Positions 1 to 64,000 of a stretch of 64,000 bases of DNA are shown here, in pieces. Source of the DNA: an uncultured Pelagibacteraceae bacterium (GTDB lineage: Bacteria; Pseudomonadota; Alphaproteobacteria; Pelagibacterales; Pelagibacteraceae); contig CABYZW010000002.1 of the NCBI GenBank assembly GCA_902523615.1, positions 34,808 to 98,807 of the forward strand, in the 5' to 3' direction. Made by a program: the position numbers and the translations under genes. The notes under the pieces are model-generated. The model was not told the origin of the DNA. It made no database searches and worked only from the letters and a program-made list of their open reading frames with translations. Each line of letters starts with the position of its first letter. Position 1 is the first letter of the stretch.

Positions 1-394
1 ATCCATAGATACTAAAATCGTTTTTAGTTAACTCACTTTCTACAATCGTTTTACAGCTTTCTTGTGAGGAGTAATCATTTCTTGGTAAAAAAATCATTCC
101 AACACAAATATCAGAGCCATCATGTGTGTGACCTGTAACCTCTATTTTTTCAATAAAGAAATCTTTGGGAATTTCTAAATGTATTCCTGCTCCATCACCT
201 GTTTTTCCATCAGCATCAACAGCTCCTCGATGCCAAACAGCCTTTAAAGCTTCAATTCCATATTCTACAACCTCTCTTGATTTTTTTCCCTCTGTTGATG
301 CAATTAATCCTACACCACATGCATCATGTTCCATTTCCTTAGAATAAACATTGTTTTTAGTAAGTAATTCTAAATTTTTTTTATATATACTCAT
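1..394 (-). CDS. gltB: Glutamate synthase large subunit, N-terminal part (runs off window start)
   Basis: Reverse translation from ATG at 394 gives MSIYKKNLELLTKNNVYSKEMEHDACGVGLIASTEGKKSREVVEYGIEALKAVWHRGAVDADGKTGDGAGIHLEIPKDFF..., the class-II amidotransferase start typical of GltB; overlaps the gltD stop (ATGA-like coupling). Confidence 0.93.
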   Translation of the reverse strand, partial: MSIYKKNLELLTKNNVYSKEMEHDACGVGLIASTEGKKSREVVEYGIEALKAVWHRGAVDADGKTGDGAGIHLEIPKDFFIEKIEVTGHTHDGSDICVGMIFLPRNDYSSQESCKTIVESELTKNDFSIYG

Positions 395-1833
395 TATGCA
401 ACTTTAGATTTTTTTAATTCGATATTTTCAAGATAAGATTTGATTGATAATGCAGCATCTCTACCATCTTTAATTGCCCAAACAACTAAAGATGCACCTC
501 TTACAATATCCCCGGCAGCAAAGACTCCTTTTATATTAGTTTCCATAGTGTCAAAGTCTGTTTTAATTGTTCCCCATTTTGTAACTTGTAATTCTTGTGC
601 CTCAAATAATAATGGCAAGTTTTCTGGATCAAATCCTAAAGCTTTTATTACCATATCTGCTTTAATTTCAAATTCAGATCCTTGTTTAATTTCTGGTCTT
701 CTTCTACCTGAGTCATCTGGATCTCCAAGTTGAATTTGATCTACAATTAATTTTTCAATTTTATTTTTTCCTCTAAATTCTTTTGGACTAGACAACCATA
801 CAAATTCAACACCCTCTTCTTCTGCATTAGCTACTTCTCTTGCAGATCCAGGCATATTATCTTTATCTCTTCTATATAAACATTTAACTGAATTAGCTTT
901 TTGTCTTACAGATGTTCGAACACAATCCATTGCGGTATCTCCACCTCCAATAACAACTACATCTTTACCCTCAGCGTTTAATATACCTTTATCGAATAAA
1001 TCAACTTTATCTCCCAACCCCTTTTTGTTTGATGCTGTTAAAAACTCCATAGCAGGAAAAATATTATCTAAATCATTACCTGGTAGATTAATTTCTCTTG
1101 GTTTATAAACTCCAGTGGCAATTAAAATTGCATCATGTTTTTTTCTCAATTGTTCTAAAGTTGCATCCTTACCAACCTCAAAATTTTGTTCAAATTTAAT
1201 TCCACCATCTTTCAACAATTTTGTTCTCCTTTCGACCACATGTTTTTCTAATTTAAAATTTGGAATTCCATAAATTAACAAACCGCCCGCTCTGTCATAT
1301 CTGTCATAAACAGTAATTTGATATCCATTTTTCCTAAGTTGTTCAGCAGCTGCCAGTCCAGCGGGTCCAGCACCAATTATTCCAACACTTTGGTCTTTTT
1401 CGTGTTTGATTGATATAGGCTTTACCCATCCGTTCTCCCAAGCACTATCAGTAATATATTTTTCAACTGATCCAATTGTTACAGTGCCATGACCTGACTG
1501 CTCAATAACACAATTACCCTCACATAGTCTATCTTGAGGGCATATTCTGCCACAAACCTCAGGCATATTATTTGTACTTTGAGATAATTCATAAGCTTCC
1601 TTCAATCTGCCTTCAGCAGTCAATTTAAGCCAATCAGGGATGTTGTTACTTAAAGGACAATGGACTTGGCAAAAAGGAACGCCACATTGAGAGCATCTAC
1701 TTGACTGCTCTTGAGCTTTTTGAGTGATAAATTCATCATAGATTTCATTAAAATCATCTTTCCTATTATCAACTCCTCTTTTAGGTGGGGTTTGTTGACC
1801 TATTTTTACGAATTTTAGCATTTTATCAGTCAT
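394..1833 (-). CDS. gltD: Glutamate synthase small subunit
   Basis: 479 aa; Cys-rich N-terminus CSQCGVPFCQVHCPL, GAGPAGLAAAEQLRKNGY and VVIGGGDTAMDC nucleotide-binding motifs; adjacent to gltB. Confidence 0.96.
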   Translation of the reverse strand: MTDKMLKFVKIGQQTPPKRGVDNRKDDFNEIYDEFITQKAQEQSSRCSQCGVPFCQVHCPLSNNIPDWLKLTAEGRLKEAYELSQSTNNMPEVCGRICPQDRLCEGNCVIEQSGHGTVTIGSVEKYITDSAWENGWVKPISIKHEKDQSVGIIGAGPAGLAAAEQLRKNGYQITVYDRYDRAGGLLIYGIPNFKLEKHVVERRTKLLKDGGIKFEQNFEVGKDATLEQLRKKHDAILIATGVYKPREINLPGNDLDNIFPAMEFLTASNKKGLGDKVDLFDKGILNAEGKDVVVIGGGDTAMDCVRTSVRQKANSVKCLYRRDKDNMPGSAREVANAEEEGVEFVWLSSPKEFRGKNKIEKLIVDQIQLGDPDDSGRRRPEIKQGSEFEIKADMVIKALGFDPENLPLLFEAQELQVTKWGTIKTDFDTMETNIKGVFAAGDIVRGASLVVWAIKDGRDAALSIKSYLENIELKKSKVA

Positions 1834-2017
1834 AAATTTTTATAAATTTATCGCAGAATATACATAGTTTTTATTAGTAAAAGAAATAAATAGGTCAGTT
1901 ACTATTACCTAATTACAATAATATTTAGCTTAAAATCTACTTAATCTGATTTTTACATACCTAATATGATTAAATCGAATTGTTTAAAATGAATATTTTT
2001 TAAGCTACGACACATGT

Positions 2018-2785
2018 ATGTTGCAAGATTTTATAGAAATTTTAATTCTTTCTGCTGTTCAAGGAATTTCTGAATTTTTACCCATAAGTTCGTCAGCTCA
2101 TTTAATATTGGTATCAAATTTTTATGATTTAGAAACAAGTTCTTTATTAATAGACATAAGTCTACATTTAGGCTCATTAATTGCAGTAATTTTTTATTTT
2201 AGAAAAGAGCTATTTGATCTAAGAAATAATAATAGGTTATTAAGTTTAATAATTATTGGCTCCTTGCCTTTAATATTTTTTGGATATATTTTATATTCTA
2301 CCGAGTTTATTCATCTTTTAAGAAACACAAAAGTAATTGCATCAACAACACTATTTTTTGGATTCATACTTTTTTTTGCTGACCAAAGAAAAATTGATCG
2401 AAATATTTCTACAGATTTAAATATTAAATCAGTTTTATTAATTGGTTTATTTCAAATATTAGCGTTGATACCAGGAGTTAGTAGGGCTGGAATAACGATT
2501 ACGGCAGCAAGATTTTTGAATTTCAATAGAACAGACGCTAGTAAAATTTCTTTTTTATTGTCTATACCTGCATTAGCAGGAGCAAGCTGCCTAGGTTTAA
2601 GAGAGGCTTTTGAACAATCAATAGAAATTAATTATTTATTATTTATTGCTACTTTTTTATCATTTATGTTTTCATTTTTTACAATTAAGTATTTTCTTAA
2701 ATTTATAAGTAAAATTTCTTTTAATGTATTTGTAATTTATCGGATAATTCTTGGCTTAATTTTATTTTATATAATATATATTTAA
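2018..2785 (+). CDS. uppP: Undecaprenyl-diphosphatase (BacA/UppP family)
   Basis: 255 aa membrane protein with AVQGISEFLPISSSAHL and PGVSRAGITI signatures. Confidence 0.95.
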   Translation: MLQDFIEILILSAVQGISEFLPISSSAHLILVSNFYDLETSSLLIDISLHLGSLIAVIFYFRKELFDLRNNNRLLSLIIIGSLPLIFFGYILYSTEFIHLLRNTKVIASTTLFFGFILFFADQRKIDRNISTDLNIKSVLLIGLFQILALIPGVSRAGITITAARFLNFNRTDASKISFLLSIPALAGASCLGLREAFEQSIEINYLLFIATFLSFMFSFFTIKYFLKFISKISFNVFVIYRIILGLILFYIIYI

Positions 2786-3672
2786 CTTGCTTTCCTTATT
2801 AATGGAACTAATTGAGATAACAAAACTCCACTTAATATAAAAAAACAACCAAGTAAATTATTAATACCTAATATTTGATTTAAAAGAAACCAGGCAGCAA
2901 TTGTCGCAAACACACCTTCCAAGGAAAAAATTATTGCTGCTGGTGCTGGAGTTATATTTCTTTGAGCATAAATTTGTAAAACAAATGCAAAACCACCTGA
3001 TAAAATACCAGCATATAAAATCGAGTCTATTTCATTTAATATATTAGCGATTACAAATTCTTCAGAAAATAAACCTATTATAAATGAGAATAGAGCAACT
3101 AGCAGAGTTTGAATTGCACCAATAGTCAATGGTAGATTGTACTTTTTGACAATCATACCAGTAAAAATAATATGTGTACTCCAAAATAAAGCTCCTAATA
3201 CCACAAGGGTATCACCTAATCTTACAGTTGCATTTTGAAAATTTGTTAATAAATATCCGCCGATTAAACATAGAATTACTGATGGCCATACACTCCAGTG
3301 TAAAAAATCTTTTTTAAAGATGAAAATAATTATTGGGACCATTGGCACATAAAAAATTGTAAAAAAAGCAGCATTTGCTACATCAGTGTAAAGCAACGCA
3401 ACCTGTTGTAATGCTGAGCCCAAAAATAATGATAGTCCGATTAAAAAGGACAGGATAACGAATGTTTTTGTATCAAACCTAAATTCTTTTTTTAGTTTTT
3501 TTGCTTCAAACATTAATGCTAAAGGAACAATTGCTAAAAAACCCACAAAAAATCTTACTGAATTAAAAGTGAATGGGCCGATGTCGTCCATGCCTGTATC
3601 TTGTGCAATAAATGTAGTCCCCCAAATGAAAGTGCATAATAGTGCACTAAATAATGAGAGTGTTTTTGACAT
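2782..3672 (-). CDS. DMT-family (EamA) transporter
   Basis: 296 aa, multi-TM, FIWGTTFIAQ N-terminus and EGVFATIAAWFLLNQ C-terminal repeat typical of EamA proteins. Confidence 0.85.
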   Translation of the reverse strand: MSKTLSLFSALLCTFIWGTTFIAQDTGMDDIGPFTFNSVRFFVGFLAIVPLALMFEAKKLKKEFRFDTKTFVILSFLIGLSLFLGSALQQVALLYTDVANAAFFTIFYVPMVPIIIFIFKKDFLHWSVWPSVILCLIGGYLLTNFQNATVRLGDTLVVLGALFWSTHIIFTGMIVKKYNLPLTIGAIQTLLVALFSFIIGLFSEEFVIANILNEIDSILYAGILSGGFAFVLQIYAQRNITPAPAAIIFSLEGVFATIAAWFLLNQILGINNLLGCFFILSGVLLSQLVPLIRKAS

Positions 3673-3676
3673 ATTT

Positions 3677-4951
3677 TTACACAGCTAATTTGTAAGCAAA
3701 ATTTTTTCCAAGATTGTCTTTCAAATCGTTGTTAAATCGAGCTGCTTCAGCTCCATCAATTATTCTGTGATCATATGATAAAGATAAAGGTAACATTGTT
3801 CGTGTAATAAATTTTCCATCAATAAAAATTTGTTTTTTTTGAGATTTGCCAACTCCCAAAATTGCAACTTCAGGATAATTAATTATAGGTGTAAAAAAAG
3901 AACCGCCAATACCTCCTAGACTTGTTATTGTCATGGAACCACCAAATAATTCTTTTTTATCAACTTTAAGATTCCTGCACTGATCACTTAATTTTTTAAG
4001 TTCGTTGCCAATTAATGAAATATTCTTATTATCAGCATTTCTTAGTTTAGGCACCATAAGTCCATGCTTCGTATCTACTGCTATTCCAATATGGTAATAC
4101 TTTTTTAAGGTCATTTTTCCTTTATCAATTTCATCTATAGATGAATTAAAATTTGGAAATTTTTTTAGTGATGCAGTTAATGCTTTGACGATAAAAGCTA
4201 AAGGAGTAATTTTTTTTTTTTCTCCAGTGTAAATATCTGTAAGAGATGTTCTAAACTCCTCTAATTCAGTTATATCTGCTTCATCATGATTCGTGACATG
4301 GGGAATATTGGTCCAAGAATTCACAAGATATTTAGACGAAAGTCTCTTCACTCTTGGAATATCCTTTATTTCTGTTTTTCCAAATTCAGAGTGAGGATAT
4401 TCTAGTTCTATCGTTTCATCTTTTTTGAATTCTTTTTCAGAATTTATCTCAGGTTTATTTGCGACAAATGACTTTACATCACTTTCAGTTACTCTTCCTA
4501 GTCTTTCGCTACCTTCAACTTTACTAATATCAACACCAAGTTCTCTTGCAAATTTTCTGACTTTTGGTGAGGCTGCAGTTTTTTTAGAAAAATCTTTTAC
4601 GATAACATTTTTTAATCCAACTTCTCTTCTAATTTCTATTTTTTTTTCCTTAGTATTTTCTTTTTTAATTGTTTTTATTTCTTCAGTTTTTAATTGAGTT
4701 TCTACTTGATTGTCTTTTAATTCAATTTCTAATATTTTATCACCTTCAGAAACCTTATCCCCAACATTTAAATTTAATTCTGTAACTATTCCATTATGTA
4801 ATGAGGGTATTTCAACACTCGATTTATCACTTTCAATTGTTATTAAAGGATCATTTTTTTTAATCTCTTGACCCTTTTTGACTATAATTTCAATAACCTC
4901 TACATCTTTGAATTCACCAATATTTGGAACTTTTATATCTTTTTTGGGCAT
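3677..4951 (-). CDS. aceF: Pyruvate dehydrogenase complex E2, dihydrolipoyl acetyltransferase
   Basis: Start taken at MPKKDIKVPNIGEF (ORF track extends upstream to 5029). Lipoyl domain (ITIESDKSSVEIPS), peripheral subunit-binding domain (ASPKVRKFARELGVDISKVEGSERLGRVTESDV), catalytic domain with SYDHRIIDGAEAARF. Confidence 0.94.
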   Translation of the reverse strand: MPKKDIKVPNIGEFKDVEVIEIIVKKGQEIKKNDPLITIESDKSSVEIPSLHNGIVTELNLNVGDKVSEGDKILEIELKDNQVETQLKTEEIKTIKKENTKEKKIEIRREVGLKNVIVKDFSKKTAASPKVRKFARELGVDISKVEGSERLGRVTESDVKSFVANKPEINSEKEFKKDETIELEYPHSEFGKTEIKDIPRVKRLSSKYLVNSWTNIPHVTNHDEADITELEEFRTSLTDIYTGEKKKITPLAFIVKALTASLKKFPNFNSSIDEIDKGKMTLKKYYHIGIAVDTKHGLMVPKLRNADNKNISLIGNELKKLSDQCRNLKVDKKELFGGSMTITSLGGIGGSFFTPIINYPEVAILGVGKSQKKQIFIDGKFITRTMLPLSLSYDHRIIDGAEAARFNNDLKDNLGKNFAYKLAV

Positions 4952-4952
4952 T

Positions 4953-7900
4953 CTATAATTTTGTTGGCATAGGTTTATCAATATCAATCTTATACTTTTT
5001 GATTGCTTCTTTTGCATATTTTGATGCAATAAGCTGTTCCTTAGCTAAAATACTCAACCCATATGTTGTGATATGTTCCTTATCAACTTCAAAAAATTTT
5101 CTTAACTTCTTTCTTGTATCACTTCGACCAAACCCATCCGTCCCTAATGAATAAAAACTTTTATTTACGTATGGTCTAATCTGATCAGAATTCATTCGCA
5201 TATAATCAGAAGCTGCTAAAATTGGTCCTTCAGTATTACCCAAACATTTTTCTACATAGCTTTTTTTAGGCTCTTTATCAGGATTTAGAAGATTGTATCT
5301 CTCTACCTCAAGGCCATCCCTTCTTAATTCATTAAAGCTGGTTACACTCCAAATCTCACTATCGATTTGATACTCATTTTGTAATATTTCGGCACCAGCT
5401 ATCATTTCTCTTAAGATTGTGCCAGATCCAAGAAATTGAATTTTAGTTTTTTTATATTTGTTAAACTCCTTTATTTTATACATTCCTTTTAAAATACCAT
5501 CCTCACATGATTTATCTTTTGGCATTTCTGGATGAGGATAATTTTCATTCATGGTCGTAATATAATAGAAAATATTCTCTTTTTTCTCATGCATTCTTCT
5601 TAAACCTTCTCGAAAAATGACTGCAAGCTCGTAGTGAAATGTTGGATCGTAAGAAATACAATTTGGTATTGTTGATGCCATTAAATGGCTATGACCATCT
5701 TGATGTTGTAAGCCCTCACCAGCCAGAGTAGTTCTTCCAGCTGTAGCTCCAATTAAAAAGCCCCTAGATTGACTATCAGCTCCTGCCCAAGCGAGGTCTC
5801 CTATTCTTTGGAAACCAAACATTGAATAAAATAAATAGATAGGGATCATTTCAATGTCATGATTTGTGTATGAAGTTCCTGCAGCGATCCAAGATGACAT
5901 AGCGCCTGCTTCCGTAATTCCTTCTTCTAATACTTGTCCGCTTTTTTCTTCTCTATAAGAGCTCAATTGAGCAGCATCTTCAGGTTCGTATTTTTGGCCT
6001 TCATGAGCATATATTCCAACTTTTTGAAAAAATCCTTCCATTCCAAAAGTTCTTGCTTCATCAGGAATGATTGGAACTAACCTTGGTGCCACATTCTTAT
6101 CTCTTAGAAGAGCAGTTAGCATCCTAACTAATGCCATTGTTGTAGACATCTCTTTTTTACCTGTGGAATCTTTCATGTTATCAAAGATAGTTTTGGGTGG
6201 CGCTTTTATAGGCTTAGCATATGTAGTTCTCTCAGGAATAAATCCACCTAGCTTAAGTCTCCGGTCTCTAAGATATTTTATTTCTGCTGAATTTGTATCT
6301 GGTTTATAATATTCTATATTTTTAACCTGATCATTAGTTAATGGAACATCAAATCTATCTCTATAGTACATCAAATCATCTATATCTAATTTCTTTGTTT
6401 GATGTGTTGTATTAACACTTTCTCCACTTTTGCCCATTCCATAACCTTTTATGGTTTTGGCAATAACTACAGTTGGACTTCCAATATTTTTTGATGCTTT
6501 ATCATAAGCAGCAAACACTTTATGGGGATCATGTCCACCTCTGTTCAATCTCCAAATATCCTTATCAGATAGGCTTGAAACAAGTTCTTTTGTCTCTAAA
6601 TACTTTCCAAAAAATTTTTCTCTAACAAACGCACCATCTCTTGCTTTAATAGCTTGATATTCTCCATCCACTGTTTCATTCATTATTTTTATAAGATGAC
6701 CTGTTTTGTCATTAGCTAACAAAGGATCCCAATAAGATCCCCAAATCACTTTTATTACATTCCAACCAGCACCTCTAAAAATACCCTCTAACTCTTGAAT
6801 TATTTTACCGTTACCTCTTACTGGGCCATCCAATCTTTGAAGATTACAATTAATCACAAAAATTAAATTATCCAATTTTTCTCTTGCAGCTAAACCAATG
6901 GCACCTAATGACTCTGGCTCATCCATCTCACCATCTCCTAGAAAAGCCCAAACTTTTCTTCCTTCATCTTTAATTAAGTTTCTATTAATTAAATACTTCA
7001 TGTACCTAGCTTGATAGATTGCTAACATTGGACCTAGACCCATTGAAACAGTCGGAAATTGCCAAAATTTTGGCATCAACCATGGATGAGGATAAGAAGA
7101 TAAACCTCCAGGATTAACCTCTTGTCTAAAACTATCCAGTTGTTTTTCACTAAGTCTTCCCTCAAGAAAAGCCCTAGCATACATCCCAGGAGCACTATGA
7201 CCTTGAAAGTAAACTAAATCTCCTCCAAATTTATTATTTTTTGCTCTCCAAAAATGATTCATTCCCACATCGTAAAGTGTAGCTGCTGAAGCAAAGGTTC
7301 CAATATGTCCTCCCAACTCAGGAAATTTTTTATTTGCTCTTACCACCATGGCAGCTGAATTCCATCTGATCAATGATCTGATTCTTCTTTCAATATTTTG
7401 ATCTCCACTAGATTTTTTCTCCTCACTAATAGGAATAGTGTTTATATAAGGAGTATTTTGAGTATACGGAATATTTGCACCTTCACGGTAAGCTTTATTT
7501 ATAAGCTCCTTAATTAGATAATGAGCTCGTTGATTTCCATCTTTTTGTATAACTGCTGATAAAGAGTCTATCCATTCATTAGTTTCTACAGGATCTATAT
7601 CTCCTTTGTTAACAACTTGTATTGTGTCTATCTTTTTTTTCTTGTCATCTACAATTTTGCTTTCATTTCCTATTGATTGAGCTTTAGTTTCATTATTGAT
7701 TTCTTCTTTATTAATTTCCTCTTTATTAATTTCCTTTTTAGATTTTTGTAATGAAATTTCAGCTTGTTGAATTAAATCTTCTGTATTTTTTGGAACATCC
7801 TCTGATTTTTTAGAGGAAATTTCATTGTTTATAACTGTTAAAAGTAAATCACCTTTTGAAACCTTATCTCCAATTTTTACATCAATTTTCTCTATTTTGC

Positions 7901-8057
7901 CTTCAAGAGTAGACGGGATTTCAACACTTGATTTATCACTTTCAATAGTAATTATTGGATCATTTTTTTTTAATTGTTGGCCTTCCTTTACTAGAAGCTC
8001 AATAACCTCTACATTTTCAAATTCACCAATATCGGGAACTAACAATTTTTCTATCAT
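4953..8057 (-). CDS. aceE: Pyruvate dehydrogenase E1 (homodimeric AceE type) with an N-terminal lipoyl domain
   Basis: 1034 aa; N-terminus VPDIGEFENVEVIELLVKEG...ITIESDKSSVEIPS is a lipoyl domain, then AceE body (AAMVVRANKKFPELGGHIGTFASAATLYDVGMNHF, WAFLGDGEMDEPESLGAIGLAAREKLDNLIFVINCNLQRLDGPVRGN). Confidence 0.94.
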   Translation of the reverse strand: MIEKLLVPDIGEFENVEVIELLVKEGQQLKKNDPIITIESDKSSVEIPSTLEGKIEKIDVKIGDKVSKGDLLLTVINNEISSKKSEDVPKNTEDLIQQAEISLQKSKKEINKEEINKEEINNETKAQSIGNESKIVDDKKKKIDTIQVVNKGDIDPVETNEWIDSLSAVIQKDGNQRAHYLIKELINKAYREGANIPYTQNTPYINTIPISEEKKSSGDQNIERRIRSLIRWNSAAMVVRANKKFPELGGHIGTFASAATLYDVGMNHFWRAKNNKFGGDLVYFQGHSAPGMYARAFLEGRLSEKQLDSFRQEVNPGGLSSYPHPWLMPKFWQFPTVSMGLGPMLAIYQARYMKYLINRNLIKDEGRKVWAFLGDGEMDEPESLGAIGLAAREKLDNLIFVINCNLQRLDGPVRGNGKIIQELEGIFRGAGWNVIKVIWGSYWDPLLANDKTGHLIKIMNETVDGEYQAIKARDGAFVREKFFGKYLETKELVSSLSDKDIWRLNRGGHDPHKVFAAYDKASKNIGSPTVVIAKTIKGYGMGKSGESVNTTHQTKKLDIDDLMYYRDRFDVPLTNDQVKNIEYYKPDTNSAEIKYLRDRRLKLGGFIPERTTYAKPIKAPPKTIFDNMKDSTGKKEMSTTMALVRMLTALLRDKNVAPRLVPIIPDEARTFGMEGFFQKVGIYAHEGQKYEPEDAAQLSSYREEKSGQVLEEGITEAGAMSSWIAAGTSYTNHDIEMIPIYLFYSMFGFQRIGDLAWAGADSQSRGFLIGATAGRTTLAGEGLQHQDGHSHLMASTIPNCISYDPTFHYELAVIFREGLRRMHEKKENIFYYITTMNENYPHPEMPKDKSCEDGILKGMYKIKEFNKYKKTKIQFLGSGTILREMIAGAEILQNEYQIDSEIWSVTSFNELRRDGLEVERYNLLNPDKEPKKSYVEKCLGNTEGPILAASDYMRMNSDQIRPYVNKSFYSLGTDGFGRSDTRKKLRKFFEVDKEHITTYGLSILAKEQLIASKYAKEAIKKYKIDIDKPMPTKL

Positions 8058-8152
8058 TTAACTAACTTTATACACCATTAAATCACAGTAAATTGCAAAT
8101 TTTAACACATTCTCATCAATTTTTTGACATTCTTTTATTAAAAGATAAAGAA

Positions 8153-8269
8153 ATGTTAAAAAAATTATTAAATACACTTATAAGACCAAAAGTTACTAAC
8201 ATTATTGATGGAAAAACTTGGATTCAAAAAATTTTGTTAGAGGAAAAGTTTGGAAAAATTAATTCTTAA
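8153..8269 (+). CDS. Putative 38-aa small protein
   Basis: ATG...TAA encoding MLKKLLNTLIRPKVTNIIDGKTWIQKILLEEKFGKINS in the aceE/thiolase gap; no homology evidence. Confidence 0.3.
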   Translation: MLKKLLNTLIRPKVTNIIDGKTWIQKILLEEKFGKINS

Positions 8270-9441
8270 TTTCTCTCTACACATAAAGCAATTCCCATTC
8301 CTCCCCCTATACAAAGTGTTGCACAACCTTTTTTTTTATTAGTTCTTTTCATTTCATGCAAAAGTGTAACTAGTATTCTTGCGCCAGAGGCTCCTATGGG
8401 ATGACCTAAAGCTATAGCACCCCCGTTAACATTAACTTTATTTTTATCAATTTTTAATTCATGAATAACAGCAATACTTTGTGCTGCAAATGCCTCATTA
8501 ATTTCGAATAAATCAATATCTTCAATTTTCCATTTGGCTATTTTAAGTGCTTTTTGAACAGCCCCGATAGGTCCTAAGCCCATGAAAGAGGGATCAACAC
8601 CGACAGATGCCCAAGAAACTATTCTTGCAATTGGCTCTATTGATTTTTTTTTTGCTTTTTCTAAAGATGTTAACAATAACACTGCAGCTCCATCATTTAT
8701 ACCAGATGAATTTCCTGCTGTAACTGTACCGTCCTTTTTAAAAACAGTTTTTAATTTTTGTAAATCAACCAAAGTTAAATTTTCTCTTGGGTGCTCATCT
8801 TTTTTTAAATGTTTATTATTAAAATTAATTTCAATTAATTCCTCTTTAAAGATATTATTATTAATTGCATTCTGTGTTTTATCCTGAGAATTAAGAGCGA
8901 ATTGGTCTTGTTCTTGTCTGGATATATTGAATTTTTTTGCAATATTTTCCGCTGTTACACCCATATGATAATTATTAAAAGCATCTAATAAGCCATCAAA
9001 AATCATTGTATCTACAAATTCATTTTCTTTTTTTTTTTTTAAGTTTTTACTCAAAACTAAGTTTGGAGCAATAGACATATTTTCTTGTCCACCAGAAATA
9101 ACAATTGAAGAGTCTCCTAATTTAATTGATTGGAAGCCTGAGATAACTGCCCTTAGTCCTGAACCACAAACCTGATTTACTACATGTGCAGTTTTTGAAA
9201 CGGGAATTCCTGAATTAATAGCAGCTTGTCTTGCTGGATTTTGTCCTGTGCCTGCAGTTAAAACCTGCCCCATAATTATCTCATCTACTTCATGACCATC
9301 TATTTTTGCTCTTTTTAAAATTTCCTTAATAACTATTGAGCCAAGCTGATCTGCTCTAATATCTTTTAAAGAGCCATTGTAAGTTCCAATAGGGGTTCTT
9401 ACTGCTTCAATAATTACCACTTCGTTAAAATTATTACTCAT
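8266..9441 (-). CDS. Acetyl-CoA C-acetyltransferase (thiolase)
   Basis: 391 aa; VNQVCGSGLRAVISGFQSI active-site Cys, NEAFAAQS, NVNGGAIALGHPIGASGARI, CIGGGMGIA motifs. Confidence 0.95.
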   Translation of the reverse strand: MSNNFNEVVIIEAVRTPIGTYNGSLKDIRADQLGSIVIKEILKRAKIDGHEVDEIIMGQVLTAGTGQNPARQAAINSGIPVSKTAHVVNQVCGSGLRAVISGFQSIKLGDSSIVISGGQENMSIAPNLVLSKNLKKKKENEFVDTMIFDGLLDAFNNYHMGVTAENIAKKFNISRQEQDQFALNSQDKTQNAINNNIFKEELIEINFNNKHLKKDEHPRENLTLVDLQKLKTVFKKDGTVTAGNSSGINDGAAVLLLTSLEKAKKKSIEPIARIVSWASVGVDPSFMGLGPIGAVQKALKIAKWKIEDIDLFEINEAFAAQSIAVIHELKIDKNKVNVNGGAIALGHPIGASGARILVTLLHEMKRTNKKKGCATLCIGGGMGIALCVERN

Positions 9442-9511
9442 GAAAATTTAAATTTATCTTATAATTAAAATACACTAAAAATAAATATATTATAATCTTA
9501 TTAATTTAAAC

Positions 9512-9588
9512 GCGCCTGTAGCTCAATTGGATAGAGCGCTTGGCTACGGACCAGGAGGTTCTGGGTTCAACTCCTAGCAGGCGCACCA
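9512..9588 (+). tRNA. tRNA-Arg (anticodon ACG)
   Basis: 77-nt cloverleaf GCGCCTG...CAGGCGC-A-CCA; anticodon loop CTACGGA (ACG); T-loop GGTTCAACTC; CCA encoded. Confidence 0.95.
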
Positions 9589-9601
9589 CCAATAAAAATT
9601 C

Positions 9602-10756
9602 TTAAATAAATTTTTTTAATATGCTGTCGACTTCATCTATTGATAAATTAATATCTCCATCTGAATCTCTTTTTCTTTCTACGCTTTGTGTTTCTAATAA
9701 ATGATAATTTAAACAATTAACTTCAGAAATTTTTTTATATATCTCATTTGAATAGGAGTAAGGCCTTATCTCTAAAACATTAGTTTTGGATTTACAAAAA
9801 ACTAAATTAGCAAATCCTGCGCCGTGCACACCTAAAATACATTCTGCATTTTTAAATAGATAAACTTTCTCAAAAAAATTTAGATCTTTTAATTTATAAT
9901 ATGTAAAACCTTTTTTATTTAGATAATCAAAAACTTCCTCATTATTAATTATTTGATTGTGATTATATGAAGAATCGGTTCGATCTATAAAAACTTTTTT
10001 ATTTGCATTAAATTTTTTCTCACAATTTAAGAAAACATTTCTTAACCAAGGAATAATCCATTTGGGTAAATTTTTATTTTGCTCGAGTATCGTTCCCTCA
10101 TAATAATATGGATGATCAACAATAAAAAGTTCTTCTGCTTGGATATGTCTAAATTTTTTACTGTCGATTAATTTATCCTTACTAATACCTAAAAAATTTA
10201 GCGTTTCACTTTGGAATGAATTGATTGAGGGTACATAAAAGTAATCTAAATCGTCTAAACGGTAATTTTCTGAATACATCTTGAGTTTTGGCAGAATTTC
10301 TAAAATCCAATGACTGTAATTATTTCCACTCGCTCCTTGAACAACACTTAACATTTTACCCTTATAATTTTTTTTTTTTCTTGGCGTCCCCTTTTTTAAA
10401 ACCACGTTATATGAAGCATCCAATAGATTACCTGAAACTTGTTGATAAGAAATTTGACCTAATAACATATTTTCACTTATGATAGCTACATTTTCATTAT
10501 AGTCTGTATAAATTCTGCCATTTTTAATTTTGTATGTATAATAGTTTTTTTTTTCAGGTAAATCTGCTTGAAGATTAGGAATTATTTTTTTTTCTAAATT
10601 ATCTAAATTATTTAAGTCTAATTTTAATTTTATTTCACCATAAAATAATTTGAAAATAAATTGAAATACTTTTTTAAAACAGTTTTGTAAAAATTTATTT
10701 AATTTCATAATTGTTAATTTTATTAACTTTGATAATCTCATCATCAGAATGAACAC
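9602..10756 (-). CDS. Glycosyltransferase family 61-like (DUF563) protein
   Basis: NYSHWILEILPKLKMYSENY, FIDRTDSS, LGVHGAGFANLVFCKSKTNVLEIRPYSYSNEIYKKIS motifs typical of GT61; true start may be MKLNKFLQN. Confidence 0.8.
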   Translation of the reverse strand: MFILMMRLSKLIKLTIMKLNKFLQNCFKKVFQFIFKLFYGEIKLKLDLNNLDNLEKKIIPNLQADLPEKKNYYTYKIKNGRIYTDYNENVAIISENMLLGQISYQQVSGNLLDASYNVVLKKGTPRKKKNYKGKMLSVVQGASGNNYSHWILEILPKLKMYSENYRLDDLDYFYVPSINSFQSETLNFLGISKDKLIDSKKFRHIQAEELFIVDHPYYYEGTILEQNKNLPKWIIPWLRNVFLNCEKKFNANKKVFIDRTDSSYNHNQIINNEEVFDYLNKKGFTYYKLKDLNFFEKVYLFKNAECILGVHGAGFANLVFCKSKTNVLEIRPYSYSNEIYKKISEVNCLNYHLLETQSVERKRDSDGDINLSIDEVDSILKKFI

Positions 10757-11123
10757 TATTAATAAAATTAGCTAAAACAGATTTTTTCTTGTTAGTAGTA
10801 AAAGAAAACCACACACCTGGTGGAATTAATAAAACTCCATGATTGTTCTTATTCAAAGTAAAATCATTTTCCTTATTAAAAGTCTTTGATTTTTTTCTTC
10901 CATCTATCAACTTAAATTTCACCTCTCCAAAACATACTGTCATTATGGATGTGTTTTTTTTGTGTAAAATCCAACCTTTTCTTTTTTTAAAGTTAATTTC
11001 ATTAAAGTAAATTTCTCCAAATTTAGAATAAAAACTATTTTTTTTTGATATAAATTTTAATAGATCACCCTTATTATTTTTAAAAATATTTAATTTAATT
11101 TTTTTAACTCCACTTATTTTCAT
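10695..11123 (-). CDS. Cupin-like protein related to dTDP-4-dehydrorhamnose 3,5-epimerase/WxcM
   Basis: 142 aa; GEIYFNEINFKKRKGWILHKKNTSIMTVCFGEVKFKLIDGRKK...LLIPPGVWFSFTT resembles RmlC-like cupins; in cluster with rfbG/rfbF. Confidence 0.65.
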   Translation of the reverse strand: MKISGVKKIKLNIFKNNKGDLLKFISKKNSFYSKFGEIYFNEINFKKRKGWILHKKNTSIMTVCFGEVKFKLIDGRKKSKTFNKENDFTLNKNNHGVLLIPPGVWFSFTTNKKKSVLANFINSVHSDDEIIKVNKINNYEIK

Positions 11124-12177
11124 TCATATATCCAAGAATTTGGTTAATAGTTACTTTATATGGGTCCTTTTTATGTCTTAGAACATCTTTGTACCATTCT
11201 GTTGTGATTTTGACTCCATTTTTCACTGAATAAGTTGGGTTCCAATTTAAATTTTTTTTAGCTTTTTTAATATCTAATTGTAGATTCTTTTGTTCATAAT
11301 ATTTAATTTTTTTATTATATCTAATTTTTCCACTACCCCAGAATGAAATAACATACTCAATTATTTCTTTAACACTTTTTACTGAATTGTTTTTTGTACC
11401 AAAATTCCACGCATCAGAATATTTGTTAGGTTTAAAATATTGCTTCTTAGCTAAAATTAAATACCCTCTTAGAGGCTCTAAAACATGTTGCCAAGGTCTA
11501 TTAAATTTTGGATTCCTTAAGTAAATTGATTTACCACTTAGAAGTGATTTAATACCATCTGGTATTAATCTATTAGCTGACCAATCACCTCCTCCAATAA
11601 CATTTCCTGCTCTGGCACTAGAGATACCACACTTTCTTTTGTTCTTAAAAAAACTTTCTCTATAAGCTCTAATTATCAACTCTGAGGAAGATTTTGAGAC
11701 ACTGTAAGGATCTATGCCACCTAACTCATCATTTTCTTTGTACCTAGTAAGTTTACCGACATTTTCATAGCATTTGTCAGATGTAATCATTACAACTGAT
11801 TTTATAAATTTATAATTCTTTGAGGCCTCTAGAATATTAAGAGTGCCTCCTACATTTACATCAATAGTTTTATGAGGTCTTAAATATGATTCAATAATCA
11901 AAGGTTGTGCAGCTAAGTGAAAAATAATTGCAGGTCTAGACTTAGCTATAAATCTATCTAATTTTTTTTTATCTCTAATATCAAAAATTCCAAGTTTTAT
12001 TTTCTTTTTAAGTTTTAATTTGTAAAATAAATTTTTATTTTGATTAGGACTGAATCCTGTTCCATAAACTTTTGCTCCCATTTGTAAAAGCCAACAGCAC
12101 AACCAAGAGCCCTTAAATCCAGTAGCGCCAGTAACAAGAATTTTTTTATTTTTGTAAAAATTATTCATTTTTTCCAT
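11104..12177 (-). CDS. rfbG: CDP-glucose 4,6-dehydratase
   Basis: 357 aa SDR: VTGATGFKGSWLCCWLLQMGAKVYG, YSVSKSSSELIIRAYRESFF, ARAGNVIGGGDWSANRLIPD. Confidence 0.92.
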   Translation of the reverse strand: MEKMNNFYKNKKILVTGATGFKGSWLCCWLLQMGAKVYGTGFSPNQNKNLFYKLKLKKKIKLGIFDIRDKKKLDRFIAKSRPAIIFHLAAQPLIIESYLRPHKTIDVNVGGTLNILEASKNYKFIKSVVMITSDKCYENVGKLTRYKENDELGGIDPYSVSKSSSELIIRAYRESFFKNKRKCGISSARAGNVIGGGDWSANRLIPDGIKSLLSGKSIYLRNPKFNRPWQHVLEPLRGYLILAKKQYFKPNKYSDAWNFGTKNNSVKSVKEIIEYVISFWGSGKIRYNKKIKYYEQKNLQLDIKKAKKNLNWNPTYSVKNGVKITTEWYKDVLRHKKDPYKVTINQILGYMNENKWS

Positions 12178-12866
12178 AATAATTGATTGTTTTTGAACAT
12201 TTTATCTAATTCTATCTTGTCTCTTAAATTATCCATACATTTCCAGAAACCTTCGTGTTTAAATGCCATAAGATTTTCGTTATTAACTAATTTTTCTAAT
12301 GGTTCTCTCTCAAATAAAATATTGTCATCTTTAATATAATCAAAAACTTTTGTATTTAGTATAAAAAACCCTCCATTAATCCACCCAACTTTCGCTTGAG
12401 ATTTTTCTTCAAATTTAATTACTTTTTCCTCATTAATTTCTAGCTCTCCAAATCTTACAGGAGGGTGTACTGCGGTTACAGTAGCTATTTTTTTATGTTT
12501 CATATGAAATTTTACTAATTCATTTAGGTTTACATCACACAATCCATCACCGTATGTCATAAAAAAATTCTCTTTATCTTTTATTAAAGACTTTAACCTA
12601 AGTATTCTTCCTCCTGTCATAGTTTTTTCACCAGTATCTACAATTTTAAGATTTTTAAATTCTTTAGAATTTTTATAATAATCAATTATTATTTCTTTTT
12701 TATATCCAGCAGCAACTATAAAATCATTAAAATTATAGGATTTAAAAATTCTTATAATATGACTTAAGATTGGCTCATCACCGATTTTAACCATAGGCTT
12801 CGGGATTGTATTTGTATATTCTGCTAATCTAGTGCCAAAACCACCTGCTAAAATGACTACTTTCAT
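12165..12866 (-). CDS. rfbF: Glucose-1-phosphate cytidylyltransferase
   Basis: VVILAGGFGTRLAEYTNTIPKPMVKIGDEPILSHI nucleotidyltransferase signature; MTYGDGLCDVNL; VTAVHPPVRFGEL. Confidence 0.92.
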   Translation of the reverse strand: MKVVILAGGFGTRLAEYTNTIPKPMVKIGDEPILSHIIRIFKSYNFNDFIVAAGYKKEIIIDYYKNSKEFKNLKIVDTGEKTMTGGRILRLKSLIKDKENFFMTYGDGLCDVNLNELVKFHMKHKKIATVTAVHPPVRFGELEINEEKVIKFEEKSQAKVGWINGGFFILNTKVFDYIKDDNILFEREPLEKLVNNENLMAFKHEGFWKCMDNLRDKIELDKMFKNNQLLWKK

Positions 12867-12941
12867 AAATTATTTTAAATAGTTATATAAATATAATATT
12901 TTGTCTATATCATACGAAATAATTAAATTGAAAAGAAAAAA

Positions 12942-13043
12942 ATGGATTTCAAACATTTAATCAATTGTTCCTTACAAAATTCTGTAATTTTTTTTTTTAT
13001 AATTATTTTTGTCATTTTACTAATTTTAACATTCGTATTATAA
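12942..13043 (+). CDS. Putative 33-aa single-TM small protein
   Basis: MDFKHLINCSLQNSVIFFFIIIFVILLILTFVL, ending 3 nt before the thioesterase ATG; hydrophobic C-terminus; no homology evidence. Confidence 0.3.
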   Translation: MDFKHLINCSLQNSVIFFFIIIFVILLILTFVL

Positions 13044-13046
13044 AAA

Positions 13047-13451
13047 ATGATGACAACTAAATTTGAACAAATTAGTTTGAAACCCGGATTTATGAAACAT
13101 AATGGTGGTGTAATGTTTAGAAATATTTCGGAAATTGAGTACGAATTCAAATCAACTATTAATGAAAATCATTTAAATGCAGCTGGCATTACACATGGAG
13201 GATATTTGTCTGCTTTAGTAGATGCTGGTGCTGGCACAGCTGCGCATAGATCTGCTGAGAATGCACCCTGTGTAACAATATCTTTAGATTTAAAGTTTAT
13301 TGGCGCTTCAAAGTTAGGAGATGAGATAATTGGCAACGTAAAAATTCTTAAAAAAACAAAAACACTTGTCTTCTTATTTTGTGAACTTAAATGCAGTAAT
13401 AAAATAATCACATCTGCGTCTGGTGTTTGGAAAATTTTAAAAAAACTATAA
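13047..13451 (+). CDS. PaaI-family hotdog thioesterase
   Basis: 134 aa; NAAGITHGGYLSALVDAGAGTAA, VTISLDLKFIGASKLGDEI hotdog-fold motifs. Confidence 0.82.
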   Translation: MMTTKFEQISLKPGFMKHNGGVMFRNISEIEYEFKSTINENHLNAAGITHGGYLSALVDAGAGTAAHRSAENAPCVTISLDLKFIGASKLGDEIIGNVKILKKTKTLVFLFCELKCSNKIITSASGVWKILKKL

Positions 13452-13623
13452 TTATTTCTTTCCAATTATTGTTTTTTAATTTTAATTATTTATGCTAAAA
13501 TATTCTTCTATTAATCAGAATGAGAACTTTTTGCGATCCGATTCGGTCATGTTTTAGTCTATATTTGTTCTTTAGCACTAACTACATCTGGTAGGTAAAA
13601 ATTTAAATACACTAATAATAGAA

Positions 13624-16104
13624 ATGATAACAAATAAAATTAATGCTGTTTTAGGGCCTACAAATACTGGTAAAACACATTTAGCTATAGAGACCATGCT
13701 ATCATTTGATAGTGGAATGATAGGCTTTCCCTTAAGATTATTAGCACGTGAAGTTTATGATAAAATAATTAAAAAAATCGCTTTAGATAAAGTTGCATTA
13801 ATAACTGGTGAGGAAAAAATTATCCCAAATAATGCAAAATATTTCTTATGTACCGTTGAATCTATGCCAATCAACAAACAATTAGATTTTGTTGCTATAG
13901 ATGAAATCCAAATGTGTGCAGATCATGAAAGAGGTCATATTTTTACAGATAGATTATTAAATTTAAGAGGTAATAAACTAACAATGTTTATGGGATCAAG
14001 CACTATTAAAAATATTATCTCAAGATTAAATGATGATATTGAGTTTTTTAATAAAAACAGATTATCTAAACTTTCTTATTCAGGTTATAAAAAAATTTCT
14101 AGAATTAATAGAAAGACTGCTGTAATAGCGTTTTCAGCTGAGGAAGTTTATGCTATAGCCGAATTAATAAGAAGACAAAAAGGAGGAGCTGCAATTGTAA
14201 TGGGATCTTTAAGTCCTAAAACAAGAAATGCCCAAGTTCAATTATACCAGTCTGGTGATGTTGATTTTTTAGTTGCTACTGATGCAATTGGTATGGGTAT
14301 AAATATGGATCTTGATAGTGTTTATTTTTCAAATTTAAAAAAATTTGACGGTAAAAAATTAAGAAAATTGAACTTATCTGAAATAGGACAAATAGCAGGG
14401 AGAGCAGGTAGATACTTAAATGATGGAAGTTTCGGCATTACAGGGGAGTGTAAGGAAATAAACGCTGATGAGGTTGATCTACTAGAAAATCACAAGTTTG
14501 AAGAGGTCAAATCTATATTTTGGAGAAATACGAATTTAAATTTTAACAATCCTCAAGCTCTGATAAAATCGTTAGACGAAAAACCAAAAGAAAATTGGTT
14601 AAGAAAAATTCATGAATGCGAAGATGAAAAAGCTCTCAAATATTTTATAAATTATAAGAATTTTAATAATATCGAATTAAATAAATATACATTAAGTCTT
14701 TTATGGGAATGTTGTCAAATACCAGATTTTGTGAAAAAAACTTTTGGAAATCATTATCAAGTCATAGAAAGTGTTTTTAGACATTTGAATAGCAAAAAAG
14801 GTAAAATTTCAGACGAATTTATGCGCCTTCAATTAATAAAACTAGATAAATTGCAGGGAAATGTAGATTCTTTATCAAATAGAATTGCAAATGTAAGGAC
14901 TTGGTCATATGTTTCAAATAAAAATAATTGGATAGAAAATCAAGACTATTGGATAGAAAAAACTAAATTATTAGAAGATAAACTTTCAGACAGACTTCAT
15001 GCAGAGCTTACAAAAACATTTATTGATAAAAGAGCTAGTATTCTTGCTCGAGGTTTAAAACAAGATATGGAATTCAATACAAAAATTTCAAAAAATAACG
15101 AAGTAATTATTGATGAACAGTTTATAGGTAAAATAAAAGGTCTTAAACTAGAGCTTGATCTAAAAAAAGGAGCTCTTGAAACCGATATCAAATCTCTCAA
15201 AAAGGCGGCAAGACAAACTGTGAGCCCTGAATTAGAGAAAAGAATTCAAATTATAATTGATACTGGGCTAATAAAACTTAATGATGATTTTAAAATTTAT
15301 TGGGATGAATATGCGATAGCAAGATTGATATCTGGAAGAGATTACCTTAATCCAAACTTAGAATTAATAGTTGATGATATGCTTGAACAAAATCAAAAAA
15401 AAAAATTGGATAATTATTTAAAAAAATGGTTAAAAGATAAAATTAATACAATATTAAAAAGCCTTATTGATTTAAAGGATTTAAAAGAAAAAAACTCTTC
15501 TGTTAAGGCATTAGCATACCAGATTTATGAAAACAATGGGGTATTAAAAAGAGATCAAGTTTCAAATTACCTTAAAAATTTAGAACAAAATGAAAGAAAA
15601 ATTCTTAGAGAACTTGGTGTAAAATTTGGAAGATACCATGTTTTTTTACATAAACTAATTAAACCCGAAGCTGTATCTTTAAGAACTTTGTTGTGGAAAA
15701 ATTATCATCAAAAATATTTTGATTTAAAACCTCCAACTTATGGCTTGAACTTTGTAGATGGTAAAAAAATTCAAAACAGGTATTTTATGCTTCTTTGTGG
15801 TTTCGAAAGATTTGATAATGTTTATGTAAGAGTCGATATATTAGAGAGACTTTTTGTACAAATTATAAATTCAGAAACTATGAATAAAAAAGAAATAAAA
15901 ATGACTTCTGAAATGTTAAATTTGCTTGGATGTAGTAAAGACAATTTTGTTAAACTTCTTAAAAATATGAATTATACAATTCAGGAGAAAAACAATGAAG
16001 TTTTTTTTAAATATTTGCCAAAAAAAAGAAACAAAAAAAAATTTGACAAAAAAATTTCCAAAGAAAGTCCATTTGGCATTCTGAAAGATCTTAATTTAAG
16101 TTAA
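13624..16104 (+). CDS. Suv3-like superfamily-2 RNA helicase
   Basis: 826 aa; GPTNTGKTHLA (Walker A), DEIQMCAD, VATDAIGMGINMDL, QIAGRAGR motif VI; matches the mitochondrial-SUV3-like family of alphaproteobacteria. Confidence 0.88.
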   Translation: MITNKINAVLGPTNTGKTHLAIETMLSFDSGMIGFPLRLLAREVYDKIIKKIALDKVALITGEEKIIPNNAKYFLCTVESMPINKQLDFVAIDEIQMCADHERGHIFTDRLLNLRGNKLTMFMGSSTIKNIISRLNDDIEFFNKNRLSKLSYSGYKKISRINRKTAVIAFSAEEVYAIAELIRRQKGGAAIVMGSLSPKTRNAQVQLYQSGDVDFLVATDAIGMGINMDLDSVYFSNLKKFDGKKLRKLNLSEIGQIAGRAGRYLNDGSFGITGECKEINADEVDLLENHKFEEVKSIFWRNTNLNFNNPQALIKSLDEKPKENWLRKIHECEDEKALKYFINYKNFNNIELNKYTLSLLWECCQIPDFVKKTFGNHYQVIESVFRHLNSKKGKISDEFMRLQLIKLDKLQGNVDSLSNRIANVRTWSYVSNKNNWIENQDYWIEKTKLLEDKLSDRLHAELTKTFIDKRASILARGLKQDMEFNTKISKNNEVIIDEQFIGKIKGLKLELDLKKGALETDIKSLKKAARQTVSPELEKRIQIIIDTGLIKLNDDFKIYWDEYAIARLISGRDYLNPNLELIVDDMLEQNQKKKLDNYLKKWLKDKINTILKSLIDLKDLKEKNSSVKALAYQIYENNGVLKRDQVSNYLKNLEQNERKILRELGVKFGRYHVFLHKLIKPEAVSLRTLLWKNYHQKYFDLKPPTYGLNFVDGKKIQNRYFMLLCGFERFDNVYVRVDILERLFVQIINSETMNKKEIKMTSEMLNLLGCSKDNFVKLLKNMNYTIQEKNNEVFFKYLPKKRNKKKFDKKISKESPFGILKDLNLS

Positions 16105-16109
16105 TTAAT

Positions 16110-16526
16110 ATGTTTTTTAAAAAAAAAGATAATGTGGAAGAAAACAAGTATCTCGTTAAAATCGCAGCGTTACTGATTCATGCTGCTAAAATTGATGAAA
16201 ATTATTCAACTATTGAGGAAAAAATTATAAAGCAAACCCTAATAGAGATTGGTGCAGAAAATAAAAATATTGATGAACTTATTGAAGATGCTAAAAAATT
16301 AGAGGCAAATAATAATCAGATTTTAGAATTTACTAGAGAAGTAAAAAACATGAGCGAAACAAACAAGATTAAAATTGTAGAGACCTTATGGCGAATAATT
16401 TATTCAAATAAAGAGGCAGACATGTTCGAAACTAATCTTATGAGAAGGTTAGAAGGTTTGTTATACATCGACAGAAAAGTTATGGGAAATTTAAAAGATA
16501 AAATAAAAAGAGAAAATCAAAAATGA
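16110..16526 (+). CDS. TerB-like (tellurite-resistance TerB fold) protein
   Basis: 138 aa; [30 protein letters not shown]...[33 protein letters not shown], typical of alphaproteobacterial TerB-domain proteins. Confidence 0.72.
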
Positions 16527-16849
16527 CTTATATAGTAAATGATAAATGCATTAAGTGTAAATTAACAGATTGTGTAGACGTATGCCCAGTAGATTGTTTT
16601 TATGAAGGTAAAAATATGCTTGTAATTAAACCTGATGAGTGTATAGATTGTGGCGTTTGTGAACCAGAATGTCCTGTTGATGCAATAAAAGCTGACACAG
16701 AACCAGGCAGTGAAAAGTGGTTAGAAATTAATAAGAAATATTCTGAAATCTGGCCAAATATTGATAAAAAAAAAGATCCACCCGCGGATCATGAAAAATA
16801 TAAAGATGAGCAAAATAAGTTTGAAAAATATTTTAAAGAAAACATTTAA
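16523..16849 (+). CDS. fdxA: Ferredoxin, 7Fe (3Fe-4S/4Fe-4S)
   Basis: [29 protein letters not shown]...[16 protein letters not shown]. Confidence 0.95.
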
Positions 16850-17657
16850 AAAAAAGACAAATAAAGTTAAAAAAAAAATAATTAAAAAAAAAGTTACTAA
16901 ATCTAAAAAGTTAAAAACTAAAAAAATAATAAAACATAAAATTAAAACTGCTCCAAAAAAAAAGATATCAAAAAAGGAAACTAAAATAGAAACAAAAGCA
17001 GATAATCTGAGAATTCCAAAAAATAATGAACTTAAACCTGAAATTAAGAAAGTAAAAAAACAAGAAACTGAAAAAAGAGAGTACAAAATCAAAGATTACG
17101 TCGTTTATCCAAAACACGGGGTTGGACAAATAACTGAATTTAAAAAAGTAAATATTGGAGGAATTGATGTTGAAACTTATGTAATTAATTTTGAAAAAGA
17201 CAAAGCTAATGGAATGGTGCCAGTCAATAAACAGTTACATCTTAGACCATTAGCCACTATAAATCAGGTAAATAAATGTATTTCTATTCTCAAAAGCAAG
17301 CCAAAGATAAAAAGATCAATGTGGAGCAGAAGAGCCCAAGAATATGAGTCAAAAATTTCTTCTGGAAAAATTTATGAATTGGCAGAGGTTGTTAGAGACT
17401 TAAACAAAGGTGATGATCTCATGGTTGATCAATCTTACAGTGAAAGACAGCTTTTTGAGAAAGCCTATGAGAGAATACTATCTGAGTTTAAAATAATTCT
17501 AAATGTTTCATTAGAGGATACACAAAAAAAACTAGATAAAGCGTTAAAGAGAAACCTAGATAACCAATCTAAAACTCAAACAATAGCTAAAACGACTCCA
17601 GCAAATGATACTGGTGACGAGCCTGTTTCTGATAACGATGAAAATTTAGAGGAATAA
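16806..17657 (+). CDS. CarD-family transcriptional regulator with Lys-rich N-terminal extension
   Basis: C-terminal part [48 protein letters not shown] is a CarD domain. Start uncertain (ORF 16761; MSKISLKN at 16806); overlaps the fdxA 3' end. Confidence 0.88.
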
Positions 17658-17658
17658 A

Positions 17659-17698
17659 AAAAACGCCTCTCACACGTAACGTTATGAGAAGCGTTTTT
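17659..17698. terminator. Bidirectional intrinsic terminator between convergent carD and the basic peptide ORF
   Basis: AAAAACGC-c-TCTCA / loop / TGAGA-a-GCGTTTTT stem-loop with A-tract on one side and T-tract on the other. Confidence 0.85.
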
Positions 17699-17717
17699 AA
17701 TAAAGAATACTAAGTAA

Positions 17718-17795
17718 CTATCTTCTTCTTCTTTTCTTAGCTTTTTTCTTAGCTTTTTTCTTAGCCTTCTTTGCTTTTTTTCTTCTCTTAGGCAT
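17718..17795 (-). CDS. 25-aa histone-H1-tail-like basic peptide (MPKRRKKAKKAKKKAKKKAKKRRRR)
   Basis: Read on minus strand from CAT at 17793-17795 to TAG at 17718; upstream AAGGGAGCTAAAG-ATG is a well-spaced Shine-Dalgarno; downstream terminator. Confidence 0.75.
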   Translation of the reverse strand: MPKRRKKAKKAKKKAKKKAKKRRRR

Positions 17796-17812
17796 CTTTA
17801 GCTCCCTTTTTA

Positions 17813-17843
17813 GTTAAACGAATCAAAATGATTCGTGATTAAC
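17813..17843. promoter_or_regulatory. Inverted repeat upstream of the basic peptide ORF, holding two GANTC sites
   Basis: GTTAA a CGAATCA aaa TGATTCG tga TTAAC; 8-bp perfect arms ACGAATCA/TGATTCGT with 3-nt centre. Confidence 0.55.
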
Positions 17844-17983
17844 TTATTTTTATTTTTTTATATGCGTTATGTCAATTATTTAATTAAAGTTAAAAACTTA
17901 AAAAAAAATTAAAAAAAAAAAATTATTTTTTATGCTTAAAAAGTTAATGTTTATGCGCTTAATACTCGAATATTTAAACAAAT

Positions 17984-19726
17984 TTAATAAAGTTTTTCTA
18001 AATCTTGTTTGTATTTTTCTAAAATTTTTTTTCTTTTTAATTTCAAAGTTGGTGTTAGCATTCCATTTTCAATTGTAAATTCATCTTTAATTAATTTAAA
18101 TTTTTTAACTTTTTCAACTAAAGATAAACTTTTATTCAAATTTTCTAAATAAAATTCAATTTCTTTTCTATTTTCCTCAGTTTCACTGACAATAAGGGCA
18201 ACTAAGTAATTTTTTTTATCTCCGTAAACAAAACTTTGTTTAATTTTTTCACTGAGACATAGTAAATTTTCAATTTTAGAGGGTGAAATATTATCACCAC
18301 CCAAATTGACTATAATTTCTTTTTTTCTATCAGTAATTTTTAAATTCCCTTCTTTAGTAATTTCTCCAATGTCACCCGTATGCAACCAACCATTTTTGAT
18401 AATGTCATCTGTTTCTTTTTTCATATTCCAGTAGCCTAGCATTACATTTTCTCCCTTTACTAATATTTCACCATCTTCAGCAATTTTTACTTTATTTGTT
18501 TTAAACGGAGGACCTACTGTTTCAATTCTGATTTTATCAGGAAGGTTGCAACTTACGACTGGCGAAGTTTCTGTTAATCCATAACCTTGTAAAGTAGGCA
18601 AGCCTATAGAATTCAAAAATTCACCAATTTTTTGATCCAAAGCTCCTCCACCAGAAACAAAAGCCTTTAATTTACCTCCAAATTGGTCTCTTATTTTTCT
18701 TCTTACTAAAAGCTCACAAAAAAAATTGAGAAATTTTTGCCTATAAGTAAGAGGTTTTTTATTTAAAATTTTGGTCCCAAGTAAAATAGTATTGGTTATT
18801 AAAAATTTCTTTACCCCTTTTTGTTTCGAAAAATTTAGAGAAATTTTGCTAAATAAATTTTGGTAAAATCTTGGTACAGCCGTCATGATTGTTGGTTTTG
18901 CAATAACCATATTTGGTAATAATTTTTCCAAACTTTCAGCATAAAAAACTTTAGCACCAAGTAAAATCTGAACATATTGAACAGTATGCTCGTAAGAATG
19001 AGACAATGGTAGCCAAGTTAAAAAAACTGGCGGATTTTTTTCAAATAGTAACCTTAAAATTTCCTCTGCCCCCTGGCAATTCGATAAAATTCCACCATGA
19101 CTAAGCATAACTCCTTTAGGATACCCGGTTGTTCCTGATGTATAAATTATACATGCTAGATCATTTCTTTTTAAATTTTTATTATAAGTTGTAAGATTTT
19201 CTTTTGATGTTTTAAATTCCAAATTCTTTCCAAGAGAAATATTTTCAAAACATTCTATTTTTTCGTTAAGTTTATCTATTGAAATAATAATTGTATTTTC
19301 TTTAATAAAATTTTTAATCTTATTAAATTGATCCATATTTGAGACGATACATAATTTGGGGTCACAATCGCTAATTATATATTTATAATCACTTTCAGAA
19401 TAGGTCGTAAAAAGTGGAACTGTCACACCACCTGCATTCATTATTGCTATATCTGAAACTAGCCATTCAGGTCGATTCTCTGACAATAAGATACATCTAT
19501 CACCTTTAATAATAATTTTTTTTAAATGATTAGATAATGTTACTATTTTTTTATATATGTTTTCCCATGAGTAAGAAAAGGTCCCAGAATTTTTATCATA
19601 TAAGCCTTTATTTTTAAGTGATACCAAAAAAATTTTTTCATTAATTTTTTTAAAATTTGCAGAACACTGTTCTTCATATTTTTTAAAAAAAAGTTCTACT
19701 AAACTATTAATTTCCTCTATTTTCAT
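17984..19726 (-). CDS. Long-chain acyl-CoA synthetase (AMP-binding, FadD-like)
   Basis: 580 aa; IIYTSGTTGYPKGVMLSHGG, LQGYGLTETSPVVSCN, GWLHTGDIGEI, ITDRKKEIIVNLGGDNISP. Confidence 0.92.
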   Translation of the reverse strand: MKIEEINSLVELFFKKYEEQCSANFKKINEKIFLVSLKNKGLYDKNSGTFSYSWENIYKKIVTLSNHLKKIIIKGDRCILLSENRPEWLVSDIAIMNAGGVTVPLFTTYSESDYKYIISDCDPKLCIVSNMDQFNKIKNFIKENTIIISIDKLNEKIECFENISLGKNLEFKTSKENLTTYNKNLKRNDLACIIYTSGTTGYPKGVMLSHGGILSNCQGAEEILRLLFEKNPPVFLTWLPLSHSYEHTVQYVQILLGAKVFYAESLEKLLPNMVIAKPTIMTAVPRFYQNLFSKISLNFSKQKGVKKFLITNTILLGTKILNKKPLTYRQKFLNFFCELLVRRKIRDQFGGKLKAFVSGGGALDQKIGEFLNSIGLPTLQGYGLTETSPVVSCNLPDKIRIETVGPPFKTNKVKIAEDGEILVKGENVMLGYWNMKKETDDIIKNGWLHTGDIGEITKEGNLKITDRKKEIIVNLGGDNISPSKIENLLCLSEKIKQSFVYGDKKNYLVALIVSETEENRKEIEFYLENLNKSLSLVEKVKKFKLIKDEFTIENGMLTPTLKLKRKKILEKYKQDLEKLY

Positions 19727-19730
19727 AGTT

Positions 19731-19815
19731 TGGTGGGCGAAGAGAGAATCGAACTCTCACTTCTTTCGAAACACGATTTTGAATCGTGCGCGTCTACCAG
19801 TTCCGCCATTCGCCC
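19731..19815 (-). tRNA. tRNA-Leu (anticodon CAA)
   Basis: 85-nt minus strand: GGGCGAATGGCGGAACTGGTAGACGCGCACGATTCAAAATCGTGTTTCGAAAGAAGTGAGAGTTCGATTCTCTCTTCGCCCACCA; class II variable arm; anticodon CAA. Confidence 0.95.
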
Positions 19816-19874
19816 TCAATTGTTTAATTATTTATTAAATAGTATAAGAACTAAAATTATATTAAAACTAAAAA

Positions 19875-20480
19875 ATGTTTAATACCTTTTATAAAAAATG
19901 TTTGAATTTAGCAGCCCATAAAAGTTCTAAATATTATTTAGCTGTGGTTTCTTTTGTTGAAAGTTCATTTTTTCCTATTCCACCAGATGTTATGATCATA
20001 CCGATGGTGATTTCTAAAAAAAAAGATTTTCTAAAAATATTCTTAATTGCAACGATATTTTCTGTTTTAGGTGGTCTTTTTGGCTATTATATTGGAGCTT
20101 TATTTCTTGATATTGGAATGCAAATTATGACCTTTTATAATTACGATGATAAAGTTATTAACTTAAAAAACAACTTGTTAAATAGTGATGGCTTTTATGC
20201 GTGGCTTGGGATTCTTTTTTTAGCTGGTTTCACTCCATTGCCATACAAAGTTTTTACTATAGCGAGTGGACTTATTGGATTTAACATTCTGATCTTTATT
20301 TTGATAAGTATTTTATCTAGAGGAATGAGATTTTTTTTAGTTTCCTATCTATCATATAAATTTGGAGATATGTTTACACGCTTTATGGAAAAACATGGAT
20401 CTAAATGGTTTACAATTATTGGAATATCGATAGTCATGATTGCCACAATGATCTACTTAATTTCAAAATTTTATGCCTAA
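19875..20480 (+). CDS. YqaA/DedA-like (VTT domain) membrane protein
   Basis: 201 aa; VSFVESSFFPIPPDVMIIPM, GGLFGYYIGALFLDIG, GFTPLPYKVFTIASGL. Confidence 0.82.
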   Translation: MFNTFYKKCLNLAAHKSSKYYLAVVSFVESSFFPIPPDVMIIPMVISKKKDFLKIFLIATIFSVLGGLFGYYIGALFLDIGMQIMTFYNYDDKVINLKNNLLNSDGFYAWLGILFLAGFTPLPYKVFTIASGLIGFNILIFILISILSRGMRFFLVSYLSYKFGDMFTRFMEKHGSKWFTIIGISIVMIATMIYLISKFYA

Positions 20481-20958
20481 TTTTAAAATTGAGTATTATT
20501 TGAAATCAATTTTAATAATCAGTTTTATTTCAATTATTACCGCATACTACATAGAATACATTCTTGGACACAAGCCTTGTAATTTATGCTTAATAGAAAG
20601 GATACCTTATGTAATAAGTATATTTATAATTTTAACTAATTATATATTTAAGATAGACCAAAAATTTGTTTTATTGTTATTAACTCTAACATTTAGCTTT
20701 TCTTTTTTTATTTCAATTTATCACTTAGGAATTGAGCAAGGTGTTTTTAAGGAGTCAGCAGCTTGTGGGTTAAAAAATACTAGCGATATCATCTCAAAAG
20801 AAGAATTATTGAAATTATTAAATGAAAAAACTATAAGCTGTAAAGATGTGACATTTAGGGTTTTTGGATTCTCACTTACAAGTATTAATATGATATTAAG
20901 TTTTGTAATAGTAATTATTTTAATAAAAATTAATAATATAAATGAAAAAATCAGATAA
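20473..20958 (+). CDS. dsbB: Disulfide bond formation protein DsbB
   Basis: 161 aa; four TMs, HKPCNLCLIERIPY CxxC motif; second Cys pair in the CGLKNTSDI...ISCKDV region. Confidence 0.85.
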   Translation: MPNFKIEYYLKSILIISFISIITAYYIEYILGHKPCNLCLIERIPYVISIFIILTNYIFKIDQKFVLLLLTLTFSFSFFISIYHLGIEQGVFKESAACGLKNTSDIISKEELLKLLNEKTISCKDVTFRVFGFSLTSINMILSFVIVIILIKINNINEKIR

Positions 20959-21472
20959 TAAAGTAGAGGAATTTATTAGAGTCGATCATGCTGGTGAACG
21001 TGGTGCTGTCAAAATCTACGAAGGTCAATTATTAGCACTAAACACTATTGTGAAGGATGAGGATTTAAAAAAAACTATTCAAGAAATGAAAGTTCATGAG
21101 ATAGAACATTGTCAATTTTTTGAGAAAGAAATTAAAAAAAGAAATATTAAACCAACAAAATTTTTACCACTTTGGGATTTATTGGGAGTAGGGTTAGGTT
21201 TTGGTTCGACACTTTTGGGTAAAAAAGCAGCAATGTTATGCACAGCTTCAGTAGAAGAAGTAATTGATAAACATTACTTAGATCAGATTAATCAATTAGG
21301 CTCTGATGAAAAAGAATTAAAAAAAAAAATAATTAAATTTAGGGAAGACGAAATTCATCATAAAGACATTGCTTATCAAAAAGGAGCCTCCAAAAAAGGT
21401 TTATATTCAATTATGGACAGAATTATTAAAACTGGCTCAAAAATTGCAATAAATATATCTGAAAAAATTTAA
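20942..21472 (+). CDS. coq7: Demethoxyubiquinone hydroxylase Coq7
   Basis: RVDHAGERGAVKIYEGQL, EMKVHEIEHCQFFE, SVEEVIDKHYLDQ, FREDEIHHKDIA diiron motifs. Confidence 0.95.
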   Translation: MKKSDNKVEEFIRVDHAGERGAVKIYEGQLLALNTIVKDEDLKKTIQEMKVHEIEHCQFFEKEIKKRNIKPTKFLPLWDLLGVGLGFGSTLLGKKAAMLCTASVEEVIDKHYLDQINQLGSDEKELKKKIIKFREDEIHHKDIAYQKGASKKGLYSIMDRIIKTGSKIAINISEKI

Positions 21473-21475
21473 ATA

Positions 21476-22045
21476 TTAAGCTTCCAGTTCAACATCCCAA
21501 TATAGATAGTCCATCCAACTTTTATGTAAATAATTCGGTGGGAAATTCTTCCCATTACGATGTAAATCTTCAGTTGAGGGTCTGTAAGGATGTTGCGTAA
21601 GATTCATACCAGATTTTTTTAACAACTTTCCACCTTTTTTTACATTACAAGTTGAACACGCAGTTACAACATTATCCCAATTAGTTTGTCCACCTTTGGA
21701 CCGTGGTAAAAGGTGATCAAAAGTAAGCTCCTCACTACTACCACAATATTGACAGGAAAATTTATCTCTAAGAAAAACATTAAATCTCGTAAAACTTGGC
21801 TGTGACTGAGGTATTATATAATCTTTTAACGCGATAACACTTGGTAGTTCCATTTTAAATGAGGGACTTCTTACAATTCTATCATAGGTACTAACTATTA
21901 TGACCCTATCTAGAAATACTGATTTTACTGTATCTTGCCATGACCACAATGATAAAGGATAATAACTTAGAGGTCTGTAATCAGCATTCAAAACCAATGC
22001 TGGGCATTTTTCTAAAGAAACATCACTTTCAACAAAATTATTCAT
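21476..22045 (-). CDS. HNH endonuclease family protein
   Basis: 189 aa; FSCQYCGSSEELTFDHLLPRSKGGQTNWDNVVTACSTCNVKKGG HNH/CxxC signature. Confidence 0.92.
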   Translation of the reverse strand: MNNFVESDVSLEKCPALVLNADYRPLSYYPLSLWSWQDTVKSVFLDRVIIVSTYDRIVRSPSFKMELPSVIALKDYIIPQSQPSFTRFNVFLRDKFSCQYCGSSEELTFDHLLPRSKGGQTNWDNVVTACSTCNVKKGGKLLKKSGMNLTQHPYRPSTEDLHRNGKNFPPNYLHKSWMDYLYWDVELEA

Positions 22046-22091
22046 AATTAAATTTTAACTTAAAAAAAAAAAACTTTCAATATTTAGAGTA

Positions 22092-22742
22092 TTAAATCTT
22101 TTTTAAAATATAACTTAAAGCAATACTTGATGCTTCGATAGGAATATGATGGTCGCAGTTTTTAATTAAATGTGTTTCAATTTCAATGTTATTTCTAATA
22201 AAAAAATCTTTCGCTTCAAGCATATAGTTTGCTGGAACTACTTGATCGGAGTCACCATGAATTAAGAGAGTATCTGTAGAAGCTTTTTTACGAGATTTTA
22301 GATTTTCTTGATCTATGATCTTTCCTGAAAAACCTACAATACAATTATATTCCTTATTAGATATTAAACCTAAATTTATTGACATCATACAGCCTTGACT
22401 AAACCCTGATAAACAAATTCTACTATTTTCTAAATTATATTTATCTTTAATTTGATCAATAAATTTATTGAGTTTTTCTTCAGCATTAATTGATTGTTCT
22501 AAAATATAATTTGGATCATCTTTCGTAAGATCAAACCATTGAAAACCAGATGGATTTATTTGACATTTCTCGTGACCATCAGGACAAATAAAAATAGTAT
22601 TTGGTAAATGTCTTTTCCAATTCAACGACAGTATACTAATGTCTTTTCCATCTCCTCCATATCCATGAAGTAAAATGATAGCATTTTTAATTTCTTTATT
22701 ATTCTCAGGCTTAATAATTGTTGAGTTTAGACAAAATGTCAT
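22092..22742 (-). CDS. Phospholipase/carboxylesterase (alpha/beta hydrolase)
   Basis: ILLHGYGGDGKD, ICLSGFSQGCMMSINLG nucleophile elbow, LLIHGDSDQVVP. Confidence 0.88.
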   Translation of the reverse strand: MTFCLNSTIIKPENNKEIKNAIILLHGYGGDGKDISILSLNWKRHLPNTIFICPDGHEKCQINPSGFQWFDLTKDDPNYILEQSINAEEKLNKFIDQIKDKYNLENSRICLSGFSQGCMMSINLGLISNKEYNCIVGFSGKIIDQENLKSRKKASTDTLLIHGDSDQVVPANYMLEAKDFFIRNNIEIETHLIKNCDHHIPIEASSIALSYILKKI

Positions 22743-22791
22743 GGTATATAAATTATGTTTTTTTATTTATAAAACACCCTACAATAGATTT

Positions 22792-22995
22792 ATGATTACT
22801 GGAATATTCGTTAAAATTTTATCCATGATATTGTTAATAGCTGTTGGAGTAGTACTTATTTTAGGTATAGGCACTTTATTTAAAGGAGGTGAAACTAGTA
22901 AAAAGTACTCTAACAAGTTAATGCAATTAAGAGTTTTATTACAATTTATAGCTGTAATTGCTTTAGTGTGTTTTGCCTATTTTTTTAAAAATTAA
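22792..22995 (+). CDS. Twin-transmembrane (HIG1-like) small protein
   Basis: 67 aa MITGIFVKILSMILLIAVGVVLILGIGTLFKGGETSKKYSNKLMQLRVLLQFIAVIALVCFAYFFKN; two TM helices with charged loop. Start internal to ORF-track ORF 22675..22995. Confidence 0.75.
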   Translation: MITGIFVKILSMILLIAVGVVLILGIGTLFKGGETSKKYSNKLMQLRVLLQFIAVIALVCFAYFFKN

Positions 22996-23501
22996 TTAAA
23001 GTTACTTAACCACTCTACAAATTTTTTTTCTTCAAAATTTATTGATCCAACTATTCTTGCAAATTCTAATCCATCTTTATTAAATAAAATTGTAGTAGGT
23101 ATACCTCTTAACTTAAACTTTTTAGCTAAAGTGATTGGTGGATCGAAATATAAATCTAAATTTCTTATCTTCAGATCTTCGAAGAAGTCTGAGGCCTTTT
23201 TTAAATTTTCTTGACCTATATTTATTGGAAATATTTTTAGATTATCCAAATATTTATTTTTTTGTAAAGAATCTAGAGACGGCATCTCTTCTTTGCATGG
23301 AGCACACCAAGTTGCCCAAAAATTCAAAATTATCAAGTTTCCCTTATAATCGTTTAGGTTTATTAGTTTATTTTTGCTATCTAAAAATGTTAAATCAGTA
23401 TATTTCTTTAATTCTTTATTGATAACGAGATTTTTTATATCAGTAACCTCATTAGCAAAAGAATTGGACAGTAAAAAAATAAATACTATTAAAAATCTCA
23501 T
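22992..23501 (-). CDS. TlpA/ResA-like thioredoxin-fold protein
   Basis: Signal peptide, ILNFWATWCAPCKEEMPSLD, GIPTTILFNKDG. Confidence 0.9.
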   Translation of the reverse strand: MRFLIVFIFLLSNSFANEVTDIKNLVINKELKKYTDLTFLDSKNKLINLNDYKGNLIILNFWATWCAPCKEEMPSLDSLQKNKYLDNLKIFPINIGQENLKKASDFFEDLKIRNLDLYFDPPITLAKKFKLRGIPTTILFNKDGLEFARIVGSINFEEKKFVEWLSNFN

Positions 23502-23525
23502 ATTAAACAGGTATAGTTAATTATC

Positions 23526-24917
23526 ATGACAAAAAATAAAAACAATCAGGCAATATGGGGTAATAGAATAAATAACGATACTTCAACACTTTTTCAAAAG
23601 GTTGGTAGTTCTATAGCTATTGATAAAAGACTTTATAAGGAGGATATTGCTGCATCTATAGCGCATGTAGAGATGTTATTTAGACAGAGAATAATTTCCT
23701 TTAAAATTAAAAATAAAATCATTTATGGCCTGAATAAAATAGAAAAGGAAATTTCAAAAAAAAAATTCGAATTCAATAAAAAGTATGAGGATATACATAT
23801 GAATATTGAAAAAAGACTTTTTCAAATTATTGGTGATGAAGCTGGCTTTATTCATACAGCTAGATCACGAAACGATCAAGTTGTAACAGATTTAAAAATT
23901 TGGATAAGAACAGAAGTTAAAGAAATTATTTCATATTTAGATAAGGTTATTAAAAGTTCTCTAAAACTAGCTGAAAAAAATGTTGATACAATTATGCCTG
24001 GCTTTACTCATTTAAAGAACGCTCAAGCTATTTCGTTTGCACATTATCTTATGGCATATGTAGAGATGTTTATTAGAGATAAAAAAAGATTCATAAATAA
24101 TTTAGAAAGCTTGAACGAAAATCCTCTGGGTGCAGCTGCCTTAACTGGGACCTCCTTTGATATAGATAGAAATTACACTTCAAAAAAACTAGGTTTTAAA
24201 AAACCAACCAATAACTCTATAGACACTGTTTCTGACAGAGATTTTGTTTTAGATTTTTTATACAATATATCTGTTTGTTCTATGCATATCTCTAGAATTG
24301 CTGAGGAACTAATTATTTGGAATTCTGACGGTTTTAAATTGATAAATTTATCCAATAAAATTGTCACAGGTTCATCAATAATGCCTCAAAAAAAAAACCC
24401 AGATCTTTTAGAATTTTTAAGAGCTAAATCTGGCACTTCTTATGGAAATTTATTTTCTATGCTCACAATTTTAAAAGGGCTACCTTTATCATACTTTAAA
24501 GATCTTCAAGACGATAAAGAAATCATTTTTAAATCGAACGATACTTTAATAAATAGTCTAAAAATACTTGATGAAGTATTAAAAAATATTAGTCCTAATA
24601 AAAAACAAATGCTTGAACTTGCAAATTCTGGCTATATTACTGCAACAGATTTAGCTGACTATCTTGTAAAAAATTATTCAATGCCCTTTAGAAAGGCGTA
24701 TCAAAAAACTGCTCTAATCGTCAATCTTGCAGAAAAAAAGAGAAAATCGCTTCATGAATTGACTTTGAGTGATCTGAAAAAAATTGAGCCAAAACTAACA
24801 AATGATGTTTTAAAAGTCTTCGATTTAAAGAATTCTGTTGCCTCTAAAAAGTCTTATGGTGGAACATCTTTTGCAAATATTAAAAAGATGATAATGAAAT
24901 ATAAGAAACAAAAATGA
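23526..24917 (+). CDS. argH: Argininosuccinate lyase
   Basis: 463 aa; IHTARSRNDQVVTDLKIW, GSSIMPQKKNPD, ATDLADYLV. Confidence 0.95.
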   Translation: MTKNKNNQAIWGNRINNDTSTLFQKVGSSIAIDKRLYKEDIAASIAHVEMLFRQRIISFKIKNKIIYGLNKIEKEISKKKFEFNKKYEDIHMNIEKRLFQIIGDEAGFIHTARSRNDQVVTDLKIWIRTEVKEIISYLDKVIKSSLKLAEKNVDTIMPGFTHLKNAQAISFAHYLMAYVEMFIRDKKRFINNLESLNENPLGAAALTGTSFDIDRNYTSKKLGFKKPTNNSIDTVSDRDFVLDFLYNISVCSMHISRIAEELIIWNSDGFKLINLSNKIVTGSSIMPQKKNPDLLEFLRAKSGTSYGNLFSMLTILKGLPLSYFKDLQDDKEIIFKSNDTLINSLKILDEVLKNISPNKKQMLELANSGYITATDLADYLVKNYSMPFRKAYQKTALIVNLAEKKRKSLHELTLSDLKKIEPKLTNDVLKVFDLKNSVASKKSYGGTSFANIKKMIMKYKKQK

Positions 24918-25039
24918 TTAAAAAAATAACTTTAGTTTTAGTTTTATTATGTTGTGTAATTTCTTGTGGTAAAAAAGGAAATCCAGAATACAAAGAGTCA
25001 CACAAAAAAAAATTAGAGAACGTTATAAAAGTAATCTAA
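24914..25039 (+). CDS. Small lipoprotein, LptM (YifL)-like
   Basis: 41 aa MIKKITLVLVLLCCVISCGKKGNPEYKESHKKKLENVIKVI; lipobox with CGKKG after the Cys; located between argH and lysA; missing from the ORF track due to length. Confidence 0.75.
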   Translation: MIKKITLVLVLLCCVISCGKKGNPEYKESHKKKLENVIKVI

Positions 25040-26253
25040 TGAAATATATTAAAAGAAAACTTACTATTGAAAAAGTTTCTGTTGAAACAATTGCTAAAAA
25101 ATTTGGTACTCCAACTTATTGTTATTCTTATGGTAAATTAAAAAATAATATAAATAACTTTAAAAGGAATTTTAAATCTTTTTCCCCATTAATATGCTTT
25201 GCTGTAAAATCTAATACGAATATAAATTTATTAAAGGAAATTAAAAAATTCGGACTTGGCGCAGATGTCGTATCTGTTGGTGAGATGATGGTGGCCCTCA
25301 AAGCAGGTATAAAACCAAATAAAATTGTTTTTTCAGGTGTAGGTAAAACTTCTCATGAAATAAGATACGCTATCGAAAAGAAAATTTTACTTATAAATGC
25401 GGAGTCAGAAAGTGAAATTAAAGAAATTGAAAAAATCGCAAAAATTAAAAAAAAGAAGGTACAAATAGGTATTAGATTAAATCCAAATACAGATGCTAAA
25501 ACACTAAGCCAAATTTCAACAGGAAAAAAAGAAAATAAATTTGGTGTAAATAGTAAATCATTTATTAAACTTGTCGAGCTCTATAAAAATTCAAAAAATA
25601 TTGAACTTAAATGTTTGAGTGTTCATATAGGAAGTCAGATTCTAGACTATAAACCTTATGAGAAAATGTTAAATGTAATAATGAAAATTTTAAATAAAGT
25701 AAATCATAAGTTTGAATTTATTGATCTTGGTGGTGGGATGGGTATTTCATATACTCATAAAAATAAAGTATTTAACTATAAAAAGTATAATTTTGCTATC
25801 AAAAAATTTTTGAATAATTATAAATCAAAAATAATATTTGAGCCTGGAAGAGCTGTAATTGGTAATACAGGAATTTTAGTTTCAAAGGTAATTTATATTA
25901 AAAATAGTGGGAAGAAGAATTTTATCATTTTAGATGCAGCAATGAATGATTTAATGAGACCAGCTTTATACGGTTCTAAACATAAAATTTTACCTTCATC
26001 AAAATCAAATAGAATTTCAAAAGAAATTTATGAATTTGTAGGTCCGATTTGTGAGAGCACAGATAAATTTAGAACTTTAAAAAATTTTCAGAAATTAAAA
26101 GAAAAAGAAATAATAGCAATATGTGATGTTGGTGCATATGGTATGTCATTAAGTTCAAATTATAACGTAAGAACTAAACCTTTAGAGTTAATAATTAAAG
26201 GGTCAAAAATCAAAATTATTAAAAAAAGACAAAAGCATGAAGAATTAATTTAG
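25039..26253 (+). CDS. lysA: Diaminopimelate decarboxylase
   Basis: 404 aa PLP decarboxylase; CFAVKSNTNINLLKEI, SVHIGSQILD, FIDLGGGMGISY, CESTDKF. Confidence 0.95.
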   Translation: MKYIKRKLTIEKVSVETIAKKFGTPTYCYSYGKLKNNINNFKRNFKSFSPLICFAVKSNTNINLLKEIKKFGLGADVVSVGEMMVALKAGIKPNKIVFSGVGKTSHEIRYAIEKKILLINAESESEIKEIEKIAKIKKKKVQIGIRLNPNTDAKTLSQISTGKKENKFGVNSKSFIKLVELYKNSKNIELKCLSVHIGSQILDYKPYEKMLNVIMKILNKVNHKFEFIDLGGGMGISYTHKNKVFNYKKYNFAIKKFLNNYKSKIIFEPGRAVIGNTGILVSKVIYIKNSGKKNFIILDAAMNDLMRPALYGSKHKILPSSKSNRISKEIYEFVGPICESTDKFRTLKNFQKLKEKEIIAICDVGAYGMSLSSNYNVRTKPLELIIKGSKIKIIKKRQKHEELI

Positions 26254-26256
26254 CTT

Positions 26257-26967
26257 TTGAAAAAGATGATTAGAAATATAATATTTTCAATATTTTTTTT
26301 TGCTGGAATAGTTTTAATCTCTTTAATTTTTTTACCTTCATTTTTTTTACCTCAAAAAGTTGTTTTATTTGGAGGTAAACTTATGGGATACTGGGCAAGT
26401 TTTTGTTTAAGATTTTTTTTATCAACTAAAATTATTATTAAAGGAAAAGAAAACATCATAAAAAATGATAAATTTTTTATAGCCTGCTCTCATCAATCAA
26501 TGTTTGAAACATTTTATCTTCAAACTATCTTTAATTCTCCAATATTTATTCTTAAAAAAGAACTTTTAAGAATTCCAATATTTGGCTGGTATTTAAAAAA
26601 AATTGGTTCTATATCAATTGAAAGAAACAAAGTAACAAAAGATAACCTTAGTTTTTTTCAGAATATTTCAAAAATGACACAAAGCTCAAATAGACCAATT
26701 ATAATTTTTCCTCAAGGAACAAGGGTTTTGCCGAATGAAAGACCACCTTTTAAAAAAGGGGTTTCTAGGATTTATCAGGAATTAGATATTTGTTGTCAAC
26801 CAGTCGCAATAAATTCAGGTTACGTCTGGCCAAAAGAAGGTTTAAAAAAAAGCCATAAGACTATAGTTATTTCAATTTTGGAACCAATTATAAATGGTCT
26901 ATCTAAAGAGGAATTCAATCGAATTATCCAAAAAAATATATATTCAGAATTGGACTTAATAAATTAA
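26257..26967 (+). CDS. plsC: 1-acyl-sn-glycerol-3-phosphate acyltransferase
   Basis: FIACSHQSMFET (HX4D-like region), FPQGTRVLPNERPPFKKG. Confidence 0.85.
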   Translation: MKKMIRNIIFSIFFFAGIVLISLIFLPSFFLPQKVVLFGGKLMGYWASFCLRFFLSTKIIIKGKENIIKNDKFFIACSHQSMFETFYLQTIFNSPIFILKKELLRIPIFGWYLKKIGSISIERNKVTKDNLSFFQNISKMTQSSNRPIIIFPQGTRVLPNERPPFKKGVSRIYQELDICCQPVAINSGYVWPKEGLKKSHKTIVISILEPIINGLSKEEFNRIIQKNIYSELDLIN

Positions 26968-28076
26968 CCTTTCATTGGCATTATTACAAAAATGCTATCA
27001 AAATCTCCTGGATCTTTTATTAAAGCTGGTGAGCCAGTGTCATTAAAGAAAATTTCTATTTTATCTCCATTAAGTTGTGAAGCTACATCAATTAAATATC
27101 TAGAGTTGAAACTAATCTCAAGATCATAATCGAATTTTACTCCCAAAGTCTCTTTTCCTTCACCACTATTTGTATTATTTACAGATAAATTTAAAACATC
27201 TTTGGTAAGATGAAACTTTACGCCATCTTTTTTATCGAGCGATACAGAAGCAACTCTATCAACAGAATTTAAAAAAATTTTTAAATCAATTTCTAATTTT
27301 TTTTGATTATTTTTAGGAATAACCTGAACGTAATTAGGAAATTTTCCATCTATCAATTTTGAAATTAGGATACTATCTTTTAACTCAAACTTTATTTTTG
27401 ATTGTATATTTGAAATTTTAACTTCGCCGTCGTAATTATCCAATAATGCACATAATTGAAAGATTGTTTTTTTTGGCAAAATTATTGGTTTAAATTCTAT
27501 TTCTTGATCTAATCGTATTTTAGATATGGACATTCTATGACTGTCCGTAGCTACAGCGGTTAAGTAATTTTTATCCTCTACTTCAGTTTTATGAATATAT
27601 ATTCCACTCAAGTAATGTCGAGTTTCATCATTCGAAATGGAAAACTTACACTTGTTAAGTAATTTTAATAGTTGCTTAGATTTTATCGAAAATTCATGCT
27701 TGCTAAAATTCTCATCTGTTAAGGGAAATTCAGAAGAATTGATACAATTGAGATTAAAGTTAGATTTTTCCGACTCTAAATGTAACTTATTCTTGTCATT
27801 TAAAGTGAGTTTAATTTTTTTTCCAGAAGTAAATTTTCTTACAATATCATACATAATTGAAGAAGTAGTAGTTGTCTTTCCATCTTCTGAAACTTCTATA
27901 TTATTTAAATGATGTATAAATATTAGGTCCAAGTCTGTAGCGGTAATAGTTAAATTTGAGTTTTTGGCATCTAATAATATATTAGATAAAATTGGTAAAG
28001 TGCTCCGTTTTTCTACTATACCTTGACAGTAACTCAATGCTTGCTGAAGGTCTTGTTGATTAACACTAAATTTCAT
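26964..28076 (-). CDS. dnaN: DNA polymerase III beta subunit
   Basis: 370 aa sliding clamp; MKFSVNQQDLQQALSYCQGIVEKRSTLPILSNILL, ATDSHRMSISK, C-terminal FVIMPMKG. Confidence 0.96.
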   Translation of the reverse strand: MKFSVNQQDLQQALSYCQGIVEKRSTLPILSNILLDAKNSNLTITATDLDLIFIHHLNNIEVSEDGKTTTTSSIMYDIVRKFTSGKKIKLTLNDKNKLHLESEKSNFNLNCINSSEFPLTDENFSKHEFSIKSKQLLKLLNKCKFSISNDETRHYLSGIYIHKTEVEDKNYLTAVATDSHRMSISKIRLDQEIEFKPIILPKKTIFQLCALLDNYDGEVKISNIQSKIKFELKDSILISKLIDGKFPNYVQVIPKNNQKKLEIDLKIFLNSVDRVASVSLDKKDGVKFHLTKDVLNLSVNNTNSGEGKETLGVKFDYDLEISFNSRYLIDVASQLNGDKIEIFFNDTGSPALIKDPGDFDSIFVIMPMKG

Positions 28077-29475
28077 TATCTTTATTATTGTATAAAATCT
28101 GATTTTTTAATTTATTAATATTATCAACCATTTCAGTGTCTTTTTCTTTTAGTTTTTCAATAGTTTTAACTGAATGTATTATTGTTGTATGATCTCTGTT
28201 AGAAAATTCACGACCAATCTCAGGTAACGATTTTGAGGTCAATATCTTTGTTAAATATATAGCTGTTTGTCTAGGTCTAACTAAATATCTTGACCTTCTT
28301 GATGATAACATTTCATTTTTACTAATTTTAAAAAATTTACACACAAGTGTTTGAATTAGATCAATTGTTACTTTATTTTCAGCTATATTTAATAAATCCT
28401 TTAATATTACCTTAGTCTCTGCCAAGTTGGGCATTTTGTTATATATTCTTGAAAAAGACACAGTTCTATTAATTGCACCTACTAGTTCTCTAATACTTGT
28501 AGTTATTTCAGTGCTTATAAAGTCTTGTATATCTTTTGAAATTTTAATTTGATCAGGATAAAATTTATTTATCTCCTCTATTTTTTTTTCAACGAGTTTT
28601 TTTCTTAATTCATAATCCGGTTTTTGAATATCAACTACAAGACCACCAGAAAATCTAGATTTGATCCTTTCTTGTATCCTTGACAATTTATTTGGAGCTC
28701 TATCAGCTGATAATATTATTTGTGATCCTCTATCTAATAGTGCATTAAATGTATGAAAAAATTCCTCTTGCATAGCTTCCTTGCCATTCATAAATTGAAT
28801 ATCATCTATTAGCAAAACATCTGTGTTTCTAAAATATTCCTTAAATTTTACCATTTCATTTGCTTTGATTGATTTTACAAATTGATACATGAAACGTTCT
28901 GCAGAAATAAACATAACTTTCTCATTTTTTTTAAGTTCGTAACCAATAGAATTCAAAAGATGCGTTTTACCCATTCCAACACCTCCATAAATGTAAAGAG
29001 GATTATAATTTGATGATTTTTCTGAAACTTTAATTGAGGCTTCAAATGCAAGCTTATTACTTGATCCAGTTATAAAATTTTCAAATCTTTTGTTTGGGTC
29101 TATTCGATTATACTGAAGAAAAGAGTCCTTAATAAATGAGACATTCTTTTTATCTTCTATGAGATTAATGTTTGTTTCTTTATTTTTTACTTGCTCTTCA
29201 ATTTTAAACTCAATTCTTACTATTTCTTTTTTAAAGTTTTTAATTGAATGTAAAATTTGATCTAAATACCTTGAGGTAATCCAATCCCTGATAAATCTAG
29301 TTGGCACAGAAAGTAATAGATAATTGTGAAATTCTTCTACAAAAATAATCTTTTTCAGCCAACTTTCATATATATCCTCCCCTAATTTGTTTCTCATTTC
29401 CTCTTGAACCAGTGACCATTTCAGTTTTTCGGTTCCTGAATTTCTTACATCTTTATTTTTATGCGTAATACTCAT
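28066..29475 (-). CDS. dnaA: Chromosomal replication initiator DnaA
   Basis: 469 aa; YIYGGVGMGKTHLLNSIG, LLIDDIQFM, RPRQTAIYLTKILTSKSLPEIGREFSNRDHTTIIHSVKTIE. Confidence 0.97.
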   Translation of the reverse strand: MSITHKNKDVRNSGTEKLKWSLVQEEMRNKLGEDIYESWLKKIIFVEEFHNYLLLSVPTRFIRDWITSRYLDQILHSIKNFKKEIVRIEFKIEEQVKNKETNINLIEDKKNVSFIKDSFLQYNRIDPNKRFENFITGSSNKLAFEASIKVSEKSSNYNPLYIYGGVGMGKTHLLNSIGYELKKNEKVMFISAERFMYQFVKSIKANEMVKFKEYFRNTDVLLIDDIQFMNGKEAMQEEFFHTFNALLDRGSQIILSADRAPNKLSRIQERIKSRFSGGLVVDIQKPDYELRKKLVEKKIEEINKFYPDQIKISKDIQDFISTEITTSIRELVGAINRTVSFSRIYNKMPNLAETKVILKDLLNIAENKVTIDLIQTLVCKFFKISKNEMLSSRRSRYLVRPRQTAIYLTKILTSKSLPEIGREFSNRDHTTIIHSVKTIEKLKEKDTEMVDNINKLKNQILYNNKDNEI

Positions 29476-29746
29476 TTTGTAGGGGAGAGTTCAGTTAGAA
29501 CTATAATCAAATTATTGCAACAATTAATTTATGAGAATCAAAAAAAAATAAAATCTGGGATTGTGCTATTATTTAAACCAAAAAAAATTACATTTAAAAA
29601 AAAATTTTTATGCTACCTGCAAAATAAAATTCCTGATTGAAAAAAAATATATCAGTAATTTACTAAATCTAAATATTGTTAACGGAAAACATTACGGCAT
29701 ATATGGTGCGTATTCTTTTAGTTGATTCAACTATAAGTTTTCAAAA

Positions 29747-30007
29747 CTATATTGTGGCTATTTTTTTAGTAATTCTTGAAACGTTTCTTGAGGCATTCTC
29801 TTTTTTAATAATTTTAGTTTTCGCAATTTTCATTAACTCTGAATTCAACTTGGGTAAGAATTTGAGAGCCTCACTTTTTTTCTTTCCATCTATTAGCATA
29901 TTCATTTTCTTCAAAACATTTTTATATCTACTTTTTCTAGCTTTATTTACAGCGGTTTGTTTTGAAATTCTTCTGATACGTTTAATTGCTGATTTTGTAT
30001 TTGCCAT
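29747..30007 (-). CDS. rpsT: 30S ribosomal protein S20
   Basis: Start at MANTKSAIKRIRRISKQTAVNKARKSRYKN inside ORF 29747..30043. Confidence 0.95.
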   Translation of the reverse strand: MANTKSAIKRIRRISKQTAVNKARKSRYKNVLKKMNMLIDGKKKSEALKFLPKLNSELMKIAKTKIIKKENASRNVSRITKKIATI

Positions 30008-30055
30008 GGGCAGGGATATAACTTGAGAATTGATATTGGTCAATCAAATAATTAA

Positions 30056-30919
30056 TCATTTTTGACAACAATTACAAAAAAAAGTCGACCTATTTGAAAC
30101 ATTTTTTTTTTGAATAATTCCACTACACTTATATTCTCTACAATCAAACCCTTCACGATTATAAACTTTAAAAATTTTTTGAAAATTTCCTTTTATTCCT
30201 GATGTATTTTTAAAATCTCTTATACTCGAACCTCCTTTTTTTATTGCCTTGGAAAGAACTTTCTTGCAATTTACAATAATTTTTTTGCACTCACTTTTTG
30301 TTAATTTACTAGCATTCTTTAATGGATTAATTTTACTCAAAAATAGAATTTCACTTGCATAAATATTTCCAATACCTGATACAAAATTTTGATCTAAAAG
30401 AAAATTTTTGATATTCTTTTTTTTATTTCTAAAAAAAAAATATATATAATCAATGTTAAATTTTTTATCAAATGGTTCTGGTCCTAAATGTTGTAATCTT
30501 TTTTTTAAAGAGTTTGAATTATTGATTATTTGAATGAAACCAAATCTTCTTGGATCATTATAGACAATCTTTAAGTTGTTGAAAATTATCTCCACATGAT
30601 TATGTTTCATTGGCAAAAGAGGTGAATTATAAAAACTTGTATTAGTTAAAGAACTTTTTTTATTATTATAAATAAGATGAATAGTTCCTGACATTCCAAG
30701 GTGTAACAAGCAATAACTTTTATTAGATAAACAAAAGATTATATATTTTGAAAATCTTTTGATATTTATTATCTTTTTATCTTCTAATAAGCTTTTAAAA
30801 TTCTTAGGTATTTTAAATCTTAAATTTCTATTTCTAATTATTACTTTTTTTACCTTTTTTTGTTTAATTTTTTTATTTAGTGATTGTCTTACTATTTCTA
30901 CTTCTGGTAATTCTGGCAT
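30056..30919 (-). CDS. mutM: Formamidopyrimidine-DNA glycosylase
   Basis: MPELPEVEIVRQSL N-terminus, NFVSGIGNIYASEILF, C-terminal zinc finger CREYKCSGIIQ...TFFCNCCQK. Confidence 0.95.
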   Translation of the reverse strand: MPELPEVEIVRQSLNKKIKQKKVKKVIIRNRNLRFKIPKNFKSLLEDKKIINIKRFSKYIIFCLSNKSYCLLHLGMSGTIHLIYNNKKSSLTNTSFYNSPLLPMKHNHVEIIFNNLKIVYNDPRRFGFIQIINNSNSLKKRLQHLGPEPFDKKFNIDYIYFFFRNKKKNIKNFLLDQNFVSGIGNIYASEILFLSKINPLKNASKLTKSECKKIIVNCKKVLSKAIKKGGSSIRDFKNTSGIKGNFQKIFKVYNREGFDCREYKCSGIIQKKNVSNRSTFFCNCCQK

Positions 30920-30948
30920 TTAATACTATATTCAAGTTATATTTTTTT

Positions 30949-31653
30949 ATGTATCAATATTTACAAAATAAAAAAGGTCTTGTGCAAAATGTTTTTGATA
31001 AGGTTTACAATCAATACGACCTTATGAATGACGTTATGTCCCTTGGAATTCATCGATTATGGAAAAAAAATCTAATAAATATGATGAATCCATCTCCTAA
31101 CCAAAAATTGATAGATGTTGCATGTGGTACTGGAGATATAGCTAAACTTTACTTAAATAATGTTAATAAAAAATCTCAAATAACTTGCCTGGATCCAAAT
31201 AAAGGTATGGTAAATAAAGGAAAAAAAAAATTAAACGAATTTAAAAATTTAAATTGGATTATTGCACCAGCTGAGAAAATCCCATTATCTGATAATTCAT
31301 TTGATTTTTATACTATTAGTTTTGGATTACGAAATACTAAAAATCTTAACAAAGTCTTATCAGAGGCTTATCGAATATTAAAACCTGGTGGTCGATATTT
31401 ATGTCTTGAATTTTCAAAAATTCAAAATTCAAATTTAGAATTTATTTACAAAAATTACTCAAAAATAATACCGTTAATTGGTAAATTAGTCGTAGGTGAA
31501 AAAGAACCATACGAATATCTAATCAGAAGTATCGAGAGTTTTTTAAGTCAAGATGAATTGATTACTTTAATGAAAAAAAACGGTTTTGAAAATTGTGTTT
31601 ATAGAAATTTATCAGGGGGAATAGTTTCAATACATAGCGGATGGAAAATTTAA
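30949..31653 (+). CDS. ubiE: Ubiquinone/menaquinone methyltransferase UbiE
   Basis: Start at MYQYLQNKKGLVQNVFDKVYNQYDLMNDVMSLGIHRLWK; IDVACGTGDIA; internal to ORF 30880..31653. Confidence 0.93.
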   Translation: MYQYLQNKKGLVQNVFDKVYNQYDLMNDVMSLGIHRLWKKNLINMMNPSPNQKLIDVACGTGDIAKLYLNNVNKKSQITCLDPNKGMVNKGKKKLNEFKNLNWIIAPAEKIPLSDNSFDFYTISFGLRNTKNLNKVLSEAYRILKPGGRYLCLEFSKIQNSNLEFIYKNYSKIIPLIGKLVVGEKEPYEYLIRSIESFLSQDELITLMKKNGFENCVYRNLSGGIVSIHSGWKI

Positions 31654-33221
31654 TGATAAAAAAAATAATTACGCTATTTAGAATAGGAAGAAAAATTGCT
31701 AAATCAGATATACTAAATATTACTTCGAAATTTAAAAAGCCACCCTTAATAATAAAAATTCTGTTTAGAATTTTATCTTTTTCTCTGACATCTAAAAAAA
31801 ATATAGATGTTAATAAAGATGAAGGTGAAAGATTATCAAGCTCTTTAGAGTCTATGGGAACCACTTTTATTAAACTTGGTCAATTTCTAGCTACGAGGCC
31901 TGATATTATTGGTGAGGCGTTATCTAAAAAGCTTGAAAACCTTCAAGACAAACTACCTCCATTTTCATTACTTCAAGCTAAGGAAATAATTAAAAATGAT
32001 TTAGGAGAAGAAACTTATAATTCAATTATTGACTTAAGTGAACCAGTTGCTGCGGCCTCAATAGCTCAAGTCCATAAAGCTCAGATTAATGATAACGGTA
32101 CAATTAAAGAAGTAGCAATCAAAATTTTAAGACCCAATATTAAAAAAATCTTTAACGAGGAAATAGATGCAATTATGCTTTTTGCTTTTTTAGTAGAGTC
32201 TTTAATTAAAAAAACCCAAAGACTAAAATTAATTGAGGTAGTTTTTTTGTTAAAAGAAATAACAAATCTAGAAATGGATTTAAGATTTGAAGCAGCGGCA
32301 GCAAACGAATATGCAGAAAATACTAAGAACGATGTTGGATTTAGAGTGCCAAAGATATATTGGAATTATACAAGCGAAAATGTGATGACATTGGATTGGA
32401 TAAATGGAGTTTCAATAAGAGAAACTGAAGAACTTAAAAGAAGAAATTTGAATACTAGTAAAATTGCTGAAGATATAATACAAAATTTCTTAAGGCATGC
32501 TGTTAGAGATGGATTTTTTCATGCTGATATGCATCAAGGCAACATATTTATTGATGACGATGGTCATATTGTACCTATAGATTTTGGAATAATGGGAAGA
32601 CTAGATAAAATGAGTAAAAGATTTTTAGCCGAAATATTGTTTGGATTTATTCAAAGAGACTATCGAAAAGTTGCTGAAGTACATTTGGTTGCAGGATTAG
32701 TTCCTAAAAACGTTCAAATTGATGATTTAGCTCAGGCTCTAAGATCAATAGGAGAGCCAATTTTTGGTCAAGCTGTTAAAGATATTTCTGGTGGAAAATT
32801 ATTAAAACAATTATTTGATGTTACTGAAAAATTTAATATGCAAACTCAACCTCAGCTTCTAATGTTACAAAAAACAATGGTTGTAGTAGAAGGAGTTGCC
32901 AGAAAATTAAATCCCAATACTAACATTTGGATAACATCAAAACCCGTTCTTGAAAATTGGTTAAAAGAAACTAAAGACCCAAGAACAACTATTAGTGAAA
33001 CAATCCAAAGTACAACAGAGGTAATTAAAAAATTGCCTGAGTTTCCAGAAATAATGGATAAGGCCAATCAAGCTCTTACTTATTTAGCTAGTGGACAAAT
33101 CCCTCAAAATTCAAATTCATATACTGCGTTAAATACGAAAAAAACAGAGATGATAGCTTTTAGAAATCAGTCTTTAATAGGTTTATTAGTCCTTGTAATT
33201 TTTGGACTATTGGTATTTTAA
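31653..33221 (+). CDS. ubiB: UbiB/ABC1 family atypical kinase
   Basis: Start MIKKIITLF overlapping the ubiE stop (TAATG); LGQFLATRPDI, EPVAAASIAQVHKA, GFFHADMHQGNIF, PIDFGIMG. Confidence 0.93.
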   Translation: MIKKIITLFRIGRKIAKSDILNITSKFKKPPLIIKILFRILSFSLTSKKNIDVNKDEGERLSSSLESMGTTFIKLGQFLATRPDIIGEALSKKLENLQDKLPPFSLLQAKEIIKNDLGEETYNSIIDLSEPVAAASIAQVHKAQINDNGTIKEVAIKILRPNIKKIFNEEIDAIMLFAFLVESLIKKTQRLKLIEVVFLLKEITNLEMDLRFEAAAANEYAENTKNDVGFRVPKIYWNYTSENVMTLDWINGVSIRETEELKRRNLNTSKIAEDIIQNFLRHAVRDGFFHADMHQGNIFIDDDGHIVPIDFGIMGRLDKMSKRFLAEILFGFIQRDYRKVAEVHLVAGLVPKNVQIDDLAQALRSIGEPIFGQAVKDISGGKLLKQLFDVTEKFNMQTQPQLLMLQKTMVVVEGVARKLNPNTNIWITSKPVLENWLKETKDPRTTISETIQSTTEVIKKLPEFPEIMDKANQALTYLASGQIPQNSNSYTALNTKKTEMIAFRNQSLIGLLVLVIFGLLVF

Positions 33222-33229
33222 TTAAATCA

Positions 33230-34435
33230 ATGAAAGATTTATCAAATAAAAAAATTCTATTTATTATTTGTGGTGGTATATCTGCATATAAATGCCTTGA
33301 AACAATTAGACTATTTAAAAAAAATAATGCTAAAATTAAAACCATTCTTACAAAGAGTGCTAAAGAGTTTGTAACCCCTTTGTCTGTTTCATCTTTATCT
33401 CAAGGCAAAGTTTATGATGACTTGTTTAATTTAGAAAATGAGTCAGAAATGGATCATATTTCTTTATCAAGATGGGCTGATGTAATAGTGGTTGCTCCTG
33501 CTACAGCTAATACGATATCAAAATTAAGCCAAGGATCTGCGGAAGAATTAGCCTCAACTGTAATTCTTGCATCTAATAAACCAGTATTTTTAGCTCCAGC
33601 AATGAATGTTCAAATGTGGGAACATCAATCGACAAAAAACAATCTAAAGATTTTGAAAAACTACGGATATAAACTGATAGGTCCTGAAATTGGTGATATG
33701 GCATGTGGAGAATACGGTGAAGGTAAAATGTCAGAACCATTAGATATTTTTAATCAAGTGAAAGAATTTTTATCTTTAAAGTTTAAAAATAAAAAAATAA
33801 AAGCATTGGTCACTGCTGGACCAACAAACGAGCATATAGATCCAGTACGATTTATAACAAATAAATCTAGCGGAAAACAAGGTTATGAGATAGCAAAATG
33901 CCTATCTCGGAGGGGTTTTCAAACAACACTGATATCAGGGCCCACAAACTTGAAGATTAATGAAAATGTAAATTTGATAAAGGTTGAAACTGCAGAAGAA
34001 ATGTTAAGGGCTACTCAACAAAATTTACCAACAGATATTGCAATATTTGCTGCTGCTGTTGCTGACTACAAGTTAAATAAAAAAAATTATGATAAAATTA
34101 AAAAAAAAGATAATCTAACATTAAATTTAGAACAAAATATAGATATATTAAATTATGTTGCTAACCATAACTCCATGAGACCAAATTTAGTGATAGGTTT
34201 TGCAGCAGAAACATCTAATTTAGAGGAAAATGCAGTTTATAAACTAAAAAATAAAAATTGTGACTGGATTATAGCCAATGATGTATCAAAAAAAGATATT
34301 GGGTTTGAGTCTGATTATAATGAAATTACTATTCATTATAAAAATCCCTCTTATAAAAAAGAGTGGCTTTCATTAAGAAAGAAATCAGAAATATCCGAAG
34401 AAATTGTGAATAGGATAGTTGCTCAAATTAATTAA
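33230..34435 (+). CDS. coaBC: Bifunctional phosphopantothenoylcysteine decarboxylase/phosphopantothenate-cysteine ligase
   Basis: ICGGISAYKCLETIR, PAMNVQMWEH, ALVTAGPTNEHIDPVRFITNKSSGKQG. Confidence 0.95.
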   Translation: MKDLSNKKILFIICGGISAYKCLETIRLFKKNNAKIKTILTKSAKEFVTPLSVSSLSQGKVYDDLFNLENESEMDHISLSRWADVIVVAPATANTISKLSQGSAEELASTVILASNKPVFLAPAMNVQMWEHQSTKNNLKILKNYGYKLIGPEIGDMACGEYGEGKMSEPLDIFNQVKEFLSLKFKNKKIKALVTAGPTNEHIDPVRFITNKSSGKQGYEIAKCLSRRGFQTTLISGPTNLKINENVNLIKVETAEEMLRATQQNLPTDIAIFAAAVADYKLNKKNYDKIKKKDNLTLNLEQNIDILNYVANHNSMRPNLVIGFAAETSNLEENAVYKLKNKNCDWIIANDVSKKDIGFESDYNEITIHYKNPSYKKEWLSLRKKSEISEEIVNRIVAQIN

Positions 34436-34872
34436 TGGTCAAGGTATTAATAAAAAAATTAAATCCAAAGGTTAGACTGCCAGAGTATAAAACAATTGGT
34501 GCTTCTGGAATGGATCTCTCTGCATTTCTTGAAAAACCCTTAATAATTAAATCAAAATCGTCATCATTAATTTCTACTGGATTATCTGTTGCCTTCTCAG
34601 AAGATTACGAAATTCAAATAAGACCAAGATCCGGTTTAGCTCTAAAAAATAATATAACTGTTTTAAACACCCCAGGAACAATAGACAGTGACTATCGAGG
34701 TGAAATTAAGGTAATTATTTACAATCATGGAGATGAAGATTTTATCATTAATGACGGTGATCGTATTGCTCAAATGATATTATCTCCAGTTACAAAAATA
34801 GAATTAAATGAAGTAGATAATTTGCCTGAAACAATAAGAGGAAAAGGTGGATTTGGTTCAACTAATAAATGA
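34435..34872 (+). CDS. dut: dUTP diphosphatase
   Basis: ASGMDLSAF, IRPRSGLALKNNITVLNTPGTIDSDYRGEI, RGKGGFGSTNK. Confidence 0.96.
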   Translation: MVKVLIKKLNPKVRLPEYKTIGASGMDLSAFLEKPLIIKSKSSSLISTGLSVAFSEDYEIQIRPRSGLALKNNITVLNTPGTIDSDYRGEIKVIIYNHGDEDFIINDGDRIAQMILSPVTKIELNEVDNLPETIRGKGGFGSTNK

Positions 34873-35615
34873 ATTCAAAATTAAACAAAGAACAAATTGA
34901 GAGATTTTCGAGACAGATTATTTTAAAAAATATTGGTCCATCAGGTCAAGAAAAAATTATAAATTCAAAAATATTAATCGTAGGCATGGGTGGCCTAGGA
35001 TGTCCAGTTGCTGAATTTTTAACAAGAGCAGGAGTAGGCTCTTTAGGTATTATTGACTCGGATAATGTTGATTTATCAAACATTCATCGACAAAGTCTTT
35101 ATGAGACTGATGATTTAACAAAGTCCAAAGTAATTGTAGCACAAAAAAAATTAAAAAAAATCAATTCAAAAACAAAAATTATTACTTATAAAATTAGACT
35201 AAATAAAAATAATTGTCCAAGAATTTTAAAAAAATACGATTTTATTGTAGATGGTTCTGATAACTTTAAAACTAAATTTTTAGTTAATGACTTTTGCAAG
35301 AAAACAAAAAAATTTCTCGTAACAGCTGCTATCAGTAAATTTGATGGACATGTATTTACTTTTGATTTTAAAGATAAAAAAACTCCATGTATAAGAAGTT
35401 TTTTTCAAGAAAGAGAGGTATCGGACGAAATATTGAATTGTGAATACGAAGGAATTTTAGGAACTGTAGCAGGTATTATTGGGACCATTCAAGCTAATGA
35501 AATTTTAAAGAAAATTTTGAATATCGGAAAAAATTTGAATGGATCTATTCTGATTTTAGATTTACTAAATTTGGAATTCAGAAAAGTAAAACTAAAAAAA
35601 ATTAAAAATGTTTAG
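34869..35615 (+). CDS. ThiF/MoeB/HesA-family adenylyltransferase
   Basis: RFSRQIILKNIGPSGQEKI, ILIVGMGGLGCPVAEFLTRAGVG, DNVDLSNIHRQSLY, DGSDNFKTKFLVND. Confidence 0.9.
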   Translation: MNSKLNKEQIERFSRQIILKNIGPSGQEKIINSKILIVGMGGLGCPVAEFLTRAGVGSLGIIDSDNVDLSNIHRQSLYETDDLTKSKVIVAQKKLKKINSKTKIITYKIRLNKNNCPRILKKYDFIVDGSDNFKTKFLVNDFCKKTKKFLVTAAISKFDGHVFTFDFKDKKTPCIRSFFQEREVSDEILNCEYEGILGTVAGIIGTIQANEILKKILNIGKNLNGSILILDLLNLEFRKVKLKKIKNV

Positions 35616-36057
35616 AAAGGTTTTATTAGTTTTTTTTTCACTATTTCTTTTCTCAGTTGTAAATTCTGAAGAAATTTATTTATCCCTGAAAAAAAACAAG
35701 GTTAATGTCAGATACGGTCCCAGCTTTGACTCTCCCATAAAATTTATTTATAAAAAAATTAATTTACCTATAAAACAGATAGATAAAAAAGAAAATTTTA
35801 GGAGAGTAATTGATCTTAAAAATAATAGTGGCTGGATCCATATTTCACAGCTAAAAAAAGCAAATTCTTTAATTACCTTAAAAGATAAAATCTTGTTTAA
35901 GAAACCATCAAACTTTTCGAAACCTATTGTAAAATTAAATAGGGGAAGATTACTAATTGTCCACAAATTTGAAGGCGAATGGTGCAAAATCAAAACAGGA
36001 AAGTACTCAGGATGGATACGATACAACGATACTTGGGGAAAAATTAATTTTAATTAA
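35608..36057 (+). CDS. SH3-domain protein, exported
   Basis: Signal peptide MFRKVLLVFFSLFLFSVVNSEE; KNKVNVRYGPSFDSPIKFIY...GWIHISQL; second repeat WCKIKTGKYSGWI. Confidence 0.82.
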   Translation: MFRKVLLVFFSLFLFSVVNSEEIYLSLKKNKVNVRYGPSFDSPIKFIYKKINLPIKQIDKKENFRRVIDLKNNSGWIHISQLKKANSLITLKDKILFKKPSNFSKPIVKLNRGRLLIVHKFEGEWCKIKTGKYSGWIRYNDTWGKINFN

Positions 36058-36076
36058 AAAATTTTTAGATAAACAA

Positions 36077-36256
36077 TTATTCTTGTTGAGCACAAATATC
36101 TTTAACGATAGGGATGTTTGCACAATCATTGCACTTAGTTTTTTGCACAATACAACCATCATCAAGCACTTCAACATCGACAACCTTATCACACTTTGAG
36201 CAAGTTGAAGAAATTGTTAAACCGCATTTTTTACAATTATAATTTTGTGTAAGCAT
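36077..36256 (-). CDS. Small Cys-rich (zinc-ribbon-like) protein
   Basis: 59 aa from internal Met of ORF 36077..36310: MLTQNYNCKKCGLTISSTCSKCDKVVDVEVLDDGCIVQKTKCNDCANIPIVKDICAQQE; three CxxC motifs. Confidence 0.6.
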   Translation of the reverse strand: MLTQNYNCKKCGLTISSTCSKCDKVVDVEVLDDGCIVQKTKCNDCANIPIVKDICAQQE

Positions 36257-36376
36257 TGAAAAGAAAGTAAATGTGAATAAAAAATATTCAACAAAAATCT
36301 TTGAGAACAATTATCATTAGCACAAATTTCACACAAAATCTTAATTATTTTGAAATTATTTTAAGAATTAATTAAT

Positions 36377-36616
36377 TTAGTTTTTACTTCTGCTAGCCCA
36401 CCATTTATCTAAAATAAAATACCAAATTGAGTTTGCAATTGGTTCAACGATAGCATCTGTTAATGCAACTGCAAAGGATACATCAGCTACTAACATTAAA
36501 ACAGTAATGGCTATAGCAAAATGACCTGCTGTATAAACAATAGTTCTTAATATCGAGCCTCTATTATTTTTGTAAATACTACCAGCAGCATTAAAAATAC
36601 CGTTTGTAAATTCCAT
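36377..36616 (-). CDS. DUF2061-like membrane protein
   Basis: 79 aa; NRGSILRTIVYTAGHFAIAITVLMLVADVSFAVALTDAIVEPIANSIWYFILDKWWA. Confidence 0.72.
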   Translation of the reverse strand: MEFTNGIFNAAGSIYKNNRGSILRTIVYTAGHFAIAITVLMLVADVSFAVALTDAIVEPIANSIWYFILDKWWASRSKN

Positions 36617-37212
36617 TAATCTTTAAAAGGACTCTCTAGAACACACGCTACTAGGTGAATTCTTGCTTGTTCCCCTCCATTAAAAAAATTGTGATATTTA
36701 GTATTATTTGTTATCCAAACTTTACCGTCCGCAGGAAGATGTTTTGCAACATTTTCAATAACCATAGAACAACCCTTATTAGTTATAATAGGCACGTGAA
36801 GTCTACACTCTGGGTCTTTATGCCAACTTAATGTTGATCTTGGTTCTTTTAATAAAAGTCTCACTCTTCCTAATTTGAACTTTTTTCTTAAAATTTCAAA
36901 AACTTCTTTAAAATAAGTTTTTTCAAACTCTGGAACTAACTGAGTATATTTTGACTCATCTATATCAACATCTCTTGACACTTCTTTGCCAGTATCATCA
37001 GCAATTGTCCAATATTTTCCTCTAATGTTATTTCCTTTTATAGAATTTTCATCATTAGGAATTTGATTTAATGGTATTGCACCAAAATGTGTAACTCCCG
37101 GGCTATTAAATTTTTTATTTTTTAAAATCTTATCCAGATCTGATTTTAATCTTGAAATATCAAAGCTTAAATCTGGGACCTCATAAAAATCTTCAAAATT
37201 ATTTGTTGTCAT
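36616..37212 (-). CDS. Aspartyl/asparaginyl beta-hydroxylase-like protein
   Basis: STLSWHKDPECRLHVPIITNKGCSMVIENVAKHLPADGKVWITNNTKYHNFFNGGEQARIHLV. Confidence 0.75.
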   Translation of the reverse strand: MTTNNFEDFYEVPDLSFDISRLKSDLDKILKNKKFNSPGVTHFGAIPLNQIPNDENSIKGNNIRGKYWTIADDTGKEVSRDVDIDESKYTQLVPEFEKTYFKEVFEILRKKFKLGRVRLLLKEPRSTLSWHKDPECRLHVPIITNKGCSMVIENVAKHLPADGKVWITNNTKYHNFFNGGEQARIHLVACVLESPFKD

Positions 37213-37234
37213 ATATATTTAATATTCAATCTAA

Positions 37235-39472
37235 TTAGTTTAACTTTAAGTCAAATCTATCTGCATTCATTACTTTTACCCATGCCGTTACGAAATCGTT
37301 AATAAATTTTTCTTCTGAATCGTCACAAGCATAAACTTCAGCCAAAGCTCTTAGTTGCGAATTTGATCCGAAGATAAGATCAACTCTAGTGCCTTTCCAT
37401 TTACTTTTTTTTGTTTTTCTATCCAATCCAATAAAGGTTTGTTCAGATTTATCAGTCTCTTTCCATGTCGTATTCATATCTAATAAATTTTTAAAATAAT
37501 CATTACTGAGTTCACCAGGTTTTTTTGTAAAAACTCCATGTTTCGATTTATCAAAATTAGTGTCCAAGACACGCATTCCACCAATTAGTACTGTCATTTC
37601 TGGTGCAGTTAGATCCATTAATTGAGCTTTATCAATTAATTTCTCCTCAGCAGATACAAATGATTTATCATTTCTTAAATAATTTCTAAAACCATCAGCT
37701 TGCGGCTCTAATAAACCAAAAGAATTAATGTCTGTTTGATTTTGTCTAGCGTCTCCTCTTCCAGGTGAAAATGGAACCTTTACCTTATAACCTGCTTTTT
37801 TTGCAGCCATTTCAACTCCAACACATCCTGCTAGAACAATTAAATCAGCCATTGAAACTGATTTTTTTTTATTATCAAATTGCTTTTTGATTTTTTTAAG
37901 TTCTGAAATAATCTTTGAAAGCCTAGATGGATTATTAACCTCCCAGTTTTTCTGAGGCTCTAACATTATTCTTGCGCCATTAGCTCCGCCTCTTTTATCT
38001 GAACCCCTAAAAGTGGATGCTGATGCCCATGCAGTAGAAACTAGATCTGAAATAGATATTTTTGATTTTAGTATTTTTGTTTTTAAATCATTTATATCTT
38101 TAGTTTTTAATTTATATTTTGGCTTATCTATTGGGTCTTGCCAAATTAATTGTTCTTTAGGAACATCACTACCAAGGTAACAAACTCTCGGACCCATATC
38201 TCTATGAGTTAATTTAAACCACGCTCTAGCAAATGCATCATGGAATTCTTTTGGGTTTTGGTGAAAATGTTTAGTAATGGGACCGTAACTAGGATCAACT
38301 TTCATTGATATATCTGTTGTTTGCATCATCGGAGGATGAAGCACACCTTTTTCATGTGCGTCTGGAACCATTTTTATTTTTTGACCATTTTTCTTTGGTG
38401 TCCATTGATGAGCGCCAGCTGGACTTTTTGTAAGCTCCCATTCATGACCATATAAACAGTCTAAATATCCCATATCCCACTTAATTGGATTTTGAGTCCA
38501 CGCACCTTCGATACCACTGCTTATTGCATCAATACCTTTTCCAGATTTATAGCCACTATTCCATCCCGTAGATTGATCTTGAATTCTTGAAGCTTCAGGA
38601 TCAGGACCTTTATAAGACTCTGGAGCTGCTCCATGAGATTTTCCAAAAGTATGGCCACCAGCAACCAACGCTGCTGTTTCATAATCGTTCATTGCCATTC
38701 TTCCAAATGTCTCTCTAATATCATGTGCAGCGAGTTTTGGATCCGGATTTGCATCTGGACCTTGTGGATTAACATATATTAAACCCATGTGCGAAGCTCC
38801 TAAAGGCTGTTCCAAATCTCTATTTCCACTGTATCTTTCTACACCCAACATTTCTTTTTCTGAACCCCAATAAATATCGTCCTCTGGCTCCCAGATGTCA
38901 GTTCTTCCTGCACCAAAACCAAAAGTTTTGAAACCCATTGAGTCTAAAGCTACGTTTCCAACTAAAATGAAAAGATCTGCCCATGAAATTTTACTTCCAT
39001 ATTTTTTCTTGATTGGCCATAAAAGTAATCTTGCTTTATCCAAATTAACGTTATCTGGCCAAGAATTTAAAGGCGCAAATCTTTGATTTCCTGTACCAGC
39101 ACCACCTCTTCCGTCACCAGTCCTATAAGTGCCTGCTGCATGCCATGCAAGTCTAATAAATAATGGACCATAATGACCATAATCAGCTGGCCACCATTCT
39201 TGTGAGTCTGTCATTAATTTTTTTAAATCTTTTTTCAAGCCATTATAATTTAGTTTTTTAAATTCTTTAGCATAACTAAATTTCTTATCCATAGGGTTAG
39301 ATAAATTAGAGTGCTGACTTAGAATTTTAAGATTTAAACTATTCGGCCAAAAATCTCTAACAGTTTGCCCTCTACCTGCTGAAAATTTTGCTGGAGTTCC
39401 TGTTCCAGTGAAAGGACATTTACTTAATTCATTAGACTTAAAAGATTTATTTTTGAAATTTTCAGTACTCAT
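37235..39472 (-). CDS. katG: Catalase-peroxidase
   Basis: 745 aa; [36 protein letters not shown], two-domain KatG architecture. Confidence 0.97.
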
Positions 39473-39506
39473 ATAGTTCCCCTAGGATTTTTTGATATTT
39501 TAGTAG

Positions 39507-39523
39507 TTTATAATGATTCTAAA
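39507..39523. promoter_or_regulatory. Irr/Fur-type operator candidate upstream of katG
   Basis: TTTATAATgATTCTAAA, near-palindromic, 35 bp upstream of katG ATG; matches the irr-fabA intergenic copy at all but one position over 16 bp. Confidence 0.5.
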
Positions 39524-39565
39524 TAAGTGTCAATTGGTTAATAATGACGCTAATTGTTCTAAAAT

Positions 39566-39964
39566 TTAATCTTCAAGTTTAACTAGAACCTCAACTGACT
39601 TTATTTTCTTACCATTAATTTTCCTTTTTATGTTTATTGGTCCTACATCTGAATTTTCTAGATCAATTAGTTTTTCTTCCTTTAGGTCGTAAAAATGATG
39701 ATGATCTGTAATATTAGTGTCAAAATATGTCTGGTTTGAATTTATCGGTATTTGTTTTAAGTATCCTTTTTTTTCAAAAGCGTGAACTGTATTATAAATT
39801 GTTGCTAAAGAAATCTTATTATTAGCTCTATCTTTAATTTTTTTCTCTAGCTCATTAATTGTAAAATGAAATGTCTTTTCAGTATTAAAGAGTACCTCAC
39901 ATATTTGGAGCCTTTGTTTGGTGGGTCTTAAACCAGAATTTCTTAATTTTTCAATATATTTCAC
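39566..39964 (-). CDS. irr: Fur-family regulator, Irr-like
   Basis: 132 aa; LRNSGLRPTKQRLQICEVLF, ISLATIYNTVHAFEKKGYLKQI, TDHHHFYD (HHH motif); divergent to fabA-fabB-fabI as in other alphaproteobacteria. Confidence 0.8.
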   Translation of the reverse strand: MKYIEKLRNSGLRPTKQRLQICEVLFNTEKTFHFTINELEKKIKDRANNKISLATIYNTVHAFEKKGYLKQIPINSNQTYFDTNITDHHHFYDLKEEKLIDLENSDVGPINIKRKINGKKIKSVEVLVKLED

Positions 39965-39983
39965 TATTTAACCATATTGTTAG

Positions 39984-39999
39984 TTATAATTATTCTAAA
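39984..39999. promoter_or_regulatory. Irr/Fur-type operator candidate in irr-fabA intergenic region
   Basis: TTATAATtATTCTAAA; 20 bp upstream of irr ATG; same motif as upstream of katG. Confidence 0.5.
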
Positions 40000-40058
40000 G
40001 TAGTATTATAATTATATTTATATAATGGTAAAATCAAGTAAATAAGGGTACTCAATTT

Positions 40059-40559
40059 ATGAAAAAAAACGCTTACTCTTATGACGAGCTTATTAATTGT
40101 GGCAATGGAAAGTTATTTGGCCCCGGGAACGCTAAATTACCTCTACCGCCAATGCTTATGTTTGATAGAATTACCGAAATTAATGATAACAAGGGTGATT
40201 TCAATAAAGGCTCGTTAAAGGCAGAATTAGATATTAGGGAAAATCTTTGGTTTTTTGATTGTCATTTTAAAGATGACCCTGTCATGCCTGGATGTCTTGG
40301 TCTTGATGCCATGTGGCAGTTAGTTGGTTTTTATCTTGGCTGGATTGGAAATCCAGGAAAGGGAAGAGCTTTAGGAGTTGGAACTGTAAAATTTACAGGC
40401 GAAGTTTTACAAAATATAAAATTGGTGAGATATAAAATAGATATGAAAAAAATTATGTCTCCTGGAGGCACCACTGTGGGTCTTGCAAATGGAGTAGTTT
40501 TAGCAGATGATAAAAAAATTTATTCAGCAGATAATTTAAAAGTGGGATTGTTTAAATAA
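40059..40559 (+). CDS. fabA: 3-hydroxydecanoyl-ACP dehydratase
   Basis: [31 protein letters not shown]. Confidence 0.96.
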
Positions 40560-41770
40560 TGAGAAGGGTAGTAATTACAGGGTTAGGAGTCGTATCTTGT
40601 TTAGGGAATAATCAAGAGGAAGTATATCAGTCTCTTTTAAACTCGAAATCAGGAATATCATTTAGTGAAGAATATAAAGAGCATAATCTAAAAAGCCACA
40701 TACATGGTAAGCCGAAAATTAAACTAGAGGATCACATAGATCGAAAAACTATTAGATTTATGGGCTCAGGCTCTGCTTATAATTATATTGCGATGAAAGA
40801 GGCTATTAAGGATTCAGGACTAGAAGAAAAAGAAGTAAGTAATTTTAAAACAGGAATTGTGATGGGTTCAGGAGGGCCTTCAATAGAAAATGTGATTTTA
40901 GCTGCGGATAAAACTAGAGCTAAAACTCCAAAAATGATGGGACCTTTCATTGTTCCAAGAACTATGGCTAGTACTGCATCAGCTACTCTTGCAGTGCCTT
41001 TTAAAATAAAAGGAACTAACTACACTATGAGTTCTGCCTGTGCAACAAGCGGTCATTGTATTGGAAACTCAATGGAGCTAATTCAAATGGGTAAACAGGA
41101 TATCGTTTTTGCTGGTGGCAGTGAGGAAATTCATTGGGCTATGACCGCGATGTTTGATGCGATGACTGCCCTATCATCAAAATATAATAATACACCTGAA
41201 ACAGCATCAAGGGCTTACGACAAAACGAGGGATGGGTTTGTAATTGCTGGAGGAGGAGGGGTTTTAGTGCTAGAAGAATATGAACATGCAAAAGCAAGAG
41301 GTGCTAAAATATATGCAGAATTGACAGGTTATGGAGCAACTTCAGATGGGTACGACATGGTGGCTCCATCTGGTGAAGGAGCTGTAAGGTGTATGAAAAT
41401 GGCTATGACAACAACTAAAAATAAAATTGATTATATTAATACTCACGGAACATCTACACCTGTGGGAGATATAACAGAATTAAATGCAGTTAAAGAGATA
41501 TTTGGAGATCAGGTGCCAAAAATTAGTTCCACTAAGTCTTTGTCTGGACATCCTTTGGGAGCCGCATCAGTACATGAAGCAATCTACTGTTTGATTATGA
41601 TGAAAAATAATTTCATTGCAGGATCAGCTAATATTAATGAAATAGATGATGAAGCTAAGAAGTTTCCTATAGTATGTAAAACTGAAACAGATGCAACTAT
41701 AAATACAGTTATGTCAAATAGTTTTGGTTTTGGTGGTACTAACGCAGCTTTAATTTTTGAAAAGGTTTAA
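40559..41770 (+). CDS. fabB: Beta-ketoacyl-ACP synthase I
   Basis: [56 protein letters not shown]. Confidence 0.95.
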
Positions 41771-41772
41771 TT

Positions 41773-42558
41773 ATGAGTTTAATGAAAGGTAAAAAGGGAT
41801 TGATTATGGGAGTTGCTAATGAGAGATCTATCGCTTGGGGTATTTCTCAAAAGCTAGCTGAAGCCGGTGCAGAGCTTTCATTTACCTACTTAGGAGATGC
41901 CTTAAAGAAAAGAGTTATACCTTTAGCCGAAAAATTGAATTCAAAAATTACATTTAGTTGTGATGTTGAAAAGAAGGAGGATATAACAAAATTATTTGAG
42001 AATGTTAAATCTCAATTAGGTAAAATTGATTTTGTAGTCCATGCAATAGCATTTTCAGATAAATCAGAGTTATCAGGAGAATATTTAAATACAACTAGAG
42101 AAAATTTTCTAAAAAGTATGTTAATTTCTTGTTTTTCATTTACTGAGATAGCAAAAGAAGCCTCTAAAGTAATGGAAGAGGGTGGTAGTTTAGTTACTCT
42201 TAGTTATGAAGCAAATAAAGCTATTCCTAATTATAATGTAATGGGCGTATGCAAAGCAGCTCTAGAGTCAAGTGTTAAGTATCTTGCAAGAGATTTGGGA
42301 GCTAGAGGCATGAGAGTAAATGCTATTAGTGCAGGTCCGATTAAAACGCTTGCAGCCTCAGCAATCGGTGATGCTAAATTCCTTTATAAGTGGAACGAGG
42401 ACCATTCTTTATTGAAAAGAAATGTTGATATACATGACGTAGGTAACTCAGCATTATATTTATTGAGCGACCTTGCAAATGGTGTTACTGGTGAAATTCA
42501 TTACGTAGATGCTGGATACAATAAAGTTGGAATGCCAGATCCTAAAAATATTACATAG
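41773..42558 (+). CDS. fabI: Enoyl-ACP reductase (NADH)
   Basis: GLIMGVANERSIAWGI, VTLSYEANKAIPNYNVMGVCKAALE. Confidence 0.96.
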   Translation: MSLMKGKKGLIMGVANERSIAWGISQKLAEAGAELSFTYLGDALKKRVIPLAEKLNSKITFSCDVEKKEDITKLFENVKSQLGKIDFVVHAIAFSDKSELSGEYLNTTRENFLKSMLISCFSFTEIAKEASKVMEEGGSLVTLSYEANKAIPNYNVMGVCKAALESSVKYLARDLGARGMRVNAISAGPIKTLAASAIGDAKFLYKWNEDHSLLKRNVDIHDVGNSALYLLSDLANGVTGEIHYVDAGYNKVGMPDPKNIT

Positions 42559-42578
42559 ATATCGTTATAGAAATAATT

Positions 42579-42698
42579 ATGGAAATACTAATATTTTTAA
42601 TTTGTGCAGTATTTGTAGTTTACTATTTGTTTAGACCCACCTCTAAAAAAGAAAAAGATCAGTTTGACGATAAAAACAATTGGAGGGGTGGGTTTTAA
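42579..42698 (+). CDS. Putative 39-aa single-TM small protein
   Basis: [40 protein letters not shown]-terminal TM and charged tail; 20 bp after fabI on the same strand. Confidence 0.45.
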
Positions 42699-44773
42699 AT
42701 TTGCTCAGCTGCTTGTTTCATAGAAAGTTTCACTTTGCCTCTATCAAATCCAATAACCTTAACTTTTACCTCATCACCTTCTTTGACAACATCAGTAACT
42801 TTAGCAACTCGTTTATCTGCTAGCTCAGATATATGAACAAGTCCATCTTGTTTTCCTAAGAAATTAACAAAAGCGCCAAATTCCATAATCTTCATAACTT
42901 TACCTGAATAAATTTTATTCAACTCAGCTTTCGCAGTAATATCCTTAATCATTTGCAGAGCAATATTTCTTGATTCTTCATCAGGAGCAGCAACTGTCAC
43001 AACGCCGTCATCATTTACATCAACCTTTGCACCTGATTTTTCAACAATTTCTCTAATAGTTGCGCCACCTTTTCCAATGACTGCAGCTATATCTTTTTTA
43101 TCAACATTTACTTTTTCCATTTTAGGTGTGTGTTTTCCAACATCATCTCTTGAAGCTGATAAGGCTTTATTCATTTCACCTAAAATGTGAATTCTTCCAT
43201 CTTTAGCTTGTTTTAAAGCTTGCTCCATAATTTCAAAAGTAATACCAGTAATTTTGATATCCATTTGAAGTGAGGTAATTCCATCTTTAGTTCCAGCAAC
43301 TTTAAAGTCCATATCCCCTAGATGATCTTCGTCACCTAAAATATCTGATAAGACACTAAAATCATCACCCTCTTTAATTAAACCCATTGCGATACCTGCA
43401 ACTGGTTCTTTTATCGGAACACCGGCATCCATTAATGCTAAAGATGCTCCACAAACAGTGGCCATTGAAGAAGATCCGTTTGACTCCGTAATCTCTGATA
43501 CAATTCTAAAAGTATATGGAAAAGCTTCTTTTGATGGGAGTGATGAATTAATTGCTCTCCAAGCTAGTTTACCATGTCCAATTTCACGCCTTCCAGTTCC
43601 AATTCTTCCAGTTTCACCAACTGAAAAAGGAGGAAAGTTGTAGTGTAGCATAAATCTTTCTCTATGTTGTCCATCCAAACTTTCTAATCTCTGCTCATCA
43701 TCAGAGGTTCCTAAAGTAGTAACAACTATTGCTTGAGTTTCACCTCTAGTAAATAATGCAGAGCCATGAGTTCTTGGCAAAACACCAACCTCACATGAAA
43801 TTGCTCTTACATCGGATAAACCTCTGCCATCTATTCTATTTTTATTTTTTAGAATATCAGTTCTTACAATTGATTTTTCTAAACTTTTTAATTGGCTATT
43901 TACATCAAGATCAGTGTAATTTTCATCTTCTTCGTAAAGTTTTTTAGCTTTATCAGTAATTTCTGAAATTTGATTTGATCTATCTTGTTTATCTATTGTT
44001 GCAAAAGCTTTTTTTAGATCATCTGTAAATGTAGCTTCAAGTTTTTTCTTAACTTCGGACAAGTCTTTTTTCTCAACAGTCCATTCTGGCTTTCCACACT
44101 CTTTAGCAAGTTCCTCTATCATTTCAATTACTGGACCAAAACCCTCGTGTCCAAATTTAACTGCATTCAACATTTCCTCTTCTGTTAAGCCATTTGCTTC
44201 AGACTCAACCATGAGCACGGCATCTTTAGTACCAGCTACAACTAAATCTAAACTTGAGTTCTCTAATTCAGCTTTTGATGGGTTAAGAATATACTTGCCA
44301 TCGACGAAACCTACTCTTGAAGCTCCCACAGGGCCCATAAAAGGCATACCTGAAATAGATAGTGCAGCTGATGAAGCAATGATTGCTAAAATATCTGGTT
44401 GGTTTTCTTTATCATATGAAATTACTGTTGGTAATAACTGTACTTCATTTTTAAATTCATCAGGAAACAAAGGTCTGATTGGTCTATCAATTAATCTTGA
44501 AATTAATGTTTCACTCTCAGTTGGTCTTGCCTCTCTTTTAAAATATCCACCTGGAATTTTTCCACCTGCGTAATATTTTTCTTGGTAGTTAACTGATAAA
44601 GGAAAATAGTCCATATCTGGATTTACTTTCTTTGCTCCTACTACTGTTGCTAAAATAACTGTCTCACCTGATGTTGCTATGATTGCTCCGTCTGCTTGTC
44701 TTGCTATTTTACCTGTTTCTAAACTTATTTTCTTTCCGGCTACTTCAATTTCCTTCTTATATACTTTAAACAT
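42695..44773 (-). CDS. pnp: Polyribonucleotide nucleotidyltransferase
   Basis: 692 aa; duplicated RNase PH domains, KH ([22 protein letters not shown]) and S1 domains. Confidence 0.97.
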
Positions 44774-44827
44774 TTCATTTCCATTTCGTTTCGTTCGTTT
44801 CGTTCCATTCAGTTCTATCTTGATCTT

Positions 44828-45076
44828 TTATTTTCTTAAATTCAATCTCGACAGTACATTTTTGTAAGAATCCATTTTATTTTTTTTTAGGTATTCTAAC
44901 AATTTCTTTCTTTTATTTACCGCTCTTAGCAATCCAACTGAAGAATGTTTATCTTTTTTAAACTTCTTTATATGACTGGAAAGAGTTTCAATTTTATCCG
45001 TTAACAAAGCAATCTGAATCTCAGAGGATCCTGTGTCTTTATCATGTATTGCTAACTCTGATGCTTTTTTATTCAT
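44828..45076 (-). CDS. rpsO: 30S ribosomal protein S15
   Basis: DTGSSEIQIALLTDKIETLSSHIKKFKKDKHSSVGLLRAVNKRKKLLEYLKK. Confidence 0.96.
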   Translation of the reverse strand: MNKKASELAIHDKDTGSSEIQIALLTDKIETLSSHIKKFKKDKHSSVGLLRAVNKRKKLLEYLKKNKMDSYKNVLSRLNLRK

Positions 45077-45087
45077 TTATCAATATC

Positions 45088-45456
45088 CTATTTATTTGTT
45101 TGTTTTATTAAGTTTTCTATTTTTTCTGCATATTCAAAAGACTCATCTTTTCTAAAAAGAATCTTTGGTAAAAATTTCATCGAAACTTTCTGAGACAAAA
45201 TTTTTCTTACTAAAAAAGAATATTCTTTTAAAATTTGGATTATTTCTTCAGCATTTTTTCCACCTAATGGCAAAACATATGCTTTTGCAATTTTCAAATC
45301 TTGACTCATTCTAACTTCTGTAACCGTTATAGTGTTAGTTTCTAAATTCGGAACCTTAGCCTCATTTCTTAAAAAAATCATGCTTAAAGACTGCTTTATC
45401 ATTTCTCCAACTCTAAGCTGTCTTTGTGAAATTGGTTTTCCTATTCTATCAGCCAT
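45088..45456 (-). CDS. rbfA: Ribosome-binding factor A
   Basis: RQLRVGEMIKQSLSMIFLRNE, ITVTEVRMSQDLKIAKAYVLPLG. Confidence 0.93.
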   Translation of the reverse strand: MADRIGKPISQRQLRVGEMIKQSLSMIFLRNEAKVPNLETNTITVTEVRMSQDLKIAKAYVLPLGGKNAEEIIQILKEYSFLVRKILSQKVSMKFLPKILFRKDESFEYAEKIENLIKQTNK

Positions 45457-47669
45457 TATATTGACCTTTCAGTGGAAATAACACTAAAAGCCTCTATTGT
45501 ATCATTTTTTTGAAAATCCATATAGTCTTTAACAGTAATTCCACATTCTTGACCACTGCTGACTTCTTTTACCTGGTTTTTTTCTCTAAATAAAGTTCCA
45601 ATTTTTCCAGTGTGAATTATTACACCATCTCTTATTATTCTAACCTCTGAAATACTTGTGATTTCACCTTCAATTATTTTAGATCCAGCAACTTTACCTG
45701 CTCCAGAAACTTTAAATATTTCAAGTATTTGTGCTGTTCCAGTAATTGACTCCTTTACATCTGGTGAAAGCAATCCAGACATTTTTTTCTTTATAAAATC
45801 TAAAACTTCATAAATTATATTAAAAGTAGAAACTAAAATATTCTCATTCTCTGCGAGTTTTTTAGCTTCTTTGCTTGGTTTAACGTTGAAGGCTATTAAG
45901 ACTGCATTTGATGCTTTAGCTAATGACACATCTGTTTCGGTAACCATTCCAATATCAGATAAAATTATTTTTGGTTTTACTTCATCATGCTTAATTTGAT
46001 TAATCGCATTTTTAATTGCCTCTGAGGATCCGTGAACGTCAGACTTTATTATTAAATTTAGTTCCTCGTTAGATTTATCTGAGAATGCAGAGTCTTGAGT
46101 TGCAAATGTTAAAGGGTTCTTTCTATCTTTGTTTTCTTCTGCTCGGTTTTCACTTAAAGATTTTGCTTCTTTTTCATTATCAAGAACAATAAAATCATCT
46201 CCTGATTTAGCTGCACCATTAATTCCTAAAATTTCTACTGGCGTAGATGGTGATGCTTGATCAATATTCTTTCCTTTATCATTAATTATTGCTCTTACTT
46301 TTCCCCATCTTAGTCCACTTACAAAAAAATCTCCTTTTTTAAGCGTTCCTGTTGTCACAATTATTGTTGCAACAGGACCTCTTCCTGTGTCAATTTTAGA
46401 TTCTAAAACTATTCCTGTAGCTTTAGACTCATAATCTGTTTTAAGATCTAAAATTTCTGATTGAAGAATTATTGATTCGACTAATTTATCTAAATTAAGT
46501 TTAGTTTTAGCAGATATTTCTACCATTAGTGTATCTCCTGATAAGTCTTCAGCAATTAGTTCATGTTCTAGTAATTGATTTTTTACTTTTTGCGGATCAG
46601 CCTCAGGTAAATCACATTTATTAATTGCAACCACAATTGGTACATTTGCTGCTTTAGCGTGTTTAATAGACTCAATTGTTTGTGGTTTAACTCCATCATC
46701 AGCAGCAACTACAAGAACAACTACATCAGTTAATTTCGATCCTCTTGCTCTCATTTCAGTAAATGCTGCATGACCAGGAGTGTCAATAAAAGTTAATTTA
46801 TTAGATTGACTTTCAATTTGATAAGCTCCTATGTGTTGTGTAATTCCACCAAATTCTCCAGAGACTACATTTGCACTTCTTAAAACATCTAACACTGATG
46901 TTTTACCGTGGTCCACATGTCCCATTACTGTTACGATAGGTGGTCTGTTCTTTAAATTCTCTGCACGTGAAGCCTTGATTTTTTGAATAATTTCCTCTGC
47001 TTTTTCTTCTCGAATTGGATTATGCCCAAATTCTTTTACTAAATATTCAGCAGTGTCTGCTGCTAGGGTTTGATTGATGGTAACTGTAACTCCCATACCA
47101 AATAAAAATTTTATGACATTACTAGATTGTTCAGCCATTCTGTTAGCAAGCTCCCTTACAGTTATTGCCTCGGGTATCTTAATATCTCTTTTGATTGGTT
47201 TATGATTTTCTTTACTTACTTCTTTATTAGAATTTTTTAATTCTTTTTGTCTGGCTCTCTTTACAGACGCCAAACTTCTCTCTCTTATCTCTATTTCATC
47301 ACTTAAAGCCCTTGATACCGTTAATTTAAGTTCTCTTTTTTTTAAACCAGATTTTCCTTTTTTCTCTTTATTATCAACATCCCCTTTTAATCTTTTAGTT
47401 GCCCTTTGTTCAGCTAATTTACGTCTTTCAAAATCACTTGTAACAGAGGATATTTTAGAAGAAAAATTGGATTTTAAAAAATTACCTCTTTTTAAGTTAG
47501 CATTTACTCTTGATCCAACCGGCTTATTAAAATTGTTTCTATTATTAAATTTATTATTTTTGTTATCTATAATTACAGTTTTTTTCCCTTGATTTTTCGA
47601 ATTTTCAAAATTTTTAAATGTTTTTTTTTGTTTTCCTGAAATAGTAAGTTTTGTCTTTTTGTTGTCCAT
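45456..47669 (-). CDS. infB: Translation initiation factor IF-2
   Basis: [44 protein letters not shown]. Confidence 0.97.
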
Positions 47670-47679
47670 TCTTCATCTC

Positions 47680-49233
47680 TCAATCTTTATAAATAATATT
47701 TCTGGCTGACATAATTAGTTCATCAGCTTCAGATTTCGATAAAGCAAAATCCTCTAAAAAACCCTGAATTTTTACTTTTTCACCTTTTATCACATCATAT
47801 CCGCCAGTGAGTTCATCAGAGGCTAAATCAGCAAAATCAGTCAAATTTAATATTTTTTGTTCACCTAATGTTACTAGCATACCCGGGGTTAAACCCTTTA
47901 AATTAATTAAATCATCGGATAAACCTAAATCTTTAATTCTATTCGAAATGTCTTCTTGATCCTTTAGATAAAAGTCCTTTGCTCTCTCAATTAATGCTGT
48001 AGCCGTATCCTCTTCTATTCCTTCTATCTTAGAAAGATTTTCTGCTGAGCTATCTTTAATATCATCTATCGTAGAAAAACCTTCTGCAACTAAAAGTTGA
48101 CCAAGTGTTTCATCTAATTCTAAATTTTTTACAAAATTATCTGTCTTTTCCTTAAATTCAAGTTGTCTTCTCTCCGAGTCCTCTTGATCGGTCATAATGT
48201 TAATTTCATAATTTAAAAGTTTTGTTGCAAGTCTAACGTTTTGTCCACGTCTTCCGATAGCTTTACTTAAATTTTCTTCTGTTAATATGACATCAAGTTT
48301 TTTTCTTTCCTTGTCAACGTTGACCCTTTGAACCTCTGCTGGTGATAATGCGTTTGATACTAAAATCGCGGGATCTTCTGACCAATTAACAATATCAATT
48401 TTTTCACCTTGAAGCTCATTCACAACTGCCTGTACTCTAGATCCTCTCATACCTACACAAGCTCCTACCGGGTCAAGGGAGGTGTCAACTGCCTTCACAC
48501 AAATTTTAGCCCGGCTGCCTGGATCTCTAGATGAAGACTTAATCTCTATTAAACCATCATATATCTCAGGCACCTCTTGAACAAAAAGTTGTTCCATAAA
48601 TTTAGGATGAGCTCTTGATAAAAATATTTGTTGACCTCTGGTCTCTCTTCTAACATCCTCACAATAGGCTTTTACTCTATCACCCGCTTTTATATTTTCT
48701 CTTGGAATTAGATCATTTTTTTGAATAATTGCCTCTGTTCTTCCTAAGTCAACTATCACATTACCAAATTCTAATCTTTTGACTATGCCACTTAAAATAG
48801 TATCTTTTTTTTCGATAAAATCGTTGTACTGTCTCTCGCGTTCTGCTTCTCTAACGTTCAGGGTTATTACTTGTTTAGCTGTTTGTGCTGCAATTCTTCC
48901 AAAATCGAATGATGGTAAAGGTTGTAATATTTCATCACCTATTTTTTTATTTTTATTTAACTCATTAAGTTTAATCGCGTCCTCTAATTTTATTTCAAGA
49001 TTTGCATTATCGGGATTTTCAACAACAGTTAACTTTCTGAAAATTTCAATATCACCATTATCTCTATTTATTAAAACTTTTATTTCGTTATCTTGACCAA
49101 ATTTTGATTTTGCTGCTTTCGCTATTCCAGTTTCCATAGAGTTAATTATTAATTCTTTATCTATTGATTTTTCGAGCGCTACTGCTTCGGCTATTCTCAA
49201 TAATTCGAGTTTATCAGCTCTTTTATTCAACAT
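47680..49233 (-). CDS. nusA: Transcription termination/antitermination protein NusA
   Basis: Start at MLNKRADKLELLRIAEAVALEKSIDKELII (track start at 49272 lies inside a terminator hairpin); S1 and KH domains (GACVGMRGSRVQAVVNELQGEKIDIV). Confidence 0.95.
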   Translation of the reverse strand: MLNKRADKLELLRIAEAVALEKSIDKELIINSMETGIAKAAKSKFGQDNEIKVLINRDNGDIEIFRKLTVVENPDNANLEIKLEDAIKLNELNKNKKIGDEILQPLPSFDFGRIAAQTAKQVITLNVREAERERQYNDFIEKKDTILSGIVKRLEFGNVIVDLGRTEAIIQKNDLIPRENIKAGDRVKAYCEDVRRETRGQQIFLSRAHPKFMEQLFVQEVPEIYDGLIEIKSSSRDPGSRAKICVKAVDTSLDPVGACVGMRGSRVQAVVNELQGEKIDIVNWSEDPAILVSNALSPAEVQRVNVDKERKKLDVILTEENLSKAIGRRGQNVRLATKLLNYEINIMTDQEDSERRQLEFKEKTDNFVKNLELDETLGQLLVAEGFSTIDDIKDSSAENLSKIEGIEEDTATALIERAKDFYLKDQEDISNRIKDLGLSDDLINLKGLTPGMLVTLGEQKILNLTDFADLASDELTGGYDVIKGEKVKIQGFLEDFALSKSEADELIMSARNIIYKD

Positions 49234-49248
49234 ATTTTTATCCACTCC

Positions 49249-49275
49249 AAAAAAAAATGGGCATATGCCCATTTT
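49249..49275 (-). terminator. Intrinsic terminator/attenuator in the metK-nusA gap, just upstream of the nusA start
   Basis: Minus strand AAAATGGGC-ATAT-GCCCATTTT followed by T run (TTTTT after the stem; 9 Ts in 49249-49257 including stem bases), then GGAGTGGATAAAAATATG (nusA SD and start). Confidence 0.8.
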
Positions 49276-49329
49276 GATATTTCAACAATGTGTCATGAAT
49301 ATAATAAAGTTTTTTTTTAATTCAACAGA

Positions 49330-50499
49330 CTATTTCAAAAAAATGTCTGTTTTATCAGTTTTTTCCCAAGAAAACGAACCATTATCATCTGGTGTTCTTC
49401 CAAAGTGACCATAAGCAGATGTTTTTTCATATATAGGTTTATTCAAATTCAACATCTCTCTAATGCCTCTTGGACTCAAATCAAAATTATCTTTTATTTT
49501 TTCTACAACAAATTTATTTTTATCTAAATCATCGTCAAACAAATCCACATATATTGATAAAGGTTTAGATACACCGATTGCATATGCTAATTGAATCAAA
49601 CATTTTTCTGATATCTTCGAGTGAACAATATTTTTTGCTATATATCTTGCTACATAAGCTGCTGATCTATCAACTTTCGTGGGGTCCTTTCCAGAAAAAG
49701 CTCCGCCCCCATGTGGCGCAGCACCACCATAAGTGTCAACTATAATCTTTCTTCCAGTCAATCCACAATCTCCATCCGGGCCACCTATTACAAAATTTCC
49801 TGTAGGATTAACATAAAATTCATCTTCTTTAAAATCTTTAAGAAAATTTTGTGGTATAGATTTAAGCATATAAGGTCTCAATAAGTCTCTAACTTGAGAT
49901 TGATTTATATCAGCAGAATGTTGAGAAGAAATGACTATTGATTTTACTTTCTCTGGTTTTCCATCGACATATTCAAATGTAACTTGGCTTTTGGAGTCTG
50001 GTTCAATGTTTTGTAATTTACCAGATTTTCTATCCTCAGCCATTAATCTTAATATTTTATGAGAATAATGAATGGGTGCTGGCATCAATACATCTGTTTC
50101 ATTGCATGCATATCCAAACATTATACCTTGATCACCTGCACCTTCATCTTTATTGCTTGTTGAATCTACTCCCATGGCAATATCTGCAGATTGTGAATGT
50201 AAATGGCTTTCAATTTTTGTGGCTTCCTTCCAAGTAAACCCTTTTTGATCATAACCAATATCTTTGATGCAATTTCTAACTTTTTCAATTATATGATCTT
50301 TTTTGATTTCAGGGCCTCTAACTTCGCCAGCTAAGACCACTTTATTAGTTGTAGTAAGAGTTTCACAAGCAACTCTTGAAAATGGATCTTTAGAAAGATA
50401 ACTATCAACAACCATATCGGAAATCCTATCTGAAACTTTATCTGGATGACCTTCTGATACAGACTCACTAGTAAAAAGATAATTTTTATGTCCACTCAT
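49330..50499 (-). CDS. metK: S-adenosylmethionine synthetase
   Basis: [51 protein letters not shown]. Confidence 0.97.
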
Positions 50500-52036
50500 T
50501 CTTGATTTTATTAAATGAAAATATTATGAAAATATACATTAAAATTAATAATCCAAAAATTTTATTTCCATATACTGAAAATATTGTTGGTTGTATTTCT
50601 CTTTTTTCATTAAGATCAATATATCCTGACTGACCAAAGCTTACACTTTGTTCAATAATACCCAACGGATTTATTATTGCAGCAATACCATTATTTGAAG
50701 ATCGAACAACATATTTTCCACTTTCAATAGCTCTTAAAATACTATGATCAAAATGTTGTTTTGGTCCAAATGAATTACCGAACCAACCATCTTCAGATAT
50801 ATTTATAATTATGTCAAATTTTGAGTCTTCAAATAATCTACCAGTATAAATTATTTCATAACAAATAAGAGGTAAAATTTTTAGAGAAAATTTATTTTTT
50901 TTTATTTCAATAATTTCTCTTTTGTTGCCTTTTGAAAATGAATTATAGTTATTTGTTAAAGTTTTTAGACCGATTTTTTCTAAAACATTTTCAATTGGTA
51001 AAAATTCACCAAACGGAACTAAATTGTTTTTATTATAAATTTCTAATAAATTAAATTCATTATCGTATATCGAAAGCGAATTAAAATATTCTTTATTTCC
51101 CTCGATTATTGACTGATTATTAGTTCCAATGATTACATAGTGATTTGCACTAAAATTTTCAATAAATAATGTTTTATATTTATCATAATCTTTATCTGAA
51201 ATATTTTGCAAAATGCCCTCCGGCCATACGAATATAGTTTTTTCACTATCATTTGGATTACTCAATTTAATTAAATCATTAACAATTGAAATAGTATCTG
51301 TCTCTAAATAGAATCTATCAAGACTGATATTGGAACCAATTGTCCTAACTTTGTATTGATAAATTTTTTTGTCAGATTTATAAAATCTCTCTTTATAAAA
51401 ATGACCATAAAAATAGAAAATCGATATGATTATTAAAAAAAAAATAAAAATACCTGTGTCCTTTTTTGTTTTTTTTAAAATTAATATAACTGGGCTAGTA
51501 AAAAAAGTAATACATATAAGGTTTAATCCATAAGTGCCAATTATCGAAGTAATGCTTAATATTTCTAATTGGGAGGTAAGACTATATACGATTAAATTCC
51601 ATGGAAAACCAGTCAAGATTGTGCCTCTAATAAATTCCACTATTCCAAATGTAAGGGAAAAAACTAAAAGTGAGCTGACAAGATTCTTTGGTTTAAGGAT
51701 TATAAAAATATAAGAGACTAAGCCATAAAATGTACCTAAAAAAAATGGTATTAAAAATATTGTTAATGGAATTAAAAATTTAAAGTTTTGGTCAAAAGTT
51801 AAAGATATTGATATCCAATATAAGTTAGTAGAAAAGTAGCCAAATCCAAATAGCCAACCATAAATAAAAAATAAACTCTTATTTTTATTTAAATCAGATT
51901 TTTTTATTAAAAATAAGAAAAATAAAGTGAAAGTTATAAAATTTATAAAAAAATAATTTAAAGGAGCTAGGCTTAAGGAAGAAGCCATTCCCAAGATAAT
52001 TAAGAATACTAGTTCACTATAAAATTTTATATTCAA
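50486..52036 (-). CDS. lnt: Apolipoprotein N-acyltransferase
   Basis: 516 aa, multi-TM plus nitrilase domain: [72 protein letters not shown]. Confidence 0.93.
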
Positions 52037-52037
52037 T

Positions 52038-52499
52038 TTAATTTAACTTTGAAATTACCGATTGATATATACGCTTTTCTTCTCTTAACATTTTAATATA
52101 ATCTTTATCTTTAATATGATCAAAGCTAAGCAAATGAAGAAAGCCGTGAATGAATATCCTTATTAATTTTTCTTTAAAAAGTTTCTGAGATTGAGATTTT
52201 GGTTTGTCTATAAAATTATAACTTATAATAATATCTCCCAAATAGCTTTCTCTAGATATCTTTAACTTATTACTAAATGGAAATGATAAAATATCTGTAG
52301 ATTTATTTTTGTTCCTAAAATTTTTATTCAACTTTTTAATATATTTGTTGTTAGATAACATAAGAGTAAAGCTTACCTTTTTATTTATAAATTTATACTT
52401 GGATGGAAATGCTCTACAAATTTTTTTAAAAAAAAGATCTTTATTCTTAAGTCTTTTAGACCAAGCCTTCTCTTCAGAGAAGACATTTACATTAATCAT
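52038..52499 (-). CDS. ybeY: Endoribonuclease YbeY
   Basis: LSFPF...LGDIIISYNFI...FIHGFLHLLSFDHIKDKDYIKM (HGxLHLxGxDH). Confidence 0.9.
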   Translation of the reverse strand: MINVNVFSEEKAWSKRLKNKDLFFKKICRAFPSKYKFINKKVSFTLMLSNNKYIKKLNKNFRNKNKSTDILSFPFSNKLKISRESYLGDIIISYNFIDKPKSQSQKLFKEKLIRIFIHGFLHLLSFDHIKDKDYIKMLREEKRIYQSVISKLN

Positions 52500-53487
52500 T
52501 TTTAGAATAAGCTTTTACTATTTTTGAGACAAGTGGATGTCTTACTACATCTGAGTGGTCAAAATCTATAATCGCTATTTCACTCAAATTACCTAATAAA
52601 TTTTTCGATCTAACAAGACCAGACATATTTTTATTTGGCAAATCAATTTGGGTCGGGTCACCGTTTACTACAATTTTTGAATTTTCACCAATCCTAGTTA
52701 AAAACATCTTAATTTGAGTATCACTAGCGTTTTGAGCTTCATCTAAAATAGCAAATGAGTTTTTCAGTGTTCTTCCTCTCATAAATGCGAGAGGAGCAAT
52801 TTCTATATCTCCAATTTCAATCATTCTTTGTATTTTTTCAAAGTCAAAAAGATCATAAAGAGAGTCGTATAATGGTCGTAAATATGGATCTACTTTTTCC
52901 TTCATATCTCCAGGTAAAAAACCTAAGCGTTCACCCGCTTCAACAGCTGGCCTTGATAAAATTATTCTTTCAATTTTTTTTTCTAGAAGCATAGTAAGAC
53001 CAACTGCTACAGCTAAAAACGTTTTGCCAGTTCCTGCAGGTCCAGAAGAAATAACGATATCACTTTGTCTCAATGCTCTAACATATAATTTTTGTTTTTC
53101 AGATCTTGGGATTATTGATTTTTTTGGTGTTTTAATGATATCTGTAATATTGTTATTTTTTACTTTTTCATTAATCATAAATTTATCTACAGATGAGATT
53201 ATATCTTTGCTCTCAATATTTCCATTATTAATAAATTGATTTGCTAAAAATTGAATTGCATTTTTGACTATCTCATTTTTTTGAGTATTAGATTTAATTA
53301 AGATTGAATTTCCTCTAGAATATAAACTAGATTGGGTAATTTTTTCTAATTCTTTCAAATTTTTGTTAAATTCTCCAGCCACACCCATAAATAAATCATT
53401 ATCATGAAATATAACACTCAATGAGTTATTTTCTGAATAAACAAACTTAAGGGATGGATTGATATTTTTTCTTGTTAAATTATTCAA
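52492..53487 (-). CDS. phoH: PhoH-family ATPase (YbeZ)
   Basis: SGPAGTGKTFLAVAVG, RPAVEAGERLGFLPGDMKEKVDPYLRPLYD, ILDEAQNAS. Confidence 0.93.
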   Translation of the reverse strand: MNNLTRKNINPSLKFVYSENNSLSVIFHDNDLFMGVAGEFNKNLKELEKITQSSLYSRGNSILIKSNTQKNEIVKNAIQFLANQFINNGNIESKDIISSVDKFMINEKVKNNNITDIIKTPKKSIIPRSEKQKLYVRALRQSDIVISSGPAGTGKTFLAVAVGLTMLLEKKIERIILSRPAVEAGERLGFLPGDMKEKVDPYLRPLYDSLYDLFDFEKIQRMIEIGDIEIAPLAFMRGRTLKNSFAILDEAQNASDTQIKMFLTRIGENSKIVVNGDPTQIDLPNKNMSGLVRSKNLLGNLSEIAIIDFDHSDVVRHPLVSKIVKAYSKND

Positions 53488-53490
53488 TTT

Positions 53491-54819
53491 CTAAGCTACC
53501 TTTTGATTAAGAATATCTATTGTTTCGCCAAACAAAGAACTTCTATTGCTATGAGTTATTTTTACAGGAATAATTTTTCCAATATCCTCTTTTTTCCCTT
53601 CAAAGAGCACTGGGGTCATATATTCTGATCGACCAAAAAATTTTGTTTTATTATCACTTAAGTTTGTTACTAAAACATTTATAATTTTATCTTCAAGAGA
53701 TTTATTCATTTTAATCTGATTTTCAAATAATTGATCCTGAATTTTTTTTAACCTTTCTGATGAAATTTTTCTATCTATTGTCTTTAAATCTGCCGCCACA
53801 GTACCAGGTCTTGGACTGAAAATAAATGAATATGAGTTTATAAACTTTATTCTATCAATGAGTTTAAGAGTTTCGATAAAGTCTTCTTGATTTTCTCCAG
53901 GATAACCAATTATAAAATCGCTTGAGAATTTTATTTTTGGATTAATCATTTTTAATTCATCATATATATTTAGATATTCGTCTACAGAATGTTTTCTGTT
54001 CATCAAATTTAAAATTCTATTGGAACCACTTTGAATTGGCAAATGAACTAAAGGCATTAACTTTTTTGAGTGCTTATAAACTTGAATCAAATCTTTTGAC
54101 ATGTCTTTAGGATGAGAAGTAGTGTATCTAATTCTTTTAATTCCTGATATTTTTTCAATTTCTAATATTAAGTTTGATAGTTTGTAGTTTTCACTCTCAT
54201 AAGCATTAACATTTTGTCCCAATAATATTATTTCTTTTGTTCCTCTATCCTCTAAGTATTTCACTTCGTCTAAAATCTGCTTAAAAGGTCTAGAATACTC
54301 TGGCCCTCTAGTGTAAGGAACTACGCAAAAATTACAAAATTTATCGCATCCTTCTTGAATGGTAAGAAGCGAAGAAGTATTTGCTGTATCATTTTTTATA
54401 TTATTTAAATATTTAAATTTCGAAATAGCATCAAAATCTGTTTCTTCAATTTTTATTTTTTTTTCAATGTAATTTAAAATAGCATCATTAATTTTATGGT
54501 AAGACTGAGGTCCTATAACTAGATCTATATATGGCTCTCTCCTAATCATTTCCTGACCTTCAGCTTGAGCCACACAACCAGTAATAATTAAAAGAGGTTT
54601 TTTTTTAGCTTTAAATCTTTTTTTAACTCTACCCACTTCATGATAAACTTTTTCTTTAGCCTTGTCTCTAATATGACATGTATTTATCAAGTAACAGTCT
54701 ACATACTCACTTTTTTCAGTTTTTTCATATCCAATTTTTTTTATTGAGTCATAAATACGATTCGAGTCATATTCATTCATTTGACATCCAAATGTTTTTA
54801 TAAATATTTTTTTATTCAT
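53491..54819 (-). CDS. miaB: tRNA-2-methylthio-N6-dimethylallyladenosine synthase
   Basis: FIKTFGCQMNEYDSNRIYD, IQEGCDKFCNFCVVPYTRGPEYSR radical-SAM CxxxCxxC. Confidence 0.96.
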   Translation of the reverse strand: MNKKIFIKTFGCQMNEYDSNRIYDSIKKIGYEKTEKSEYVDCYLINTCHIRDKAKEKVYHEVGRVKKRFKAKKKPLLIITGCVAQAEGQEMIRREPYIDLVIGPQSYHKINDAILNYIEKKIKIEETDFDAISKFKYLNNIKNDTANTSSLLTIQEGCDKFCNFCVVPYTRGPEYSRPFKQILDEVKYLEDRGTKEIILLGQNVNAYESENYKLSNLILEIEKISGIKRIRYTTSHPKDMSKDLIQVYKHSKKLMPLVHLPIQSGSNRILNLMNRKHSVDEYLNIYDELKMINPKIKFSSDFIIGYPGENQEDFIETLKLIDRIKFINSYSFIFSPRPGTVAADLKTIDRKISSERLKKIQDQLFENQIKMNKSLEDKIINVLVTNLSDNKTKFFGRSEYMTPVLFEGKKEDIGKIIPVKITHSNRSSLFGETIDILNQKVA

Positions 54820-54820
54820 A

Positions 54821-55447
54821 TCATTTTGCTAATTTTGCGGATTCATTATCTATACTTGCATTGAATGATACAGACCTTCTTTCCTCCTCAGTATTGGTAA
54901 AGGGATAGACTGTGTGCATCATGTAGCTTGGAAATAAAAAAAATTCACCTTTTTTTGGAGTTATTATATATGTAGGATTGCACATAAGTTTTTTTGATCC
55001 ATCAATTAACACTAATTTTCCATTATGATTTTTTTTTTTATTTTTTTGAATAGTTTCTCCCATATCAGAAGGTACCTTAAGATATCCCACTCCAGAAATG
55101 TGACCATTGTGATAATGTACGGGGTTATACTCATTTTTAAATTGTCTAACAACCCAAGAAGACAAAACATCGAATTTTTTTAAAATTGTGTTGTTTTCTT
55201 TTAAAATCCATTTTTGGCAACTTTCTCCTAAAAATTCTCCCCACTTAATCTTCCTCATAAATTCTTCTGTTAAAATGAATTCCTGACTTACATTGCCAAC
55301 TAATTCCGATCCATAATCTTGATTTTTAGATTTTTTCTCATCTTTTACCAAATTATCGATATATGAATTTATTTGATCTATGATGTCTGGTGGTATTATT
55401 ACTTTAGCTATTGATGGTCCAAAAGGTTTTATTATCTCAAAACTCAT
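54821..55447 (-). CDS. Putative 2OG-Fe(II) oxygenase
   Basis: 208 aa; YNPVHYHNGHISGVGYLKVPSDMG...GEFFLFPSYMMHTVYPF double-stranded beta-helix type HxN...H motif. Confidence 0.7.
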   Translation of the reverse strand: MSFEIIKPFGPSIAKVIIPPDIIDQINSYIDNLVKDEKKSKNQDYGSELVGNVSQEFILTEEFMRKIKWGEFLGESCQKWILKENNTILKKFDVLSSWVVRQFKNEYNPVHYHNGHISGVGYLKVPSDMGETIQKNKKKNHNGKLVLIDGSKKLMCNPTYIITPKKGEFFLFPSYMMHTVYPFTNTEEERRSVSFNASIDNESAKLAK

Positions 55448-55872
55448 TTATTTTTTTTAATGCCATATAGTTCCAATTTATGATCTACTAACTCGTAACC
55501 ATATTTTTCAGCAACTTTTTTTTGTAAATTTTCTATTTCTTCGTCAACAAATTCTATGATTTCTCCAGACTTTATATCAATTAAATGATCATGATGACCT
55601 TCATTTAATTCCTCATATCTTGCTTTACCACCTCTAAAATCATGTTTAGTTAAAATTCCTGCTTCTTCAAAAAGTTTAACTGTTCTGTAAACTGTGGCTA
55701 TACTTATTTTTGAATCAATTTTAGACACACGGCTGTATAATTCATCAACATCTGGATGATCAGATTCTCCATAAGCAGCTTTTGACTCTGAAATAACCTT
55801 AGCAATAATTCGCCTCTGTTCAGTTAATTTTACACCTTTAGATAAACATTTTTTTTCGATAGTGTCATTCAT
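55444..55872 (-). CDS. fur: Fur-family transcriptional regulator
   Basis: GVKLTEQRRIIAKVISES, ISIATVYRTVKLFEEAGILTKHDF, EGHHDHLIDIKSGEIIEF. Confidence 0.9.
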   Translation of the reverse strand: MNDTIEKKCLSKGVKLTEQRRIIAKVISESKAAYGESDHPDVDELYSRVSKIDSKISIATVYRTVKLFEEAGILTKHDFRGGKARYEELNEGHHDHLIDIKSGEIIEFVDEEIENLQKKVAEKYGYELVDHKLELYGIKKNK

Positions 55873-55880
55873 ACTTAATT

Positions 55881-56267
55881 TTAACTTATATAAAGTGGAT
55901 TAATCAAATTTTTTTTAACATTAAATTTATCGCATAGATTGGGAATATTTTCATATCTAAAATCTTTTTCATTCTCAAAATCTTTAAAACTATAACAATA
56001 ATAATCAATTTTATTAACTAAATGTATTGCCTTTATTATAGAAAGTGAATTTCTTATACCTGCAAAACTACCTGGTCCTCTATTTACATATAAACTAGAA
56101 ATATCTTTTATTTTAAGAGATTTTGACATTAAAAAATCATTAATTAAGATCATTAATTTTTCATAATTAGTTTTACTATTTTTATGACTAACACTATAAA
56201 CATTACCATTATCAATGATCATTAAAAAAATTTTTTCTTTAGCGGCATCTATTATAATTTTAGTCAT
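55881..56267 (-). CDS. tsaB: tRNA threonylcarbamoyladenosine biosynthesis protein TsaB (short form)
   Basis: 128 aa; SSLYVNRGPGSFAGIRNSLSIIKAIHLV is the TsaB GPGSFTGxR signature; upstream of fur-miaB. Confidence 0.75.
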   Translation of the reverse strand: MTKIIIDAAKEKIFLMIIDNGNVYSVSHKNSKTNYEKLMILINDFLMSKSLKIKDISSLYVNRGPGSFAGIRNSLSIIKAIHLVNKIDYYCYSFKDFENEKDFRYENIPNLCDKFNVKKNLINPLYIS

Positions 56268-57276
56268 ATCTTTTTTTTGTAATGTAACAGATTCTATTGC
56301 AGAAGATTATAGTAGTAAACAATATTCATCAGATGAGGGTGTTTTATCAATTATGTATCATCGTTTTAACGAGTCAAAATACCCATCTACAAATATTCAA
56401 ATGAATATTTTTAAAAAACATGTAGAAATTATAAAAAATTCTAATTTTGATTTTTATAATCCAGTTGAATTTGAAAAAAACTTTAAACAAACGAAGAAGA
56501 AAAAAAAGATTTTACTAACAATTGATGATGCATTTTCATCTTTTTATAATGAGGCGTGGCCATATTTAAAGAAAAATAAAATTCCATTCATATTATTTGT
56601 ATCAACTGAACCTGTAGGCAAAAATGGGTATATGACATGGGAACAAATTAAAGAAATAGAAAAAACAGATTTTGCATCTATTGGTCATCATTCTCATACA
56701 CATGATTATTTAATAGATAAAACTGATGAAGAATTTATTGACGACATATTAAAAGCTAATAAAATTTTTATAGAAAAAATTGGCTATATACCTCCTCTAT
56801 TTTCTTATCCATTTGGAGAATATTCGAAATTCATGAAAGAATATATATCAAAAAATTTTAAACTTGCCTTTGGTCAGCACTCAGGCGTTATAGACGTGAA
56901 TAAAGAAAAATTTGAGTTACCAAGATTTCCAATTAATGAAAATTATGGTGAGCTTAAAAGATTTAAATCTATAATTAATTCATTTCCATTAGAGTATAAA
57001 AGATTAATGCCTGAGGAAAAAAAAATTAATAATCAAACAAACCCACCTAAATTTAAAGTTGAATTTTTTGATGATCAAGAAAATATAAAAAATATTAATT
57101 GCTATTCTAATGAAGGAGATAAGTGGGAAAAGTCAAAAACTTATTTTGATGGTAATAATTTATCAATTATATTTAGGGCACCTTTTAAGCCTAGACGTGG
57201 AAGAATAAATTGTTCTTTAAACGATGGAGATAAATGGAGATGGTTTGGAGTTCAATTTATTATAGCAAAAAACTAA
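56215..57276 (+). CDS. Polysaccharide deacetylase family protein (exported)
   Basis: Signal peptide MIIKKIFSLAASIIILVISFFCNV; LSIMYHRF, LLTIDDAFSSFYNEAWPYLKKNKIPFILFVSTEPVG, ASIGHHSHTHDYL. Confidence 0.88.
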   Translation: MIIKKIFSLAASIIILVISFFCNVTDSIAEDYSSKQYSSDEGVLSIMYHRFNESKYPSTNIQMNIFKKHVEIIKNSNFDFYNPVEFEKNFKQTKKKKKILLTIDDAFSSFYNEAWPYLKKNKIPFILFVSTEPVGKNGYMTWEQIKEIEKTDFASIGHHSHTHDYLIDKTDEEFIDDILKANKIFIEKIGYIPPLFSYPFGEYSKFMKEYISKNFKLAFGQHSGVIDVNKEKFELPRFPINENYGELKRFKSIINSFPLEYKRLMPEEKKINNQTNPPKFKVEFFDDQENIKNINCYSNEGDKWEKSKTYFDGNNLSIIFRAPFKPRRGRINCSLNDGDKWRWFGVQFIIAKN

Positions 57277-58322
57277 ATTAGACTGTCAAGATCGATACTA
57301 GATGGAAGTAATTTAGCATCATCAAAGTCCTTTAGATTATTTTGTTTAATAATTTTTTGTAAAACATCAACATACTGTTCTCCTGTTTCGGCATACTCAT
57401 TTAAATATTTTGAGAGGACTATACTATCTAAAGGTTTTTTTTGATCTCTAAGCTTAGCTCTTGCTTTTCTAAATTCTACGTAAGACGAGTGTGTATTTAA
57501 ATTTCTTTGATATGCTCTTACTGAAGCTTGTAGAACATTAAACTTCATTACTTTATGACCCTCATTCTTATCTGCTTCTTTAGGTTTGAGTCCTTCTCCA
57601 GACCAAGTCCATTGGCCAAATAATGCATTTCCTTCTTGGGCAAATCTAGATGTTCCCCAACCAGTTTCTTTAGCTGCTTGAGCTATAGCCAAAGATACTG
57701 GAACTTCATCCATTCTTATTTTGAGAATCGACAAATCTTTAGAGGTAACACCGTACTGTTTATATTTGCTTTCAAGCCATTTTTTTTCTAAGCTTGAATT
57801 ATTATTTTTGTTTATAATACTAAAAAGTCGCTTCCTATCAATTTTTATGTTGTTATTTTCCTTTAAAACTAATGGTAAAACAATTTGAATAAAAAAATCT
57901 TTTCTTTTTTTTGTATCTTCAATCATTTTAATCTCGTTAGGCAATAAAGTAAGAGCTACTGGTTTAACTAATTTTTTTTCTCTTACTTCTTTTAACGTGT
58001 AATTTGTATCTTCAAATAGTTGCTTAATAGTAGAAGCATTTAATCTGACGGAGTCTACCTCCAGGTCATTTAAACTAAAAATATCTACTAAGAGATCTTT
58101 TTCATTTAGAGGCTCTTTACTCTTACCTTCATTATTCAATGTATAAGCTAGAATAGCTTTAGAATTATTTTGAAATTCTAAATTTTTATTATTTTTATAA
58201 TTTATGATTAAAGGCAAACAATAAAAAAAAATTAAAGTTATAAGAGAACTTAAAAAAATTTTTGGAATAGATCCAAAATTTTTTTGATCAAAATATTTTA
58301 TAAATTTAATATTCTTTTTCAT
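57273..58322 (-). CDS. Bax-like glucosaminidase family protein
   Basis: VPVSLAIAQAAKETGWGTSRFAQEGNALFGQWTWSGEGLKPKEADKNEGHKVMKFNVLQASVRAYQRNLNTHSSYVEFRKAR. Confidence 0.85.
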   Translation of the reverse strand: MKKNIKFIKYFDQKNFGSIPKIFLSSLITLIFFYCLPLIINYKNNKNLEFQNNSKAILAYTLNNEGKSKEPLNEKDLLVDIFSLNDLEVDSVRLNASTIKQLFEDTNYTLKEVREKKLVKPVALTLLPNEIKMIEDTKKRKDFFIQIVLPLVLKENNNIKIDRKRLFSIINKNNNSSLEKKWLESKYKQYGVTSKDLSILKIRMDEVPVSLAIAQAAKETGWGTSRFAQEGNALFGQWTWSGEGLKPKEADKNEGHKVMKFNVLQASVRAYQRNLNTHSSYVEFRKARAKLRDQKKPLDSIVLSKYLNEYAETGEQYVDVLQKIIKQNNLKDFDDAKLLPSSIDLDSLI

Positions 58323-58324
58323 AT

Positions 58325-58864
58325 TTAAACTGCATCTACCTCTTTAATTTCTGGAATATAGTGACGCAAAAGATTTTGAACTCCTTGTTTTAAAGTCATT
58401 GTAGAACTTGGACACCCAGAACAACTTCCCTGTAACTGAACTTTAACTACTCCATCTTTAAATTCTTTAAATTTGATATCGCCACCATCTCTAGCAACAG
58501 CTGGTCTTATTTTTTCGTCTAATATTTTGATAATTTTTCTCTCTATGTCTTCTAAGTCTTTAGAATTCTCATTTAAATCTTTCTTGATAACATATTCATT
58601 ACCTTCAGAATAAAAATCATTTATTAACGATATTGCAATATGTTTTATCTCATCCCACGTTGCATTATCGTATTTATTAATTGAGATAAAATCTTTACTT
58701 AGAAAGATGCTTTGCACTCCATCAATAGACAGTAAATTTTTGACTAACACATTGTTAGTTTCATCTTTTTTTGTAATTTCGAAGGATCCACTTTTCGAAA
58801 CTAATTTACTAGGAAGAAATTTAATTGAATTAGGATTTGGTGTAATTTCAGTCTGAACAAACAT
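58325..58864 (-). CDS. NifU/Nfu-type Fe-S scaffold protein
   Basis: MFVQTEITPNPNSIKFLPS N-terminal Nfu domain; IRPAVARDGGDIKFKEFKDGVVKVQLQGSCSGCPSSTMTLKQGVQNLLRHYIPEI. Confidence 0.95.
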   Translation of the reverse strand: MFVQTEITPNPNSIKFLPSKLVSKSGSFEITKKDETNNVLVKNLLSIDGVQSIFLSKDFISINKYDNATWDEIKHIAISLINDFYSEGNEYVIKKDLNENSKDLEDIERKIIKILDEKIRPAVARDGGDIKFKEFKDGVVKVQLQGSCSGCPSSTMTLKQGVQNLLRHYIPEIKEVDAV

Positions 58865-58915
58865 GATTTATATATAATCAATAATTTTAAAATTTAAACT
58901 TATTATTTTAAAAAC

Positions 58916-59917
58916 TTAAAAACCCACTATTTCATGAATTTTTTTAATTTTTTTTGAGGCAATATCACCTGCTTTAAGAGATCCATCTAGAAGAATCTTA
59001 TCTAAATAGCTTTTATCACCTAATAACTTTTTAATTTCAGTTGATATAGGATTAATTTTATCAATTAATGTTTGAGCTAGATTTTCCTTAAAATTAGAAA
59101 AATTTTTTCCAGAAAATTCTTTTATAGATTTTTCCAAAGATGAGTTTGTTAAACTTGTATAAATATTTATCAAATTTCTTGCCTCAGGTCTTTTATTAAG
59201 TTCTTCTATATCTGATGGCATGGGCAACGGGTCAGTTTTTGCTTTTTTTACCTTGTTTATAATTTGATCATTTTCATCTGTTAAATTTATTCGTGCTAAA
59301 TCGGATAACTCAGATTTGCTCATTTTTTTTGTCCCATCTTTGAGACTCATAATTCTTGAATAATTTTTTTGAATTAAAGGCTCAGGCAATTTAAAAAAAT
59401 TTTCTGAATTAAAATCCTTGTTAAATTTTTCAGCTATATCTCTACAAAGCTCTAAATGTTGTTTTTGATCATCTCCAACAGGTACATGAGTTGTGTCATA
59501 TAACAATATATCAGCTGCCATTAATACAGGGTAAGAGTAAAGTCCGATACTTGCCTTTTCTTTATCTTTGCCTGCTTTTTCTTTGAATTGTGTCATTCTA
59601 TTCAACCACCCCATTCTAGCTGTACAACTCAATATCCATGCCGCCTCAGAGTGTGCACTGACTTGTGATTGATTAAAAATAATACTCTTTTCTGGATCAA
59701 TACCACTTGCTACAAAAGTTGCTACAGTTTCTCTAATATTGTCTCTTAATTCGTCAGGAATTTGACCAACAGTTATTGCGTGCAAATCAACTACACAAAA
59801 AATACAATTATTTTCTTTATCATTATTTAAATCAACAAAATTTTTAATAGCTCCTAAATAATTGCCTAAATGGAGATTTCCAGTAGGCTGGACACCCGAA
59901 AAAATTTTTTTTCCCAT
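58916..59917 (-). CDS. trpS: Tryptophanyl-tRNA synthetase
   Basis: [44 protein letters not shown]. Confidence 0.97.
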
Positions 59918-59920
59918 AAT

Positions 59921-61450
59921 TTAATATCTTATTTTAATATCATCATATTTAAAAGCTTTGATAAATAAAGATATTAACAAGTAAAATACTATGCTTAAAA
60001 CAACGGATAATATCATATAAAATGATTTAAAATAATTTTCATAAGCTAGCTGATTATCAAAAAATAAAATCAAATATTTAAAAACAATTCCCATACAAAA
60101 TGATGAAAATATAATTTTAAAAAATCTTAATATAAAAATTCTATTGAATTTAAAGAGGTCTCTATTACTCAAGTAAATCAATAAAACTATTGAATTGAAC
60201 CAGGACGAAATTGTAGTTGCAATCGGAATAATTATGAAACCAATACTTTTAAAATAATAAACGCTAATAATTATATTTAGAAAAACTGAAACTAAAGAAA
60301 TATAAAAAGGTGTTTTAGTATCATGATTTGCGAAGAAAAAAGTAGAAAAAACCTTAGTTAAAACAAATGCTGGCAAACCCATACCAAAATAATATAATGC
60401 TCTTCCTGAGTTTTGTATTGCTACCTCATTAAATGAACCATAGCCAAACAAGGCAGAAATAATTTTCTCAGCACCTATTAATAACGCGATAGAAGCTGGT
60501 ATGCTTAAAAACATACTTAACTCAAGCGCTTTATTCTGGATTTGTAAAATCTTATTTTTTTTTTTTAATTGTACATATTTAGAGAGCTGAGGTAAAACAA
60601 CAACACTGATTGCAATTCCCGCTATTGCTAAATTTATCTGATAAATTCTATCGGCATAATATAGATATGAAACTGCACTTGCCTGAAAAGAAGCTATGAT
60701 AGTTCCAACTAATATATTAATTTGTGTAACTCCAGATGAAAATATACTTGGTAACAGCTTTCTAAAAAAAATTTTAATTTTATAATTAATTTCGAAATCA
60801 AATTTAAATTTTATAGAGTACAATTTTCCAAGGAATTTATATAAAAAAATCAATTGAAGAAGGCCTGCTATTGATACACCGTATGAAAGATAATATATCA
60901 AATTATCTCCTAAGACACTTCCTAAAAATAAAATTCCAACTAAAACTAAATTTAAGATTATTGGGGCTGCTGATGCAGCAGCAAACTTATTATGTGAGTT
61001 CAATATTGCTGAAAAAAACGATGATAAACATACAAACATTAAGAATGGAAAAGTTATCCTTGTTAAATCAATAGCAAGTTGGATTTTTTGTTCATTTTCC
61101 ATAAACCCTGGTGCAATAAGACTCACAACAAAAGGCATAAAGATTTCAGCAATTAAAACTAAAACTAGAAGACTTAAAAATAATAGGTTAAATATTTCAT
61201 TTGCAAATTTATTAGATTTAGATTTACTTTTTGTTAATTCAGAAGTGTAACTTGGCACAAAGGCTGCGTTGAAAGTTCCCTCCGCAAAAAGTCTTCTAAA
61301 AGTGTTTGGTACTCTAAACGCTACAAAAAATATATCCGCGAGGAAACTTGTTCCAAGAAATATTGCTATTAATACATCTCTTAAATAACCAAGTAATCGA
61401 CTTATTATGGTATAAAAACCAAAAGTCCCTGTTGACTTAATTAAGTTCAT
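59921..61450 (-). CDS. murJ: Lipid II flippase MurJ (MviN)
   Basis: 509 aa; FGFYTIISRLLGYLRDVLIAIFLGTSFLADIFFVAFRVPNTFRRLFAEGTFNAAFVPSY. Confidence 0.95.
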   Translation of the reverse strand: MNLIKSTGTFGFYTIISRLLGYLRDVLIAIFLGTSFLADIFFVAFRVPNTFRRLFAEGTFNAAFVPSYTSELTKSKSKSNKFANEIFNLLFLSLLVLVLIAEIFMPFVVSLIAPGFMENEQKIQLAIDLTRITFPFLMFVCLSSFFSAILNSHNKFAAASAAPIILNLVLVGILFLGSVLGDNLIYYLSYGVSIAGLLQLIFLYKFLGKLYSIKFKFDFEINYKIKIFFRKLLPSIFSSGVTQINILVGTIIASFQASAVSYLYYADRIYQINLAIAGIAISVVVLPQLSKYVQLKKKNKILQIQNKALELSMFLSIPASIALLIGAEKIISALFGYGSFNEVAIQNSGRALYYFGMGLPAFVLTKVFSTFFFANHDTKTPFYISLVSVFLNIIISVYYFKSIGFIIIPIATTISSWFNSIVLLIYLSNRDLFKFNRIFILRFFKIIFSSFCMGIVFKYLILFFDNQLAYENYFKSFYMILSVVLSIVFYLLISLFIKAFKYDDIKIRY

Positions 61451-61500
61451 AAATCATATTAGTCTTAATTTTACCCCATTTGTACAACTAATTAACGTCA

Positions 61501-63783
61501 ATGAAAAAAACTAAAATAGATCATTACACGGACAAGGAAGCTTTAGAGTTTCATAGTCATAAAAAACCAGGGAAGATTGAAATTTCTTCTTCAAAAAATA
61601 TGACAACAAAAAGAGATCTTGCATTAGCATATTCTCCAGGTGTGGCAGCTCCAGTAAGGGCAATAAGTAATAACCCCGAGTCTGTTTTCGACTATACAAG
61701 TAAAGGAAATCTGGTTGCAGTTATAAGTAACGGCTCTGCAATTCTTGGTATGGGGAACTTAGGTGCATTGGCTTCAAAACCGGTAATGGAAGGAAAAGCA
61801 GTTTTGTTTAAAAGATTTGCCGATATTGATTCAATAGACTTAGAAATTGACTCTTCAGATCCAATAGAAATTATTAATAGTATAAAAAATTTTGCGCCAA
61901 GTTTTGGTGGTATAAATCTTGAAGATATTGCAGCCCCAGACTGTTTTATTATTGAAGAAAAACTTAGAGAGATTTTAGATATACCAGTTTTTCATGATGA
62001 TCAACATGGTACTGCAATCATAACTACAGCAGCTTTAATTAATGCTTTAGACATTACTAAAAAGTCTATAGATAAAATTAAAGTTGTTATCAATGGAGCA
62101 GGTGCGTCGGCAATGGCTTGTGCAAATTTATTCAAAAAAAGTGGTGTTCCTCAAAAAAATATTACAATGATTGATCGTAAAGGTGTAATTTTTAGAGGTA
62201 GAGATAATTTAAATCAATGGAAATCGAGTCACGCTATTGAGACTAAAGATCGAACACTAAATGATGCAATAAACAAGGCTGATGTTTTCTTAGGTCTCTC
62301 TGCAAAAGGAGCTTTGACTAAGGAAATGGTTAAAAGAATGGCTAATGAACCAATAATCTTTGCTTGTGCTAACCCTGATCCAGAAATTACCCCTGAGGAA
62401 ATAGAGGAAGTTCGAGACGATGCTATAATTGCTACTGGTAGATCAGATTATCCAAACCAAGTTAATAATCTATTGGGCTTCCCATACATTTTTAGAGGTG
62501 CGTTAGACGTACGATCTAAAACAATTAATGAAGAAATGAAAGTTGCTGCTGCGCATGCGATCGCTAATCTAGCTAAAGAAGATGTACCAGATGAAGTTGT
62601 GGCTGCGATGGGTGGGGAAAGACCTCATTATGGAAAAGAATATATAATTCCATCTACATTTGATCCAAGATTAATTAGCGTAATACCGACGGCTGTTGCA
62701 AAGGCTGCCGTGGATACTGGAGTAGCTAGAATTAAAATTGAAAATTTTGAAATTTATAAAGAACAATTAAAACAGCGATTAGATCCAACCGTAACTATTA
62801 TGCAAGGTATAAATACTTATATTAAAAAGAAACCAAAAAAAGTTATTTTTGCAGATGGAGAGAATGAAAATATGCTAAAAGCAGCAATTGAATTTAAAAA
62901 TTCAAATTTAGGAATACCTATTTTGATTGGAAAAGAGGATAAGGTTAAAGAACAAATAAAAAAAATTGGTTATAACGAAAATTTTGATATTGAAATTGTA
63001 AATTCAAAAGACTCATCTAAAAGACAAAAATATACTAAGTATCTTTTTCAAAAACTCCAAAGAAAAAAAGGAATGCTTGAATGGGATTGTGATAGATTAG
63101 TCAAAAACGACAGAGTTATTTGGGCTTCCTGCATGGTAGCTTGTAAAGATGCAGATGCGATGGTAACTGGTAACACTAGAAGATATTCTTCATCCCTTGA
63201 AAAAGTAATTAAAGTGGTAGACCCGAGAGCAGGGGAAATAATGTTTGGCTTAAATTTAGTGGTAAATAGAGGTAAAACAATTTTTATATGTGATACCTCA
63301 GTCATTGAATATCCTGATGCAAATCAGCTAGCAGATATGGCCTCATCTGCTGCAAGAGTTGTAAGAATTTTTGGATTTGATCCCAAGGTAGCTTTTCTTT
63401 CTCATTCAACTTTTGGTCAACCAATAACAGATAGAACTAAAAGAATCAGTGATGCGGTGAAAATTTTAAAAAGTAGAAATGTTGATTTTAAATTTGATGG
63501 TGAAATGCAGCCAGATGTTGCGTTGGAAGAAATGTATAAAGAACTTTATCCTTTTTCCGAGATTGTGGGAAATTCTAATGTTTTGATAATGCCAAGCCAA
63601 CATAGTGCAGCTATTTCATATAAAATGATAAAATCTATGAGTAGAGCAAAAGTAATTGGTCCTTTACTAATAGGCTTAGGTCTTCCAATTGAAATTGCCC
63701 CTTTAAGAAGTTCTACCTCAGAAATATTAAACCTAGCATCTATAGCAGCTTACTCAGCAGATGTTATAGATTATAAAAAATAA
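61501..63783 (+). CDS. maeB: NADP-dependent malic enzyme with C-terminal phosphotransacetylase-like domain
   Basis: 760 aa; LALAYSPGVAAPVRAI, IPVFHDDQHGTAIITTAAL, INGAGASAMACANLF; C-terminal PTA domain (GLNLVVNRGKTIFICDT..., IMPSQHSAAISYKMI). Confidence 0.95.
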   Translation: MKKTKIDHYTDKEALEFHSHKKPGKIEISSSKNMTTKRDLALAYSPGVAAPVRAISNNPESVFDYTSKGNLVAVISNGSAILGMGNLGALASKPVMEGKAVLFKRFADIDSIDLEIDSSDPIEIINSIKNFAPSFGGINLEDIAAPDCFIIEEKLREILDIPVFHDDQHGTAIITTAALINALDITKKSIDKIKVVINGAGASAMACANLFKKSGVPQKNITMIDRKGVIFRGRDNLNQWKSSHAIETKDRTLNDAINKADVFLGLSAKGALTKEMVKRMANEPIIFACANPDPEITPEEIEEVRDDAIIATGRSDYPNQVNNLLGFPYIFRGALDVRSKTINEEMKVAAAHAIANLAKEDVPDEVVAAMGGERPHYGKEYIIPSTFDPRLISVIPTAVAKAAVDTGVARIKIENFEIYKEQLKQRLDPTVTIMQGINTYIKKKPKKVIFADGENENMLKAAIEFKNSNLGIPILIGKEDKVKEQIKKIGYNENFDIEIVNSKDSSKRQKYTKYLFQKLQRKKGMLEWDCDRLVKNDRVIWASCMVACKDADAMVTGNTRRYSSSLEKVIKVVDPRAGEIMFGLNLVVNRGKTIFICDTSVIEYPDANQLADMASSAARVVRIFGFDPKVAFLSHSTFGQPITDRTKRISDAVKILKSRNVDFKFDGEMQPDVALEEMYKELYPFSEIVGNSNVLIMPSQHSAAISYKMIKSMSRAKVIGPLLIGLGLPIEIAPLRSSTSEILNLASIAAYSADVIDYKK

Positions 63784-63784
63784 T

Positions 63785-64000
63785 TTAATTTTTTTGAATT
63801 CGAAGATCTTCTAAGAGTAAAATACTCGCAATTACATTTTCAACATCTAAGATATCTTTTGCCTCTTCAATTACCTGTTTTTTTTCATCTGAAGTTATAG
63901 CTATTCCGTAGATATATATCTTTTTTTTATAAGTATCAATTTGGTAATTTGCAGATTTAATATTTTTATTTAAAATTAAAGCAGTTCTTAATTGAGAAGT
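63785..64000 (-). CDS. BON-domain protein, C-terminal part (runs off window end)
   Basis: Reverse translation ...TSQLRTALILNKNIKSANYQIDTYKKKIYIYGIAITSDEKKQVIEEAKDILDVENVIASILLLEDLRIQKN*, a BON-like pattern. Confidence 0.75.
   Translation of the reverse strand, partial: TSQLRTALILNKNIKSANYQIDTYKKKIYIYGIAITSDEKKQVIEEAKDILDVENVIASILLLEDLRIQKN

Follow-up and report, generated by a model that had tools for sequence, protein, structure and literature searches.

Is an open reading frame of only 25 codons, encoding little besides lysine and arginine, a genuine gene in the genome of a member of the SAR11 order Pelagibacterales, and if so what would its product do? The ORF in question lies on the minus strand at 17718-17795 of the window, by which we mean the whole 64,000-nt stretch of DNA that was analyzed. 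It encodes MPKRRKKAKKAKKKAKKKAKKRRRR, composed of 13 Lys, 6 Arg, 4 Ala, one Met, and one Pro, and ends in a TAG stop codon at 17718-17720 (-). The sequence, strand, and coordinates reported in the initial annotation were exact. The Shine-Dalgarno sequence it had described as well placed was also found, AAGGGAG being located six bases 5' of the ATG; together with its spacer, GGGAGCTAAAG, it occupies 17796-17806 (-), and the same letters are present in 113 of 113 loci from the same genus.

The ORF is set between two larger genes. The convergent neighbor, in this window and in all homologous loci, is carD (16761-17657, +), whose product has the CarD RID and C-terminal domains and whose start codon is uncertain. 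All of the closest named relatives of this CarD belong to Pelagibacteraceae/Pelagibacter, which places the window in a SAR11 genome. Upstream and on the same strand is a gene for an AMP-binding, long-chain acyl-CoA synthetase-like protein (17984-19726, -), considered here as context only. CarD itself has a Lys-rich N-terminal tail of approximately 90 residues (window 16761-17090), as does CarD of the sister family (locus L060, with repeated KKKVAKKK). The two convergent genes thus each encode an H1-like basic stretch.

Conservation of the ORF in the Pelagibacterales

The ORF might have arisen by chance in A-rich DNA, since a low-GC genome favors AAA, AAG, and AGA codons. Among ORFs of 20-100 residues in the 64-kb window, however, it is the only one with a K+R fraction of at least 0.6, and resampling the window 200 times with a first-order Markov model yielded no ORF with a fraction of at least 0.7. 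The comparative data described below, in which the same frame, start, Shine-Dalgarno sequence, and synteny are kept across an order, refuted a chance origin, and we give it practically no weight. Another small basic ORF of the window, MRSQKVKLKKLKKSQKLKKRRYK at 25397 (+), has 57% K+R and no Shine-Dalgarno sequence and is likely a chance occurrence.

A direct protein search with the 25-mer gave matches in just 10 of 61 genomes because the peptide is low in complexity. Since this hides relatives from a peptide search, the homologous slot was instead located by way of the neighboring CarD. carD is the constant side of the locus, as the neighbor on the other side differs: the genus has the acyl-CoA synthetase there and the sister family a CsaA-like tRNA-binding protein. 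A small basic ORF, in frame and convergent with carD, was present in 148 of 153 Pelagibacterales loci representing both families and all sampled genera, a count in which not all loci are independent, as the genome collections overlap. The five loci lacking the ORF all end at a contig edge, and the start, Shine-Dalgarno sequence, frame, and synteny are alike in all loci whose slot escapes the contig ends. A frame broken while the DNA repeat persists, the outcome that the initial annotation had named as counting against a gene, was looked for, and the frame was intact at all uncut loci.

Within the genus, GGGAGCTAAAGATG is exact in all 113 loci, which hold 63 distinct ORF DNAs encoding 38 distinct peptides. 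These range from 21 to 35 residues and vary by whole codons. The extra bases per aligned column were 10, 17, and 33 at codon positions 1, 2, and 3, respectively, and the codon differences comprised 7239 synonymous and 5814 non-synonymous changes, the latter mostly between Lys and Arg. The whole-codon changes in length, the third-position variation, and the predominance of K/R replacements make it nearly certain, as judged from these patterns of sequence change, that the ORF is a real, translated gene.

Other genera of the Pelagibacteraceae carry versions of 21-50 residues in the same slot, for example MAKKRKKAAKKKAPAKKKKVAKKRKPAAKKKAPAKKRKPAKKKTAKKRKR (L174) and MAKKRKKAKKTSKKRKASRRKPAKKAKKRRR (L172). 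In genus g5 (L171 and L187), the mechanically called ORF begins at a GTG within the 5' hairpin, and a downstream ATG giving a product of 36-38 residues is the better start. The same gene in the sister family encodes an H1-tail-like protein of 40-99 residues, MEELKVIFAKARKKAKKKAAPKKK(RKAAKRKPAKKK...)n, with the conserved start ME(E/D)LK(V/I)(I/L)FA.A(K/R)KKAKKKAAPKK followed by variable AAPKKK/KPAKKK repeats. Comparison of L052 and L056 with L054 and L041 from this family revealed lengths ranging from 40 to 99 residues through gain or loss of whole repeats, with nearly identical promoters and terminators.

No comparable gene convergent with carD was found in the 1.5-kb flanks of 26 loci from other alphaproteobacterial orders, and the family at the carD locus therefore looks to be restricted to the Pelagibacterales. 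A class-wide search with an 85-residue sister-family form returned no match, a result that is uninformative, the search set holding no genome known to match. Several other alphaproteobacteria (L146, L147, L149, L151, L156, and L163) repeatedly show, close to carD, short ORFs with RRRLK(N/K)(R/K/S)D(F/L). There was no exact match in viral contigs that would indicate carriage by phage, and our literature search found no description of this gene.

The promoter region and terminator

Upstream of the ORF is a predicted sigma-70-type promoter (17846-17875, -) with a -35 element TTGACA at 17875-17870 and a weak -10 element AAAAAT at 17851-17846. Wherever the available upstream sequence was long enough, in 145 loci, TTGAC followed by A or T is present, in 141 of them as TTGACA. 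In the same 145 loci, CGAATC follows TTGAC at a distance of 38-42 nt and is itself followed by A in 144. In the window, this element forms the 5' arm of a predicted mRNA hairpin near the predicted +1, CGAATCA-TTT-TGATTCG (17819-17835, -), which corresponds to the upstream inverted repeat of the initial annotation, CGAATCATTTTGATTCG at 17835-17819 (-). Loci of the main genus and those of the sister family have GATTC in the partner arm, the two pentamers being 4-8 nt apart. Genus g224 has GATTTG as partner arm, pairing through G-U. Longer stems take the place of this arm in genera g222, g223, and g5, yet CGAATCA is retained. One such longer stem, CACTTAGAAAATATTCTAAGTG, has a G-C pair where CACTTAAA...TTTAAGTG has A-U.

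We considered whether the palindrome could have a single meaning. A rigid protein operator as its sole meaning was rejected, as the arms are spaced variably, by 4 to 8 nt, and other genera have a different 3' arm that still pairs in the RNA, including through G-U; an RNA hairpin as its sole meaning was rejected as well, since the 5' arm CGAATC is invariant. Because pairing is kept while the 3' arm changes, yet CGAATCA stays, there seem to be two overlapping constraints on this sequence, one for hairpin formation by the RNA close to its 5' end and one for a fixed DNA sequence. The cassette of promoter and hairpin occurred at most once per genome, in 20 of 26 genomes, and the matches listed were at this gene; a regulon with the same cassette was not found.

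Directly downstream of the ORF is the intrinsic terminator that the initial annotation had placed there (17659-17698, -), with 16 pairs and a U-run, which can serve carD in the opposite sense. A hairpin and T-run follow the ORF in 144 of 148 loci. With the frame, Shine-Dalgarno sequence, promoter, hairpin, and terminator all conserved across the order, the earlier description of a free-standing gene is borne out.

A candidate GcrA/CcrM site

The reverse complement of the invariant CGAATCA (17829-17835, -) is TGATTCG, which conforms to YGAKTCK, the extended GANTC motif proposed for activation by GcrA (PMC7987155); the same study reported no preference for an extended motif in Brevundimonas (PMC7987155). 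A YGAKTCK site is found in the promoter region of 145 of 145 loci, as TGATTCG in 144 and as CGATTCG in one. GANTC sites of SAR11 are methylated in vivo (PMC9516812), and GcrA (PF07750) is encoded above the Pfam cut-off in 22 of 26 genomes, including the genome from which the window derives. The gcrA gene was located at G000:C7:27862-28293, and its presence fits the CcrM homologue reported for SAR11.

TGATTCG is not enriched in the window (four observed versus 4.2 expected), and the argument for a GcrA site is therefore one of invariance and fixed place rather than of presence. The SAR11 promoter resembles the CcrM/GcrA-regulated sigma-70 promoters of Caulobacter in that every clade has the exact TGATTCG at a set distance from TTGACA, GcrA is encoded, and GANTC is methylated. 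In Caulobacter, however, the GANTC sites analyzed were upstream of the transcription start (PMC4287350), whereas the SAR11 site begins 38-42 nt after the start of the -35 element, or at about +4 given the predicted transcription start. We hypothesize that GcrA may control this promoter; a literature search found no description of GcrA targets in SAR11.

Composition and proposed function of the peptide

Peptides of the genus have a net charge of +15 to +24, and in the sister family the charge reaches +53. By clade, K+R makes up 59-83% of residues, Ala 9-25%, and Pro up to 7%, with some Thr; the 25-mer itself has hardly any Pro. The Lys/Ala/Pro-rich, low-complexity composition with KKA, AAPKKK, and KPAKKK repeats is that of H1-like proteins. 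The resemblance to histone H1 tails noted at the outset is strengthened by the sister-family orthologue, a protein of 40-99 residues built from AAPKKK/KPAKKK repeats with classical H1-tail composition, and because this form carries H1-type repeats, the assignment as a histone-tail-like polycation is well supported on the basis of sequence. Pfam gave no match at E<=1, and NCBIfam no meaningful match, the H1-like and ribosomal micro-protein models of both included, although profile searches are weak tests for short low-complexity chains such as one of 25 residues. Rfam yielded sub-threshold matches only, and the PDB a single non-significant match.

We somewhat favor a free-standing, disordered polycation of the histone-H1-tail or protamine type, which would neutralize and compact DNA and whose dedicated promoter may be timed to replication. 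The gene has the build of a transcription unit, with a strong -35 element, 5' hairpin, Shine-Dalgarno sequence, ORF, and terminator. A peptide of almost only K, R, A, P, and T would bind nucleic-acid phosphates without sequence specificity, and the bound polycation could help to neutralize and condense the chromosome in cells as small as these. It would act as a flexible counter-ion rather than as a folded domain, since its composition stays constant through free drift in length and in the number of repeats. The invariant GcrA/CcrM-type site suggests that synthesis is perhaps timed to replication. Composition and analogy to bacterial H1-like proteins point to non-specific nucleic-acid binding, most likely of DNA, with compaction of DNA as our best guess for the outcome; composition taken alone cannot tell binding to DNA from binding to RNA, the ribosome, or polyphosphate. 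A more ambitious proposal would be that all SAR11 possess a stand-alone protamine-like gene read by CcrM/GcrA, making the polycation with replication to pack the chromosome, and that the sister family has retained a longer, H1-type form and the main genus only approximately 25 residues. We offer this only tentatively and regard it as rather unlikely.

The Lys/Ala/Pro-rich, disordered character and variable repeat number are shared with bacterial H1-like proteins, such as AlgP of Pseudomonas, HctA and HctB of Chlamydia, and BpH1 of Bordetella, and with the H1-like tails of some HU proteins, the sister-family orthologues having AAPKKK/KPAKKK repeats. The genus form differs in being far shorter, at 21-35 residues, with an Arg cluster at its end, and the SAR11 peptide has no Pfam match to H1-like models and is encoded at an unrelated locus. 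It probably works like the H1-like proteins, a likeness in action and not a membership demonstrated by profile match. Sperm protamines and protamine-like peptides are likewise tiny, free-standing polycations dominated by Lys and Arg. We know of no chromatin replacement involving the SAR11 peptide, and this resemblance is convergent only.

Alternative functions

Binding to the ribosome or to RNA is the main rival to DNA binding, and an unlikely one in our estimation. The peptide would in this case fill a groove in rRNA or aid assembly in the manner of eukaryotic eL41 (25 residues), bTHX, or bS22/COX24, very basic proteins of the same size and charge class, and the strong Shine-Dalgarno sequence and -35 element would suit an abundant product. 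A groove would require a near-fixed length, however, while this family extends from 21 to 99 residues through gain and loss of repeats. Moreover, the SAR11 peptide has Ala-spaced KKA repeats with hardly any residue beyond K, R, A, P, and T, and its genus form has no aromatic or hydrophobic residue. The gene lies outside any ribosomal operon, and there was no Pfam or NCBIfam match at E<=1 to such proteins, short models being weak tests.

Organization of another polyanion, for example in polyphosphate granules, as by AlgP in Pseudomonas aeruginosa, is improbable, given that AlgP is much longer than the SAR11 peptide and that nothing at the locus provides a link to polyphosphate. The precedent is the reported effect of the H1-like AlgP on the spacing of polyphosphate granules (PMC9239181). 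About as improbable, or slightly more so, is that the transcript acts mainly as a regulatory RNA, with the ORF secondary, or is a dual-function sRNA. Its 5' hairpin is stable and contains the invariant CGAATCA, and the 187-nt RNA folds better than 200 of 200 shuffled sequences (z = -4.6), but an ordinary terminator supplies much of the fold energy, no Rfam family was found at threshold, and conservation across the ORF is of the codon type, with indels that keep the frame throughout. A disordered polycation acting on DNA is the reading that we prefer over these alternatives.

Implications for SAR11

The universal presence of a gene of 21-35 codons in a highly streamlined, free-living lineage implies an important function, and this gene would be missed by standard gene callers and by tryptic proteomics. 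The invariant TGATTCG is a concrete candidate target for methylation-dependent regulation in SAR11, whose cell-cycle control is little known. Should the product pack DNA, few free-standing chromatin-like proteins of bacteria would be smaller, and one would have to ask by what means the SAR11 nucleoid is condensed.
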